Part shown: positions 1 to 35,369 of the stretch, piece by piece
How the letters are laid out: every line of letters begins with the position of its first letter
Position numbering within the stretch: the first letter of the stretch is position 1
Assembly: GCA_007127335.1 (NCBI GenBank)
Contig: SKZO01000010.1
Location: 1-35,369 of the forward strand
DNA length: 35,369 bases
Direction: 5' to 3'
DNA from: Spirochaetales bacterium
GTDB lineage: Bacteria > Spirochaetota > Spirochaetia > DSM-27196 > SLST01
Made by a program: the position numbers and the translations under genes
The notes under the pieces: generated by a model
Databases searched by the model: none
What the model saw: only the letters and a program-made list of their open reading frames with translations
Told to the model about the DNA's origin: nothing

Positions 1-462
1 CGGTGCGCGGCCGCGTGCGCGCGCGATTCGCGGTTCGCGACGAACCCACTCGAGGTACTCGTTGTCGATCCGCGGCTGCGCGAGAACGCGGGTGAACTCG
101 GCGGCGGATACGACGCGGTCGCGACGCAGATCCTCGGGCGTCAGGACCACGTACCTCCTGCCTGATTCGGAGATCGACGCGTACTCAATGTCCGACGCCT
201 CCACGATGAAGGTCGCGAAGGAGAACGCGTCCCGGCGGAAGGCAAAGCCCCGCTGCGTGCTTCCCGGACGCACCGGGAGCACCCCGTCCGCCGGGATGTG
301 GCGGTACCGGGCCCCGGGGTCGAGCTCTCCGGTGTCGCCGAGCGGCTCGCCTTCGGCGAGCACGTAGAGCACCGCGTCGGTTTCGTTCACCAGGTACCAT
401 TCGGCGCCGAGCGCACCGGCGAGCACGGCGCACAGAGTCAGGGTGCAGACCAGTCGTTTCAT
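1..462 (-). CDS. Secreted protein of unknown function (3' end beyond window)
   Basis: This reading frame stays open from an ATG at 462 to the window edge (154 codons, no stop), so its C-terminus is missing. It begins MKRLVCTLTLCAVLAGALGA, a typical signal peptide with a likely signal peptidase I site after ALGA, so the product is probably periplasmic or outer-membrane associated. The mature part starts EWYLVNETDAVLYVLAEGE and shows no family I recognise. It lies 32 nt downstream of the SpoIIE-type phosphatase gene on the same strand and is probably in that operon. Start choice is uncertain: a GGAGG at 477-481 lies 14 nt before this ATG but 8 nt before an in-frame TTG at 468, which would add two residues. 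Confidence 0.75.
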   Translation of the reverse strand, partial: MKRLVCTLTLCAVLAGALGAEWYLVNETDAVLYVLAEGEPLGDTGELDPGARYRHIPADGVLPVRPGSTQRGFAFRRDAFSFATFIVEASDIEYASISESGRRYVVLTPEDLRRDRVVSAAEFTRVLAQPRIDNEYLEWVRREPRIARARGRAP

Positions 463-494
463 ACTCAAGCTATCGGCCTCCCTTCCGCACCGCT

Positions 495-3400
495 TCACTT
501 CTTGCGAACCGCGAGGATCGTGAGGTCGTCCGACTGTTGCTCTTCGCGCAGATGCGTGTAGTAGACGTACTCTTTTCGGGGCGACGTCTCCGCGGCGTCC
601 GGGCGTTCCTCCTCCGGCACCTGGTGACCGAAGTAGCGTCGGTATGCGCTGAAATGATCGCGCAGAAACTCGTCGATCTCACGGTCCAAGCGTACCGGCT
701 CATCGACTGACGCGTCGGGAACGAGCCTGAAGACCTTCTCCGCGGCCATGATGGCGAGCACGGTGTTGCGGGCGGTCGGTTCGAGCCCGAGGTAGTCGAA
801 CACGAGCTCCTCGTTCGCATCGTGGTTGCGGACCCGCTTGAGCGTGAACGAGCCTTGCGCCTGGAGCTGCTCGACGATTCTCACCATGCGGGCCGTGGAG
901 AACTCCTCCTTCGCGACGCGGGTATTCCTGTCGATGTCGATGCTCGACGGCGGGTCGAGTGCCTCAGCCTCTTCGGTCAGGCGTGCGGCTTCGTCGTCAT
1001 CCGCCGCGATTGCCTCGAGCTTCTCGTTGCGGATGTACCGGGCCGACTCCTCGATTCCGTCGGTCGCGAGGATCATGATGTCGCCGCCCACGAGACTCAT
1101 GCTGAACTCGGTGTATTCCATACCGGGCGGGAAGATCTCTCGAGAGAACATTCCGGTCGCGGGCGCCTGATTGAGGCTCTGCTCTTCAACCTTCCCCGTC
1201 CCGGCGCGGAAGATACGTTGCTCGGTGTCGCCGCCGTGCGTCAGGCGGACCCTGCCCGAATCGGTATCCACGATCGCGATGGTCATTGCGGCGAACATGC
1301 TCTCGAATCCGCGTTCTACGAGGAGATCGTTGATCGTGTTGACGAGATCGGCAAGCTTCGGCTGCCGGCTCGACTCGCGCCAGTCGCGCACGCGGTTCAG
1401 GAAGATCGTTGCGACCTCGACCATGATGAAGGCCGCGTTTACTCCGTGTCCCGAGACGTCGCACTTGATGAGCGCGAACATCTTCCCGCCCTGCTCGGGC
1501 GGACGGTCGATCCATTCAAAGGTGAAGTAGTCGCCGGAGAGCGCGTCGGCGCCCTCGTAGTAGCCGTGGAACTCGGCGCCCGCCGCGTCGAGGTGCGCCA
1601 TCGTGAGCTTTCGGGTCTTGCCCTGGTCCGTCACCTCGGCGAGCGGGATAAACTTCTTCTGCAGATCCGAGGTGACGATGAGGTCCTTTTCCGCTTCTGC
1701 GGCGGCGGCAAGTGCGACGGTCATCGTGTTGATCGAGTCGGCGAGCCGGTACAGCTCGTCGCGGCTCCTGACCGTGATCGCGTGGTCCTTCAGCGTCGAC
1801 TTGTCCTGCGTGCGGCGGATGAACTCAACGCCCTTGACGAGCTTGTTGATGGGGATGACGACGATCGTGGCGAGGATCAGGGCTCCGGCGATCCCCGCAC
1901 CGACCGCCGCGAGCGCGATGATGACGGTGATCCGGATGATGTCGGCCTGTGCCTGGTCAATCTGCTCCAGGATGAGATCGGTGGCGACCCCGAGTCGAAC
2001 CGTACCCCGGAAATAGGTCAGCGCCTCGAGGTCCGCGTCGTCCATGCGCTCGATCGCCTCGCGGTCGAAGGGGAAGATCGAGATATCCGGGTCGACGACG
2101 ACCTGGTAGAAGAGGAAGTCTCTGACCTGCTGATCGTAGTCCGCAGGATCAAATACCGGGAATGTGCTCACTTGGCTGTCTGCGAGCCCGCTGAACGAGT
2201 CCGAGTCCGCGAGCTCGGCGTAGGCGCGCGTGATGTCCGCCTCGATCTCGTCGATCGAGTCCGGTATCTCGTAATTCGCGCGGGCGACCGCATCGAGCAA
2301 CCGTGCCCGATGGGCCGAGCCATCCCCGCGCTCCGGCTGGCCGGCTTCGAGAATAGCCCGGTGTTCCGCGTGGCGGATAAGGGCGAGCGCATCGACGGTT
2401 ACCTGCTCGAGCGCGGCGTTGATCTGTTGGTTCAAACTCGCGAGGGTCAACTGGGCCCGTTGGCGTTCCTCCTCAGCCTCTGCCGGATCCTCACCCCGCG
2501 CTATCGCCGCGTTGACCTCCTGTCGCAGATCGTTGGAGACCGCGAAGGTGAGCTCCCGCTCGCGTACGAGCGCGTTCAGACGGTCTCCCGCAATCCGGTC
2601 GATGAGGGTCGCGAGGGTCTCGATCTTCTCGCTGACCGGGTCGTCGAGCTGCGTGCGACCGAGATCAAGCGGCGCGTCCTGCGGAATCCCCGTGCGCTCG
2701 ATACCGTGGGCGCCGCGGGAGGAGAGCAGATCCTCGCGGGCTTCCGCGCTCGCGGCTCCCGGCGCGCGCAGACGCGGATCATTGGTGCCCCAGACGTAGT
2801 TGAACCCCTCCGGCAGGTGATCGGTCTGGATCGAGCTCTTGGGCCCGGTGACGGTCGCGTAGAGTGCTTCATCCATGGCCCGCACACCGGCCGGCAGTGC
2901 GTCCAGATCGAGCGTGTTGACGTCCGGGTCGAGCAGCGGCTGTTCGGCGCTGCTGACCATGCTCTCCATCAGAACGTCAACCCGGTCCTGCAGCCCGCGC
3001 AGCAGGACGAGTCGCTGAGTATTGAGGGTCGCAGTTCCGAGCCCGACCGATACCATCCCGACGACGGCCATGACCAGCACGACGACGAAGAAGGCGAACT
3101 TGAACCGCAACCCGATTCCACGTCTACGCATCTCTTGTATCCTTTTTTCCCGCTCTGCAATCAGCCCCGGTTTGCCCGCGATGAGCGCCCGTGCTTCCAG
3201 GCGCAGCTGCACCCCTTCGCGGGCCACGACAGCCAGTCGGGCCCCGGAGAGGATCGCGACCGCGAGCATCAGCGCGATCATCACCCAGACGATCGCCGTT
3301 GTTCCGTCGATCATCCGGATCGCCGGTCGCACCGAGAAGTCGGGCCCGGCTACAATCGTGAAGTCACCGAACTTCACCGTGCCGTTGCGCTCGATTGTCA

Positions 3401-5705
3401 GCCTGATATTGGAGAACTCGATGCCGCGCTCGGTGTGGTAGAGGCCTATGTAGTACTCACCGCTGTCGAGGTTGTCGAGCAGCGGTCCCGACATGCTGCG
3501 GTCGTTGAAGACCCGGAACCCGGGACTCCGACGATCGTAGACATAGTCGTAGGGTGGACGACGGTCGCGATCCACGATCACCCGCTCGATGATCCCATTG
3601 GCCGTGAACCCCCGGCCGAGGATGTTCAGATTGTACCGTCCGAGCGGGTCCGGGATCGCTGCAACGGTGTAGATCTCCGTCACCGGGATGTACTTGTTCA
3701 TCCTGACGAAGAGCACGGCCGGCTCGCCGATGTTCCCCACGCTGTCCACTGCCGTGACCGCGAGCGCGTAGAGCCCGTCGTCGTAGTTCGTGCGGCTGAT
3801 CTCCTGCGCACGCCGCAGTTCGCGGTGCGCAGGAGAGATGATCGGGAGGTCGCGCGGATCGATGTCGGCCCGCTCGTCGTCGATGTAGACGAAGTCCACG
3901 AAATAGCCGCCGATTATGTCGTCATCGGGCGGGTTCCAGCGGAGCGTGAACGTGTTCGACGTCAGAAAGCCGTCTTCGTCGAGCGCGGGGCGCTCGAAGG
4001 TGACCCGACCCGGTGGCGTTGTATCGCGGAAGAACTCCGCGGTTGCGGGTTCCGACCAGTTTCCGGCCCGGTCGACTGCCCGGATCCGAAGGTACCACTC
4101 GCCGTCGTCGTCGGCGTCAAAGGAGGCGCTCGTCGCCGTCGACGGGTCCGGCGGAGTGGGCACGTGGGCATCCGGATCCCGGGTCCAGATGTACGAGTAG
4201 CCGACGATTCCGGAGGCGTCTTCCTGAGCGCTCCACGAGAACCTCGCTACCGACGAGCGGCTGCGTCTGCCGATCTCGAAGTTCTCTCCGCTGACGATCG
4301 GGGGGAGCGCCCGCTGATCGGGCTCGAGATAGACGATTCGGGTGGGCAGCCCCGCCTGGTTTGCCGTCCTGCGGTGCCAGAGAAGATGCAGCCGGTTCGA
4401 TATGACCGAGGCAGCCGGGAATCCTGCGACCCCGAGCGACACCTGCGGACTGATGTTCCGCCAACTGTCGTTGCTTCGTTCGTACAGGACGACTCGCCCG
4501 CCGCGGGCCGGGTCCTGGTAGGCGACCACGTATGCCGAGGTCTCGAGAAGCGCGGGAGTCGGTTGGATGTGCGATACTCGCGCATCGGTCCTGCGCAGCG
4601 AGGCCGCGGTGAGGATCTCGATACCGCCGTCCACATTCCCGTAGTGATCGATTCCGGCGACGGCTATCTGCCGGGTTGAATCGGTCGCGAGGCGCAGGCC
4701 CGCCTCGAAGGCGAGCAGGCGTCGGCCACCCCGCTGGGCGATCGCCGGGCGACGCATGACCATATCCTGATAGGTCAGTACGCCGGCGTTCGGGAGCCCG
4801 GCGGAGAGGACTCTCAGGTGTGTATGCGGAATCACCAGCCCCGCTTCCGCGAGCGCCACTACATCCACGGGATCGTGCGTCGGGATGCCCGCGACCTCGC
4901 GATAGGATTCACCGGTCGCAGGATCGGTAGCCGACCACGTTTCTCCCCGGTTGTCGGTATGGATGGCGTAGAGCTGAGGCGTATCGGCGATATCCGGCCG
5001 GCCGGGCTCCACCGCGGGCGGGACGATGTTCTCGCCCACGAAGACGAGAACGTTCCGCGCACCAACACGCAGGTGCGCTACGTCGCTCTGCGTCCCGGTG
5101 TGCAGGATGTCCGCGGGGATCGAGCGAAGCTCGCCCCACGAATCCGCATCGCGAGCGAACGAATAGACGACACGGTTGGACGGCTCGTCGAACCGCTCCA
5201 TCGTCAGCAGCCATCCGCCGCCGGCCGCGGCGAAGGCGCGCGGCGAGACGAGGCTGATGTCGCCGCGGATCGCATGCACCTCGTTGAAGGTGCGCGCCGC
5301 ATCACGAGAGTGAGCGACACGCACAGTCGTGGACGCTTCGGGTTCTGCTGCCGGCTCGAAGTCGACCGTGACGAGCAGAATCTCCCCGTGTTCGTTGACC
5401 GCAATGCTGTAGACCGGCGGTACCGATGAACCCTCGTACCGTATGCCGGAGACGGCGACGAAGGGCTCCGACCAGCTAAGGCCGCCGCGAGTGGTCTGCA
5501 CCATGACGTCGATCGTACCCCGGTCAGGACCTGCTTCGGTGATGCGCTGGTACGCGGCGACGGCGAAGTCTCCGGAACTCACGAGTTGCGGGAACCGGGT
5601 GTTGGCCTCGGTGAACAGTCGCGGGGCCTCGAAATACGACTGTTGCTGTGCCCACGCGGTTCCGGCCAGGAGTGCCATCGCGGCGAGCAGGTACACCTTG
5701 CGCAC
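495..5705 (-). CDS. Membrane receptor with sialidase-like ectodomain, HAMP and SpoIIE/PP2C phosphatase
   Basis: This 1736-residue protein starts with GTG, 9 nt after the stop of the upstream gene, so the two are probably coupled. After a signal peptide (cut near AWA/QQQ) comes a beta-propeller-like region with four degenerate Asp-box (BNR) motifs: TTRGGLSW 71-78, SRDAARTF 133-140, ARDADSW near 184-190 and TDNRGETW 250-257. Next come fibronectin/Ig-like segments (about 480-670) and a possible IPT-like domain (about 675-790). Hydrophobic helices lie near 803-823, 869-890 and 1257-1285, with a second, largely helical extracytoplasmic domain of about 360 residues between the last two. A HAMP domain (about 1277-1335) leads into a SpoIIE-type Ser/Thr phosphatase with all metal-binding motifs: SGDYF (D1392), DVSGHG (D1416), ATDGI (D1549) and DDLTIL at the C-terminus. 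RsbU-like enzymes of this class dephosphorylate anti-sigma-factor antagonists. The substrate and ligand here are unknown. Sialidase activity is not implied, because Asp-boxes are structural. Confidence 0.9.
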   Translation of the reverse strand: MRKVYLLAAMALLAGTAWAQQQSYFEAPRLFTEANTRFPQLVSSGDFAVAAYQRITEAGPDRGTIDVMVQTTRGGLSWSEPFVAVSGIRYEGSSVPPVYSIAVNEHGEILLVTVDFEPAAEPEASTTVRVAHSRDAARTFNEVHAIRGDISLVSPRAFAAAGGGWLLTMERFDEPSNRVVYSFARDADSWGELRSIPADILHTGTQSDVAHLRVGARNVLVFVGENIVPPAVEPGRPDIADTPQLYAIHTDNRGETWSATDPATGESYREVAGIPTHDPVDVVALAEAGLVIPHTHLRVLSAGLPNAGVLTYQDMVMRRPAIAQRGGRRLLAFEAGLRLATDSTRQIAVAGIDHYGNVDGGIEILTAASLRRTDARVSHIQPTPALLETSAYVVAYQDPARGGRVVLYERSNDSWRNISPQVSLGVAGFPAASVISNRLHLLWHRRTANQAGLPTRIVYLEPDQRALPPIVSGENFEIGRRSRSSVARFSWSAQEDASGIVGYSYIWTRDPDAHVPTPPDPSTATSASFDADDDGEWYLRIRAVDRAGNWSEPATAEFFRDTTPPGRVTFERPALDEDGFLTSNTFTLRWNPPDDDIIGGYFVDFVYIDDERADIDPRDLPIISPAHRELRRAQEISRTNYDDGLYALAVTAVDSVGNIGEPAVLFVRMNKYIPVTEIYTVAAIPDPLGRYNLNILGRGFTANGIIERVIVDRDRRPPYDYVYDRRSPGFRVFNDRSMSGPLLDNLDSGEYYIGLYHTERGIEFSNIRLTIERNGTVKFGDFTIVAGPDFSVRPAIRMIDGTTAIVWVMIALMLAVAILSGARLAVVAREGVQLRLEARALIAGKPGLIAEREKRIQEMRRRGIGLRFKFAFFVVVLVMAVVGMVSVGLGTATLNTQRLVLLRGLQDRVDVLMESMVSSAEQPLLDPDVNTLDLDALPAGVRAMDEALYATVTGPKSSIQTDHLPEGFNYVWGTNDPRLRAPGAASAEAREDLLSSRGAHGIERTGIPQDAPLDLGRTQLDDPVSEKIETLATLIDRIAGDRLNALVRERELTFAVSNDLRQEVNAAIARGEDPAEAEEERQRAQLTLASLNQQINAALEQVTVDALALIRHAEHRAILEAGQPERGDGSAHRARLLDAVARANYEIPDSIDEIEADITRAYAELADSDSFSGLADSQVSTFPVFDPADYDQQVRDFLFYQVVVDPDISIFPFDREAIERMDDADLEALTYFRGTVRLGVATDLILEQIDQAQADIIRITVIIALAAVGAGIAGALILATIVVIPINKLVKGVEFIRRTQDKSTLKDHAITVRSRDELYRLADSINTMTVALAAAAEAEKDLIVTSDLQKKFIPLAEVTDQGKTRKLTMAHLDAAGAEFHGYYEGADALSGDYFTFEWIDRPPEQGGKMFALIKCDVSGHGVNAAFIMVEVATIFLNRVRDWRESSRQPKLADLVNTINDLLVERGFESMFAAMTIAIVDTDSGRVRLTHGGDTEQRIFRAGTGKVEEQSLNQAPATGMFSREIFPPGMEYTEFSMSLVGGDIMILATDGIEESARYIRNEKLEAIAADDDEAARLTEEAEALDPPSSIDIDRNTRVAKEEFSTARMVRIVEQLQAQGSFTLKRVRNHDANEELVFDYLGLEPTARNTVLAIMAAEKVFRLVPDASVDEPVRLDREIDEFLRDHFSAYRRYFGHQVPEEERPDAAETSPRKEYVYYTHLREEQQSDDLTILAVRKK

Positions 5706-5714
5706 GCCGCTACC

Positions 5715-8700
5715 CTACTGCCGTCTCAGGCGGCGAATCAAGTCGTTGTGCAGGTTCCGCCACTCAGGGATCAGCATCGGGTCCCGATCGGCGATTGCCT
5801 GGTAGCGTTCGAGCTCCGCGAGCGCGCCGTTGAGATCGCCCTGCTGTACGAGGCGGGTGGCCCGGGTCATGATCGCCTGCTCGGTAGCCGTCGGCGTGCG
5901 GACGGTGGGCAGGTACGACTGGATAAGCCGAATGAGCTGCGTCGCGCGCTCGTATCCCGGGAGAATCGCCGTTACTCGAACGAGCTCCTCGTAGATTTCG
6001 GTCTGCTCCTCCACCGTCATGTTCTCCCAGTCGCCGCGGGCGATCAGGCCGTCGATGATCTCGTCCGCAACCACACGGGGGTTGGGCGGAGCCGGCGGCG
6101 GCGGCGGATTGAGGATCTGCTCGATCGCCTCGAGCAGCGCATCGATTCGGTTCCTGACCGCCGCGCCCACGCCGGGGCGGTCCTCGATGATCTCCTCTAT
6201 CGCGAGGAGTTTCGAGCGAAGCGGAAGGAGATTGTTGAAGACCTCCTCGGAGACATTGACGTTGAGGATGGCCGATTCGACCGCAGCAGCCTCGCCACGC
6301 TGCGCGGTCACCTCGTCGAGCGATCGGTTCACGTACCCGCGTACGATCGCATCCGCCGATCCCTGTCCGGTTTCCAGCTCGAGCCGGATGTCGAGCAGGC
6401 GCGCTTCGGCATTGAGCGGCTGCTCGCCGAGGAAGAATGCGAGGGCGCGTCGCGCGGTACCAAAATCTCCCTCCTGGAAGGCGACTCTTGCCGTATTCAG
6501 TGTTTGACTGAGCCGCTCGAACCCGGGCACCTCTTCGCTGAGCACCTGCAGCTGCTGCGACTGGAGGATGCGGGCGCGACGGAGGAGCGGCGTGATCACC
6601 GGGTTCTGGATCAGCGGATAGACCGTGCTCCAGAGCGCGTCGGCCTCCTCGAGCAGCAGGATCGCCTCGCCGGGGCGCAGGTCCTCACCCGGGGGAGGAT
6701 CGATGAGCGGAACCGCGTCGGCCGCAAGCATGTCGACGCGTGCAAGGACGATGTCCCGCCGGGCATCGTTCAGCCGGACCGAGAGGCGTTCCCTGATCTC
6801 ATCCCATTGACGCTCAATCTCCGGACGGTACCAGTTCTCCAGGCTCGAGGTGAACAGATTGCTCGCGTCCTGTGGATCGTTCGAGCTCAGCAGGTTGTCC
6901 GCCTGATCGAGGAGGAAGCTCGCCTCGAGCACGTTCCCGGCCTCGTTTTCCGTCTGCGCCTCGTCGATCCGTTCGTCGACCTGGGAGACACGCTCGAGCG
7001 CCTGTTGCTCGAGCTCCCGCGCGTCGGCGATCTGGCGAAGCGATTGTTCGAGCAGCGTCACCGCGCGTCGCAGCAGGCCGTCCGCTCGCGTCCCCACGGT
7101 CGAGGCGATCTGGTCGGCCTGCAACGCAACGGCCTGGACCCGGCTGTCGCGCCAGATATGGTCCGGCTCATCGCGCAGCTCCTGCGCGAGTGACGCGGCG
7201 TCGCTCTGAAGCCCTTCGAGCGTGCCTGTAGCGGTGGAGATAACCTGTGTTCCAGCGACGGTGCCGACGAGCGGTCGCAGACGATCGCGCGCCTGCGCCG
7301 AGCGCGGACGGGGCGCATCGGAGATCGGATCCACGGCGGCCAGATCGGCATCCGCCGCATTCACCGTCGTCTGCAGCCCGGCGAGCCGACCGTTGAGCTC
7401 GCCGATCCGTACGTCCGCGACTCGACGGACGATTCCGAGCTCATACTGCCGGGCTCGATCGATCCGTGCGCCGACGTAGGAGGCATGCTGCGGCGCCGCG
7501 TCCGCCACGGGGTTGGTCCCGGCCGGCGCGGCCGACTGCAGGCCGGTGGAGAAGTCCTCCCATTCATCAAGGCGCGCACGCAGCCCCTCGATTCGCTCGC
7601 GCACGGCTTCGCGCTGCGCGCCCAGAGCGGCCAGGTTGTTCTGAGACGCAAGCCGGCTCCCAACGTCATAGGCCGACTGAGCGAGACGCACCACTGCGTC
7701 GAGCTCTCGTGACGAGCCCATGCGAGTGACCGCTTCCAGGAGTTCCGCGCGTATGCCCTCGTCTGCGAGCGAACCCACGGCCTCGGTCAGCGGAGCAAGG
7801 TCCACGGCTCGCACGATATCCTCAGCCCCCGGCATCTCGAGACCAAGAGCTCGCGAGACGTTGAGGATCTCCGCGGCGGTACGGTAGGAGATCACCGCGC
7901 TTTCGAGTGCACGCCTTGTCTCGTCCACGTGGCCGGCCACTGCGACATCGTCGGATGGTGAGGCAGCCGCGGCCCAGTCGAAGCCGAAGAGCGCCGCGGT
8001 GGCGTCGTCGTATCGGCGCTCGCCGAATGCCGTGGTGGCCTCAACGGGACCGTTTGCCACGAAGTCCCAGACGCGCTCCACGGCGTGCAGCACGCCTTCG
8101 GGTCGTCGGACTCCATCGGTACCGGTTCTCCCGAGCACGATGTCGGCCACGAAGCGCACGTGCCAGTTGTACCGGTACTGTTCGTCGATGACCGCCCGTT
8201 CCGCGTTGAACGCCTCGAGGTCCGAGACGGTCTGTGAAGCCTCGAGCACGGTGCGGTACACGTCGGTTATCTGTCGCAGGAGCGGGAGGTAGTCGGCGAT
8301 CTGATCCTGAGCGTCATCGAAGTCGCCGGCTGCGAACGATGCGATCATGAGCGTTGCCTGTGCCTCCGACGGCGCGGCGATCGAGGCGAAGGTCTCCTGC
8401 GGGTCGGAGATCGTTCGACGGCGGATCGTCTCTCGCGCCTCGGCGAAGCGTTCGCCGATCAGCTCGAAGTCGGCCGGATCAAAACTCCCGATCTGCAGGG
8501 CGATGCCGTCGGTCTCGAGCAGCGCTGCGATCCGGGCTTCGCCATCGGTGACCGCACCGTCCACGGTCGGGTCGCTCACCTCGAATCCGTAGTCTCCAAG
8601 CCCGTTGACGTAGATCTCCACGGCACGCACGTAGTTGTCCGACTCCAGCTCCTCGGCGGCCGCGCGCATCATGGTGTCAAAGCGCCGGCGGTCGATCGTG

Positions 8701-9149
8701 AGCAGGACCCGGCTCTGCAGCCCGCTGATCAGCTCGCGTTCCTCGGGATTCGGGAAGGGGAGAATCTCGTTCATCTCGGCGATCAGCCTGAGCGCCTCGA
8801 ACGCCGTTGGAACCACCATCTCCGGCTCGATATCGCCGGCGATGAGCTCGCGCAGTTCCCGCTCGACCTGTCTGCCCTTCTCAACGTATGCCTGTCGCGC
8901 CTCGCGGATCCTGCTGAACCGAGCCTCGGCAGCGGGCAGCTGATCGTCATCGACCTTTACGGCATCGACGAGTCGGGGGATTGCCTCGTCATAGCGCTGT
9001 CCGCGAATGCTCTGGTCCGCCTGCGTGAGACTCTCTTCCGCAGAGGGGAGTTCGCGGTCGGCCGGATCGTCGGACTCCAGCACACCGGTGGCGAACGCCG
9101 GGATCGCGAGGAGCGCGAAGAGAAGTACTGCGATACACAGTCTGAACAC
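5715..9149 (-). CDS. Large secreted alpha-helical (TPR-like) protein, function unknown
   Basis: About 1144 residues, first gene of the minus-strand envelope operon. From the GTG at 9149 it begins MFRLCIAVLLFALLAIPAFA, a compact signal peptide, and AGGA lies 6 nt upstream. An in-frame GTG at 9182 would add 11 residues but has no Shine-Dalgarno sequence, so 9149 is preferred. The mature protein is rich in Ala, Glu, Leu and Arg and reads as many amphipathic helices resembling degenerate tetratricopeptide or coiled-coil repeats, for example near residues 30-80 and in the last 70 residues (GDLNGALAELERYQAIADRDP). A proline run (PPPPPAPP) falls at roughly residue 1015. No catalytic motif is visible. 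It is probably a periplasmic scaffold acting with the downstream receptor-phosphatase. The family assignment is uncertain. Confidence 0.8.
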   Translation of the reverse strand: MFRLCIAVLLFALLAIPAFATGVLESDDPADRELPSAEESLTQADQSIRGQRYDEAIPRLVDAVKVDDDQLPAAEARFSRIREARQAYVEKGRQVERELRELIAGDIEPEMVVPTAFEALRLIAEMNEILPFPNPEERELISGLQSRVLLTIDRRRFDTMMRAAAEELESDNYVRAVEIYVNGLGDYGFEVSDPTVDGAVTDGEARIAALLETDGIALQIGSFDPADFELIGERFAEARETIRRRTISDPQETFASIAAPSEAQATLMIASFAAGDFDDAQDQIADYLPLLRQITDVYRTVLEASQTVSDLEAFNAERAVIDEQYRYNWHVRFVADIVLGRTGTDGVRRPEGVLHAVERVWDFVANGPVEATTAFGERRYDDATAALFGFDWAAAASPSDDVAVAGHVDETRRALESAVISYRTAAEILNVSRALGLEMPGAEDIVRAVDLAPLTEAVGSLADEGIRAELLEAVTRMGSSRELDAVVRLAQSAYDVGSRLASQNNLAALGAQREAVRERIEGLRARLDEWEDFSTGLQSAAPAGTNPVADAAPQHASYVGARIDRARQYELGIVRRVADVRIGELNGRLAGLQTTVNAADADLAAVDPISDAPRPRSAQARDRLRPLVGTVAGTQVISTATGTLEGLQSDAASLAQELRDEPDHIWRDSRVQAVALQADQIASTVGTRADGLLRRAVTLLEQSLRQIADARELEQQALERVSQVDERIDEAQTENEAGNVLEASFLLDQADNLLSSNDPQDASNLFTSSLENWYRPEIERQWDEIRERLSVRLNDARRDIVLARVDMLAADAVPLIDPPPGEDLRPGEAILLLEEADALWSTVYPLIQNPVITPLLRRARILQSQQLQVLSEEVPGFERLSQTLNTARVAFQEGDFGTARRALAFFLGEQPLNAEARLLDIRLELETGQGSADAIVRGYVNRSLDEVTAQRGEAAAVESAILNVNVSEEVFNNLLPLRSKLLAIEEIIEDRPGVGAAVRNRIDALLEAIEQILNPPPPPAPPNPRVVADEIIDGLIARGDWENMTVEEQTEIYEELVRVTAILPGYERATQLIRLIQSYLPTVRTPTATEQAIMTRATRLVQQGDLNGALAELERYQAIADRDPMLIPEWRNLHNDLIRRLRRQ

Positions 9150-9188
9150 GACTATTCCTGGACCGAGCAGAGCTCCCCTCACCTCTAG

Positions 9189-9217
9189 ATACTACTACAG
9201 GTATCGACAAAATCCAC
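9189..9217 (-). promoter_or_regulatory. Possible promoter of the envelope operon
   Basis: On the minus strand a TAGTAT -10-like box (9189-9194) lies 16-17 nt from a weak TGGATT/GTGGAT -35-like box. Predicted transcription would start near 9182, giving a leader of about 33 nt that carries AGGA before the GTG at 9149. It is divergent from the promoter of the UPF0164 gene. Confidence 0.3.
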
Positions 9218-9267
9218 TCCCTCGTGGAGCACGACCTGCCCCGGCTTTCGTCCCGCGCCCCGCACGA

Positions 9268-9296
9268 TGGATAAACGGCGAGACTGGAAGTATACT
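9268..9296 (+). promoter_or_regulatory. Promoter of UPF0164 gene, likely leaderless
   Basis: TGGATA (9268-9273), a 17-nt spacer and TATACT (9291-9296). The ATG follows 7 nt after the -10 box, so transcription should start within one base of the start codon. Confidence 0.55.
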
Positions 9297-9303
9297 GGGG
9301 GCG

Positions 9304-10584
9304 ATGGTGCGCCGTTCGGTTCGCGGACACGTTGCGACCTCTGTCCTCGCATGGCTCTTCCTTGCGATTGGGCCGCTGCAGGCCGTCGAGTTCACCGACG
9401 TATACGCCTCGATCGGCGCGGGGGCCGAAGGCCGCATTGACAACGTCGGTCTGACGATATTCCCCACGCTCATCATCCCCGTTGGCGGCCAGTTCGAGGG
9501 CATGGGTCAGGCGTACACCGCGGTCGCCGGCGATGCGAGCTTTTTCGACGCCAACCCTGCGGCCAGCGCGACGCTCGAGTTCACCGAGCTCACGTTCGTG
9601 CACAATAACTGGATCGCGGATACCGCGATAGAGGGACTCGTCTACACCCGACGCATATCCGACTTCGGGCTTGCCGTGGGCGGGAAGTTCCTCCATGTCC
9701 CCTTCACCCGGTACGACACCACGAGCCGCCAGGTAGCCGGTGGCCGATACAGCGAGGGCACCGTCGGGGTCAACGCCTCCTATAACTTCCTGCGTTCATA
9801 CTCGTTCCCCGGAATCGCCGTCGGAACGACGTTGAAGGCCGCGTACCGCCATGTGCCGCAGGAGATCGCGCCGGACCAGTCCGCAGTCGGCTTTGCTGCA
9901 GACATAGGAGTCCTGTCACGATTCGACCTCCTGAAGAGGTTCTCCGCCAGAGCGCCGAACTTTGCCGCCGGCGTGTCGGCGCGCAACTTCGGGCCGCCTG
10001 TAGAAGGCGAGCCTCTGCCATCGCAGATCACTGCCGGCATCGCGTACCGACCCATCAGACCGGTGATCATCGCGACCGACTTCATTCTTCCGGTCTCCTT
10101 CGCGCCCGACGTACCGCCACCGCCTCCCGGCGGCGCGGTTGGGGCCTCCGTCCGCGTGACGCCTTTCTTCTCGGCCCAGACCGGGGTTCTCCTGCGTTGG
10201 GGCGGGTCCCGGGTCTCCATGGGGGCTTCGCTGACTCTCGCGGATCTGAGCGTCGATGTGAACTACAACCTCGACCTCGCGACACAGTTCAGGAATCCTG
10301 ATCGGTTCAGCGTTCAGGCGCGTCTGAACTTCGGCGACGAGGGACGACGCGCGCTGCGCGACCTCGTGGATCAGTACTACCTCGAGGCGTGGCGCGCATC
10401 AGCGGTCGGCAATCTGGAGGTGGCGATCGAATACTCCCAGCGCGCGCTCGAACTCGATCCCACCTTCACGCCGGCCGCTCAGCTGCTCGAGATCAGCCTC
10501 GCTACGCGTCAGCTCCAGCGTGACCTGCGGGCAATCGATCTGGAGAGCCTTGGCGAGATGACCGAGGATGAGCCGCTCTTCTAG
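9304..10584 (+). CDS. UPF0164 family outer-membrane protein (FadL-like)
   Basis: 426 residues from the ATG at 9304. The longer upstream reading frame lacks coding character and covers the divergent promoter. MVRRSVRGHVATSVLAWLFLAIGPLQA is a signal peptide. The mature part has the alternating, aromatic-rich beta-strand pattern of an outer-membrane barrel and the PorV/FadL-type motif GMGQAYTAVAGDASFFDANP at about residues 60-80, as in the Treponema UPF0164 proteins (TP0548, TP0856 and relatives, from memory), which are thought to import long-chain fatty acids or other hydrophobic nutrients. The last 60 or so residues (DQYYLEAWRASAVGNLEVAIEYSQRALELDP) form a TPR-like helical hairpin after the barrel, probably periplasmic. 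It diverges from the large secreted-protein/phosphatase operon, suggesting a functional link. Confidence 0.88.
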   Translation: MVRRSVRGHVATSVLAWLFLAIGPLQAVEFTDVYASIGAGAEGRIDNVGLTIFPTLIIPVGGQFEGMGQAYTAVAGDASFFDANPAASATLEFTELTFVHNNWIADTAIEGLVYTRRISDFGLAVGGKFLHVPFTRYDTTSRQVAGGRYSEGTVGVNASYNFLRSYSFPGIAVGTTLKAAYRHVPQEIAPDQSAVGFAADIGVLSRFDLLKRFSARAPNFAAGVSARNFGPPVEGEPLPSQITAGIAYRPIRPVIIATDFILPVSFAPDVPPPPPGGAVGASVRVTPFFSAQTGVLLRWGGSRVSMGASLTLADLSVDVNYNLDLATQFRNPDRFSVQARLNFGDEGRRALRDLVDQYYLEAWRASAVGNLEVAIEYSQRALELDPTFTPAAQLLEISLATRQLQRDLRAIDLESLGEMTEDEPLF

Positions 10585-11363
10585 ACTCCGGTTCGGGTCT
10601 TTCGCTTGAGATCCATGTAGAGCGAGAGCAGGGGCACGTCGACTCTGCTCGATTCGAGCCACTTGCGCATGATCGCGTGACGGTACTCAACATCCTCACG
10701 CTCCATTCGTTTCAGCCGCTTCTCCGTCTTTCTGAAGCTGTGAGAGTGGAACATCGCGTCGAGGTACTCCACCATCTGTTCGGCTTCCTGTTCGTGCTCG
10801 GCGACGGCCAGATCCCTCTCGGATTCGATGAGCTCCCGCACCAACTGGTCGGCCTTCTGCCCTTCCCGCGCGATCAGCTCGGCCTCGACGCGCTTCACGA
10901 ACTCGTTCTCCGTGAAGACGATCGCGTCTACTTTCGTGCGGAGCGCGATCCGCCGCTTCAACGCGCCTTCGGACTGCATGTCCTTCTTCCCGAGCAGGAT
11001 GTAGGTCATGATCGAAAGGCCGAGGGATATGGCCAGTTCGTCGAGTATCGGGATCGGGGTGAGCATGACGAAGGAAAGAAAGAGGAACGCCACGAGGAAG
11101 ACCGCCGACGAGATGAGGAACCGCGGGAGGAAGCGTGCATCAGACACCCATCCCTTCACTTCCTGCTCGACCAGGCGGTAGAGCTCATTGCGGAACAGCG
11201 TGAGGGACTCCACTCGCGGTTCGCTGCCGTAGTGGCCCTTGACCTCGGACTTCTCGAGGAGGGCATAGAGCTTGTCCACTTTCCGGAAGGGATGAAGGAA
11301 GACTGTCGTGCCATCCTTGCGGTACAGGTGGAAGATGTGCACGGGTTCGCTCCGTCTGCCCAT
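10581..11363 (-). CDS. Two-helix membrane protein of unknown function
   Basis: 260 residues starting at ATG 11363. A soluble N-terminal part of about 80 residues (HIFHLYRKDGTTVFLHPFRKVDKLYALL) is followed by two hydrophobic helices (about 81-102 and 106-125) with a short LTPIPIL turn, then a highly charged, probably coiled-coil C-terminal half (about 130-260), most likely cytoplasmic. No family is recognised. Its stop codon and that of the convergent UPF0164 gene share the tetranucleotide CTAG at 10581-10584. There is no Shine-Dalgarno sequence before the ATG, matching the leaderless promoter found upstream. Confidence 0.8.
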   Translation of the reverse strand: MGRRSEPVHIFHLYRKDGTTVFLHPFRKVDKLYALLEKSEVKGHYGSEPRVESLTLFRNELYRLVEQEVKGWVSDARFLPRFLISSAVFLVAFLFLSFVMLTPIPILDELAISLGLSIMTYILLGKKDMQSEGALKRRIALRTKVDAIVFTENEFVKRVEAELIAREGQKADQLVRELIESERDLAVAEHEQEAEQMVEYLDAMFHSHSFRKTEKRLKRMEREDVEYRHAIMRKWLESSRVDVPLLSLYMDLKRKTRTGV

Positions 11364-11371
11364 ATGGAAGA

Positions 11372-11400
11372 AACATAACCGCCGCCCCTGTGGAGGTCAA
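11372..11400 (-). promoter_or_regulatory. Promoter of two-helix membrane protein, likely leaderless
   Basis: Minus strand: TTGACC (11395-11400), exactly 17 nt, then TATGTT (11372-11377). The ATG lies 8 nt downstream, so the mRNA would carry a leader of at most about 2 nt. Confidence 0.6.
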
Positions 11401-11423
11401 GGATGGAGCTCTGCCGGTGTCTC

Positions 11424-11452
11424 TTGACACGCGTCGATCCAAGGTCCAGCAT
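11424..11452 (+). promoter_or_regulatory. Promoter of alpha/beta hydrolase, likely leaderless
   Basis: A consensus TTGACA (11424-11429), a 17-nt spacer and a weak CAGCAT (11447-11452), then 6 nt to the ATG at 11459. The -10 box is poor, but the geometry matches other promoters in the window. Confidence 0.45.
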
Positions 11453-11458
11453 CCGCCT

Positions 11459-12250
11459 ATGCGGATAGACCGGGTCCCTGCGGATACCAGGATTCACGAG
11501 CTCGGAAGGCGGATTGAACTGTCGGGAGGGCCGCAGGCGATTCTGCTCATTCACGGATGGACAGGGTGGCCCGCTCGTCTCGCCCCGCTGGCGCATCGGC
11601 TTCACGAGGCCGGCTTCACGGTGGTGGTCCCCCGTCTGCCCGGCCACGGGACCAATATGCGGGACATGCTGCAGACCGACGCGGAAACCTGGCTGCGCTG
11701 CGCGATGGACGAGTATCTCGATCTCGCCGCACGGCACGAGAGCGTCGGAGTAGCCGGGACCTCGATGGGGGCAATACTCGCGGCGATGGTGGCCGCGCGC
11801 TTCGGTGTTCCGCGGGTTGCACTGCTTGCTCCCGCCTTCAGGAACTCCCGGCGTTCGATCGCGCTGTCTCCTCTGGTCAAACGCATCATCCCCCGTGTTC
11901 GCAGCGACTGGCGCGAAGAGGACGAGCCGGATCCCCGGGTTCGGGAGATTGGACGCGAGTACGCGACGTTCAACCACACCGCGATGGCAGCGGAGCTGTT
12001 TCGCCTGCAGCGTGCCGGCAGGCGGGCCCTGTCGGATCTGCGCTCCGAGACCCTCGTCGTCGTGTCGCGCAGGGACGCGACGGTGCCGGTTGATGTTGCC
12101 GACATGATCCTCCGACGGTGCAATGCGATCCGCTTTGAGACGTGCGTCGTGGAGAACAGCAACCATCACCTTGCCGAGAACGTCGACCGCGAGCAGGTGG
12201 CCGACGCGGTGCTCCGCTGGTTCGAGCCCGCCTTCGGACGCGAACCCTGA
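11459..12250 (+). CDS. Alpha/beta hydrolase (carboxylesterase/monoacylglycerol lipase type)
   Basis: 263 residues from ATG 11459, with an alpha/beta-hydrolase fold. The oxyanion-loop motif is IHGWTG (31-36), the nucleophile elbow is GTSMG with Ser102, the acid is Asp206 in SRRDATVP, and the catalytic His is 236 or 237 in NSNHHL. The pattern (PGHGTNMRDM after strand 4, then GTSMG) is closest to carboxylesterase Est30/monoacylglycerol lipase-like enzymes, so short-chain esters or monoglycerides are likely substrates. A GTG at 11390 would add 23 residues, but these overlap the -35 and -10 elements and include no conserved feature. The next gene's -35 box overlaps this gene's stop codon. Confidence 0.88.
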   Translation: MRIDRVPADTRIHELGRRIELSGGPQAILLIHGWTGWPARLAPLAHRLHEAGFTVVVPRLPGHGTNMRDMLQTDAETWLRCAMDEYLDLAARHESVGVAGTSMGAILAAMVAARFGVPRVALLAPAFRNSRRSIALSPLVKRIIPRVRSDWREEDEPDPRVREIGREYATFNHTAMAAELFRLQRAGRRALSDLRSETLVVVSRRDATVPVDVADMILRRCNAIRFETCVVENSNHHLAENVDREQVADAVLRWFEPAFGREP

Positions 12251-12275
12251 CAAGGCCCCTGAAACTTCATATATT
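12247..12275 (+). promoter_or_regulatory. Promoter of DUF624-like gene, likely leaderless
   Basis: CTGACA (12247-12252, overlapping the upstream stop codon), a 17-nt spacer and TATATT (12270-12275), then 6 nt to the ATG at 12282. The transcript should begin at the start codon, and no Shine-Dalgarno sequence is present. Confidence 0.65.
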
Positions 12276-12281
12276 GAGCCG

Positions 12282-13058
12282 ATGCTGTCATTCATGGTGA
12301 AGAAGGCGTTCTTCGACATGTGGGACCACTTTCTTGGCGTGGTGATCATGAACCTCGGGTTCATCGTTCTCCTCACCGTCCCGCTGCTTCTCCCGTCAGC
12401 CCTCGTCGAGTTCAGCGTCGTTGCCGCAATAGCCTCACAGGTGACAGGCGGTATTCTCGTGATCGTCTACATGGGAGCGATCTCGATGGCCGCACGGGAC
12501 ATCGCCAACTACGAGCGGCCGGAGTTCGGGAGGGTGTTCGAGTACCTGAAGGAGACCTGGCGTGCGAGTCTGCTGTTCGGCGTCGTATGGCTCGTCGTCG
12601 TGCTCGTTGTCGTCGTTGGTGTCCCCGTGTACGCGAATATGGGCAATATCCTCGGACTCATCGCGATCGTGTTTCTCTTCTGGGCCGTCGTGATCTGGAC
12701 GCTTGCGAGTCAGTTCTTCTTTCCCATCCGGGCCCAGCTCGATTCGAAGTTCAGCAAGATCATCCGCAAGTGCTTCATCATCTTCTTTGACAACACCTTC
12801 TTCGCCCTCGTGCTGGCGATCGGGAGCGTTGCGATTCTCGCAGGCTCGATCTTCACCGCCCTGCTGCTGCCGGGAATCACCGGTCTGCTCATCTGGCATC
12901 AGGTGGGACTCAAGCTCCGTCTCCTGAAGTACGACTACCTTGAGCAGAACCCGGACGCGAACCGCAGGAGAATTCCGTGGGATGCCCTGCTCATCGACGA
13001 ACGCGAGCGGGTCGGCAAGCGCACGCTTCGCGGCATGATCTTCCCCTGGAAGGAATGA
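12282..13058 (+). CDS. Multi-pass membrane protein, DUF624/YesL-like
   Basis: 258 residues from ATG 12282; the upstream extension of the open frame runs through the hydrolase gene and is rejected. There are about five to six hydrophobic segments (near 17-37, 45-66, 96-116, 122-146 and 171-207), a charged loop with YLKETWRASLLFG (88-100), and a basic C-terminal tail ending GMIFPWKE. The layout (membrane pair, W-x-A-S-L-L-F-G linker, further helices) resembles the DUF624/YesL family, often found near carbohydrate-uptake genes in Firmicutes and of unknown function. Assignment is by pattern only. Confidence 0.72.
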   Translation: MLSFMVKKAFFDMWDHFLGVVIMNLGFIVLLTVPLLLPSALVEFSVVAAIASQVTGGILVIVYMGAISMAARDIANYERPEFGRVFEYLKETWRASLLFGVVWLVVVLVVVVGVPVYANMGNILGLIAIVFLFWAVVIWTLASQFFFPIRAQLDSKFSKIIRKCFIIFFDNTFFALVLAIGSVAILAGSIFTALLLPGITGLLIWHQVGLKLRLLKYDYLEQNPDANRRRIPWDALLIDERERVGKRTLRGMIFPWKE

Positions 13059-13059
13059 C

Positions 13060-14898
13060 TCAGCCGACGTCTGCTCGCAGACGTCCGGAGTTGGCGAAGT
13101 AGATCGCTCCAATTGCCTGTCCGAACTGAGCGACGGTATGCAGCGGATCGTCGTCCAGCTCCTTCATCAGCGGGGTGTATGCCATTTCGCTGTCGGCCGC
13201 GATCAGCTCAACCCCGTCGCGCCGCGCGGCACCCTCCTGCAGGAGCTCGAAGCACCGTGCGATCTTCACGAACCGGCCGAAGAGGAATCGCTGCCGCAGT
13301 CCGGTCTCCAGGATATACTCGGTCTCCGCGTGCACGACCGCCAGATACTCGCCGATCGTACGAAAGACCTCAGCGACCTCATCGACCGTGTCGGCAAGGC
13401 CCATCAGGTACGCCAGGTACGGCTTGCGCATGTCGACCGGGGATTCCGGGACGAAACGCATGAGCCGCGCCCCCTCCTCGGCGACGAATCCGCGCCGCTC
13501 AATGTCCCGTACGAGGTCGGGGCGCGATGCGCACAGCGCTGCGTCCGCGAGGCGGAACGCTCCGGCCTGGCTCGCGAGTTTCTGGGGCGTACCCGGTATG
13601 CCGGTGTTGGTGTTCGCAAGGCTGCGCAGGTCCTCGGGAGGGAACTCGCGCGCGGAGTCACTGCCGAGATCGAGGATGAGGTTATACACCTCCAGGGGGA
13701 TTTCAGGGATCGTTCCGTCCGCCAGGACGAGTCCGGTGCCCAGGTCCGTACCGAGCGAGTGTGCAAACACCCCGCGTGAGCACAGTTCCGGGGTCGCGGA
13801 GGCGGCGAGCTCGACCGCGGCGGTAAACGCCGCCATCGGTCCGTCGTTCGTGTTCATCACCACACCGTTCTCGTGACAGAGTGCGGCCAGTGCCGTGTCG
13901 AGGTCCGTGAGCTGTGCGAACTGGTGCTCGAAATCGCGGACCGCGTTCCGGCGCATACCCTGGGTCTTGGGGACCTCTCCTCCGACTATCCTGTTTCGTA
14001 TCACGACATCCGGAAAACAGAGGCCGATCGCGTCGAACCGTCTCAGGTGGTCGCCCAGCGCGGTCTCCGCGCGGGAGGCCGTCTGCTGCATGAGCTCGAC
14101 GGAGGCCTCCGGAGCGAAGGCTCGCAGGACCGCTTCTGTGAGCTCGTCCGCGTTCGGCGGGTGCCCTCCCTCCGGCGTACTGAGCGTGGCCCGTACACGC
14201 AGAAGTCGGGCGATCGTGATGATCGGCGTGATGATCTGTTCGACCTCGGCGTAGCTCGCCGGGTTCCAGTCGTACTCCTTGAGTGCCACGAGCCTGCCGT
14301 CCACCTCGAGCGCCGCCTTGATATCGGTCCCGCCGACGTCGAGCCCACAGATCACCGTACCGTCGAGCCCCTTGCTGACGTCAGCGAAGACCTCGGTCGG
14401 CAGAGCGGAGAAGGCAACCGATTCGGTCAGAACCGGCATGTCGTGGATATCGCACAGCTCAATCGTAAACCGGCGTTCCCCGGGATCGAGATCCGGATGA
14501 AGCGCGTCGTTGATCCGGTCGAGCATGTTGATGATCCTGCCGTACTCGGTGCGCTCGGCGCGAGGTTTGCCGAGCTGGAACTCCTCGACCACCTCCTCGA
14601 GCAGCTCTGCGACGCGACTCTTTCCCCGGTCGAAGCCGAGCGTCAGCGCGTACCCTCCAAGCGTCGCCAGATGGTTGTAGACTTCGGCCCGTACGTAGTC
14701 GACTACGAGCTCGCGTTCCCGCTCGCTGAGTTGTCCGAGCTCGGGCAGCGGGATGGTGAACCGCTTCGCTGCCTCACCGTCAGGCAGGACAAGAACTCCT
14801 TCCACCTGCGTTGCGGGATCCGCCGACAGCTCCTGGCGGACATCCGTGATGAAAACGGGGCGACCGTGCTCTGCCGCCTCAGTGAACTGAGATATCAC
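13060..14898 (-). CDS. ROK/ASKHA-type kinase-like protein with N-terminal extension
   Basis: 612 residues from a GTG start with GGAGG 4 nt upstream. The first 180 residues are an unrecognised, probably regulatory domain. From residue 185 an actin/hexokinase fold follows: phosphate-1 loop GLDVGGTDIKAA (185-196), IGLCFPDVV (291-299), catalytic-type NTNDGP with Asp352, and phosphate-2 loop SLGTDLGTG (381-389). These are in the order and spacing of ROK sugar kinases. The usual ROK zinc motif (CxCGxxGCxE) is not visible, and a C-terminal region of about 190 residues extends beyond the normal ROK length (roughly 300). The substrate is unknown; a sugar or amino-sugar kinase is the best guess. The queuosine transporter gene lies 77 nt upstream on the same strand. 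Confidence 0.72.
   Translation of the reverse strand: MISQFTEAAEHGRPVFITDVRQELSADPATQVEGVLVLPDGEAAKRFTIPLPELGQLSERERELVVDYVRAEVYNHLATLGGYALTLGFDRGKSRVAELLEEVVEEFQLGKPRAERTEYGRIINMLDRINDALHPDLDPGERRFTIELCDIHDMPVLTESVAFSALPTEVFADVSKGLDGTVICGLDVGGTDIKAALEVDGRLVALKEYDWNPASYAEVEQIITPIITIARLLRVRATLSTPEGGHPPNADELTEAVLRAFAPEASVELMQQTASRAETALGDHLRRFDAIGLCFPDVVIRNRIVGGEVPKTQGMRRNAVRDFEHQFAQLTDLDTALAALCHENGVVMNTNDGPMAAFTAAVELAASATPELCSRGVFAHSLGTDLGTGLVLADGTIPEIPLEVYNLILDLGSDSAREFPPEDLRSLANTNTGIPGTPQKLASQAGAFRLADAALCASRPDLVRDIERRGFVAEEGARLMRFVPESPVDMRKPYLAYLMGLADTVDEVAEVFRTIGEYLAVVHAETEYILETGLRQRFLFGRFVKIARCFELLQEGAARRDGVELIAADSEMAYTPLMKELDDDPLHTVAQFGQAIGAIYFANSGRLRADVG
13066..13085. terminator. Hairpin between convergent genes
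   Basis: A perfect 8-bp inverted repeat, GACGTCTG (13066-13073), loop CTCG, CAGACGTC (13078-13085). It starts 7 nt after the stop of the plus-strand gene and lies inside the last codons of the minus-strand gene. No T-run follows on either strand, so termination is plausible but unproven. Confidence 0.4.
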
Positions 14899-14975
14899 AC
14901 ACCCTCCAGACCTTCATGTGACCATATCATGGTTGATCATTCGACGCCACCGCATTCGCTCGAACCGTCTCGCCG

Positions 14976-15668
14976 TCATTCTCTGTCGCTCACGAGGCCC
15001 CTGCGGTGCCAGTGGCGGGCCAGGTAGACAAGCGGCGTGTCGGCCACTGCGACGAGCGCCTTCAGCACATAGGTCGTGAGGACGATCTCGAGGAGTACCG
15101 ACCAGGGTACGACCCCATAGAAGGCCGCCAAGGTGAACACGACACTGTCTATGAGCTGGCTGACCAGAGTGCTGAGATTGTTGCGGATCCAGATACGTCG
15201 TGCGCCGGGAATCCTTCGTCGCCAGAAGCTGTACGCCCATACGTCGTGGTACTGACTGACGACGTAGGCAATCAGACTCGCCAGCGTGATTCTTGGCATG
15301 AGCGAGAAGATCGCCGTGAGATGGGGGTGGGCTTCGTCGGTCGGATGGGGTTCGAAGAGCAGGGCGAGGTTCATCAGTACCACCATCGCGATCAGAGCCG
15401 CGAACCCGACGGCGACCGCGCGGCCGGCCTCCTTGCGCCCATAGTTCTCGGAGAGTATGTCCGTTACGAGAAACGACGACGCATAGACAATATTGCCGAG
15501 CGTCGCGGTGAGTCCAAGGAGTTCCACGTACTTCACGACCTGGATGTTCGCTACGATCGCCGCGATCGGGATCCAGATGTAGAGCCCGAGTTTGCCGAAG
15601 AGTCGGTACACGAGAAGGATGGCGAGGAAGTTCGCTACGAGCATTCCAAGCCATAGCAGTTCATTCAT
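14976..15668 (-). CDS. yhhQ: Queuosine precursor transporter (YhhQ/VUT family)
   Basis: 230 residues with six to seven hydrophobic segments. Family signatures visible are TDILSENYG (69-77), the transmembrane stretch SLIAYVVSQYHDVWAY (131-146) and RNNLSTLVSQLID (162-174). YhhQ proteins import preQ0/preQ1 or queuine, precursors of the wobble base queuosine in tRNA. A GGAG Shine-Dalgarno sequence sits about 8 nt before the ATG, downstream of a promoter with a perfect TTGACA. I see no preQ1 riboswitch in the short leader (about 17 nt). The ROK-like gene follows and may be co-transcribed. Confidence 0.9.
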   Translation of the reverse strand: MNELLWLGMLVANFLAILLVYRLFGKLGLYIWIPIAAIVANIQVVKYVELLGLTATLGNIVYASSFLVTDILSENYGRKEAGRAVAVGFAALIAMVVLMNLALLFEPHPTDEAHPHLTAIFSLMPRITLASLIAYVVSQYHDVWAYSFWRRRIPGARRIWIRNNLSTLVSQLIDSVVFTLAAFYGVVPWSVLLEIVLTTYVLKALVAVADTPLVYLARHWHRRGLVSDRE

Positions 15669-15691
15669 GGATCGGCTCCATACAGGGGCGA

Positions 15692-15720
15692 ACGGTAGCG
15701 TCGGGCGTAGTGGATGTCAA
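15692..15720 (-). promoter_or_regulatory. Promoter of yhhQ
   Basis: Minus strand: TTGACA (15715-15720), 17 nt, TACCGT (15692-15697). The predicted start near 15685 gives a leader of about 17 nt holding GGAG, so this is a conventional leadered transcript. Confidence 0.55.
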
Positions 15721-15801
15721 GGCGCCCGGCAGCAGCCTCACTGTGGTTCTGCTTTCCCGGACGTGCCGGGCGGAAGCGCTCGCCACTCGGTCGCACGCGT
15801 C

Positions 15802-15831
15802 TTGACTGCTCCTGCGCGGTCGTGGGACGAT
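15802..15831 (+). promoter_or_regulatory. Promoter of trehalose synthase/phosphatase, possibly leaderless
   Basis: TTGACT (15802-15807) followed after 17-18 nt by a weak GGACGA/GACGAT. The ATG at 15837 is 35 nt from the start of the -35 box, the same geometry as other leaderless candidates here. Confidence 0.4.
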
Positions 15832-15836
15832 GATCC

Positions 15837-18017
15837 ATGGCAAAAACGATCATCGTGTCCAACAGGATGTCCACCTCCGTTTCGCGGAGCGATCACGGCT
15901 TCTCGTTCACTCCGAGCGTCGGAGGGCTTGCGACCGGGCTCTCGTCGCTGCACAAACAGGAGAACAGCCTCTGGATAGGTTGGAGCGGACTCCCGTCGGA
16001 CACGCTGAGCCGTGACGAGCGCGATTCGATCGCGACGACCCTTCGCAAGGACCACAAGAGTATACCTGTGGACCTTTCTACCGACGATCTGGAGTCGTTC
16101 TACTACGGGTTCTGCAACAATATCGTGTGGCCGCTCTTTCACTACTTCCCTACCTACGTGACATACGATGATGAGTACTGGGAGTCATACCGGGAGGTCA
16201 ACGAACGGTTCTTCGAGCGGGTCAAACAGCACCTCGAGCCTGAGGACATCGTCTGGGTGCACGACTATCAACTGATGCTGCTGCCGGCGATGATCAAGGC
16301 GCACGAACCTCACGCACGCGTCGGCTACTTCCTTCATATTCCATTCCCATCGTACGAGGTGTTTCGGCTACTGCCCTGGCGTCAGGAGCTTCTGCGGGGC
16401 CTGCTCGGAGCCGATCTCGTCGGCTTTCACACCTACGACTACGCGCGACACTTTCTCTCGAGCATCAGACGGTTGCTCGGGTACGATCACGATCTCGCCA
16501 ACGTACGATACGAGAACCGGATGGTTCGGGTCGACGTGTTCCCCATGGGGATCGATTACGAGCGGTATGCGAGCTCGATCAACCTGCCGGTCGTCAGGGA
16601 ACAGATCGCCCGGATCGACGCCGATCGGCCGGCCGAACGGATCATCCTCTCGGTCGATCGACTCGATTACACCAAAGGCATTCCGCAGAGACTGCGGGCG
16701 TACGAGCGGTTTCTCGAACGCAACCCTCATTACTCCGGCAAAGTCAGCATGATCATGATCGTCGCGCCTTCGCGAACGGCGGTACCGCAGTACCAGGAGC
16801 TCAGACGTGAGGTCGACGAGCTGGTCAGCGTGATCAATGGACGATTCTCCACGATCGCCTGGACTCCTATCCATTACTTCTACCGGACCTTTCCGTTCGA
16901 GCAGCTGTGCGCCCTCTACTCGGAGGCCGACGTGCTGCTGGTCACCGCCCTGCGTGACGGCATGAACCTGATTGCGAAGGAGTTTATCGCGGCGAAGGGG
17001 GACAGCCCCGGCGTCATCGTCGTCAGCGAGACCGCCGGCGTCGCGCGCGAGCTCAGCGAGGCGATCATCGTGAACGCGAGCAGCATCGAGGACATCGCCC
17101 ACGGCCTGGCAACGGCGCTCGACATGCCGTCCGACGAACAGATCGAACGCAACGGCCGGATGCAGGAACGCCTGCGCAGGTATGACATCCACTACTGGGC
17201 GGCGGATTTCGTCGCCAAGCTCGAATCCGCCGTCGCCCATCAGCAGACCTTCCTGAGCAAGCGGTTGGCCGCGGCCACTCGCCACGACGTCGCCAGGGCG
17301 TATTCGACGGCCGCGCGTCGGCTCATCCTGCTCGACTACGACGGCACGCTCCTGCCCTACATGGATCGTCCGGACCGGGCCGTTCCCGACGCCGATCTCA
17401 GGAGACTCGTACAGAGGCTTGCCGCCGACCGGCGGAACGACGTCGTGTTGATCAGCAGCCGCGGTCGGGAGTTCATGACCGAGCACCTTGGCGAGCTGGG
17501 CGCGGGGATGGTTGCGAGCCACGGAGTGTGGATCAGGCGCGCCGGAGAGGAATGGGAACAGCTGGTTCCGGTCGAGCCGGACTGGAAGTCCGAACTGGCG
17601 CCGATCATGGAACTCCATGCGGACCGCACTCCCGGCAGCCGCTTCGAAGACAAGGAGTACGGCCTCGCCTGGCACTATCAGGGCAGTGATCCCGATCTCG
17701 CGTTCATCAGGGTTGCCGAGCTGCGCGATGCGTTGTTGAGCATGTCGGCGAATCACAACGTCACGATTTTCGAGGGGAACCGCGTGCTCGAGGTCAAGAG
17801 CGCCCTTGCCAGCAAATCGCAGGCTGCCGCAAACTGGCACGAACACGCCGATTACGATTTCATCCTCGCGGCCGGCGACGACCAGACGGACGAAGAGCTG
17901 TTCGTCAGCCTGCCGGAACGTGCACACTCGATCCGGATCGGGCTGGGTATGACGAACGCGTCATATTTCCTGGAAAATCCCGGTGAGCTGCGCGGCTTTC
18001 TTGGAGAGCTGTCCTGA
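15837..18017 (+). CDS. Bifunctional trehalose-6-phosphate synthase/phosphatase
   Basis: 726 residues in two fused enzymes. Residues 1 to about 470 are a GT20 trehalose-6-phosphate synthase (OtsA type): VSNR near the N-terminus, GGLATGL (29-35), HDYQLMLLP (about 141-149), VDRLDYTKGIP (about 272-282) and DGMNLIAKE (about 371-379). Residues from about 490 form an HAD-type trehalose-6-phosphate phosphatase (OtsB type): LDYDGTL with the nucleophile near residue 499, and GDDQTDEELF near 680. The protein makes T6P from UDP-glucose (or another NDP-glucose) and glucose-6-phosphate, then dephosphorylates it to trehalose, a compatible solute. Both active sites look intact. The gene stands alone, between the divergent transporter gene and a convergent FAH hydrolase gene. 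Confidence 0.95.
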   Translation: MAKTIIVSNRMSTSVSRSDHGFSFTPSVGGLATGLSSLHKQENSLWIGWSGLPSDTLSRDERDSIATTLRKDHKSIPVDLSTDDLESFYYGFCNNIVWPLFHYFPTYVTYDDEYWESYREVNERFFERVKQHLEPEDIVWVHDYQLMLLPAMIKAHEPHARVGYFLHIPFPSYEVFRLLPWRQELLRGLLGADLVGFHTYDYARHFLSSIRRLLGYDHDLANVRYENRMVRVDVFPMGIDYERYASSINLPVVREQIARIDADRPAERIILSVDRLDYTKGIPQRLRAYERFLERNPHYSGKVSMIMIVAPSRTAVPQYQELRREVDELVSVINGRFSTIAWTPIHYFYRTFPFEQLCALYSEADVLLVTALRDGMNLIAKEFIAAKGDSPGVIVVSETAGVARELSEAIIVNASSIEDIAHGLATALDMPSDEQIERNGRMQERLRRYDIHYWAADFVAKLESAVAHQQTFLSKRLAAATRHDVARAYSTAARRLILLDYDGTLLPYMDRPDRAVPDADLRRLVQRLAADRRNDVVLISSRGREFMTEHLGELGAGMVASHGVWIRRAGEEWEQLVPVEPDWKSELAPIMELHADRTPGSRFEDKEYGLAWHYQGSDPDLAFIRVAELRDALLSMSANHNVTIFEGNRVLEVKSALASKSQAAANWHEHADYDFILAAGDDQTDEELFVSLPERAHSIRIGLGMTNASYFLENPGELRGFLGELS

Positions 18018-18034
18018 GGTGTCCGTCGCGCGGA

Positions 18035-18763
18035 TCAGCGGCGAGGCGACGCGCTGACCGGGTTGCGCAACGTGCCGATCCCTTCGATCTCCACCTCGAC
18101 GACGTCGCCGTCATGGATAGGTCCCACACCTGAGGGCGTCCCCGTGAGGATGATATCTCCGGGATAGAGCGTGAAATTCCGGCTGATGAAGCTGATGATG
18201 GTGCGGACCGGGAAGATCATGTGCGCCGTGTTCGACGACTGCACCGTCTTCCCGTTCAGTCGACACTCGATCCCCGCGGCCTGCGGATCCGGCATCTGCC
18301 CGGCCGGAAGAATGGCCGGTCCGATCGGGCCGAAGGTGTCGAAGCTCTTGCCGCGAAACCAGCCGGACCGATCGCCGTTCTGGATGTTGCGCTGGCTGAC
18401 GTCGTTCATGCAGGTGTACCCGAACACGCACTCGAGTGCCCGATCCTCGTCTACCCACGAACACTCCGTTCCGATCACGAGCGCAAGCTCCGCCTCGTAG
18501 TCGGTCCTCGGCTCGTCAAAACGGTATGCAGCGACGATACCCGGCAGCTCGATGGTCTGCCCGGGACCTATCAGGCAACTCGGAAGCTTCGGGAACAACA
18601 CCGGTTCGCTCGGTTCATCCGGCGAAAGCCCCTGGACACGAACCGAAACGCTTTCGGCGATGTGATCGCGGTAGTTGAGGCCGAGAGCGATGATCTTGGA
18701 AGGCGCGATCTCGTACGGTTTGCTGCCGCCCACGACGGGCAGCGAGATCTGAGGACGACTCAA
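18035..18763 (-). CDS. Fumarylacetoacetate hydrolase (FAH) family protein
   Basis: 242 residues. FAHD1-like features are LGLNYRDHIAE with His34, metal ligands Glu90 and Glu92 in DYEAELALVIG, Asp121 in MNDVSQR, and Lys139 in WFRGKSFDTFGPIGP, followed by the C-terminal motif GDIILTGTPSGVGP. Such enzymes hydrolyse acylpyruvates, decarboxylate oxaloacetate, or act in aromatic catabolism; the substrate cannot be read from sequence. The start is a TTG that overlaps the TGA stop of the small upstream gene (TTGA at 18760-18763), so translation is probably coupled. A GTG ten codons downstream is an alternative start. Confidence 0.9.
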   Translation of the reverse strand: MSRPQISLPVVGGSKPYEIAPSKIIALGLNYRDHIAESVSVRVQGLSPDEPSEPVLFPKLPSCLIGPGQTIELPGIVAAYRFDEPRTDYEAELALVIGTECSWVDEDRALECVFGYTCMNDVSQRNIQNGDRSGWFRGKSFDTFGPIGPAILPAGQMPDPQAAGIECRLNGKTVQSSNTAHMIFPVRTIISFISRNFTLYPGDIILTGTPSGVGPIHDGDVVEVEIEGIGTLRNPVSASPRR

Positions 18764-19047
18764 CTCGGACCGCCTTCCGCCTCACCTATGCCCGCGTAGG
18801 AGAACAGTTCACATTGAATCCAGATGAAGTTCTCGTTCTCAGAGGGCACGAGGAAACGCGCGCTCTCCGTCTCATCGCCGTCCTTCGTGAACACGGTCAC
18901 CTTCTCCACCGCGAGCACCGGGTAGAGTTTTTCGCGTTTGAACAGCTTCGCCATGCCGATGTATGCGCTCGACATATGCGGGAAGAAGTCCTGAAACGCC
19001 TTCTTCAGGTCATCCTTGACTCGTACGTAGAAAACTCCGGTTTGCAT
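18760..19047 (-). CDS. Small conserved-looking protein of unknown function
   Basis: 95 residues from ATG 19047, preceded by an excellent Shine-Dalgarno sequence (GAGGAGAG, about 5 nt spacing). The longer frame back to 19158 has no ribosome site and is rejected. The protein (MQTGVFYVRVKDDLKKAF...) is soluble, with mixed alpha/beta character, one cysteine (79) and no signal peptide. No family is recognised. It overlaps the FAH-hydrolase start by 4 nt and could modulate that enzyme, though this is only inferred from coupling. Confidence 0.72.
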   Translation of the reverse strand: MQTGVFYVRVKDDLKKAFQDFFPHMSSAYIGMAKLFKREKLYPVLAVEKVTVFTKDGDETESARFLVPSENENFIWIQCELFSYAGIGEAEGGPS

Positions 19048-19148
19048 GTTCTCTCCTCGCGCTGTCTCGTCCGGTTCGCCGTCGATGTTGTTCTCGTACT
19101 GCACATGAACCGCCTTTTTCAGTACGTTGCTCGGTACAATCCGATCCG

Positions 19149-19177
19149 ATACTACCACAGCTCGGCCCGCAGGAGAA
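19149..19177 (-). promoter_or_regulatory. Possible promoter of small protein/FAH operon
   Basis: Minus strand: TTCTCC (19172-19177), 17 nt, TAGTAT (19149-19154). The leader would be about 95 nt and end in a strong Shine-Dalgarno sequence. On the opposite strand a TACAAT at 19135-19140 may serve the decarboxylase, but I find no good -35 box for it. Confidence 0.3.
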
Positions 19178-19196
19178 TAGGCCGGGAGGAGACCGT

Positions 19197-20408
19197 ATGG
19201 AAGCGTACACGTTCCCGCTCGACAGATTCGGCGGGCCTTCGCGCCTCAGTCGTCTGAAGACGATCGCAGACCATGGGCCGACTCCGTGTCTCTACATGGA
19301 CCTGGACATCGTCGAGGCGCAGTACCGGCGACTCCGCGACGCGATGCCATTCGCGGAGATCTACTACGCGATCAAGGCGAACCCGGCGCCGCAGATCGTC
19401 GAGCTGCTCGCCCGTCTCGGGTCGAGCTTTGACATCGCCTCACGGTACGAGCTCGACCTGGCTCTTTCGTTCGACGTTGACCCGGCTCGCATCAGCTATG
19501 GCAACACGATCAAGAAACGCACCGATATCGCATACGCGTACGAACGCGGCGTACGGCTCTATGCCTGCGATGCTGAGGACGATGTGCGCCATGTCGCCGA
19601 GCACGCTCCCGGCTCGCGCGTATTCTTCCGGGTGTTCACGCAGGGGACCGGGTCGGACTGGCCGCTGTCGCGAAAGTTCGGCGCTCATCCGGAGCTCATT
19701 CTCGACATGGCGCGTTTTGCCGCCGCACATGGGCTCGAACCCTACGGGATATCCTTCCATGTAGGCAGCCAGCAGCGCGACATAGGCGAATGGGATGATG
19801 CGATCGCTCGCACGAAGATGCTCTTTGAGGAGCTTGCCGCCGACGGTATTCAGCTCGCGATGATCAACATAGGGGGTGGGTTTCCCGCCTCGTACCTCGA
19901 CCCGACCCATCCGGTCGAGGTCTACGCAGGCGAGATTACCCGCTTCCTCGAGGATCGCTTCGGCGCGAGCCTCCCGCGGATCATCACCGAACCGGGGCGA
20001 TACCTCGTCGCGGACGCCGGCGTGCTCGTCAGCGAGGTGATTCTGATCACGAAGAAGGCACGGCAGAATCTCTACCGGTGGGTGTACATCGACGCCGGTC
20101 TGTTCGGAGGACTGATCGAGGCGATGGGAGAGGCGATCAAGTTCCCCATCTACTTTGAAGGCGACGGACCTGCGGAGGAGATCATCCTCGCGGGCCCTAC
20201 CTGCGACAGCATGGACGTGCTCTACGAGACGCACAAGTACCCTATGCCGGACATGGTGACGACGGGAGACCGACTCTACATCTTCACGACCGGGGCGTAC
20301 ACGCACAGCTACAGCTCGGTATCGTTCAACGGCTTTCCACCGCTGGACATGCGGATGCTGCCGCGTGAGGCTACCGCAATGCCGCGTCGAGAATCATCAT
20401 CACCGTGA
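19197..20408 (+). CDS. PLP-dependent ornithine/lysine decarboxylase (fold III)
   Basis: 403 residues, with GGGAGGAG 5 nt before the ATG. The alanine-racemase-fold decarboxylase signatures are complete: PLP lysine K60 in YYAIKAN, HVGSQQ (about 187), GGGFP (about 225), EPGRYL (about 265), GPTCDSMD with the active-site Cys336, and YTHSYSSVSFNGF (from 368). The Cys-Asp motif and FNGF tail match ornithine/lysine decarboxylases, which make putrescine or cadaverine, rather than diaminopimelate decarboxylase. The exact substrate is uncertain. The last dozen codons overlap the convergent ZIP gene by 38 bp. Confidence 0.92.
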   Translation: MEAYTFPLDRFGGPSRLSRLKTIADHGPTPCLYMDLDIVEAQYRRLRDAMPFAEIYYAIKANPAPQIVELLARLGSSFDIASRYELDLALSFDVDPARISYGNTIKKRTDIAYAYERGVRLYACDAEDDVRHVAEHAPGSRVFFRVFTQGTGSDWPLSRKFGAHPELILDMARFAAAHGLEPYGISFHVGSQQRDIGEWDDAIARTKMLFEELAADGIQLAMINIGGGFPASYLDPTHPVEVYAGEITRFLEDRFGASLPRIITEPGRYLVADAGVLVSEVILITKKARQNLYRWVYIDAGLFGGLIEAMGEAIKFPIYFEGDGPAEEIILAGPTCDSMDVLYETHKYPMPDMVTTGDRLYIFTTGAYTHSYSSVSFNGFPPLDMRMLPREATAMPRRESSSP

Positions 20409-21180
20409 ATCCGATCAGCACGAATGCGGCCCTGCGGTCATGGTTTGCGTCGCCGTGCGACACCGGCTCGAGACTCTCGATGACGACGAAGAGCAACGCT
20501 CCGGCGGCGAAGGCGAGCGCATACGGCGCGAACGACGGAACCGCCAGGACTACCGTTGCCCCTGTGACCGCGATCACCGGCTGAATCGCTGCGGGCATCT
20601 GTCCGTACCAGAATGCACGACGCGGGCGCATCCCTTCCCGACGAAGCGGGACCGAGAGCCCGATTCCTTCCGGAAAACTCTGGATCCCCATGCCCACCGT
20701 CAGTGCTACCGCGGCACCCAGTGAGACGCCCTGCGTCCCGACGGCGGCTGCCGCGAAGGCGAAGCCGATCGCGATTCCCTCCGGTACGGTATGCAGCACA
20801 TCCGCCGCTACGAGCAGCACGCTTCGTTTCCATGTCGTGTCCAGCCCCTCCGCCTGGTCCAGTGGGGCGCCGGCGTGAAGATGCGGGAGTATCCTGTCCG
20901 TGAGGAAGAGAAAGCACCCCCCGGCGAGAAAACCGATCGTCGCCGGCAGCCACACGATCCGGCCTGAGCCACCGGTCATCGCCATCGCCGGTCTGAGCAG
21001 CGACCAGAAGCCGGCGGCGATCATGATGCCGGCGGCGAACCCGGCCATCGACTCCCGGAGCTTACGGCTCAGTTCCCTGAGAAGGAACACCATCGCCGCG
21101 CCGGCGGCGCTCAGCCCCCAGGTGAAGATCGTCGCGAACAATGTCTGCACCACCGCGTTCAGACCGGCTAACCACTGCAT
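20371..21180 (-). CDS. ZIP family metal transporter (GufA type)
   Basis: 269 residues with about eight hydrophobic helices. The metal-site helices are VLHTVPEGIAIGF (H130, E134) and GMGIQSFPEGIGL (Q167, E171), the H/Q pairing typical of the GufA subfamily, plus E235 in VVIESLEP. A histidine pair, LPHLHAG (100, 102), lies in the cytoplasmic loop. These carriers move Zn2+ or other divalent metals into the cytoplasm. The start at 21180 has a GGGGAGGAG purine tract just upstream and a clear promoter. Confidence 0.92.
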   Translation of the reverse strand: MQWLAGLNAVVQTLFATIFTWGLSAAGAAMVFLLRELSRKLRESMAGFAAGIMIAAGFWSLLRPAMAMTGGSGRIVWLPATIGFLAGGCFLFLTDRILPHLHAGAPLDQAEGLDTTWKRSVLLVAADVLHTVPEGIAIGFAFAAAAVGTQGVSLGAAVALTVGMGIQSFPEGIGLSVPLRREGMRPRRAFWYGQMPAAIQPVIAVTGATVVLAVPSFAPYALAFAAGALLFVVIESLEPVSHGDANHDRRAAFVLIGFTVMMILDAALR

Positions 21181-21218
21181 ACTCCTCCCCTTCTGCCACC
21201 GCGATCACCTCGCCCTTG

Positions 21219-21247
21219 AGTCTACACGAGGTCGCGTGCCGGCTCAA
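21219..21247 (-). promoter_or_regulatory. Promoter of ZIP transporter
   Basis: Minus strand: TTGAGC (21242-21247), 17 nt, TAGACT (21219-21224). The predicted leader is about 30 nt and includes the purine-rich ribosome site. No Zur- or Fur-like operator is obvious. Confidence 0.5.
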
Positions 21248-21265
21248 ACCATGGTACGGTAGCTG

Positions 21266-21964
21266 ATGGCAGCTTCCCCGGTGGACATCATCCATGCCGA
21301 CGCGGTGCTCGCGGTCGTCTGCAAGGCGCCGGGTGTTCCAGCCCAGCCGGACCGGACCGGCGATCCCTCCGCGCTTGCGCTCGCGGAGGCCCGGCTCGGC
21401 TCCACGCTGTGGCCGGTGCACCGAATCGACCGGCCTGCGAGCGGCATCGTGCTGTATGCCCGGACGAGCGAGGCCGCGGCCGATCTCTCGACGCAGCTCG
21501 CTTCAGGGGGGATCGAACGTCGCTACTGGACGCTCGCAGCCGCAACGCGGCTGCCCGATTCCGGCGAGCTGACGGGCCGGATCGTGCACGACCGACGCAT
21601 GAACAAGAGCTTCGTGCGCACGGAGGGGAAGGAGTCCGCCCTGCACTACCGGGTCCGCGGACGCGGAGAACGCTACACCCTTCTGGAGATCACGCTGAAA
21701 ACCGGTCGCCACCATCAGATTCGCGCACAGCTCGCCCACGAAGGGTGGCCGGTGCGCGGTGACGTGAAGTACGGCGCGAGGCGAACACTGCCCGGCGGCG
21801 GTATCTGCCTCCATGCAGTGCTCATCAGTCTGACCCATCCGCTGACGGGCGAACGATTGACGTGGACCGCGCGACCGCCTTCTGATCCACTCTGGGACGC
21901 GCTCTGCGCGGGAGTGGAGCCGAACGGCCACACGGCCGTCGAATACCCTCCTACGAGTCGCTGA
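21266..21964 (+). CDS. RluA family pseudouridine synthase
   Basis: 232 residues. The catalytic motif is VHRIDRPASG with Asp55, followed by the RluA-family elements RRYWTL, a region ending LLEITLKTGRHHQIRAQ, and GDVKYGA. It isomerises uridine to pseudouridine in rRNA or tRNA. There is no S4 domain, and the length fits the short RluA/TruC-like group, so the target RNA cannot be told. TACGGT ends 5 nt before the ATG and no Shine-Dalgarno sequence is present, but I find no convincing -35 box. The 3' end overlaps the convergent S66 peptidase gene by 14 bp. Confidence 0.92.
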   Translation: MAASPVDIIHADAVLAVVCKAPGVPAQPDRTGDPSALALAEARLGSTLWPVHRIDRPASGIVLYARTSEAAADLSTQLASGGIERRYWTLAAATRLPDSGELTGRIVHDRRMNKSFVRTEGKESALHYRVRGRGERYTLLEITLKTGRHHQIRAQLAHEGWPVRGDVKYGARRTLPGGGICLHAVLISLTHPLTGERLTWTARPPSDPLWDALCAGVEPNGHTAVEYPPTSR

Positions 21965-23012
21965 ACGGCGATTCGAGAAGCGTTATGCGGCTGTTGGCCG
22001 GATCGACCCGCACCCGGCAGCCGATGGGGATGATCATCTTGGGGTCGGTGTGCCCGAAGTCCACGTTGCCGATGATCGGCAGCTCGTCGAGTCCGAACTC
22101 GTCGCTCACGATCGATCGCACCGTTTCGTGCAGCCGGATGACCTCCGACGTGCTGTAGTCTTTGGGCCGCCCGAGGAGTAGCGCGGCGATGCGACGCAGT
22201 ACGCCCGCGACTCCGTAGTTCCGCAGCATGTAGCCGACACGCTGCGGAGACGGCTTCTCCTCCGACGTCTCGAGGAAGAGGACTGCGTCGTCGAAGAACC
22301 CGGGAGGCGGCCAGTACGGGGTGCCCTTGATGAACTCGAGCACCTCGATGCACCCGCCGAAGAGGTGTCCCTCAACCGGGCAGTCGCCCTGGAGCGTGCT
22401 CCATCCCTCACCGGACGGTTGCAGCTGCTGTATCCCGCCGGGATTCTCACCGTTCCAACCCGTGTACCCGTGCGTGTACGAGGGGTAGGCCGTGTATTCG
22501 TACGACGTCCAGGGCTCGAACAGGAACCGCTCGAGGTGCAGGCGGTACTCGTCGGGCAGATCGTTCATCTGCGAGAGACCAGCCATGACCGACGGTCCGT
22601 AGAACCCGGCGATTCCGGCGCGGCGAGCGAAGAGCAGATACGTCGTGGCGTCGCTGCCGCCCATGATGAAGGTCGGGTGATTGGCGAAATCAGACGAGCG
22701 CAGGAGGGGCAGGAGCCGGACCGACTCGTACCCGCCAATGACGGATACGATTCCGCGGATGTCCGCGCGTACGAGCGCTTCGCCCAGATCGCGGGACCGA
22801 AGCTGCGGGGACCGATACAGCTGCTCGCTCGACATCGTCGCGCTTGGGAGCTCAACCGTTTCGAGCCCGAGCTCGCGGAGCGCTGCTAGCCCGCGCCGGT
22901 AGACACCGGGGATCGTCGGCGCGAGCCCGCTCGATGGAGCGACGATCGCCACGCGGTCTCCCTTGCGGAGTCTTGGCACCGGTCGGGCCGGCTTGGGCCA
23001 GAAGCTTCCCAT
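21951..23012 (-). CDS. S66 family serine peptidase, MccF-like (LD-carboxypeptidase fold)
   Basis: 353 residues. The S66 triad is visible: Ser120 in IMGGSD, Glu223 in GGCIEVLEF and His321 in VDFGHTDP. Other family marks are RKGDRVAIVAPSSG (16-29), SVIGGYESVRLL (90-101) and GFYGPSV (136-142). The central loop with W186 and W204 (GWNGENPGG, SGEGWSTLQG) resembles MccF proteins, which cleave microcin C-type peptide-nucleotides and aminoacyl-adenylates, more than the LdcA murein carboxypeptidases. The role here is an inference. It follows the J-domain gene by 13 nt, in one minus-strand run. Confidence 0.87.
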   Translation of the reverse strand: MGSFWPKPARPVPRLRKGDRVAIVAPSSGLAPTIPGVYRRGLAALRELGLETVELPSATMSSEQLYRSPQLRSRDLGEALVRADIRGIVSVIGGYESVRLLPLLRSSDFANHPTFIMGGSDATTYLLFARRAGIAGFYGPSVMAGLSQMNDLPDEYRLHLERFLFEPWTSYEYTAYPSYTHGYTGWNGENPGGIQQLQPSGEGWSTLQGDCPVEGHLFGGCIEVLEFIKGTPYWPPPGFFDDAVLFLETSEEKPSPQRVGYMLRNYGVAGVLRRIAALLLGRPKDYSTSEVIRLHETVRSIVSDEFGLDELPIIGNVDFGHTDPKMIIPIGCRVRVDPANSRITLLESPFSDS

Positions 23013-23025
23013 TCAGAAGACCACG

Positions 23026-23487
23026 CTACGGCCGCGGAGGGCTGTCATCGGCCTGCGTCGATTCGCGTCTCCCACCGTACGAAGAGTTCCGGTACCGGTC
23101 GATCAGCTCACGCATCAACGCCTCGTCACCTCCGAGGTCCGGGTGCACCTCGAGCGCAAGCCTCCGGAATGCCGTGCGCACCTCTTCCTCCGACGCATCG
23201 GCCGCCTGCCCGAGCTGATCGAGCAGAGCCCGGTCGTGCTCGAGCATCGCGGAATCGCTGGTCATTCCGCGGAGCCAGAGCGCCGCCAGATACTCGCTGA
23301 AGGCCCGGTCTCGTGAGGCGCGGTCGAATACGAGCAGCATGCAAAACGGATAGCGGACGCGTGCTCCTTCCTCGAGCGCGAAGAACTCGTCCCACAGCGG
23401 AGACGGGCCGCCGGTCTCGTCTCCCGTGTACCGCCGTTCGAGCCGCCGGAGGTCGCGCAGCTTGCGAACGAGCTGGTCACGAGTCAT
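23026..23487 (-). CDS. Small orphan J-domain protein
   Basis: 153 residues. Residues about 96-133 form the second half of a J domain with the diagnostic HPD (115-117) in RRLALEVHPDLGGDEALMRELIDRY. The N-terminal 90 residues are unrelated to DnaJ and unrecognised, and there is no Gly/Phe region, zinc domain or membrane segment. J domains stimulate the ATPase of a DnaK partner, so this may deliver a specific client. It overlaps the aminopeptidase gene by 11 nt and lies 13 nt before the S66 peptidase gene, forming an apparent three-gene operon. Confidence 0.8.
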   Translation of the reverse strand: MTRDQLVRKLRDLRRLERRYTGDETGGPSPLWDEFFALEEGARVRYPFCMLLVFDRASRDRAFSEYLAALWLRGMTSDSAMLEHDRALLDQLGQAADASEEEVRTAFRRLALEVHPDLGGDEALMRELIDRYRNSSYGGRRESTQADDSPPRP

Positions 23488-24775
23488 CGGTCGCGTCGCA
23501 GTACTGCGCGAGAGCGCGGATCATCGACTCGACATCCTCGGCTCCGCCGGTCTCGCGTATGCTGTGCATCGCGAGGATGGGGATACCTACGTCCACCGTC
23601 GTGATTCCGGTTCTTGCCCAGGTGATCGGGCCCACGGTTGAGCCGCTCGGCAGGTCTGAACGATTGGACATACGCTGCATGGCCACCCCGGCACGCTCGC
23701 AGGCACGCGCGAATCCGGCCGCACCGGCGGCGGTTGTCGCGTACCGGTACATGCCGTTCAGCTTGAGTACCGGACCTCCCCCGAGCAACGGTGCGTAGTC
23801 CGGATCGTGCTTGTCCTTGAAGCTCGGGTGAATCGCGTGCGCGGCGTCGTTGCTCACCACCGTGGATCTGGCGAGTACGACTTCGAGGTCCTCTTCGTCT
23901 CCTCCGGCGCAGGCCACGAGACGACGCAGAAGCCGGGAGAGAAGGCTCGACTGGGCGCCTTCGCCGCTCAGGCTGCCGACCTCCTCGTGGTTGTAGAGCA
24001 TGAGGATCCGCGGAGCGTCCGCGGCGGCCCGCAGGAATGCTTCGAGGTTCGCGAAACAGCCGGCGAGATTATCAATCCGGCTCGACGCGTATATGGACCG
24101 GTCGTCTCCGAGCAGAGTTCCTTCGGCTGCGTCGAACAGGAGGAGTTCGACTTCGGCAATTGAGCCGGCATCGGCGCCACAGGCATCGGCGACTCGTTTC
24201 CGCAGCAGATCCGCAGCCTTGCCGTCGGGCTCCCGCGGACTCGCGTCACAGATCGCGACGAGGTGGTCCTGCGCGTTGTACTCGAAGCCCTCGTTCACCT
24301 TCCGATTCAGGTGGATCGCGACGTTCGGAATGATTGCGGTCCCGTCAAGGCGTACCAGGTTCACCGAGCCGTCGGACATCGCTACGCGTCCGGCGATTCC
24401 GAGCTCGCGATCGACCCATGTGGCTCGGATCGGACCACCGTAGAGCTCGGTGGGAAGGCAGAGGCATCCCTTCCGCCAGCCGACGCTCTGTTCCCTGATC
24501 CGGAGAGCCGGGCTGTCCGTGTGGGCCGCGAGTATGGTCAACCCGCGGGTGGGCGTCCACCCGCCGAGCTCGAACGCCGCAATCGCACCGTCGCCAATAC
24601 GCACGTACCCTCTGGTTTCGGGTTCGTCCCAGCGCTGGTCGACCCGTTGCTCCGGGAATCCCTGCGCCGCGAGCCGCTGCGCCGCGACATCAACGGCGTG
24701 GTACGGCGTAGGCGATTCGTTGATGAAGCGCAGCAGCGACAACGTCGCGTCGGTTCCCGAGTTCGATCCTGTCAT
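23477..24775 (-). CDS. M18 family aminopeptidase (aspartyl/aminopeptidase I type)
   Basis: 432 residues with all co-catalytic metal ligands: His85 in AAHTDSP, Asp235 in RIDNLAGC, Glu264/Glu265 in NHEEVGS, Asp310 in VVSNDAAHA and His404 in AMHSIRE. The length matches cytoplasmic M18 enzymes, which form dodecamers and remove acidic or neutral N-terminal residues. It is first in a run with the J-domain and S66 peptidase genes. The promoter places the predicted transcription start at the ATG. Confidence 0.93.
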   Translation of the reverse strand: MTGSNSGTDATLSLLRFINESPTPYHAVDVAAQRLAAQGFPEQRVDQRWDEPETRGYVRIGDGAIAAFELGGWTPTRGLTILAAHTDSPALRIREQSVGWRKGCLCLPTELYGGPIRATWVDRELGIAGRVAMSDGSVNLVRLDGTAIIPNVAIHLNRKVNEGFEYNAQDHLVAICDASPREPDGKAADLLRKRVADACGADAGSIAEVELLLFDAAEGTLLGDDRSIYASSRIDNLAGCFANLEAFLRAAADAPRILMLYNHEEVGSLSGEGAQSSLLSRLLRRLVACAGGDEEDLEVVLARSTVVSNDAAHAIHPSFKDKHDPDYAPLLGGGPVLKLNGMYRYATTAAGAAGFARACERAGVAMQRMSNRSDLPSGSTVGPITWARTGITTVDVGIPILAMHSIRETGGAEDVESMIRALAQYCDATDDS

Positions 24776-24781
24776 GCCCGT

Positions 24782-24810
24782 ACCGTAGCCGGTTCGCCTT
24801 CATTGGGCAA
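24782..24810 (-). promoter_or_regulatory. Promoter of M18 aminopeptidase operon, likely leaderless
   Basis: Minus strand: TTGCCC (24805-24810), 17 nt, TACGGT (24782-24787), then 6 nt to the ATG at 24775. No Shine-Dalgarno sequence is present. Confidence 0.55.
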
Positions 24811-24841
24811 GAACCGGGCCCGTGAGACGACGGACGGTGTC

Positions 24842-24870
24842 TTGACGGTATTCGACCCCGACGGTACCTT
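24842..24870 (+). promoter_or_regulatory. Promoter of tRNA-Val
   Basis: TTGACG (24842-24847), a 17-nt spacer and TACCTT (24865-24870), followed by a GC-rich stretch. The predicted start near 24877 is 3 nt before the mature tRNA. Confidence 0.65.
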
Positions 24871-24879
24871 CTCGGGCAT

Positions 24880-24952
24880 GGGCGCTTAGCTCAGCTGGGA
24901 GAGCGCTTGCCTTACAAGCAAGATGTCGGCGGTTCAAATCCGTCAGCGCCCA
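24880..24952 (+). tRNA. tRNA-Val (anticodon UAC)
   Basis: A 73-nt cloverleaf. The acceptor stem pairs GGGCGCT (24880-24886) with AGCGCCC (24945-24951), with discriminator A at 24952. The anticodon stem pairs CTTGC with GCAAG around the loop CTTACAA, giving anticodon TAC at 24913-24915. The D arm (GCTCAGCTGGGAGAGC) and T loop (GGTTCAAATCC) are standard. CCA is not encoded. Confidence 0.97.
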
Positions 24953-24964
24953 TCTCCCTCCCAC

Positions 24965-24993
24965 TTTTCATCGCGCGACTTCTGGAGTAGCTT
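24965..24993 (+). promoter_or_regulatory. Promoter of first EF-G gene, likely leaderless
   Basis: TTTTCA (24965-24970), 17 nt, TAGCTT (24988-24993), then 6 nt to the ATG at 25000. A GGAG at 24983-24986 is 13 nt from the ATG, too far for a good ribosome site. Read-through from the tRNA promoter is also possible, since I see no terminator in between. Confidence 0.45.
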
Positions 24994-24999
24994 CTCACA

Positions 25000-27033
25000 A
25001 TGCCGCCCAGGAACAACCGCAATATCGGAATCATGGCCCACATTGACGCCGGCAAGACGACGACGACTGAACGGATGCTCTACTACACGGGGCGCAGTCA
25101 TCGTATTGGCGAGGTCGACCGGGGCGATACGATCATGGACTGGATGGTCCAGGAACAGAACCGCGGCATCACCATCACATCGGCCGCCACGACGTGCGTC
25201 TGGAAAGGGACGCAGATCAACATCATTGACACGCCGGGCCACGTCGATTTCACCGCTGAGGTCGAACGGTCTCTGCGGGTGCTCGACGGAGCCGTCGCCA
25301 TATTCTGTGCGGTAGGAGGCGTTGAGCCGCAGTCGGAAACCGTCTGGCGTCAGGCGAACAGCTATGAGATCCCGCGGATCGCGTACATCAACAAGATGGA
25401 TCGTATAGGGGCCGACTTCGAGGCGGTCCTGGTCGAGATGCGCAAGAAGCTCGCGGCAAATCCTCTCGCGGTCCAGATACCGATCGGCCGGGAGAACTCT
25501 TTCGAAGCGGTGATCGATCTTCGCACGATGGAGGAGATACACTGGTTGCCGGACAAGCAGGGTGCCGATCTCACGCGAAGCCCGGTCCGGGGCGAGTTGC
25601 TCGATCAGGCGCGCGCGTGGCGGGAGAAACTCCTTGACGAGCTCAGTCGTCATTCCGACGAGATGACCGAGCTCATTCTCGAAGGCGCGGATATCCCCGT
25701 GACGCTGATCGACGCGACGATCCGGGAACAGACGATGGCGCGCTCCATCGTTCCGGTGTTCACCGGAGCGAGCCTGCGCAACATTGGCGTGCAGCCGCTG
25801 CTCGACGCGGTCGTCGCCTACCTTCCCGCTCCCGATGAGCTGCCGCCAATCGTGGCGCACCACCTCACGAAGGACAGCGACGTCGAGATCGAACGGTCTG
25901 AGACCGGACCCGATGTCGCGCTCGTCTTCAAGATCCAGACCGAACGTGAAGCAGGCGCGCTGAGCTTCATTCGCGTCTATAGCGGAAAGGTGAAGGCCGG
26001 TTCGGCCGTCATGAACCACAACAAGCGAAAGCGGGAACGAATCAACCGCCTTCTGCGCGTGCATGCCAACCGGACCGAGCAGGTGGACACGCTTCTCGCC
26101 GGAGAGATCGGCGCGATCGTCGGGTTCAAGCTCGCGCAGACCGGAGACACCATAGGCAGTGAGGGCTACCCGGTCATTCTTGAGCGGATGCACTTCCCGG
26201 AGCCGGTGATTCACGTCGCAATAGAGCCGCGAACACTCAGTGAGCGTGATCGTCTGAAGAGCGTTCTGCAGACCCTTTCTCGCGAGGACCCCACCTTTCT
26301 CTCGAAGGAGGACGAGGACACCGGTGAGTTGGTCATCTCCGGGATGGGAGAGCTGCACCTGGATGTCCTGGTCACCCGGGTCATCGACGACTTCCGGGTA
26401 GCCGCCAAAGTCGGGAAGCCGCAGGTGACCTACCGGGAGAGTATCACGCAGACGGTAGAGCACCGGGAACGGTTCTCGCGAATGCTTGCCGGGAAGGAGA
26501 ACAGCGCCGACCTGACACTCAAAGTCGAACCTTTGCCCCGCGGAACCGGGAACACCTTCATCAGCGCGATCCGCAAGGACCTGTTGCCGCAGACGCTTCT
26601 GGATGCGGTCGAGCGCGGAGTCAGGGGGGCGCTCGCCGGAGGCATCATACAGGGTTATCCCGCTTTCGACATAGGCGTCACTCTGACCCATGCAGTGTAC
26701 AGCGAATCCACGTCCACCGAGTTCGCATTTGAGGCGGCGGCGAGCATCTGCCTCGACAACGCGTGTCGGGAGGCCGGTCCCATACTGCTCGAGCCGATCA
26801 TGAAGCTCGACGTCATCGTTCCCAGGGAGTTCATGGGAGATGTCATCACCGGCATCACCATGCGGGGCGGACTGGTCCAGAGCGTCGAGTCGCGCCCGAG
26901 CGCCGAGCATATCCGCGCGTCGGCTCCCCTGGAGAAGATGTTCGGGTACTCCACTGCTCTGCGCTCGGCGACGCAGGGACGAGGGACCTATGCGATGGAG
27001 TTCAGCCATTTCGAGAGCAAGACGACCAGGTAG
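25000..27033 (+). CDS. fusA: Elongation factor G paralogue, EF-G2mt/spdEFG2-like (probable ribosome recycling)
   Basis: 677 residues with a complete GTPase domain: [11 protein letters not shown] (13-23), switch [18 protein letters not shown] with the catalytic-type His, and NKMDRIGAD. Domains II-V follow, ending in [15 protein letters not shown]. The N-terminal half closely resembles human GFM2 (mitochondrial EF-G2), which splits ribosomes during recycling; the spirochaete counterpart (spdEFG2) has been shown to do this in Borrelia. Domain IV is divergent: the KKQSGG loop is replaced by [14 protein letters not shown], and the tip His found in translocases is Ser568. This supports a recycling role rather than translocation. 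It lies directly after tRNA-Val and before the second EF-G. Confidence 0.93.
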
Positions 27034-27037
27034 CTGC

Positions 27038-27055
27038 GCTGCAGCTCGCTGCAGC
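27038..27055 (+). terminator. Hairpin after the first EF-G gene
   Basis: GCTGCAG (27038-27044), loop CTCG, CTGCAGC (27049-27055), a perfect 7-bp stem beginning 4 nt after the TAG stop. No T-run follows. The loop is the same CTCG as in the hairpin at 13066-13085. Confidence 0.35.
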
Positions 27056-27060
27056 TCGCT
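27041..27060 (+). repeat. Tandem 10-bp repeat
   Basis: Two exact copies of gcagctcgct (27041-27050 and 27051-27060). The last base of the second copy is the first T of the TTGACA -35 box of the next gene. Confidence 0.85.
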
Positions 27061-27089
27061 TGACAGTGCTTCGCGGCCGTCACTATAGT
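27060..27089 (+). promoter_or_regulatory. Strong promoter of second EF-G gene
   Basis: Consensus TTGACA (27060-27065), 18 nt, TATAGT (27084-27089; 5 of 6 consensus bases). The leader is about 45 nt and ends in a strong ribosome site, so this transcript is leadered. Confidence 0.75.
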
Positions 27090-27129
27090 AGGTGCCTGAA
27101 CCCGGACAAGAGCATAGAAAACCCCGCGC

Positions 27130-27135
27130 AAGGAG
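27130..27135 (+). promoter_or_regulatory. Shine-Dalgarno site of second EF-G gene
   Basis: AAGGAG six nt before the ATG at 27142. It contrasts with the missing site in front of the neighbouring EF-G gene. Confidence 0.8.
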
Positions 27136-27141
27136 CATCTG

Positions 27142-29223
27142 ATGAGTATTTCGACCGATTCGATCCGTAACGTAGCCATTGCCGGCCATGGCACGACCGG
27201 CAAGACAGCCCTCATGGAGTCTATCCTTTACACCGCAGGAGTCATCCCACGGGCCGAATCGGTCGAGAGTGGAAAGACCGTCAGCGATTTCACCGACGAG
27301 GAAGTGTCGAACAACTTCTCGGTTCACACTACCCTCGCCCATCTGTCGTGGCAGGAGAAAAAGATCAACCTTCTCGACACACCCGGCGCGTCCGATTTCG
27401 TGGGCGAGGTCGTCGCCGCCTTTCGCGTGGCAGAGAGCGCGATGGTCGTGGTCGGCGCGAGATCCGGAGTGCAGATAGAGACGATCAAGCTCTGGCGTCG
27501 ACTCGAACAGCGGCAGATGCCCCGATTCGTCTTCATCAACAGAATGGATGAGGAGCGTGCCGACTTTCAGTCCGCGGTAGACGACCTCTCGGAGAAGTTC
27601 GACAAGACGTTCGTTCCCATCGTGATCCCGATCGGTTCCGGTGCGGATTTCAGGGGAGTGGTGAACCTCGTCGAGATGAAGGCGTACCTCGTACCGGAAG
27701 CCGGTCGCGGCGAAGAGCCCGTCGACATTCCGGCAGAGATCCAGCCGGCCGTCGACGAGGCGCGCGAGATTCTCATTGGCGCTGCCGCCGAAGGTGATGA
27801 AGAGCTCGAGATGAAGTACCTCGAGGAAGAGACGCTGGATAACGATGAGGTTCGCCGGGGTCTTGCTCTTGGACTTCGGCACGGAAAGATCGCGCCGGTG
27901 CTGTGTGGATCGGCGACGACGCAGGTAGGCATCGTGTCGCTCCTGAACTTCATCGCGAACAGCGCTCCGAGTCCGGAGGGCGTCACGGACATCACCGTCG
28001 GTGCCGACGGACAGGAGTCATCCATGAGCATCTCTCAGGATGCTCCGTTCAGCGCACTGGTGTTCAAGACGAGCATCGACCAGTTCTCCGGTAAGCTGAG
28101 TTATATCAAGTGTATGTCCGGAGTTCTCAACGGAGACACCGATCTGTACAACGTGCGCGAGCAGAAGAAGGATCGAGCGGGGAAGCTGTATACTGCCGTG
28201 GGGAAGAAGCTTGAAGAGCTGTCGGATATCGTCGCCGGAGACATCGGCGTGATGTCAAAGGTGGCAACGGCTCAGACCAACGATACCTATGCAACGCCGG
28301 ACAACCCGGTCAGCTATCGCGCGCTCCAGCTTCCGCAACCGGTCTACTCCGTCGCGATCGAGGCAGTGAATCGCAAGGACGAGGACAAGCTCGCGCAGAT
28401 GATCTCTCGCATAACAGACGAGGACAAGACCTTCGTCGTGCGCTACAACCCGGAGACCAAGGAAACCGTAGCGAGCGGCATGGGTGAGCTGCATCTCAAC
28501 CTCATCCTGGACAAGATCCGCGAGACGCAGAAGATCGAGGTCAGTACCCGCGTTCCCAAGGTTGCCTACCGGGAGACGATCACGTCCGGTGCTGAGGCTG
28601 AGTACACTCACAAGAAACAGTCCGGCGGGCATGGCCAGTACGGGCGTGTGGTGATCAAGATCCGTTCACTCGATCGAGGTGAGCACTACGCGTTCGAGAA
28701 TCTTATCAAGGGGCAGGCGGTGAGCAAGGGCTACGTCCCCGGGATCGAGAAGGGTCTGCACGAGGCGATGGAATCCGGCGTGCTTGCCGGGTACCCGGTA
28801 GTCGACGTCGGCATCGAGCTTCTCGACGGAAAGGAACACCCGGTCGATTCCTCGGAAATGGCGTTCAAGCTTGCCGCGCGCGGCGCGCTTCGCGATGCGA
28901 TGGCCAAATCGAAGCCAACGCTGCTCGAGCCGATCATGAACCTCAACGTGTTCATCGAGGAACAGTACCTTGGAGACGTGCTCGGGGATCTGTCGGGTCG
29001 GCGAGGTCGCGTTCTCGGTCAGGAACAGCTCGGCGGCGGCATTATCGAGATCAAGGCCCAGGTCCCCCAGGCCGAATTGCTGCGGTATGCGATCGATCTC
29101 CGGTCGATCACCTCCGGAACCGGTGGTTTCGAGCTGGAGTTCGATCACTACAGCCCGATTTCCGGCAAGATCGCCGACGACGTGATCGCGGCCGCCAAGG
29201 CTGCTCAGGAAGCGGAGGAGTAA
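27142..29223 (+). CDS. Elongation factor G-like GTPase, EFG-II type
   Basis: 693 residues with an EF-G domain order. The P-loop is GHGTTGKT (15-22), switch I lacks RGITI (NNFSVHTTL instead), G3 is LLDTPGASDF with Ala83 in place of the catalytic His, and G4 is NRMDEERAD. Domain IV is translocase-like: HKKQSGGHGQYG is present and the tip His566 (GKEHPVDSSEMAF) is kept. The pattern matches the EFG-II group, whose Thermus thermophilus member (EF-G-2) binds ribosomes and supports poly(Phe) synthesis. Its cellular job is not settled. Strong promoter and ribosome site suggest high expression. It forms a tandem with the recycling-type EF-G, and its stop lies 7 nt from the convergent trmB end. Confidence 0.9.
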   Translation: MSISTDSIRNVAIAGHGTTGKTALMESILYTAGVIPRAESVESGKTVSDFTDEEVSNNFSVHTTLAHLSWQEKKINLLDTPGASDFVGEVVAAFRVAESAMVVVGARSGVQIETIKLWRRLEQRQMPRFVFINRMDEERADFQSAVDDLSEKFDKTFVPIVIPIGSGADFRGVVNLVEMKAYLVPEAGRGEEPVDIPAEIQPAVDEAREILIGAAAEGDEELEMKYLEEETLDNDEVRRGLALGLRHGKIAPVLCGSATTQVGIVSLLNFIANSAPSPEGVTDITVGADGQESSMSISQDAPFSALVFKTSIDQFSGKLSYIKCMSGVLNGDTDLYNVREQKKDRAGKLYTAVGKKLEELSDIVAGDIGVMSKVATAQTNDTYATPDNPVSYRALQLPQPVYSVAIEAVNRKDEDKLAQMISRITDEDKTFVVRYNPETKETVASGMGELHLNLILDKIRETQKIEVSTRVPKVAYRETITSGAEAEYTHKKQSGGHGQYGRVVIKIRSLDRGEHYAFENLIKGQAVSKGYVPGIEKGLHEAMESGVLAGYPVVDVGIELLDGKEHPVDSSEMAFKLAARGALRDAMAKSKPTLLEPIMNLNVFIEEQYLGDVLGDLSGRRGRVLGQEQLGGGIIEIKAQVPQAELLRYAIDLRSITSGTGGFELEFDHYSPISGKIADDVIAAAKAAQEAEE

Positions 29224-29230
29224 GGCCGGT

Positions 29231-29917
29231 TCATCCCGAGCGTACGTAGTAGAGCTCGAGGATCGGCCGGTCGGCGCGCAGGCCTTTTCGCTCGAAAGCC
29301 GTCCGCGGCCGCCACGGCTGCGGCGGCGCGAATCCGCCGTAGCGGTTGCGCAACCCCTCCGTCCCGTCGAGCACGTCCATGGCCGCGCGCGCATACTCCT
29401 GCCAATCGGTGACCATATAGAGGTACCCGTTCGGCTCGAGTCGGCGAGCCATCAGACGCGTCAGTGCCGGACGCACGATCCGGCGCTTGTGGTGCCGCTT
29501 CTTGGGCCACGGGTCGGGGAAGAAGAGATGGATGCCGGCAATCGACTCATCCGGAATCATCTGTTCGAGCACGAGGATTGCATCGTCGTGAATGATCCGC
29601 ACGTTGTCGAGTCCGGCGTCCTCGATCCGTGAGAGGAGTTTGCCTACCCCGGGCTTGTAGACCTCGATTCCCAGGTAGTTGACCCCTGGCGTCGCGGCTG
29701 CGATCTCTGCGGTGGCGTGCCCCATCCCGAACCCGATCTCGAGTACGACCGGACGTTCCTCATGCGCGAACAGCGACCCGGGCTCGATCGGCGTGTCCTT
29801 TCTGCGAATGCAGTACCGCCCGGACAGTCTCTCATACGACCGACGCTGGTGCTCGCTCATACGCGTAGCGCGTCTGACGTAGCTCTTGATGTGATCGCGG
29901 TCGCGGTATTCACTCAT
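29231..29917 (-). CDS. trmB: tRNA (guanine-N7-)-methyltransferase
   Basis: 228 residues. The SAM-binding motif is LEIGFGMGHATAE (59-71), GIEVYKPG (83-90) forms the next motif, and the TrmB signature PDPWPKKRHHKRR spans 134-146, followed by VTDWQEYA. It makes m7G46 in the variable loop of tRNAs. It starts with an ATG overlapping the ptsP stop by 4 nt and has no good Shine-Dalgarno sequence, so it is probably translated by coupling to ptsP. Confidence 0.95.
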   Translation of the reverse strand: MSEYRDRDHIKSYVRRATRMSEHQRRSYERLSGRYCIRRKDTPIEPGSLFAHEERPVVLEIGFGMGHATAEIAAATPGVNYLGIEVYKPGVGKLLSRIEDAGLDNVRIIHDDAILVLEQMIPDESIAGIHLFFPDPWPKKRHHKRRIVRPALTRLMARRLEPNGYLYMVTDWQEYARAAMDVLDGTEGLRNRYGGFAPPQPWRPRTAFERKGLRADRPILELYYVRSG

Positions 29918-32160
29918 AGTCCGGACTCTGCGATTACGCGCTGCACATCACCAACCGATGGCTGCCTCAGGAGCTCCGCCGAGAACTCCTGCGACTTCGT
30001 GGTGGTAACCGAGCTGATCTCATCCCTGATACGCGACAGGCGCGCAGGGTCTGCACTGATGCTGCGCAATCCGCAACCGATGAGAAACCGGATCATCAGA
30101 GGCGATGAACCGATCTCCCCGCACATCGACACGTGCGTCCCGTGCCGCCGGGCAGTTTTGATGACGCGGCACAGTGCGCGAAGAACCGCCGGGTGGTACG
30201 GATTGTAGAGTCGTTCCACCTGCTCGTTCGACCGATCGACCGCAAGCAGGTACATGACCAGGTCGTTCGATCCAATACTCAGGAAGTCTGCCTCCCTCGC
30301 GAACTCGTCACAGCACTCGACGGCGCTGGGCAACTCGATCATGACACCGAGTTTCGGGTGTCGGTGGTGTTCGAGGCCTTCGTCGGCGAGATCGGCGGAT
30401 ACGTCGCGAACACGCTCGCGGGCACGGAGAAACTCGTCGAGCGAAGCAACCATGGGGAAGAGTATTCGCAGATCACGGTCCGCTCCGGCGCGCAGTATCG
30501 CACGCAGCTGATCGTCAAAGAGCTCGGGGTGTGCGAGGCTGAATCTGATACCTCGAAGGCCCAGGAACGGATTGCTCTCCTGGTACTCACGGTCGCCGAA
30601 CAGCTTGTCGCCGCCGACATCGAGTGTCCGCAGGACTACCGGCCCCTCTCCCGCACGCTCCACGATGCGACGGTAGATGCGGTACTGTTCGGCTTCGGAC
30701 GGGAAGTCGTTGCGCACGAGGAAGGGAAACTCGCTTCTGTAGAGGCCTATACCCATCGCTCCGGCACGCACGGCGAGCTCGACGTCGTGCAGGATGTTGA
30801 CGTTGGCGAGCAGCTCCACTTCGACCCCGTCGGCAGTGGGCGCAGGCGAAGGAGCGTGTCCTGGTCTGTCCGTCTGACGTGCTGCCTGAGTCGTCTGAAA
30901 CTGATCGAGGAGGGTCTGGTGCGGATTGCGGTGGATGATGCCCTCATACGCGTCGACTGCAACGAGCTCCCCTTCCGGCAGCTCGTCTTCGCGTCTCGCT
31001 CGAAGGAGCACCGAGGGTATCTCGAGGCTCCTGGCGAGGATCGTGAGGTGTGCGGTATTGCCTCCGCCGGTGAGGACCAGGCCCTCGGCGTGCTGCGCTG
31101 CGAGGCGCACGAGATCGGACGGGTACATCTCATGGGCGATGACAACGCGTGCACGCAGGTCACCGTGGGCCTCCTTACCACCCTTGAGATTGCGCACCAG
31201 CCGCTGGCCGAGGTCACGGATATCATGAACCTTCTCCCTCGTCCTCGGGTTGCTGCTTGCGGCGAGCAGGTTCACGTACCGGTGAACGACCTGCCGAACC
31301 GACTCGTGGGCGGTTGACCCTTCCCGTATCAGGCGGATCATCTCTCCGGAGAACTCTTGGTCGCGCAGCATGAGCAGATGCGAAGAGAAGATCAGGTTCG
31401 CGAGATCCGATATCCGCTCGTCCAGATCCCGATGAATGGTCTCGATCTGAGAATCAGTACGTTCGAGTGCCGCACGGAAGGCGGCTTCCTGGTCCCCAGT
31501 GTCAGGCGAATCGTGCTCGGCGAGCAGATCATGCGCATGTAGATGGACTATGCGCCCGACGGCGATCCCCTCGCTCGCTACGTGGCATCGAATCGACTCG
31601 GAACGACGTGCCGCGGGAACCTCGTCGCTGTCCGAGCGTGTATGCAGCTCCATGAGCATCTCGACGTTTTCAAGCGTCGCTGCCAGCTGACCGGCAATCG
31701 TCTGGAGCGCCCGCGTGTCGTGTCGGGTGAACTGGTCCGGGCGACGATGCTGCACGACCAGGGCGCCAATCCGATTCAGCCCATGCCGGATAGGTACGGC
31801 GAGAAAGCTCTGGTATTCCTCCTCGCGCGTGTTGGGGATGAACTTGTACCTTGGGCTCCGCGATGCATGTGCCTCTCTGATGGGGCGCAGTTCCTTGACC
31901 GCGGTACCGGTAATGCCTTCTCCGAGACTCAGGTGCACCCTGCCGACTGCGTCCGGATCGAGTCCCCGATTTGCCCGGAGCACGAGGCGCCGTCCGCTCT
32001 CGTCAAGGAGGTAGATGCTGCATACATCGCTTTGCATGTGCTCCGCGATGTGATCAACGACATCCTGGAGAAACCCGTCGATATTCGTCCTCTTGCCGAA
32101 CAGGCTCGAAAGCTCAGAGATGCTCCACACCAGTTCGATATTGTCCTTGCGTACGGCCAT
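29914..32160 (-). CDS. ptsP: GAF-domain PEP-protein phosphotransferase (EI-Ntr, PtsP)
   Basis: 748 residues. An N-terminal GAF domain (about 15-165) precedes an enzyme I module: helical HPr-binding region (about 190-330), phospho-His371 in GGGNTAHLTILAR (usual motif GGxTSH; Ser is Ala here), linker, then the PEP-binding barrel with LRTLDVGGDK, IGSNDLVMY and the catalytic Cys in MCGEIGSS (about residue 679). PtsP starts the nitrogen-type phosphotransferase relay, passing phosphate from PEP to NPr and EIIANtr as a regulatory signal rather than for sugar uptake. No NPr or EIIA gene lies in the window. TACTAT ends 7 nt before the ATG, hinting at an internal promoter after mfd, though its -35 box is weak. 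Confidence 0.93.
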   Translation of the reverse strand: MAVRKDNIELVWSISELSSLFGKRTNIDGFLQDVVDHIAEHMQSDVCSIYLLDESGRRLVLRANRGLDPDAVGRVHLSLGEGITGTAVKELRPIREAHASRSPRYKFIPNTREEEYQSFLAVPIRHGLNRIGALVVQHRRPDQFTRHDTRALQTIAGQLAATLENVEMLMELHTRSDSDEVPAARRSESIRCHVASEGIAVGRIVHLHAHDLLAEHDSPDTGDQEAAFRAALERTDSQIETIHRDLDERISDLANLIFSSHLLMLRDQEFSGEMIRLIREGSTAHESVRQVVHRYVNLLAASSNPRTREKVHDIRDLGQRLVRNLKGGKEAHGDLRARVVIAHEMYPSDLVRLAAQHAEGLVLTGGGNTAHLTILARSLEIPSVLLRARREDELPEGELVAVDAYEGIIHRNPHQTLLDQFQTTQAARQTDRPGHAPSPAPTADGVEVELLANVNILHDVELAVRAGAMGIGLYRSEFPFLVRNDFPSEAEQYRIYRRIVERAGEGPVVLRTLDVGGDKLFGDREYQESNPFLGLRGIRFSLAHPELFDDQLRAILRAGADRDLRILFPMVASLDEFLRARERVRDVSADLADEGLEHHRHPKLGVMIELPSAVECCDEFAREADFLSIGSNDLVMYLLAVDRSNEQVERLYNPYHPAVLRALCRVIKTARRHGTHVSMCGEIGSSPLMIRFLIGCGLRSISADPARLSRIRDEISSVTTTKSQEFSAELLRQPSVGDVQRVIAESGL

Positions 32161-32180
32161 TGGATGTATAGTACCATCTC

Positions 32181-35100
32181 TCAGGCGACGAGGGTCGATA
32201 ATCTTCCTCGGATGAACTCGCTCTTCTCCTTCAGGCCAATCCCTTCGGTATCCATGACGAGTACCGCCGGCCGCTTCGGGTCGAGTTTCACCTTGCCGCC
32301 GGAACTCTGAATCAGCGACACAACCCGGTCTGCGCTGATCTTTGCGACCCGCCCGAACTCGATCTCGAGCCGGGCCCGGCGCTCCCGGAGACTCACGACG
32401 TGAAGCTTGCGGCAGAGCACCCGTATTTCGGCGAGCGAGAGGAGACTGTGGACCTCATCCGGCAGGGGACCGAACCGGTCCTGCAGCTCGCCGGCGACGC
32501 TTTCGAGCTCCTGCTCGGTCGTGATTGCCGCGATTCTCTTGTACACCTCCATCTTCTCAGCCGGCTGCGAGACGTACGAGTCGGGGATGTATCCGGAGTA
32601 CTCGAGCTCGAGGTAGACGTCCTCCTCCTGGGGTTCTCCGTCCTCGTCAAGGCGTCTGATCGCCTCGTCGAGCAACCTCAGATAGAGATCGAACCCGACC
32701 GAGAGAATGTCGCCGCTCTGTTCACGGCCGAGCAGGTTTCCCGCTCCACGGACCTCGAGGTCCTTGAGGGCGATCTTGAACCCGCTCCCGAGCTCGGTGA
32801 AGTCACTGATGATCTGCAGTCGCTTCATGGCGACTTCGCTCAGGATCCGTTGGTCCGGGTACAGGAGGTACGCGTATGCGAGCCGACCGCTGCGTCCGAC
32901 ACGACCACGCAGCTGGTAGAGCTGGCTGATACCGTACATGTCGGCCCGATCGATGATGATCGTGTTCACGTTCGGGATGTCGATACCGTTCTCGATGATC
33001 GTCGTGGACACCAGCACCTGGAACCCGCCATGCACGAAACGGTGCATGATGTCCTCGAGCTCCTTTGAGCTCATCTGCCCGTGCGCCGAGTCCACCATGA
33101 CGTCCGGCAGGAGAACCTGAAGGAAGCCGACGACGTTGTCGAGCGTTTCGACGCGATTGTGCAGGAAGAACACCTGCCCGCCGCGCTCGATCTCGTTGCG
33201 GACGGCGGTCGCAACGACATCGTCGTTGAACTCCTGGATCATTGTCTGTATGGGGAGCCGGTTGTGCGGCGGTGTCTTGATGATCGACATGTCGCGTATC
33301 TTCAGCAGCGACATATGCAGCGTCCTTGGTATTGGTGTCGCCGTCATCGTCAGCGAGTCAATGGAGGTCTTGAGCTCTTTCAGCCGCTCCTTGTCCTTCA
33401 CCCCGAAGCGTTGTTCCTCGTCGATGACGATGAGGCCCAGTTCCTTGAACATGACGTCTTTGGAGAGAATCCGGTGTGTTCCGATCACGATGTCGAGCTC
33501 GCCTCCGGCGAGCTCGGAAATCACGCGTTTCTGTTCGCGCGGCGCGACGAAGCGCGAGAGCATGCCGATCCTCACGGGAAACGACGCCATGCGCTCGCTG
33601 AACGACTCGAAGTGCTGTTCGGCGAGAATGGTTGTCGGCGCGAGAATCGCAACCTGTTTGCCCGCTGTAACCGCCTTGAAGGCCGCCCGCATCGCGACCT
33701 CGGTCTTGCCGTACCCGACATCTCCGCACACGAGGCGATCCATGGGCTGTGGTCGCTCCATGTCGGCCTTCACCTCGTCGATGCAGCGCAACTGATCCTC
33801 GGTCTCTTCGTAGGGAAATGTCGCCTCAAACTGGAGCTGCCATTCGGTGTCCTCCGGAAAGGCGAAGCCTCGCGCACGCCGGCGTCGCGAGTAGAGTTTG
33901 ACCAGACGCTCTGCGAGGTCCTCGACGTTGCGTCGCACCCGTTTGGTCCGGTTCTCCCAGCTCTTCCCGCCGATCTTGTCGAGCCGCGGCGCCTCGCCTC
34001 CGGAGCCTATGTAACGCTGTACGAGGTTCACCTGCTCGATGGGGATATAGATGAACTCCTCTCCCGCATACTCGAGATGGATGTAGTCTCGCTCATTGCC
34101 GGCCGCGGCGATCCGTCTGATGCCGATAAACCGACCGATTCCGTAGTTCACGTGCACGACGTGGTCGCCCGGCGAGAGATCCACAAAGGTATCGATCGCT
34201 TCGCTGTGGACCTGCTTCACCGATCGGGGAGCTCGCTTGCGACGACCGAATATCTCGTTCTCCTCAACGACGATCAACCGCTGATCGGGCAGCGCGAAAC
34301 CACCGGAGATTGTTCCGGTGACGACATCCACGTCAAACTCGGACAGCAGATGTCGAATACGCGAGGACTGCGCCTCGCTGTCCGCATAGATGACAACGTC
34401 GAACCCGGCATCCCCCAGGTTGGCGAGTTCCTCTTTGAAGTAGTCAACATTCCCAAAGAAGCTTCTTGGCGGATCGCTGGGCAGGCGAACGACGTCGGCG
34501 CCATCGCGCTCGGTGAGGAGGGGGAAGAGGACGTGCCTGCGCACCTGCTGTCGTCCCTCCTCGAACGGTCTCAGGAGACGCCGCGGCCGAGGAACCTGTC
34601 GGCGAACGCGTTCGCTCGAGTAGAGTCCCTGGTACTCGCGCTCGAGTGACTCGTAACTCGAGACCAGTCGTTCGCTGTCCGTGAAGAACGCGATCGTCCG
34701 GTCACTGAGGTACTCAGGGAGAAAATGTGGCGTTTCGTCAGCAAGCGGGAAGAACGACTCTTCGCCCTCGATCCACGGATGATCCCGAAGCTGCTCGAGC
34801 AACTCGTCGGGATCACGAAACTCGCCGAGCTCTCTCATATTCGACGCTGCGTTCGCGATCTCCGTCTCGTCCCAGACCACTTCGCGTTCCGGATGGAGCA
34901 CGAACTCGTCGATCGTCCCCACCGAGCTCTGCGTGTCCGCCTCGAAGAGACGGATCTGCTCAATCTCGTCGAACTCGAAGACGATCCGGATCGCGGTATC
35001 GTCACCGGGCTGAAAGAGATCGACAACTTCGCCGCGAACCGCAAACTCGCCGCGGACGCCGACCTTGGGCACCCGACTGTAGCCGTACGCCTCGAGTCTG

Positions 35101-35369
35101 TGACCAAGGTCGACGGGGTCAAAGGAGTCGCCTGTCCGGATCCTCGAGAGGCGCCGGGCGAATCTCGCGGGGTCCGGCACCGGTGTCAGGAAGGCACGCA
35201 GACTCGCTACAACGATCAGCGGACGCTCCATGATGATCTCGCCGAGCGCTCGCGATCGAGCACCGAAGACCGGCGCCGATCGTTGCAGCGGTCGGTACGG
35301 CATCGTGCCCCACCACGGCAGGAGTACCGGCCGAGCGCCGAAATGCTCGAGATCCCGCACCAGCGACTC
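32181..35369 (-). CDS. mfd: Transcription-repair coupling factor Mfd (5' end beyond window)
   Basis: The frame is open to the window edge. About 1060 residues are visible, so probably fewer than 100 N-terminal residues are missing. It begins in the UvrB-like module (LPWWGTMPY) and continues through the CarD-like RNA-polymerase-binding domain (PGDHVVHVNYGIGRF, about 34130-34190) to the RecG-type translocase: Walker A GDVGYGKT (about 33700-33725), IDEEQRFGVKD (about 33400-33430), STTIIENGID and QLYQLRGRVGRS. It ends with the TRCF C-terminal domain (32200-32500). Mfd removes RNA polymerase stalled at lesions and recruits UvrA. It is followed after 20 nt by ptsP, then by trmB. Confidence 0.96.
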   Translation of the reverse strand, partial: ESLVRDLEHFGARPVLLPWWGTMPYRPLQRSAPVFGARSRALGEIIMERPLIVVASLRAFLTPVPDPARFARRLSRIRTGDSFDPVDLGHRLEAYGYSRVPKVGVRGEFAVRGEVVDLFQPGDDTAIRIVFEFDEIEQIRLFEADTQSSVGTIDEFVLHPEREVVWDETEIANAASNMRELGEFRDPDELLEQLRDHPWIEGEESFFPLADETPHFLPEYLSDRTIAFFTDSERLVSSYESLEREYQGLYSSERVRRQVPRPRRLLRPFEEGRQQVRRHVLFPLLTERDGADVVRLPSDPPRSFFGNVDYFKEELANLGDAGFDVVIYADSEAQSSRIRHLLSEFDVDVVTGTISGGFALPDQRLIVVEENEIFGRRKRAPRSVKQVHSEAIDTFVDLSPGDHVVHVNYGIGRFIGIRRIAAAGNERDYIHLEYAGEEFIYIPIEQVNLVQRYIGSGGEAPRLDKIGGKSWENRTKRVRRNVEDLAERLVKLYSRRRRARGFAFPEDTEWQLQFEATFPYEETEDQLRCIDEVKADMERPQPMDRLVCGDVGYGKTEVAMRAAFKAVTAGKQVAILAPTTILAEQHFESFSERMASFPVRIGMLSRFVAPREQKRVISELAGGELDIVIGTHRILSKDVMFKELGLIVIDEEQRFGVKDKERLKELKTSIDSLTMTATPIPRTLHMSLLKIRDMSIIKTPPHNRLPIQTMIQEFNDDVVATAVRNEIERGGQVFFLHNRVETLDNVVGFLQVLLPDVMVDSAHGQMSSKELEDIMHRFVHGGFQVLVSTTIIENGIDIPNVNTIIIDRADMYGISQLYQLRGRVGRSGRLAYAYLLYPDQRILSEVAMKRLQIISDFTELGSGFKIALKDLEVRGAGNLLGREQSGDILSVGFDLYLRLLDEAIRRLDEDGEPQEEDVYLELEYSGYIPDSYVSQPAEKMEVYKRIAAITTEQELESVAGELQDRFGPLPDEVHSLLSLAEIRVLCRKLHVVSLRERRARLEIEFGRVAKISADRVVSLIQSSGGKVKLDPKRPAVLVMDTEGIGLKEKSEFIRGRLSTLVA

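Follow-up and report, generated by a model that had tools for sequence, protein, structure and literature searches.

A dual-sensor receptor phosphatase of the class Spirochaetia and the gene set inherited and lost with it

A 1736-residue protein (P0001) of a Spirochaetales bacterium joins a sialidase-like propeller and a second, membrane-bounded sensor to one SpoIIE-type phosphatase, and we favour with moderate confidence the reading that it serves, in the inner membrane, as the receptor phosphatase of a signalling system that spans the envelope and is conserved in the class Spirochaetia. Judged from the gene content of the genomes surveyed, genes for a TPR-like protein and a UPF0164 outer-membrane barrel come and go with the propeller half, and a STAS protein accompanies the phosphatase half. 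The architecture itself was already established; the conserved gene set and the pattern of joint loss are new. The gene lies at positions 495..5705 on the minus strand of a 35,369-nucleotide stretch of contig SKZO01000010.1 (assembly GCA_007127335.1), here called the window, and has a GTG start. It was recognized as an open reading frame and through its relatives. As the relatives in the genus, 89% and 85% identical, are full-length and everything lies in one frame, it is a real gene.

All features of the protein are encoded on the minus strand. A signal peptide (residues ~1-19, 5649..5705), visible in the sequence and matched by a hydrophobic N-terminus in relatives, precedes a sialidase-superfamily beta-propeller (residues ~25-446, 4368..5633), which was assigned from an AlphaFold2 model, Foldseek, and the BNR_2 matches and Asp-boxes of relatives. 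The first of two FN3/Ig-like domains (residues ~470-560, 4026..4298) was identified by fn3 and Big_13 matches and by the model, and the second (residues ~586-669, 3699..3950) by model strands and conservation. They are followed by a third beta-sandwich (residues ~677-771, 3393..3677) with model strands and the conserved blocks ‘GRGF’ and ‘DR.G.PYDY’. Hydropathy places the membrane helices TM2 (residues ~803-823, 3237..3299), TM3 (residues ~870-892, 3030..3098) and TM4 (residues ~1258-1281, 1863..1934). Between TM2 and TM3 lies a cytoplasmic loop that is basic by charge count (residues 824-869, 3099..3236), and between TM3 and TM4 a second periplasmic sensor of mixed helical and Cache-like appearance, delimited from the model and alignment gaps (residues ~893-1257, 1935..3029). 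A HAMP domain identified by family matches (residues ~1283-1335, 1701..1859) then leads to a SpoIIE/RsbU-type PP2C phosphatase (residues ~1370-1736, 498..1598), recognized by Pfam, motifs and Foldseek.

In the window protein, the Pfam match to SpoIIE (PF07228) is strong (9.8e-22), and those to BNR_2, fn3, Big_13 and HAMP are all sub-threshold. The same domains are found in 37 full-length relatives (SpoIIE in 37, HAMP in 34, BNR_2 in 31, Big_13 in 30, fn3 in 14), and the weak matches are therefore taken as real. Residues 21-800 and 796-1736 were modelled separately with AlphaFold2 from 37-row alignments, with mean pLDDT values of 79.9 and 82.6. Foldseek searches of the N-terminal half against the PDB returned sialidases and propeller lyases and hydrolases (best E 2.2e-12), with sialidase and polysaccharide-lyase propellers at the top, and short profile matches to solved sialidases were also obtained.

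The three internal helices appear as hydropathy peaks in 37 of 37 relatives, most of which also have the N-terminal hydrophobic signal. The loop between TM2 and TM3 holds 12 K/R and 5 D/E in 46 residues, and its K/R density across the family is 0.23, compared with 0.11 and 0.16 for the segments on either side. This basic loop sets the order as periplasm, membrane helix, cytoplasmic loop, membrane helix, periplasm, membrane helix, cytoplasm. Spirochaetes have two membranes, and the propeller half is anchored in the inner one, so it should face the periplasm rather than the cell surface. An earlier note on this DNA had read the protein from its letters as one phosphatase with two separate extracytoplasmic modules, and hydropathy, loop charge, models and family matches all agree with that reading, as they do with its reading frame, here placed on the minus strand, its propeller, its single membrane helix followed by a basic cytoplasmic stretch, and its HAMP and SpoIIE domains. 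The Ig/FN3 domains it named also stand, whereas the third beta-sandwich, which corresponds to its ‘IPT-like’ domain, has no family match that would confirm this identity. Its second sensor is membrane-bounded as described, but helical only in part, and its description of the propeller module as surface-binding is unlikely, given the periplasmic position.

AlphaFold2 gives the second sensor a mixed alpha/beta fold, and alignment gaps outline a genus-specific helical insert at residues ~1101-1175. The region between TM3 and TM4 matches sCache_3_2 in one of the 37 members (1e-6), and the T. pallidum member has a weak WalK match here; no PDB Cache domain was among the Foldseek matches listed. The module is perhaps Cache-like in its modelled fold. 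The phosphatase carries a complete set of catalytic and metal-binding motifs, SGDY, CDVSGHG, TDG and DDLT, none of which varies more than slightly among 37 relatives. Foldseek matched the C-terminal half to SpoIIE, RsbU (Rv1364c), RssB and the PP2C domain of SiaA (best E 5.3e-9; entries 5ucg, 3ke6 and 3f79, with 6k4e for SiaA). HAMP follows the last membrane helix in 34 of 37 members. The window genome holds one SpoIIE domain. Between the TDG and DD motifs lies an insert of ~100 residues (residues ~1570-1715, window ~561-998, minus strand), which is conserved across the class Spirochaetia; the profile matches of outgroup members end before it.

Relatives of P0001 were found in 56 of 61 kin genomes, and the N-terminal half was matched in 129 of 247 genomes of the phylum. 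In the GTDB collection, 314 relatives were confirmed, and all 80 among the matches listed are from spirochaetes, including Treponema and Gracilinema. By these comparisons, of a kind proposed in the earlier note, the domain order is conserved across the class and represents an established spirochaetal family. A recent gene fusion or an assembly artefact was rejected, the same single reading frame being present in dozens of independent genomes. A T. pallidum-type genome (G100) encodes a 1533-residue member with every domain and 30% identity to P0001 over 1495 aligned residues. We infer that this member is TP0854, with the TPR-like gene upstream as TP0855 and the divergent UPF0164/FadL gene as TP0856. 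Full-length similarity and shared neighbours place P0001 in the TP0854 orthologue group, with the same domain order and the same two neighbours. The window genus differs from TP0854 in extra inserts at residues ~276-316 and ~1101-1175 and in its degenerate Asp-boxes. TP0854 is annotated as a SpoIIE family protein phosphatase (PMC10600179), and its Phyre2 models on sialidases span 17-26% of the protein (PMC5956850); the combination of propeller and phosphatase was thus already visible in print, and a literature search returned no mechanism described for it.

Immediately upstream of the phosphatase gene is a gene for a secreted helical protein of the TPR superfamily (P0002, 1155 residues, 5715..9182, minus strand), whose stop lies 9 bp away. 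Of 87 distinct loci, 86 have such a same-strand gene directly upstream, usually with an overlap of 1-4 bp, and its product is mostly ~1000 residues long where complete. The family is characterized by N-termini resembling signal peptides and by weak matches to TPR, and distant equivalents match TPR strongly. TP0855, its T. pallidum member, appears in the literature as a highly abundant, putative outer-membrane protein (PMC11668736); the helical, TPR-like nature of the family would sit better with a location in the periplasm. Beyond the TPR gene, in the opposite orientation, lies a gene for a UPF0164 (FadL-like) outer-membrane beta-barrel with a C-terminal TPR-like tail (9304..10584, plus strand; PF03687, 5.3e-46, and synteny). 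The mechanical reading frame is 9007..10584, and a start at ~9304 is likelier. A divergent UPF0164 gene occupies this position in 61 of 63 class loci (60 within the set distance and one, L157, just outside it), and in 58 of 59 genomes the UPF0164 and TPR genes adjoin. In T. pallidum, the UPF0164 proteins are FadL-like barrels of the outer membrane and are described with a periplasmic, TPR-bearing helical bundle (PMC8407342); the window neighbour belongs to the same Pfam family and has a similar tail, and there are five copies in T. pallidum against one in the window genome. That paper mentions neither TP0854 nor TP0855, and our literature search found no signalling role proposed for the UPF0164/FadL orthologs.

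On the other side, downstream of the phosphatase gene, the window opens with a secreted protein gene cut by the contig end (1..498, minus strand), similar to a gene of ~330 codons found downstream in near relatives. ParA/MinD, which lies downstream in T. pallidum, was rejected as a conserved neighbour: of 92 fused loci, a single one has it downstream, and it also adjoins one headless gene. Elsewhere in the window, two different elongation factor G genes stand side by side (25000-27033 and 27142-29223, both on the plus strand), and a trehalose-6-phosphate synthase is fused to a trehalose-phosphatase (15837-18017, plus strand).

Evidence on co-inheritance comes from one even draw of 247 genomes of the phylum, at least 90% complete, in which the N-terminal half, the C-terminal half, STAS (present at >=54% identity), UPF0164 and the TPR family were each searched. 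A fused receptor was found in 62 genomes of the class; the TPR gene accompanied it in 62/62, UPF0164 in 59/62 and STAS in 62/62. Six genomes (G212, G214, G249, G252, G266, G277) have only the C-terminal half, in a headless gene of 741-900 codons, and among these TPR was found in 0/6, UPF0164 in 0/6 and STAS in 6/6. The other class genomes in the draw had neither the TPR nor the UPF0164 family at the same match level. Fisher tests of fused against headless genomes gave p values of 9e-9 (TPR) and 8e-7 (UPF0164), uncorrected for phylogeny, and STAS accompanied the phosphatase half in all 68 class genomes of the draw that have it. In a HAMP-PP2C tree, the headless forms nest within the fused clade in at least two places, with L219 grouping with the fused form L109 (support 0.92) and L221 next to the T. 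pallidum member (support 0.99), and are accordingly best read as secondary losses. The independent losses are few: at least two, and probably more.

In other classes, the parts occur as separate genes or fused. In L164 and L166, genes for a propeller/FN3 protein (808 and 817 aa), a TPR protein (649 and 656 aa) and a HAMP-SpoIIE protein (549 and 525 aa) are consecutive, followed by a convergent STAS gene (107-108 aa). G174 and G189 have a TPR-phosphatase-STAS cluster with the propeller gene located elsewhere. In the distant classes, a weaker UPF0164 match lies unlinked to the other genes. In L162 and L163, a fused receptor is followed directly by a STAS gene (135 and 126 aa), whose product is the best match there of the window genome's STAS protein. 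Genes that are linked in one group and fused in another are a classical sign of a shared pathway, and this is how we read the present pattern, although some split genomes, in which the parts are unlinked, speak against it. The fusion of two proteins proposed in the earlier note survives in that the halves are separable, as the six headless and two split forms indicate, and fails as a recent or unusual event, the order being class-wide. Its suggestion of a partner-switching output has gained plausibility, with STAS adjacent in distant relatives and tracking the phosphatase half. In L164, L166, L225 and L226, all from other classes, the phosphatase-linked STAS gene neighbours two genes that, judged by eye, resemble one for a MoxR-type ATPase and a further one for a ~450-aa protein, a possible output module.

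Two STAS proteins, whose identification the earlier note had proposed as a check, are encoded in the window genome (on contigs C327 and C251). They are 70% identical to each other, carry SSTG, a serine motif of the SpoIIAA type, and a C-terminal zinc-ribbon-like segment, and their genes are unlinked to the phosphatase. The C327 protein (L073 1009-1575, minus strand) scores above the cut-off for NCBIfam ant_ant_sig (anti-sigma factor antagonist) and has counterparts of 60-74% identity in most of the class. Its zinc-ribbon-like extension is complete (CPxC...CxxC), which is uncommon among anti-anti-sigma factors. A divergent STAS (51-52% identity) persists in four Treponema genomes that lack the phosphatase, which weakens a rule of no STAS without phosphatase, and G217 has a close STAS and no phosphatase; the link between the two proteins is thus strong but not absolute. 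No anti-sigma kinase or output was found by linkage, and 0 of 26 HATPase_c_2 matches in the window genome were linked; several of the 26 have CBS or cNMP-binding domains and no HisKA. Three proteins of the window genome combine, without HisKA, an RsbW-like GHKL domain with a cNMP-binding or CBS domain (L023 883-2322, L029 1051-2334, L032 937-1869), and CBS-HATPase and cNMP-HATPase proteins are, by their domains, candidate serine kinases. The known systems offer partial parallels. SiaA of the P. aeruginosa SiaABC system (PMC7647112) likewise has two membrane helices, HAMP and a PP2C domain, which acts, as that of P0001 may, on a small phosphorylated partner, SiaC, which is phosphorylated on threonine by SiaB; unlike P0001, it lacks a propeller half, an upstream TPR gene and a linked outer-membrane gene. 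RsbU and SpoIIE of Bacillus (PMC11418112) share the PPM phosphatase fold, the metal motifs and, with STAS as the candidate substrate of P0001, the substrate class. Sensors and topology differ, and in P0001 an insert specific to the class precedes the last PP2C motif.

We propose that the barrel and the TPR protein, taken as functional partners because of the gene neighbourhood, would present the propeller half with a signal, such as a transport state, a condition of the outer membrane or a ligand, to which the second sensor might add further input. A conformational change could then be relayed by the helices and HAMP, reaching the PP2C domain, which would dephosphorylate the STAS protein, and this in turn would free or block a GHKL kinase-type partner and its target.

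Other roles of the propeller have to be weighed against this proposal. An unlikely alternative, close to the reading of the earlier note, is that the propeller is a carbohydrate sensor for glycans or peptidoglycan-type envelope polymers and gates the phosphatase directly, with the TPR and UPF0164 genes present for other reasons. The closest structures are sialidase and polysaccharide-lyase propellers, and a polar site may exist, as E334 and R338 are invariant among 37 relatives and R319 nearly so, so that the ligand could be a glycan. Loss of the propeller half along with the TPR and UPF0164 genes, however, points to protein partners, and Asp-box propellers are also common as protein-binding folds. 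Rather improbable is a mainly structural role, in which the N-terminal half would tether a bridge from the outer membrane through the TPR protein to the inner membrane, the phosphatase being carried along and the second module doing the sensing. The headless phosphatases, which persist with STAS, indicate that sensing by the second module can suffice, but the covalent order of propeller, membrane helix, loop, membrane helix, sensor and HAMP is kept class-wide, and the linking helix and loop block between the halves is well conserved, which together suggest signal transfer. We regard it as very improbable that the propeller actively cleaves sialosides or other glycans, the enzymatic role that the T. 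pallidum literature suggests for TP0854 by fold modelling: the Phyre2 models (PMC5956850) and our Foldseek and profile matches to sialidases speak for it, but one would not expect sialosides in the periplasm, to which the domain is tethered, some of the 37 relatives lack the FRIP-like arginine, and their propeller alignment has no invariant Asp or Tyr, which makes catalysis unlikely. The Asp-boxes are degenerate in the window member, with one to three canonical ones in most relatives. The propeller fold matches that of GH33-type sialidases; strict membership, which also calls for the catalytic Arg triad, Tyr/Glu and Asp, is not claimed. A phage origin of the N-terminal half was rejected after no match was found in 50,697 phage records.

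Returning to the envelope-spanning system, we tentatively suggest, as a possibility that falls short of our preferred conclusion in confidence, that the UPF0164/FadL barrel, the abundant periplasmic TPR-like protein of the TP0855 family and the receptor phosphatase form one trans-envelope complex, which would report the state of the outer membrane or of nutrient import to a STAS partner switch, also in the agent of syphilis. Few signalling routes from the envelope to the interior are known in spirochaetes, and a gene set that is lost together, with a STAS protein as candidate substrate, makes such a route testable. For TP0854, a generic annotation as a ‘sialidase-like virulence protein’ would give way to a signalling hypothesis, one that may also touch the FadL proteins of T. 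pallidum, which are vaccine candidates.
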